Under the pieces are notes generated by a model, which searched no databases, had not been told where the DNA came from, and was given only the letters and a program-made list of their open reading frames with translations. From NCBI GenBank assembly GCA_019747615.1, contig JAIEQQ010000192.1, forward strand, positions 1-12,898: DNA of 12,898 nucleotides, read 5' to 3'. This document shows positions 1 to 12,898 of this stretch, one piece after another; position 1 is the first letter of the stretch, and each line of letters opens with the position of its first letter. The translations under genes and the position numbers were made by a program. This stretch comes from Phycisphaerales bacterium (GTDB taxonomy: Bacteria; Planctomycetota; Phycisphaerae; Phycisphaerales; UBA1924).

Positions 1-129
1 CGATTGCCGTCTGCCGATTGTCTGCGATAGGCAGGCGGGTCGCCATCGTTGACAGCCGTCAGCTTTCAGCTTTCAGGGGTCAGCAGAACGGATCTGACGC
101 AGCACTCAGCATTCGTTGCTCAGCACTGC
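1..129. repeat. Heptamer-rich intergenic repeat downstream of the pectate-lyase-like gene
   Basis: The stretch holds degenerate tandem heptamers of the CAGCTTT type (clearest at 52-76), followed by looser CAGCA/CAGCACT units up to the stop codon at 130. The first 30 bases repeat CGATTG and TCTGC words, and GGCAGGCGGG at 30-39 resembles one arm of the hairpin at 10149-10167. The 25 bases at 52-76 recur exactly at 4448-4472, and the 12 bases at 81-92 recur at 4484-4495. No gene or clear terminator is visible. The array resembles in kind the short tandemly repeated heptanucleotides known from cyanobacteria, but the sequence is different. Confidence 0.75.
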
Positions 130-390
130 TCAGAACGCGCACCCGTTAAAGTAGATCGCGAAGAAGAGGTTGTAATCGCCCTCGGTGACGCCGTTGTTGG
201 TTTCGAGCGTGCCGAAGGGGGGCAGGGGGGAGCCGTCGTCGTTGGCGATGTCGCACGCGGCGCCCGCGTCGAAGAACGTCGCGAAGAAGAGGTTGTAATC
301 GCCTTCGGTGACGCCGTTGTTGGTGCCGCCGGAGATGCCGACGGGCGGGAGGGCAGCGCCATCGTCGTACGCGATGTCCGCGGGGTTGCA
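130..390 (-). other. Tandem dockerin-like C-terminal cassette of the pectate-lyase-like protein
   Basis: The last 86 residues hold two units. Each begins with Cys and an acidic D-I-A-x-D-D-G stretch, then a Pro/Gly-rich loop, then NNGVTEGDYNLFF and an aromatic tail; the protein ends NGCAF. The pattern recalls the EF-hand-like C-terminal repeats of planctomycete secreted proteins, with the calcium loop split by an insertion. The 41-base DNA cores of the units lie at 160-200 and 283-323 and are almost identical to each other and to those of the two X proteins. Calcium binding and docking are inferred, not shown. Confidence 0.7.
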
Positions 391-3300
391 ACGGGGGTCG
401 GGGGGCGTGACGACGGAGATCGCGGCCGCGGCGCTGGTGGCCGAGCCGCAGGCGTTGGAGACGACCACGGTGTAGTCACCGGCGTCTTGCGGCTGAATGT
501 TCGTGATGCTGAGGGCTGAGCTGTTCGCGCCGGCGATGAAAGACCCGGCTCCGGTGGGTCCATCGATGAGCGGGACGTTGTTCCGCCGCCATTGGTAGCT
601 CAGGGTGGGTGCGCCGCGAGCGACGATGTTGTAGATGCCGCAGTTCATCCCGGTGACGTAAGACACCGACGCGACCGGCTGCGTGACGATCTGCGGGCAT
701 CGGGGCGCGAGAATGACCTTGATCGCCGGTGCCATTGTCGGCTGGCTCCACTCCTTGGTGAACCAGCTTTGTCCCTCGTTGGAGGCATCGACGCGCTTGG
801 CGATGAACGTCAAGCGGCTGTCGGTGTCCTGATTGATGAAGTCCATCAGGCGCTGGCCGCCGAAGGTGAGCTTGTCGGACTGGTTGTTGTTCTGGAAGCC
901 GGTGTTGTCCAGCAGATATGTGGAGAGGAACTGGCTGGTGGCGGGGTTGGCCAGGCCGCCGGAGTCGTCGTTGCCGACGGCGGTCTGCCATGTCACGAAG
1001 CCGGGACCGGACTCGACCCAGTTGTCGCCATTGGCGGATTGACGAACGCCGAAGATGTTGATCTGGCGCTTGCCATCGCCGATGCCGAAGAAAGTCTGCG
1101 ACAGCGAGCCGACGGCGGTGGTGATGTAGTTGTTTGTGAGGTCCAGCGATGACAGGTCCAGCCGCCAGTACGCGGCTTGGTGAAAGCCGCCCTGTGCCGG
1201 GGAGTGGAACGCGCCCATCGAGTCGCCCGTTCCAGGGCCGGGGAAGAAACGGTTGAGGTCGATGTCCGCGCCTGCGCCCTGTGACGTGCGGATGGTGATG
1301 AGGTTGGAATCTGGGTACAGGCAGGTCTGCGGGACGATCTGTTTGGGCTGGCTGGCGCTCTGCCAGGAGAACTGCACCTCGGCGCCGAAGCCACTGTCGT
1401 AGTACTCGAGCGTGACCTCGTAGGTGCGCGAGGAGTCGAGCGTGACGGTACCAGAACGCTCGGTTGCACCCTGATCGAACCAGTTGGTCACCACCGGGAG
1501 GCCGTCGATGAACAGGCGAGAGCCGTCGTCGGAGCGGGTAAAGAAGGTGTACGTCTCGCTGTATCGCGGCTGGATGCGGCCCGTCCACCGAGCGGAGAAG
1601 TTGTCGGCGTTCACCAGCGGGTCCGGCGAGCCCAGGCCATAGTTGAAGTTCACGACGGGGTCAACACGCGTGAGCACGGGCGAGCCGATGAAGTCGCGGT
1701 TGTTGAAGTACCTCGCGGTCATTCCGGTGCCAGCGGTGGTGCTGCTGTAGCTGAACGAGGCGCGAGTGCTTGGGGCGATGGCGCTCGGGTTCGTGGCGCG
1801 GTCGGTCAGCCCGCTCAGCACAATCTCGTGAGTGCCGGGCGACATGGGTGTGGTGGTGAGCGTGACGACGGTGGCGTCGCCTGAGAGCGCCGCCCCGGTG
1901 ACTGAGACGCCGCTGGGGCCGGTGATGACGTAGTTCGCCGGCGTTGTCGCGGGGCCCTGTGCGAGCGGCTCGGAGAACGTCAGGACGATCACGCGCGCGT
2001 CAAGCCCGACGCGAACGCTGGCCAGCCGCGGGGCCACGCTGTCCGTGAGCGTCGCTGCGTTCAGCGGCGCGCTCTGGGCGGATTCGACGCCGCCGCCGTT
2101 GACCGCCGAGACGCGGTAGCTGAAGTTCGTGGCGTCCGGGAGCGCGTCATCCAAGAGTGAGTTCGTCGTGGCCGCGCGATAGAACGCGCCGTTGCGGTAG
2201 ATGTTGTAGCGTGCGATCCCCGACTGCGCGTCGGTCGATGCGGGCCATGACAGTTGGATCGATGAGCGCGTGGTGCTCGAGATCGTCGGCGCCGGCACGC
2301 TGGGCGCGGTCGCGTCGATCTGGTAGCCGTTATAAAGAGCGATCTGCCCGCCGAGGTCCGAGTGGCCTCGCCCGAGCGGGAGCATGGCGCGTGTGAAGTT
2401 GGTGGTGACGCCGTTGCGAGTCTCGCGGACCCAGATCGCGTAGGCGTTGTTCGGATCGACATACGCCGACTCGGGCATCGACCACGAGAGGGAGCTCTCA
2501 TTGTTGATGACCATCGGTTGGGCGCGGTCGGAGATCGCGGTTGCGGGGTAGACCAGCCCGCCCATGATCGTTGCGCGGGCGCGGTTGCGATTCTCAAGCA
2601 CGATCGAGCTGCCCTCGGTCTTCAGGCCCAGAACGTAGAAGTCGCCCGCGTCGTTGATGATCAGCGGCGGGCCCGAGCCCTCGGGGTTGAGCTGGCGCGC
2701 CCACACGCGCTGGCCCTTGAAGACCATGTTGCTGCCGACGACGTTCTCAAGGAAGAGCTTGCCGCCGGAGACCGAGTTGCGATACGAGATGTCGCCATCG
2801 CGAACGACCACGGTGTTGGCGGTGGCCTGACCGATGAGATAGCCGGTGTTCGCGCCGGGGCCGGAGAACGCGCCGTTGATCCCGCTGAAGTGAACGATCG
2901 ACTGCGAGCCCGGCGGCACCAGGAACAGCGGGCCGCCCTCGGTGGCCAGCGGCGCGTTGGTCACGATGTCGGACATCAGCCCCTCGACCCGTTGGACGCT
3001 CGGCCCAACGCGGATCGTGCGGCTGACGTAATAGCGCCCGCTCGGGAAGTACACCACCGGCGCACCGGAGTTCATCGCGGCCTGCACCGCGTCCGTATCG
3101 TCGAGGTTGTCGTTCTCGATCGCGCCGAAGGACTTGATGCTGACCCACTGCGCAACCGGGATGCTCGGCGCGCTGGGGGTCTCCTCGATCGGCAGGTTCA
3201 GGACCGCGGTCGGCGAGGGGTTGATTGACGCGGGGGCATCGGTGGTGAACTGTGAGACCACGCCGCCGGGGACGAGCGTGGGGGTCGTGGTGCTGAAACT

Positions 3301-4260
3301 CTTGTCACGCACCGCGTTGGCGTAGCCGCTGGTGGTGACGTTGCGGAGGATGAGCACGCCGCCGGAGTTCTCGTTGATGATGGCGTCGCCGGTGGGGCTT
3401 CCGCCGTGCAGGGTCGCGCCGTCGATCACCACATGACCCCAGGCGCCGGGATTCGAGTCGCTCCGCAGGACCGGGACGGTGTTGGTGCTGACAAGGTTCC
3501 GGATCTGCAGCGGCAGTCGCCAGACGTAGATGCCCTCGGTGCGCTGGTTCAGCAGCGTGAGGTTCTCAAAGACCACCGAGTACTCCTGCGGCGCGCCGAC
3601 GTAGCCGGTGTCGAAGCCGTCGATCGTGAGGTTGCGGATCAGCAGCGGGCCCGGGAAGTTGAAGCCCTGATTGAGCCCGGTGTGGCCGCGCTTGAGCGGG
3701 TCAGACGAACGGATCGTGACGTTCTCGATGCGTCCGGTGTTGTTCGCCTGAAACTCCAGGCCGATCGCGCCGGGGTTGTTGCTGCCGATATCGATTGTCA
3801 CATCCCGCAGGTAGTTGCGGAACTGGTTGGCGGTGTTGCCCTCGTACGCGTCGATGAACGCCAGCGGCGAGGCGGTGCTTCCGAACCCCGCGGCCCCATC
3901 GTTCAGACGAAGCACCACGCCAGACTTGGACTCGCCCTGGAGCGTGAAGAAACCGCCGGAGCCGATGCCGCCCCAGTTCAGTCGGCCGGAGAAGTTGTAC
4001 GTGCCGTTAGGAACAAAGAGGATGCGGCTGGTGCCGACCGTTGCGTTGAGCGCGTTCTGGAAGGCCGCGAGGTCGTCGGTGCCGTCGTTGGGCGTTGCGC
4101 CAAAGGTCGTGACGAGAACGATGTTCGCGTTCGGCGGCGGCTCATAGACTTGGCCCTGTGCGAGACCGCAGAGCGCCAGCGAGATGCCGATGCTCGCAGA
4201 GGTGAGAATGGGATGAACGGGGCGACCGATCGACGTCACAACACAATCGAGCGAGTTCAT
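130..4260 (-). CDS. Secreted multidomain protein: two pectate-lyase-superfamily (GH55-like) domains, FN3, Ig, PA14, DNRLRE-like, tandem dockerin-like tail
   Basis: Probably an extracellular polysaccharide-binding or polysaccharide-degrading protein of 1376 residues. The ATG at 4260 is preferred because GGAGG lies 4 bases upstream; an in-frame ATG at 4275 would add five residues. A signal peptide covers about residues 1-36 (hydrophobic stretch, then AQG). Two beta-helix openings of the FGA...DD...Q.A...FP.G.Y type start near residues 52 and 377, each followed by helix-like repeats. Tandem helices of this kind occur in GH55 exo-beta-1,3-glucanases, but I cannot place catalytic residues. Then come fibronectin III (about 650-740), an SbsA-type Ig-like domain (about 742-838), PA14 (about 845-985, with RSDDGSRLFIDG), a DNRLRE-like region (about 985-1187), an Ig domain (about 1188-1284, with DAGDYTVVVSN) and two dockerin-like units (1291-1376). 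It is last in the visible gene series, after a 268-base spacer, so it may have its own promoter. The substrate is unknown. Confidence 0.9.
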   Translation of the reverse strand: MNSLDCVVTSIGRPVHPILTSASIGISLALCGLAQGQVYEPPPNANIVLVTTFGATPNDGTDDLAAFQNALNATVGTSRILFVPNGTYNFSGRLNWGGIGSGGFFTLQGESKSGVVLRLNDGAAGFGSTASPLAFIDAYEGNTANQFRNYLRDVTIDIGSNNPGAIGLEFQANNTGRIENVTIRSSDPLKRGHTGLNQGFNFPGPLLIRNLTIDGFDTGYVGAPQEYSVVFENLTLLNQRTEGIYVWRLPLQIRNLVSTNTVPVLRSDSNPGAWGHVVIDGATLHGGSPTGDAIINENSGGVLILRNVTTSGYANAVRDKSFSTTTPTLVPGGVVSQFTTDAPASINPSPTAVLNLPIEETPSAPSIPVAQWVSIKSFGAIENDNLDDTDAVQAAMNSGAPVVYFPSGRYYVSRTIRVGPSVQRVEGLMSDIVTNAPLATEGGPLFLVPPGSQSIVHFSGINGAFSGPGANTGYLIGQATANTVVVRDGDISYRNSVSGGKLFLENVVGSNMVFKGQRVWARQLNPEGSGPPLIINDAGDFYVLGLKTEGSSIVLENRNRARATIMGGLVYPATAISDRAQPMVINNESSLSWSMPESAYVDPNNAYAIWVRETRNGVTTNFTRAMLPLGRGHSDLGGQIALYNGYQIDATAPSVPAPTISSTTRSSIQLSWPASTDAQSGIARYNIYRNGAFYRAATTNSLLDDALPDATNFSYRVSAVNGGGVESAQSAPLNAATLTDSVAPRLASVRVGLDARVIVLTFSEPLAQGPATTPANYVITGPSGVSVTGAALSGDATVVTLTTTPMSPGTHEIVLSGLTDRATNPSAIAPSTRASFSYSSTTAGTGMTARYFNNRDFIGSPVLTRVDPVVNFNYGLGSPDPLVNADNFSARWTGRIQPRYSETYTFFTRSDDGSRLFIDGLPVVTNWFDQGATERSGTVTLDSSRTYEVTLEYYDSGFGAEVQFSWQSASQPKQIVPQTCLYPDSNLITIRTSQGAGADIDLNRFFPGPGTGDSMGAFHSPAQGGFHQAAYWRLDLSSLDLTNNYITTAVGSLSQTFFGIGDGKRQINIFGVRQSANGDNWVESGPGFVTWQTAVGNDDSGGLANPATSQFLSTYLLDNTGFQNNNQSDKLTFGGQRLMDFINQDTDSRLTFIAKRVDASNEGQSWFTKEWSQPTMAPAIKVILAPRCPQIVTQPVASVSYVTGMNCGIYNIVARGAPTLSYQWRRNNVPLIDGPTGAGSFIAGANSSALSITNIQPQDAGDYTVVVSNACGSATSAAAAISVVTPPDPRCNPADIAYDDGAALPPVGISGGTNNGVTEGDYNLFFATFFDAGAACDIANDDGSPLPPFGTLETNNGVTEGDYNLFFAIYFNGCAF

Positions 4261-4390
4261 TGAGCCTCCGGTCATCGCGCCGCAAGGTGCGATGGAGCAC
4301 CGGTCTCGTGTGGGCGAGATCCCGACGCTGAGCGGAGCTTACCACATCGGCGCCGAAAGCGAAACAAAACTTGGAACAATTAACAATCCC

Positions 4391-4414
4391 CCCACGGCTT
4401 GGAGAAGCCGTGGG
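4391..4414. repeat. Perfect 10-bp inverted repeat (REP-like hairpin)
   Basis: CCCACGGCTT (4391-4400), a GGAG loop, then its exact reverse complement (4405-4414). It lies about 115 bases past the stop of the frameshifted X gene. No T-run follows on the minus strand, where the next bases are GGGGATTGTTAATTG, so a classical intrinsic terminator is unlikely. A REP-type palindrome or a transcript-stabilising hairpin fits better. Confidence 0.7.
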
Positions 4415-4447
4415 CGATTGGTATTCACACGATGACCGGTTGCATGA

Positions 4448-4495
4448 ACAGCCGTCAGCTTTCAGCTTTCAGCCTTCAGCCTTCAGCAGAACGGA
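4448..4495. repeat. CAGCTTT/CAGCCTT heptamer tandem array
   Basis: Consecutive 7-base units CAGCTTT, CAGCTTT, CAGCCTT, CAGCCTT lie between a left flank ACAGCCGT and a right flank CAGCAGAACGGA. Both flanks and the first two units occur in the array at 52-92, which lacks the two CAGCCTT units. The array has therefore varied in copy number between two places in this window. It lies just downstream of a cassette-bearing gene. Confidence 0.8.
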
Positions 4496-4528
4496 GCCGC
4501 CTCAGCACTTATCGCGCAGCACTCTGGC

Positions 4529-4786
4529 TCAGAGAGCGCAGCCGTTGAAGTAGACGGAGAAGAAGAGGTTGTAATCGCCTTCGGTGACGCCGTTGTTGGT
4601 GTCGAAGATACCGAAGGGGGGCAGGGGGGAGCCGTCGTCGTTGCTGATGTCGCACCAGGGGGCTGCGTCGAAGAAGCCGGCGAAGAAGAGGTTGTAATCG
4701 CCTTCGGTGACGCCGTTGTTGGAGCTTTGAGCGGTGGCGATGCTGAGGGGGACGCCGTCGTCGGTGGCGATATCGGCGGGTGAGCA
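4529..4786 (-). other. Tandem dockerin-like cassette of X copy A (downstream of the frameshift)
   Basis: Eighty-five residues hold two units, CSPADIATDDG...NNGVTEGDYN and CDISNDDG...NNGVTEGDYN, ending NGCAL. The DNA cores are at 4559-4599 and 4682-4722. The cassette is intact and shows the same constraint as the other copies although it lies in a different frame from the start codon. That suggests the frameshift is recent or an artefact. Confidence 0.7.
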
Positions 4787-5634
4787 GGGGCTGGGGAGTT
4801 GGCTGCCTCGGATGATGAAGGGCATGTCTTGGGCGACATCGACGCCGGAGGCGGGCTTGCCCGGATCGAGCAGCGGGTCCAGGCGTCGGGGATCGATGGT
4901 GAGTTTGAGAGCCGGAGCTGGCGGGCGTTGCTCTGGGGCGTGCCGGCGCGCGTGCGGCGGCCGGGGATCGTGAGCGAAGGGCAGAACGCGGCGGTTGTTG
5001 GCGAGGTCATCTCGATCTGCCAATCGAGCCAGAGGGTGCCCGAGCGAGCGTCCATTGGCGGCGAGATGCCGACTCGGAGTTGCCAGATGGCGCGGTCGGT
5101 CGTCGGTGCGCTGGGAAGGGGCGCGCCGATGATCGGCGCGGTGCAGAACGCTCGGAGCATGTTCGTCGGCGTGGCGTTGATGAGGCGGTTGGTGGTGGTG
5201 TCGCCGAAGCGGACGGTGCTGCCGGGCGCTTCGGGCTCGCCTTGCCAGATCCGGAGGTTGACGCCGGCGAACGGGTTCGGGTTCAGCGGGTCTGAGCTGT
5301 AGGCGTAGAAGACGATCTCATCGATGGACCAGATGCCGCTGACGGCGAAGTCATCGGCGAAGCGGAAGCCGCTGGCGGCGTCGTGTCCGGAGAAGCCGGC
5401 GACGGAGTTGGCCGAGACGGTGTAAGTGGCTTGCAGCTCGCTCCACACTTTGCCGCTGGGTGCTTGGGCGCCGCTGAGCGTGAGCGCGCCGGTGGCGAGG
5501 CCCGGGTCGGAGCGATCGGCTCGGAGGGCGTTGCTGTAGAGATCGTCGGCGACGCATGTTGACGGGCACGCGTCGGCGACGAGCAACGCGATGGCGAACG
5601 CGGCGAGTATGGAGAATGCGGGTCGTGGGGTCAT
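4529..5634 (-). pseudogene. Secreted protein X copy A with dockerin-like tail, single-base frameshift
   Basis: This is a paralogue of the gene at 10176-11300, and I know of no characterised family for its body. It starts at the ATG at 5634 with a signal peptide (hydrophobic to about residue 20, likely cut near CVA-DD). The body shares with copy B the motifs WSELQAT, ADDF, IDEIV.YA, NPF.G, IW.GEP, STVRFGD and TNRLI, and looks like an all-beta extracellular domain. The reading frame is lost just after Trp252: the frame beginning at 5634 becomes a Ser/Thr/Pro-rich nonsense tail, while the true tail (DPGKPAS, LPFIIRG-like, then two dockerin-like units) continues in another frame to the stop at 4529. 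One missing C in the CCC run (complement of 4875-4877) would restore one 368-residue protein with DAWTPLLDPGKPA, matching DAWLPIVDTGKPA in copy B. It could be a real mutation or a sequencing indel. It lies 33 bases after DUF1501-A. Confidence 0.8.
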
Positions 5635-5667
5635 GCGTGGCGTCTCACATGCGGCGTTGAACGCGAA

Positions 5668-7119
5668 TCAATCGCAGATGTTCAGGAACGAGGGCGTGAA
5701 GTTCGGGAAGATGGATGAGAGGTTGGAACCGTTGCGGAGGCGTTTGGAGACGATCTCGGCCAGGGCGTGGCGGAGGTCGGTGGTCATCTGCACGTCGGAG
5801 CCGTCTGGGGGCAGGTCTGAGGGAAGGCCGGGCCAAGTGGCCAGGACGCGCCCGCCGCGGACTTGGGAGCCCATGACGAGGGCGACGTTGCCGTAGCCGT
5901 GTTCGGTGCCGATGGTGCCATTCTCGCCGACGCGTCGGCCGAACTCGGAGATGACAACGACGGTGACGCGCCGGTTGCGAGCGGCGATGACATCAAGGAA
6001 GAAGGCGTTGAGCGCTTGGGCGAGGTTGCCGAGGTTTGTCGCGAGCAGGCCGGTGAAGGCGCCGAGGGTGGGGTTGAAGAGGAACTGCGAGACGTGGGTG
6101 TCCCAGCCGGTGAGGTCGATCGCAACGGCCTCGACAAACTGATTGACCACGGCGTCGTCGTTGGCTTGCAAGAGCGCGGCGGTGGAGCGGAGGGCGTAGC
6201 CGAGCGAAGAGCCGGGGTAGACCGCGCCGCCGGCGGGGGTGTAGCCGATCTCGCTGATGCGGTTCAGGCGGCTGATGGTGTTGAGGGTGTTGGCGGCTGC
6301 TGCGGCGGCGGGCGCGGGGGAGCTGGCGAACATCTGGCCCAGGGTGTTGAGGCGCGCGTCGCTGGTGGCGCTGGTGCCGGTGAGGCCGTAGCCCGCGGGC
6401 GCGGTGGCGGTGACGGCGGCGATGTTCTGGAGTTGTGGGACGGGGCCGGGGTTGGTGGCGAGGTTTGAGATCGCCAGTGCCAGGGGTGAGCCGGCCAGAA
6501 GGCGCTGCAAGCCGTCGGCGACGCCGATCGCGCGGAGCGTGCTGGCGGGGTTGACCGGTGGCGAAGAGGCCAGGTGGCGACCGAGCCAGCCGGTGACGAT
6601 GTTCGGGCTGCTGCCCAGGCCATTCTCGAGCCAGCGCTGGGCATCAAAGTGTGATTTGCTGGTGTTGTCGATGCCGGTGGCGTGCATGATCAGCAGCTTG
6701 CCGGCCTGATAGGCCGGGAGCAGCGCGCCCATGGCGGGGTGGAGGCCGAAGTCGAACGAGCGGGTACCGGAGTTGATGCGGGCGTTGGCCAGCGCCAGGG
6801 CGCGCTGGCCGATGGGCTTGGTGGTGTCGTCGGGGGCGAAGACGCGCAGGTTTGGTCGGGTCTGGGGCGAGGCGTAGACGGGGTCGTTGAAGGGGACGCA
6901 GAGGGAGAGGCCGTCAACGCCGCCGCGGAGATTGATGGAGACGATGACGTCGCGGGCATCGGTGGGAGGGGAGCCGGCGTAGGCGACGCGGGGCATCCAC
7001 GTCGGCACGGAACCGAGGATCGCGGCGCCGGCGGTGCCAGCGCCGGCGACCTGGAGGAAGCGGCGGCGCGAGAGACTTTCGAACTCTTCGCAGCACAGGC
7101 GTTGTTGGGCGTCAGACAC
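5668..7119 (-). CDS. DUF1501 family Tat-exported protein, copy A
   Basis: A 483-residue protein of the DUF1501 family (PF07394), whose function is not established; the family is related to the alkaline phosphatase/sulfatase fold. I chose the GTG at 7119 because GGAG lies 8 bases upstream, and because the resulting protein matches copy B in N-terminal sequence and in exact length. A longer frame to a GTG at 7173 would overlap DUF1800. A twin-arginine motif SRRRFLQ (17-23) follows a conserved Cys-Cys pair (9-10), with likely cleavage after AYA (48). Family hallmarks are LRGGVDGLS (64-72), SHFDAQRW, SEFGRR (391-396) and ENGTIGTEHG (399-408), which could contribute metal- or phosphate-type ligands by analogy only. 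It lies 44 bases after the DUF1800 stop and 33 bases before X copy A, so it is very likely co-transcribed with both. Confidence 0.92.
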   Translation of the reverse strand: MSDAQQRLCCEEFESLSRRRFLQVAGAGTAGAAILGSVPTWMPRVAYAGSPPTDARDVIVSINLRGGVDGLSLCVPFNDPVYASPQTRPNLRVFAPDDTTKPIGQRALALANARINSGTRSFDFGLHPAMGALLPAYQAGKLLIMHATGIDNTSKSHFDAQRWLENGLGSSPNIVTGWLGRHLASSPPVNPASTLRAIGVADGLQRLLAGSPLALAISNLATNPGPVPQLQNIAAVTATAPAGYGLTGTSATSDARLNTLGQMFASSPAPAAAAAANTLNTISRLNRISEIGYTPAGGAVYPGSSLGYALRSTAALLQANDDAVVNQFVEAVAIDLTGWDTHVSQFLFNPTLGAFTGLLATNLGNLAQALNAFFLDVIAARNRRVTVVVISEFGRRVGENGTIGTEHGYGNVALVMGSQVRGGRVLATWPGLPSDLPPDGSDVQMTTDLRHALAEIVSKRLRNGSNLSSIFPNFTPSFLNICD

Positions 7120-7163
7120 GGTGCGGGCTCCAGACGGTGAGGGCGGGAACACCAGAGAGTCGG

Positions 7164-8969
7164 TCAGTACCACTGATTCGAAGGTGAGCAGAGGGCAAGG
7201 CCAAGAGCGTCGCGGCGCTGCAGGCTGGTGGGCGTGGTGCCGAGGATGTTGAGGATGCGGGCGCGATCCGCGGCGCTGAGCATGCCCGCCAGAGCGCCCT
7301 GGTCGATCCGTGTGATGACGTCGTTGAGCAGTTCAAGATCGCCGAAGAACGCGGCGTCGTCGACTATCGCGCCGGTATCGCCGCTGGCATCGCCGTTGGA
7401 CTTGGTGACCAGCGAGGAGAAGAAGCACCAGCGCGGGAGCACCTGCGTGGCCCAGTACGACGCGGACTTCGGGTAGCCATCGGGGGCCGACCAGGCGAAG
7501 GGCAGATGGCCGGCGCGAGAGAACTGATTGCGGAGCGTCGAGCGCGAGGTGATGGTGGAAGGGAGCACGCGGAGCGCGCCGACATAGGCGTGGAACGGGC
7601 GCTTATAGAGGGCCGGGGCGCTGGCGAGGATGTTGGGCGAGAAGAGCACCCGGAGCATCGCCTTGATGTCGCCGAGGCCCTGCGGGTTTGCGGTGTTCAG
7701 GTACGCGTCGCGCACGGCGTTGATGACGCCGGTCGGTGTGCCCTCGCCGAGGAAGTGCACACAGAGCTTGCGGCTGATATTGGTCGCGGTGGCGGGATGG
7801 GCCATGAGCATGTCGAAGACGTCCTGTGCGTCTTGGCGGCCGTTGTTGCCGAGGCGACCGGCGGGGATGACGGCGGAGCCGAAGACGGTGCCGAGGACTT
7901 TGGCGTCGGTGTCGTGACGGCCGGCGATGACGCCGGTGAGTTGCGTGTTGTTGAAGATGACGCGGTTCTTGATGCCGGTAGCGTTGAAGTAGTTGAGGCC
8001 GCGGAGCTGGGTGCGGGTGCCGCCGGGGGAGATGTCGTCGAACGCGCCTCCGTATCGCCCCCAGCCGGTGAGGCATCGCGCGACGCTGACGATGGTGGCC
8101 TGCACGCTGGCGGCCGGGAAGCTGTAGAGGTGCTCTGCGCCGATGGTGTGCAGTTCGAGCAGCTCGCGCGAGTAGTTCTCGTTGAGCTGATCGTCGCTGG
8201 AAATCTCGTTGTTCAGGTAGGCCACCATCGCTGGCGAACGTGCGACGGCGTTGAAGAGTTGCGGGAAGCTGGTCAGGGCGTACTGACGAATGTCGCGGTC
8301 GTGAAGGGTCTTGAGGTAATACGCCTCGGGGCTGTAGATGTCGACGTTGAAGTGGTCGCCCCAGAACTCGACCATGCGCTCGAAGAGCTGGCGGTTGGAG
8401 TACGCGGCCCGGACGATGGTCGCGTCGATGAGCTCGTTGAAGATGACGGCGTTGTTGGCCACCAGCGTGGTGTCGTAGAGCTGAAACGCCGGGCAGGTGA
8501 GCGTGAAGGATGGAGACAGAAGGCTGGTGAGCGCCGGGTTCTCGGTGATCGCGGTGTGCGCGAGCTGGCGCTCGAGGTAGGCGGAGTAGCCCAGCGTGTT
8601 CGCAAGGGTGAGATCTGCGGTGGTGATCCCGAAGCTCGTGCGGGCCAGAAGGCGGTTGATGAGCGAGGCGGGCTCGACATCGGCGTAAACGTCAACGGGC
8701 GCCGCGGCGATCGCGTGCTTTGGTGCGATCGCGGTGGCGACTGCGCCGATGCCGCCGGCGCCGCCGACGAGGCCGCCGAGCGAACGGAGCAGGTGGCGGC
8801 GCGAGGTGATCAATGGCGAGGGCGTGTGCGCCGCCGCTGGGGCGGGCGCAGTGGCGGTGGTGATCGCGGCTGCTGCGATTGCAACAGGTCTGCGAGCGGC
8901 GTCCGTCGCAGCATCCGACGATGGCGGGGGGCTCCCGCCCGCGCGTGGGGCATCGATCGGCGAAGTCAT
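7164..8969 (-). CDS. DUF1800 family exported protein
   Basis: A 601-residue protein of the DUF1800 family (PF08811), function unknown, usually encoded next to DUF1501. The ATG at 8969 is supported by AAAGGA 8 bases upstream. An open frame continues to 9176, but its extra 69 residues are not family-like. An Ala/Pro-rich N-terminal extension (1-54) precedes a twin-arginine-type signal SRRHLLRSLGG (56-66) and a Gly/Ala hydrophobic stretch ending AIAAA. Family hallmarks in order are INRLLARTSFG (104-114), EFWGDHFNVD (201-210), NENYSRELLELHTIG (263-277), LTGWG (300-304), GRHDTDAKVLG and ISRKLCVHFLG. The protein ends NQWY. The 207 bases upstream make a separate promoter possible. DUF1800 and DUF1501 are presumed partners at or beyond the cytoplasmic membrane, from co-occurrence only. 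Confidence 0.92.
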   Translation of the reverse strand: MTSPIDAPRAGGSPPPSSDAATDAARRPVAIAAAAITTATAPAPAAAHTPSPLITSRRHLLRSLGGLVGGAGGIGAVATAIAPKHAIAAAPVDVYADVEPASLINRLLARTSFGITTADLTLANTLGYSAYLERQLAHTAITENPALTSLLSPSFTLTCPAFQLYDTTLVANNAVIFNELIDATIVRAAYSNRQLFERMVEFWGDHFNVDIYSPEAYYLKTLHDRDIRQYALTSFPQLFNAVARSPAMVAYLNNEISSDDQLNENYSRELLELHTIGAEHLYSFPAASVQATIVSVARCLTGWGRYGGAFDDISPGGTRTQLRGLNYFNATGIKNRVIFNNTQLTGVIAGRHDTDAKVLGTVFGSAVIPAGRLGNNGRQDAQDVFDMLMAHPATATNISRKLCVHFLGEGTPTGVINAVRDAYLNTANPQGLGDIKAMLRVLFSPNILASAPALYKRPFHAYVGALRVLPSTITSRSTLRNQFSRAGHLPFAWSAPDGYPKSASYWATQVLPRWCFFSSLVTKSNGDASGDTGAIVDDAAFFGDLELLNDVITRIDQGALAGMLSAADRARILNILGTTPTSLQRRDALGLALCSPSNQWY

Positions 8970-9176
8970 CGCCAAAGTCCTTTCGGTTGTCGTCAGAAAC
9001 CCGTGAGGCAGAGGAGCGGGGTGTTTAAATCCCGAGTGGGAGGAACACACTCTCGAGCGAAGCCCGTAGCGATCTCCGTGTGGGTCATGGAGAACATAGC
9101 GACGACTTGCTTCGTTTGCAAAATGAAACCGTTGATTTCGATATGAACGCGTGGCGTTCGCGTCAATCAAGTACAA
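8970..9176 (-). promoter_or_regulatory. Candidate promoter/operator and leader upstream of DUF1800
   Basis: The spacer is richer in A+T than its surroundings. Reading the minus strand, TTGACG (complement of 9161-9166) could be a -35 box, with a poor -10 TATCGA 17 bases on. A dyad GAACGC-CAC-GCGTTC (9145-9159) sits inside that spacer, where an operator would be expected. The leader carries AAAGGA just before the ATG. Planctomycete promoters are poorly matched by the E. coli consensus, so only the dyad is certain; its role is inferred. No small gene is convincing here. Confidence 0.35.
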
Positions 9177-9980
9177 TTACGTCATTCGGCGTCGGCGGCT
9201 GACAATTGCGCCGAGCGTGAGCAGGGCGATCGACGACGGCTGCGGGATGTAGTTGATCGTGAGCTGCGGGCGGAAGTCGGGATTGGTGGCGAACTGCGAG
9301 TCAAAGCGCTTAGCGGTGAGCGGGACGCCCTCGGTCGTTTGCAGCAGCCAGCCGAAGTTCTGCGACGGATTGGCCAGCCAGCGTGCGACATCGGCGGTGA
9401 GCTGCGGCGAGGACCACTGGTAGAAGCCAACGCCGCCGACGGAGTTGGTGGCCAGCGCGAGCGGATCAAAGTCGCCGCCGGGCGTGGACCAGGCAGGGCC
9501 GGATTGCGTGGCCGAATCGAAGTTGCGGTAGAGCCAGGTGGCGTCGCCCTCCTCGGCGGGCGCGCCGCCGCCGCCCTGGCCGGGTGGCGTGCTGTTGCCG
9601 CTGCCCCAACTGGCGTTCATGGCGTGGATCGAGACGGGCTCGATGCCGGCGACGCTGCGCGACATGTGGAGGCGGAGGGAGACGGAGGTGATGACGGCGC
9701 CGGCGGGCAGTGGACTGGAGACATCGAACTGGAGCAAGCCGCGCCGGATCAGGAGGCTGTCGGTCATGCCGGTGAAGAGCCACGGGGAGTTTCCGGCGCT
9801 GGTGAGGCCGGCGGGGTCTTCAAAGAGGGTGTTGGATTGCGAGGCGCCGATCGTGATCGATTGCGCGTTGGTCGCCGGCGCGACGGTCAAGGAGGCGAAC
9901 GTCGCAAACAACGCGGCGACGGCGGTGGTAGACGCAAGACGGGGCGACGCGGGCTGTGTACGCATCCTGTGAAGGTACAT
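9177..9980 (-). CDS. DNRLRE-like secreted protein with PEP-CTERM-like sorting tail
   Basis: A 267-residue surface protein. An N-terminal signal peptide runs to about residue 39 (Arg/Ser-rich start, hydrophobic AVAALFATFASLTVA, then NAQ). The body matches the DNRLRE-type extracellular beta-sandwich, best seen in RRGLLQFDVSSPLPAGAVITSVSLRLHM, with later SPQLTADVARWL and LTINY. A Gly-rich loop (GQGGGGAPAEEG) interrupts it. The C-terminus is PQPSSIALLTLGAIVSRRRR, a PEP-CTERM arrangement of short Pro motif, hydrophobic helix and Arg cluster, but with Gln where Glu is usual. Such tails are recognised by exosortases, none of which is encoded here. The start is uncertain: ATG 9980 has no clear ribosome-binding site, and ATG 9965 has AGG touching it. 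It sits between the two DUF1501-containing blocks and lacks the dockerin-like cassette. Confidence 0.85.
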   Translation of the reverse strand: MYLHRMRTQPASPRLASTTAVAALFATFASLTVAPATNAQSITIGASQSNTLFEDPAGLTSAGNSPWLFTGMTDSLLIRRGLLQFDVSSPLPAGAVITSVSLRLHMSRSVAGIEPVSIHAMNASWGSGNSTPPGQGGGGAPAEEGDATWLYRNFDSATQSGPAWSTPGGDFDPLALATNSVGGVGFYQWSSPQLTADVARWLANPSQNFGWLLQTTEGVPLTAKRFDSQFATNPDFRPQLTINYIPQPSSIALLTLGAIVSRRRRMT

Positions 9981-10033
9981 GGCGTGGGGGGCTCAGGCCA
10001 ATGAAATTGTCGGCTTGCGGGCAGGATTCACTG

Positions 10034-10080
10034 GTCAGTCGGGAGCTGTCAGTTGTCAGCATTCAGCTGTCAGCAGAATC
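10034..10080. repeat. Degenerate TCAG heptamer array
   Basis: Units of the type GTCAGTC, AGCTGTCAG, TTGTCAG, CATTCAG, CTGTCAG and CAGAATC follow one another with a roughly 7-base period and end in TCAGCAGAA, as do the arrays at 52-92 and 4448-4495. It is more diverged than those two. It again lies behind a gene with the dockerin-like cassette. Confidence 0.65.
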
Positions 10081-10148
10081 AATGGCGAGCTTCATGGCTC
10101 CACCACGCTGCCACTTTGCCACTTCTCACCGACAGTGAGTCCACGGAA

Positions 10149-10167
10149 GGCAGGCGGGACGCCTGCC
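10149..10167. terminator. GC-rich hairpin just after X copy B, possible terminator or REP element
   Basis: GGCAGGCG (10149-10156), a GGA loop, and CGCCTGCC (10160-10167) form a perfect 8-bp stem whose near end is 8 bases past the stop codon at 10176-10178. A short CCCC-AC-GGGG palindrome lies between the two. There is no T-run, so termination would be of the non-canonical kind; an interspersed palindromic repeat is equally likely, since a partial match occurs at 30-39. Confidence 0.45.
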
Positions 10168-10175
10168 CCACGGGG

Positions 10176-10445
10176 TCAGAACGAGCAGCCTTCGAAGTAG
10201 ATCGAGAAGAAGAGGTTGTAATCGCCTTCGGTGACGCCGTTGTTGGTGGTGAGCGTGCCGAAGGGTGGCAGCGGCGAGCCGTCGTCGTTGGCGATGTCGC
10301 ACCACTGGCGCGCGTCGAAGAAGCCTGAGAAGAATGCGTTGTAATCGCCTTCGGTGACACCGTTGTTGGTGACGAGCGGGTTGGGCAGCTCGGCGGGGTT
10401 GTTGATGGGCTGGCCCGCGTCGTTGGCGATGTCCGCGGCGTTGCA
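10176..10445 (-). other. Tandem dockerin-like cassette of X copy B
   Basis: Eighty-nine residues hold two units starting CNAADIANDAG and CDIANDDG, each running into NNGVTEGDYN, and ending EGCSF. The first unit has the longest loop (INNPAELPNPLVT) and a Leu-to-Ala change in DYNAFF. DNA cores are at 10206-10246 and 10329-10369, the latter being the most diverged of the six in the window. Confidence 0.7.
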
Positions 10446-11300
10446 GGGCGTGGGGAGCGCGACGCCGCGGATGATGAAGGGCAGCTCCTGTGCGAGATCA
10501 AGCGCGGGTGCGGGCTTGCCGGTATCGACAATTGGGAGCCAGGCATCGGCGAGGACTGGCGGCTCGGCGAGGCGGAGTTGCTTGGCGTTTGAGGCGGGGC
10601 CGGTGATGCGAGAGCGCTGGCCAGCAACCGTGATCGCCGGCGAGAACGCGGCGACGCCGGGCGCGGTGATGGCCTGCCAATCGAGCCAGAACGTGCCTGC
10701 GCGGAGCGAGAGCGGCGGCGAGACACTGAGGCGGAGCTCCCAGATCGTGCGATCGGTCGTTGGCGGCATCGGCGTCGTCGCATTCACGACCGGGGCGGTG
10801 GAGAAGATGCGGAGCATGTCCGTCTGGGTGGCGCTGATGAGGCGGTTGGTGGAGTCATCGCCGAAGCGGACGGTGCTGTTCGCGGCGCCGGGCTCTCCGG
10901 ACCAGATCTGGAAGTTCGCGCCGGTGAACGGGTTGGTGGGGCCTGCGCCGGTGACGAAGGCGTAGACGACGATCTCATCGATGAACCAGGGCGAGGTGGG
11001 CGTGAAGTCGTCGGCGAGGCGGTAGCCGTGCTCATCGTCGTGGACGGAGAAGCCGGTGATGGCGTTCGCGGCGGTGATGGCTGTGAGGCCGGTGGCCTGC
11101 AGTTCGCTCCAGCGCTTGGTCGCGGGCGCAGTAACGCCGCTGGTGGTGAGCGTGCCGGTGCTGAGTCCGGGGTCGGCGGCGTTGGGCAGGCGCGCGTTGG
11201 AGAAGATCGCGCCGGACTGCGCGTGGGCGGCGGCGCTGAGTGACAAGAGCGCGAGCGTCGTCAGCGTGGCGCGGTTCAGCGTGGCGGTGTGCGTGATCAT
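10176..11300 (-). CDS. Secreted protein X copy B with tandem dockerin-like tail
   Basis: A 374-residue exported protein with an intact frame, paralogous to the frameshifted gene at 4529-5634. It starts at the ATG at 11300 with GAG 8 bases upstream. A signal peptide covers 1-27 (hydrophobic LTTLALLSLSAAA, cut after AHA). The body (about 30-250) is rich in beta-prone and aromatic segments and shares with copy A the motifs WSELQAT, ADDF, IDEIV, NPFTG, IWSGEP, STVRFGD, TNRLI and FWLDWQ. I do not recognise a characterised domain; an extracellular beta-sandwich is a guess. A linker with LPFIIRG leads to the two-unit cassette at 286-374. It follows DUF1501-B by 69 bases, probably in one operon, in the same order as copy A follows DUF1501-A. 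That conserved linkage suggests a functional tie to DUF1501. Confidence 0.88.
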   Translation of the reverse strand: MITHTATLNRATLTTLALLSLSAAAHAQSGAIFSNARLPNAADPGLSTGTLTTSGVTAPATKRWSELQATGLTAITAANAITGFSVHDDEHGYRLADDFTPTSPWFIDEIVVYAFVTGAGPTNPFTGANFQIWSGEPGAANSTVRFGDDSTNRLISATQTDMLRIFSTAPVVNATTPMPPTTDRTIWELRLSVSPPLSLRAGTFWLDWQAITAPGVAAFSPAITVAGQRSRITGPASNAKQLRLAEPPVLADAWLPIVDTGKPAPALDLAQELPFIIRGVALPTPCNAADIANDAGQPINNPAELPNPLVTNNGVTEGDYNAFFSGFFDARQWCDIANDDGSPLPPFGTLTTNNGVTEGDYNLFFSIYFEGCSF

Positions 11301-11369
11301 GCGTGGTGCTCGCAGGAGTGGCGGACTGGGTCGCGAACGTGGGCGGGAATCGGGAAGCAGAGATCCGGG

Positions 11370-12821
11370 TCAGGTGCAGATGTTCAGGAAGTTCGGCGTG
11401 AAGCCCGGGAAGATGCTCGGGAGGTTGGCGCTGTTGTTCAGCCGCTTGGAGACGATCTCGGCCAGGATGTGGCGCAGGTCGGTGGTGACCTGAAGATCCT
11501 GGTTGGTTGCGGGCACGCCGGAGGGAAGGCCGGGCCAGGTGGTCAGGACGCGCCCGCCCAGGACGTGCGAGCCCAAGACCATGGACATGTTGCCGTAGCC
11601 GTGATCGGTGCCGACGGTGCCGTTCTCGCCGACGCGCCGGCCGAACTCCGAAACGACGACGACGGTGACGCGCTTGTTGCGTGTGGCGATGACGTCGGTG
11701 AAGAACGCCGCGAGGGATTGGGCGAGCCCGTTGAGGTTCGTGACGAGCTGGCCGGTGAAGACGCCGGAGGCGACGTTGAAGGAGAACTGGGCGGAGTGCG
11801 TGTCCCAGTTGCCGACATCGATCGCGACGGCCTCAACGAACTGGTTGACGCTGGCGTCGTCGTTGGCGTTGATGAGCGCGGCGGTTGATCGCAGGGCGTA
11901 GCCGAGCGAGCTCGTGGGGTAGACCGCGCCGCCAGCGGGCTGGTAGCCGGTGGCGCCGATCTGGTTGAGGCGGACGATGGTGTTGAGCGTGTTGGCGGCG
12001 GCGGCGCCGAGCGGATCAGGGACGCCGGCGTGGGCGTTACCGATGAAGGCGCGGCGCGCTGTGCTGGAAGCGCTGGTGCCAGCGACGCCGTAGCCGCCGG
12101 AGTTCGAGCTGGTGACGGCGGCGAGGTTGTTCAGCAGCGGCGGGTTGCCGGGGTTGCTCTGGAGATTGGGGACCGGCAGAGCCAGTGGCGCACCGGCGAG
12201 GGTGCGCTGAAGACCGTCAGCAACGCCGATGGCGCGGAGGGCCGTCTGCGGGTTGATCGGCGGGGTGCTGGCCAGATGGCGGCCGAGCCAGCCGGTGAAG
12301 ACGTTGTTGCTATTGGCCTGGCCGTTCTCCATCCATCGCTGGGCGTCGAAGTGCGACTTGTTGGTGCTGGTGAGGCCGGTGGCCTGCACGATCAGGAACT
12401 TGCCGGCCTGATATGCCGGCAGCAGAGGGCTGAGCGCGGGGTGGAGGCCGAAGTTGAAGGTGTTGCTGCCGCTGGTGGCGCTGGCGTTGGCGATGGCGAT
12501 CGCGCGCCGACCGACGGGCTGCGTCGTGTCGTCGGGCGCGTAGACGCGGAGGTTGGGTCGTGTGGCGGGCGCGGCGTAGACGGGGTCGTTGAACGGGACG
12601 CAGACGGAGAGGCCGTCAACGCCGCCGCGGAGATAGATGGAGACGACGACGTCGCGAGCGGAGGTCGGCGGCGTGCCGGCGTATGCGACGCGAGGGAGCC
12701 ACGCTGGCGCGGTTGAGAGCACTGCGGCGGCGGTGGCGCCGGCGCCGGTGACCTGAAGGAAACGACGGCGCGACAGCTCGGCGTACTCGTCGCAGCAGAA
12801 CTTGGTGGAGTGATCAGACAC
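11370..12821 (-). CDS. DUF1501 family Tat-exported protein, copy B
   Basis: A 483-residue paralogue of the protein at 5668-7119, of identical length. It starts at the GTG at 12821 with GGAG 7 bases upstream; the GGAG-N7/8-GTGTCTGA arrangement is shared with copy A. The Cys-Cys pair (9-10), twin-arginine motif SRRRFLQ (17-23) and a cut after AYA (48) are conserved. Hallmarks LRGGVDGLS, SHFDAQRW, SEFGRR (391-396) and ENGTVGTDHG (399-408) are all present, so it looks functional. By hand alignment 71 of the last 97 residues are identical to copy A, so the duplication is old enough for both to have diverged under constraint. It heads the visible part of an operon with X copy B. The biochemical role of the family is unknown. 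Confidence 0.92.
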   Translation of the reverse strand: MSDHSTKFCCDEYAELSRRRFLQVTGAGATAAAVLSTAPAWLPRVAYAGTPPTSARDVVVSIYLRGGVDGLSVCVPFNDPVYAAPATRPNLRVYAPDDTTQPVGRRAIAIANASATSGSNTFNFGLHPALSPLLPAYQAGKFLIVQATGLTSTNKSHFDAQRWMENGQANSNNVFTGWLGRHLASTPPINPQTALRAIGVADGLQRTLAGAPLALPVPNLQSNPGNPPLLNNLAAVTSSNSGGYGVAGTSASSTARRAFIGNAHAGVPDPLGAAAANTLNTIVRLNQIGATGYQPAGGAVYPTSSLGYALRSTAALINANDDASVNQFVEAVAIDVGNWDTHSAQFSFNVASGVFTGQLVTNLNGLAQSLAAFFTDVIATRNKRVTVVVVSEFGRRVGENGTVGTDHGYGNMSMVLGSHVLGGRVLTTWPGLPSGVPATNQDLQVTTDLRHILAEIVSKRLNNSANLPSIFPGFTPNFLNICT

Positions 12822-12860
12822 GTGCGTGCTCCGATGAGAGATCGAAGGGAAGATCGGGCG

Positions 12861-12898
12861 TCAATACCGCTGAGTCAGTACCGCCGCTGAGTCAATAC
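12861..12898 (-). other. Likely 3' tip of a cut-off upstream gene (second DUF1800?), with a triplicated stop region
   Basis: The minus strand carries GTATTGA or GTACTGA three times, with TGA stops at 12894-12892, 12877-12875 and 12863-12861, one in each frame. Two of the copies follow CAGCGG, so Gln-Arg-(Arg)-Tyr-stop can be read in two frames. DUF1800 ends Gln-Trp-Tyr-stop (CAGTGGTACTGA) at the same place before DUF1501-A. I infer that a second DUF1800 gene ends here, with its last codons repeated. Almost all of it lies outside the window. Confidence 0.35.

Follow-up and report, generated by a model that had tools for sequence, protein, structure and literature searches.

A recurrent C-terminal cassette of planctomycete proteins that appears to be a divergent, extended-loop branch of the GC-type dockerins

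When proteins with unrelated bodies close with the same short cassette, the questions are whether the shared end is a movable tag, to which family it belongs, and what it does for the proteins that carry it. These questions are raised by a stretch of 12,898 nucleotides of Phycisphaerales DNA (hereafter the window, meaning the whole stretch that was analysed), in which three secreted proteins share such an end. Our answer is that the cassette is quite likely an extended-loop relative of the GC-type dockerins, clasped by a disulfide, that serves as an interchangeable C-terminal module for anchoring or docking. This reading draws on its observed recurrence, its C-terminal place, the diversity of the bodies, a chain of homology, a swap of tails and the coupling of its cysteines.

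The genes of the window are transcribed in the order DUF1501-B, X-B, DNRLRE protein, DUF1800, DUF1501-A, X-A and the pectate-lyase-like protein, and the cassette ends X-B, X-A and the pectate-lyase-like protein (Table 1). The bodies are of two kinds, a protein with PF12708, PA14 and Ig domains and the protein X; they had been called unrelated, and the body of X copy B has no Pfam match at E ≤ 1. A structure model of full-length X copy B was set aside (mean pLDDT 38.7, seven sequences). X copy A does carry the cassette at its C-terminus as had been described, but in the window it is spread over two reading frames; its N part matches an orthologous locus in the metagenome-assembled genome (MAG) JALHNK01 (see below), and its C part matches P0017, an intact orthologue. 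The tail of the DNRLRE protein is PEP-CTERM-like at sub-threshold scores (TIGR02595, 11.6 bits against a cut-off of 16; PF07589, 16.2 against 20.7), and the Tat-like start of DUF1501 protein B lies just under the cut-off of TIGR01409 (16.6 against 16.7). A search of the window against Rfam gave no match.

Table 1. Coordinates of the genes and of the three cassettes in the window (aa, amino acids).
Feature	Position	Strand	Remarks
Pectate-lyase-like protein, 1381 aa	130..4275	(-)	PF12708, fn3 (below cut-off), PA14, Ig, then cassette
Cassette 1, 86 aa, end of pectate-lyase-like protein	133..390	(-)	Units about 256-390 and 133-255
X copy A	4529..5634	(-)	Frame change between about 4890 and 4990; N and C parts in different frames
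Cassette 2, 85 aa, end of X copy A	4532..4786	(-)	NF041540 17.0 bits alone, profile 1-67 of 67
DUF1501 protein A	5668..7173	(-)	PF07394 73.8 bits; Tat signal, TIGR01409 18.7 bits (cut-off 16.7)
DUF1800 protein	7164..9176	(-)	PF08811 282.4 bits
DNRLRE-domain protein	9177..9980	(-)	NF033679 61.8 bits
X copy B, 374 aa	10176..11300	(-)	Signal-peptide-like start (by eye), body, cassette
Cassette 3, 89 aa, end of X copy B	10179..10445	(-)	NF041540 19.5 bits alone, profile 3-67 of 67
DUF1501 protein B	11370..12821	(-)	69% identical to copy A

The coordinates, the lengths of 85-89 residues and the two-unit repeats of the cassettes given in the preliminary description were all confirmed. Each cassette in the window consists of two units, has three Cys and closes with G-C-[AS]-[FL] immediately before the stop codon. 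Protein identity to copy 1 is 73% for copy 2 and 72% for copy 3, and the latter two share 69% with each other; at the DNA level the other copies are 85-87% identical to the first over 199 nt (family D1).

A scan of 84,980 species, each represented by a single genome, for which the alignment of the three copies supplied two peptide patterns that reach close relatives only, returned 37 loci, all of them in one MAG, Phycisphaerales Bin_57_2_2_sub (JALHNK01). When this 3.5-Mb genome was searched as a whole with the three-copy profile, 99 matches were obtained at E ≤ 1e-3, a few of which are pieces of one cassette, and 73 distinct cassettes (3 from the window and 70 from JALHNK01 loci) score at least 50 bits. 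A database search with cassette 3 yielded 210 candidates, of which 133 proteins have E ≤ 0.01, and a second search recovered 104 proteins, one of them the window's own; both searches were restricted by protein length. With 99 matches in one 3.5-Mb genome and 133 proteins in the databases, the recurrence of the three copies is not due to chance. The string N-N-G-V-T-E-G-D-Y-N is a sharp marker by which many tagged proteins of one lineage can be recognised. A tblastn search of cassette 3 against phage and plasmid records gave no match, and an origin in a mobile element is accordingly unsupported.

The description of the cassette as a C-terminal tag on diverse proteins was borne out in this larger set. 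Among the 73 cassettes, 72 end 0-3 residues from the stop codon and the remaining one 27 residues before it. The 71 bodies of at least 60 residues fall into 31 groups (BLASTP, 1e-5), the largest with 36 members, and signal-peptide-like starts were found in 52 of 65 cassette frames versus 45 of 185 neighbours using our own heuristic. A Pfam scan (E ≤ 1e-5) of 66 of the 67 JALHNK01 open frames of 150-1450 residues found 42 models, with overlapping models (e.g., Ig) counted separately; the 25 models listed include beta-propellers, Kelch, Ig, lamin-tail, GSDH, MauG-type peroxidase, beta-lactamase fold, FGE-sulfatase, deiminase and cyclophilin. In the database sets the core motif lies within 30 residues of the end in 111 of the 120 matches listed for the first search and in 100 of 104 for the second, the four misses of the latter being two C-terminal variants overlooked by the pattern (P0154, P0163), one tail extension (P0181) and one internal copy (P0219). 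Internal cassettes amount to 10 of 224 relatives among the matches listed, and all ten lie upstream of an Rhs core (nine according to TIGR03696, P0219 by reading). The family is therefore neither confined to the paralogues of the window nor internal as often as C-terminal, and its internal copies stand just before an Rhs core in every case.

The architecture of the units was analysed in an alignment of 70 cassettes (3 from the window and 67 from JALHNK01). The uninterrupted calcium-binding loop of the EF-hand has the motif D-x-[DN]-x-[DN]-G-x-[IVL]-x-x-x-D. In the cassettes the first and the last Asp of the loop are separated by 21-42 residues in unit 1 (70/70) and by 21-29 residues in unit 2 (68 of 70 measurable), as compared with 18-29 in the bridge sequences introduced below and 11 in a plain 12-residue EF loop. 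A calcium loop split by an insertion had been proposed and the split is real, with an insert of 10-31 extra residues. D-[IV]-A-x-D-x-G describes the first half of the loop. The first loop has five invariant positions, with D at 1, A at 3, G at 7, E at 10 and D at 12 (alignment columns D5, A7, G26, E29 and D31), and the second has four, with D at 1, N at 5, G at 7 and D at 12 (columns D47, N65, G67 and D72). In unit 1, Asn occupies position 5 in 69 of 70 sequences and Val position 8 in 65 of 70; the patterns used for residue counts prescribe Asp at positions 1 and 12 and constrain further positions, whereas the invariant alignment columns are independent of these patterns. In both the spacing (21-42 and 21-29) and the Ala at position 3 the cassettes depart from a canonical calcium loop, and binding of calcium appears doubtful because every one of the 70 unit-1 sequences has Ala at position 3. 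A one-residue deletion in the EF loop was rejected as an explanation of N-N-G-V, since 8 of 20 units in the bridge sequences carry N at position 6 and the alignment needs no deletion.

A likeness to dockerins and EF-hands had already been pointed out, and this likeness can be extended to homology with the GC-type dockerins by a chain of profiles. The model NF041540 (GC-type dockerin, dockerin_GC), of which both the family name and the profile were taken from NCBIfam, is the one family model that covers the whole cassette; the window copies stay under its cut-off of 29, scoring 17.0-20.4 bits alone (cassette 1, 20.4 bits, profile positions 2-67 of 67) and 14-16.9 bits within longer proteins. 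In JALHNK01 the model matches 44 places at E ≤ 0.01, and the four over the cut-off are also cassette places according to the three-copy profile. Cassettes share the end traits of GC-type dockerins, namely a place at most 3 residues from the stop codon (72/73) and a start Cys combined with a G-C end (159 of 166 C-terminal copies). Weak hits of two other Pfam models on the cassettes were taken as chance: PF05627 (13.5-15.9 bits against 20.3, over about 28 residues) and PF18754 (12.9-15.5 bits against 27, over about 20 residues).

Of 198 genomes sampled from the class, two match the three-copy profile and 82 match NF041540, 43 of the latter over the cut-off; at least 28 scored places for GC-type dockerins are present in 13 of the 198, and in a sample of the order 2 of 201 genomes matched. 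One genome (G120) matches both profiles and serves as a bridge: its best score with the cassette profile is 52.3, and one copy (C29) reaches 36.3 bits with the cassette profile and 60.2 bits with NF041540. Its sequences follow C-S-P-A-D-I-A-N-T-D-G...P-D-[GN]-x-[VIL]-D-N-G-D-F...G-C and are thereby intermediate between the form in the window and the canonical form, C-P-A-D-L-N-G-D-G-V-L-N-I-F-D-F...G-C. Profile-profile comparison with hhalign (cassette, 70 rows; bridge, 10 of the 27 matches in G120; canonical, 12 rows; E-values for single comparisons) joined cassette to bridge at E 3.5e-20 and bridge to canonical at E 1.1e-7, while the direct comparison of cassette and canonical was weak (E 0.0037, probability 9%). 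The canonical profile in turn matches solved structures of calcium-binding EF-hands and cellulosomal dockerins (2y3n_B, 2.7e-8; 1ohz_B, 2.5e-5); the cassette and bridge profiles had no meaningful match among the PDB sequences.

Further connections come from the Rhs site and from the protein X. The sole Rhs core found in JALHNK01 has a cassette immediately upstream. Canonical EF-hand motifs lie within about 150 residues upstream in eight further genomes that have GC-type dockerins, where 19 of 29 Rhs loci have at least one and 9 of the 29 have two; this sample comprised 30 loci of 53 matches in genomes picked for GC-type dockerins, and the upstream stretch is short in several loci. Among the 30 Rhs loci with the highest scores in the class, 10 were readable and none of these had an EF motif. 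The body of X alone, used as a query, retrieved seven proteins, five of which are X proteins already known with cassette ends. Of the other two, P0225 is a full-length relative of X-B (152 of 383 columns identical, 40%) that ends in NF041540 at 61.1 bits. Judged from the profile chain, the four sister cassettes over the cut-off, P0225 and the EF motifs at the Rhs site, the cassette appears to be a divergent, extended-loop branch of the GC-type dockerin family, in which the EF loop is split by an insert.

The other one, P0226, is a distant relative of the X body (35% over 209 columns) that ends in the type IX secretion system (T9SS) tail TIGR04183 (33.8 bits against 23). The T9SS sorting domain and the cassette differ in family, fold and machinery, and by analogy the two tails may have a comparable C-terminal role in sorting or anchoring. 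That X bodies swap tails makes the question of anchoring a testable one. In another reading the cassette is a processed sorting signal, cleaved and exchanged for an anchor as in the PEP-CTERM/exosortase system or in T9SS. Strict C-terminal position, the T9SS tail on the X relative and the PEP-CTERM-like protein in the window fit with such processing, as do exosortase matches at E ≤ 1e-3 in all eight genomes searched, over the cut-off in six, those in JALHNK01 being partial and below it. The three cassettes, however, have no PEP-CTERM match at E ≤ 1, neither a membrane helix nor a basic tail is visible in their sequence, and the cassette is modelled as a folded domain of 86 residues as compared with the 24 positions of PEP-CTERM, and we thus regard processing as highly improbable. 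(A search for the T9SS part SprA_N had no match in eight genomes, and with its control silent too it carries no evidential weight.) With a dockerin-like anchor as the preferred reading, the cassette route would be a channel beside PEP-CTERM, because exosortase matches occur in all eight genomes.

The ends of the cassette are marked by Cys. In 175 distinct cassettes (duplicates counted once, four sequences without two recognisable cores omitted) first and last Cys are both present in 159, the first only in 1, the last only in 2 and neither in 13; for the 166 C-terminal cassettes the corresponding numbers are 159, 0, 2 and 5. The 13 without both Cys represent few independent events, namely eight Rhs proteins, four proteins that are apparently one family according to their flanks, and one alone. 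Three Cys per cassette, as first described, hold for all window copies, but the middle Cys is optional and present in 133 of the 159 C-terminal cassettes with both end Cys. The coupling of the end Cys suggests a disulfide clasping the ends of the cassette. The AlphaFold2 model of the cassette is confident (mean pLDDT 94.6, pTM 0.83) and has predicted helices at 29-39 and 70-82, each following a long ordered loop; Foldseek found no solved structure for this model in the PDB at E ≤ 0.001, and a second look also found none.

A compact, confident model with coupled end Cys could also describe a stabilising cap, a folded and disulfide-clasped C-terminus that protects exported proteins and binds no dedicated partner, and it agrees with a cap that no cohesin or other receptor was found and that the internal Rhs copies lack the end Cys pair. 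The loop and helix motifs are nevertheless near-identical in the 70 aligned cassettes, which would go beyond a cap's needs, and the distant X relative bears a sorting tail at the very place of the cassette; a cap is in our judgement unlikely.

Homology to dockerins also calls for the classical complex of cohesin and dockerin to be considered, whether as a cellulosome or as the 'planctosome' proposed for freshwater planctomycetes (PMC6461901); Limihaloglobus sulfuriphilus is likewise reported as a scaffoldin-containing member of the PVC group (PMC11557425). In two proteins a canonical dockerin (PF00404) shortly precedes the cassette, such that both can occur in one protein. The cohesin model PF00963, on the other hand, had matches in none of eight genomes at E ≤ 0.01, a search whose control exceeded the cut-off in only 1 of 14 and which a remote cohesin could escape, JALHNK01 being moreover a MAG that may be incomplete. 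The Pfam models listed (25, over 66 proteins) are also mostly beta-propeller, Kelch, Ig and other binding domains with single assorted enzymes, and a classical complex is therefore extremely improbable. Returning to the dockerin-like anchor, any partner that it may have is probably something other than a classical cohesin, because no cohesin was found in the eight genomes.

The preliminary description had further connected the cassette with the DUF1501/DUF1800 machinery. JALHNK01 contains a duplicated gene set with two DUF1800-DUF1501-X arrangements (L022, L023), and the window contains one whole set and the DUF1501-X part of the other, ending before the second DUF1800. Only 4 DUF1501 matches face the 99 cassette matches in JALHNK01. 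Across the 198 genomes of the class, in which the top per-genome counts of NF041540 stand for at least 28, DUF1501 occurs in 19/19 genomes with at least 15 NF041540 hits versus 102/179 others (p 7.7e-5, with the threshold chosen afterwards), in 21/23 versus 100/175 at a threshold of at least 10 hits (p 0.0012) and in 30/34 versus 91/164 at at least 5 hits (p 2.2e-4), all uncorrected for kinship. At a threshold of at least one hit the difference is not significant (56/82 versus 65/116, p 0.10). DUF1501-DUF1800 pairs are also known elsewhere, e.g., beside bacterial chitin synthases (PMC5122149). DUF1501 and DUF1800 remain neighbours of X and not a proven part of a cassette system.

We propose that the cassette is probably the means by which exported proteins of many kinds are attached to a partner. 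After export by the signal peptide, the tail would fold outside the cytoplasm into two F-hand (loop-helix) units, which keep the Asp at position 1 and N-N-G-V-T-E-G-D at positions 5-12, with an ordered insert (D-D-G-x-P-L-P-P-F-G...) splitting each EF loop. The first Cys and the Cys of the terminal G-C would probably be disulfide-bonded and clasp both ends, and the folded tail would then attach the body to a cell-envelope partner. Disulfide, calcium, docking, partner and surface location of the cassette are all putative. A bolder version, which we consider rather unlikely, is that of cohesin-free anchoring, in which the calcium loop of an ancestral dockerin was cut open and rebuilt as a new and perhaps calcium-independent binding face, nearly a hundred diverse exported proteins share one envelope receptor, and the domain has also become part of the Rhs core.

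In the literature searched, no paper was found under the term 'GC-type dockerin' and none pairing 'dockerin' with 'without cohesin'. The cassette is an abundant and real C-terminal module, apparently a remodelled offshoot of the dockerin family that bears this name, and its putative function is plausible; the variant indicates the extent to which the dockerin fold can be remodelled.

Compared with known systems, the cassette is closest to the GC-type dockerin NF041540, with which it shares the C-terminal place, two EF-like units, the start Cys, the G-C end and the many copies in some genomes, and from which it differs in the split loop, in N-N-G-V-T-E-G-D instead of D-G-x-[VIL]-x-x-x-D and in the frequent middle Cys. 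Type I dockerins (PF00404) have paired loop-helix units like those predicted for the cassette, and EF motifs of this kind occur near the same Rhs site, whereas the window cassettes have no PF00404 match at E ≤ 1 and no cohesin was found in the eight genomes. PEP-CTERM/exosortase is likewise a C-terminal tag on exported proteins, with exosortase matches in the same genomes, but the cassettes lack a match to PEP-CTERM. The T9SS type A sorting domain (TIGR04183/PF18962), finally, takes the same C-terminal place on the distant X relative P0226.

The DNA directly 3' of the cassette stop codons was found to carry a 7-base periodicity, exemplified by GCTGAAA-like heptamers in runs. When the 73 cassette 3' flanks were compared with 170 controls, the mean lag-7 score was 0.517 vs 0.408 (one-sided p 9e-8), and lags 5, 6, 8, and 9 were not significant in the same comparison.

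The DUF1800-DUF1501-X set, in which X is the secreted protein ending in the cassette, exists in two copies in this lineage. The DUF1800 of the second copy falls outside the window edge and was found in L023, a locus of the sister genome JALHNK01. The reading frame of X copy A switches, which may reflect either a sequencing error or a true pseudogene, and an intact counterpart of this copy is present in the sister genome.

Positions of the features in the window (genes on the minus strand) and in related loci and proteins
Feature	Window	Elsewhere
Flanks 3' of cassette stops	23-132, 4422-4531, 10069-10178	3' flanks in L001-L037 (sister genome)
Duplicated set, window parts	5668-9176, 11370-12821	
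X copy A	4529-5634	
Frame switch	between ~4890 and 4990	
Rhs proteins with built-in cassette		L149 (G001:C60:16873-17376); P0082, P0085, P0087, P0097, P0099, P0101, P0102, P0105, P0109, P0219
PF00404 ahead of cassette		P0100 326-372; P0213 822-870

Within the Rhs proteins the cassette sits after a V-R-Y-T-x-[FY]-G-x-P-R stretch and before the Rhs core, and canonical EF-hand motifs occur close to the same Rhs position in other genomes of the Phycisphaerae. A distant relative of the X body (P0226) carries a T9SS sorting tail, and the X body is therefore found with very different C-terminal sorting modules. In P0100 and P0213, a canonical type I dockerin (PF00404) was detected above its cut-off shortly upstream of the cassette within the same protein.
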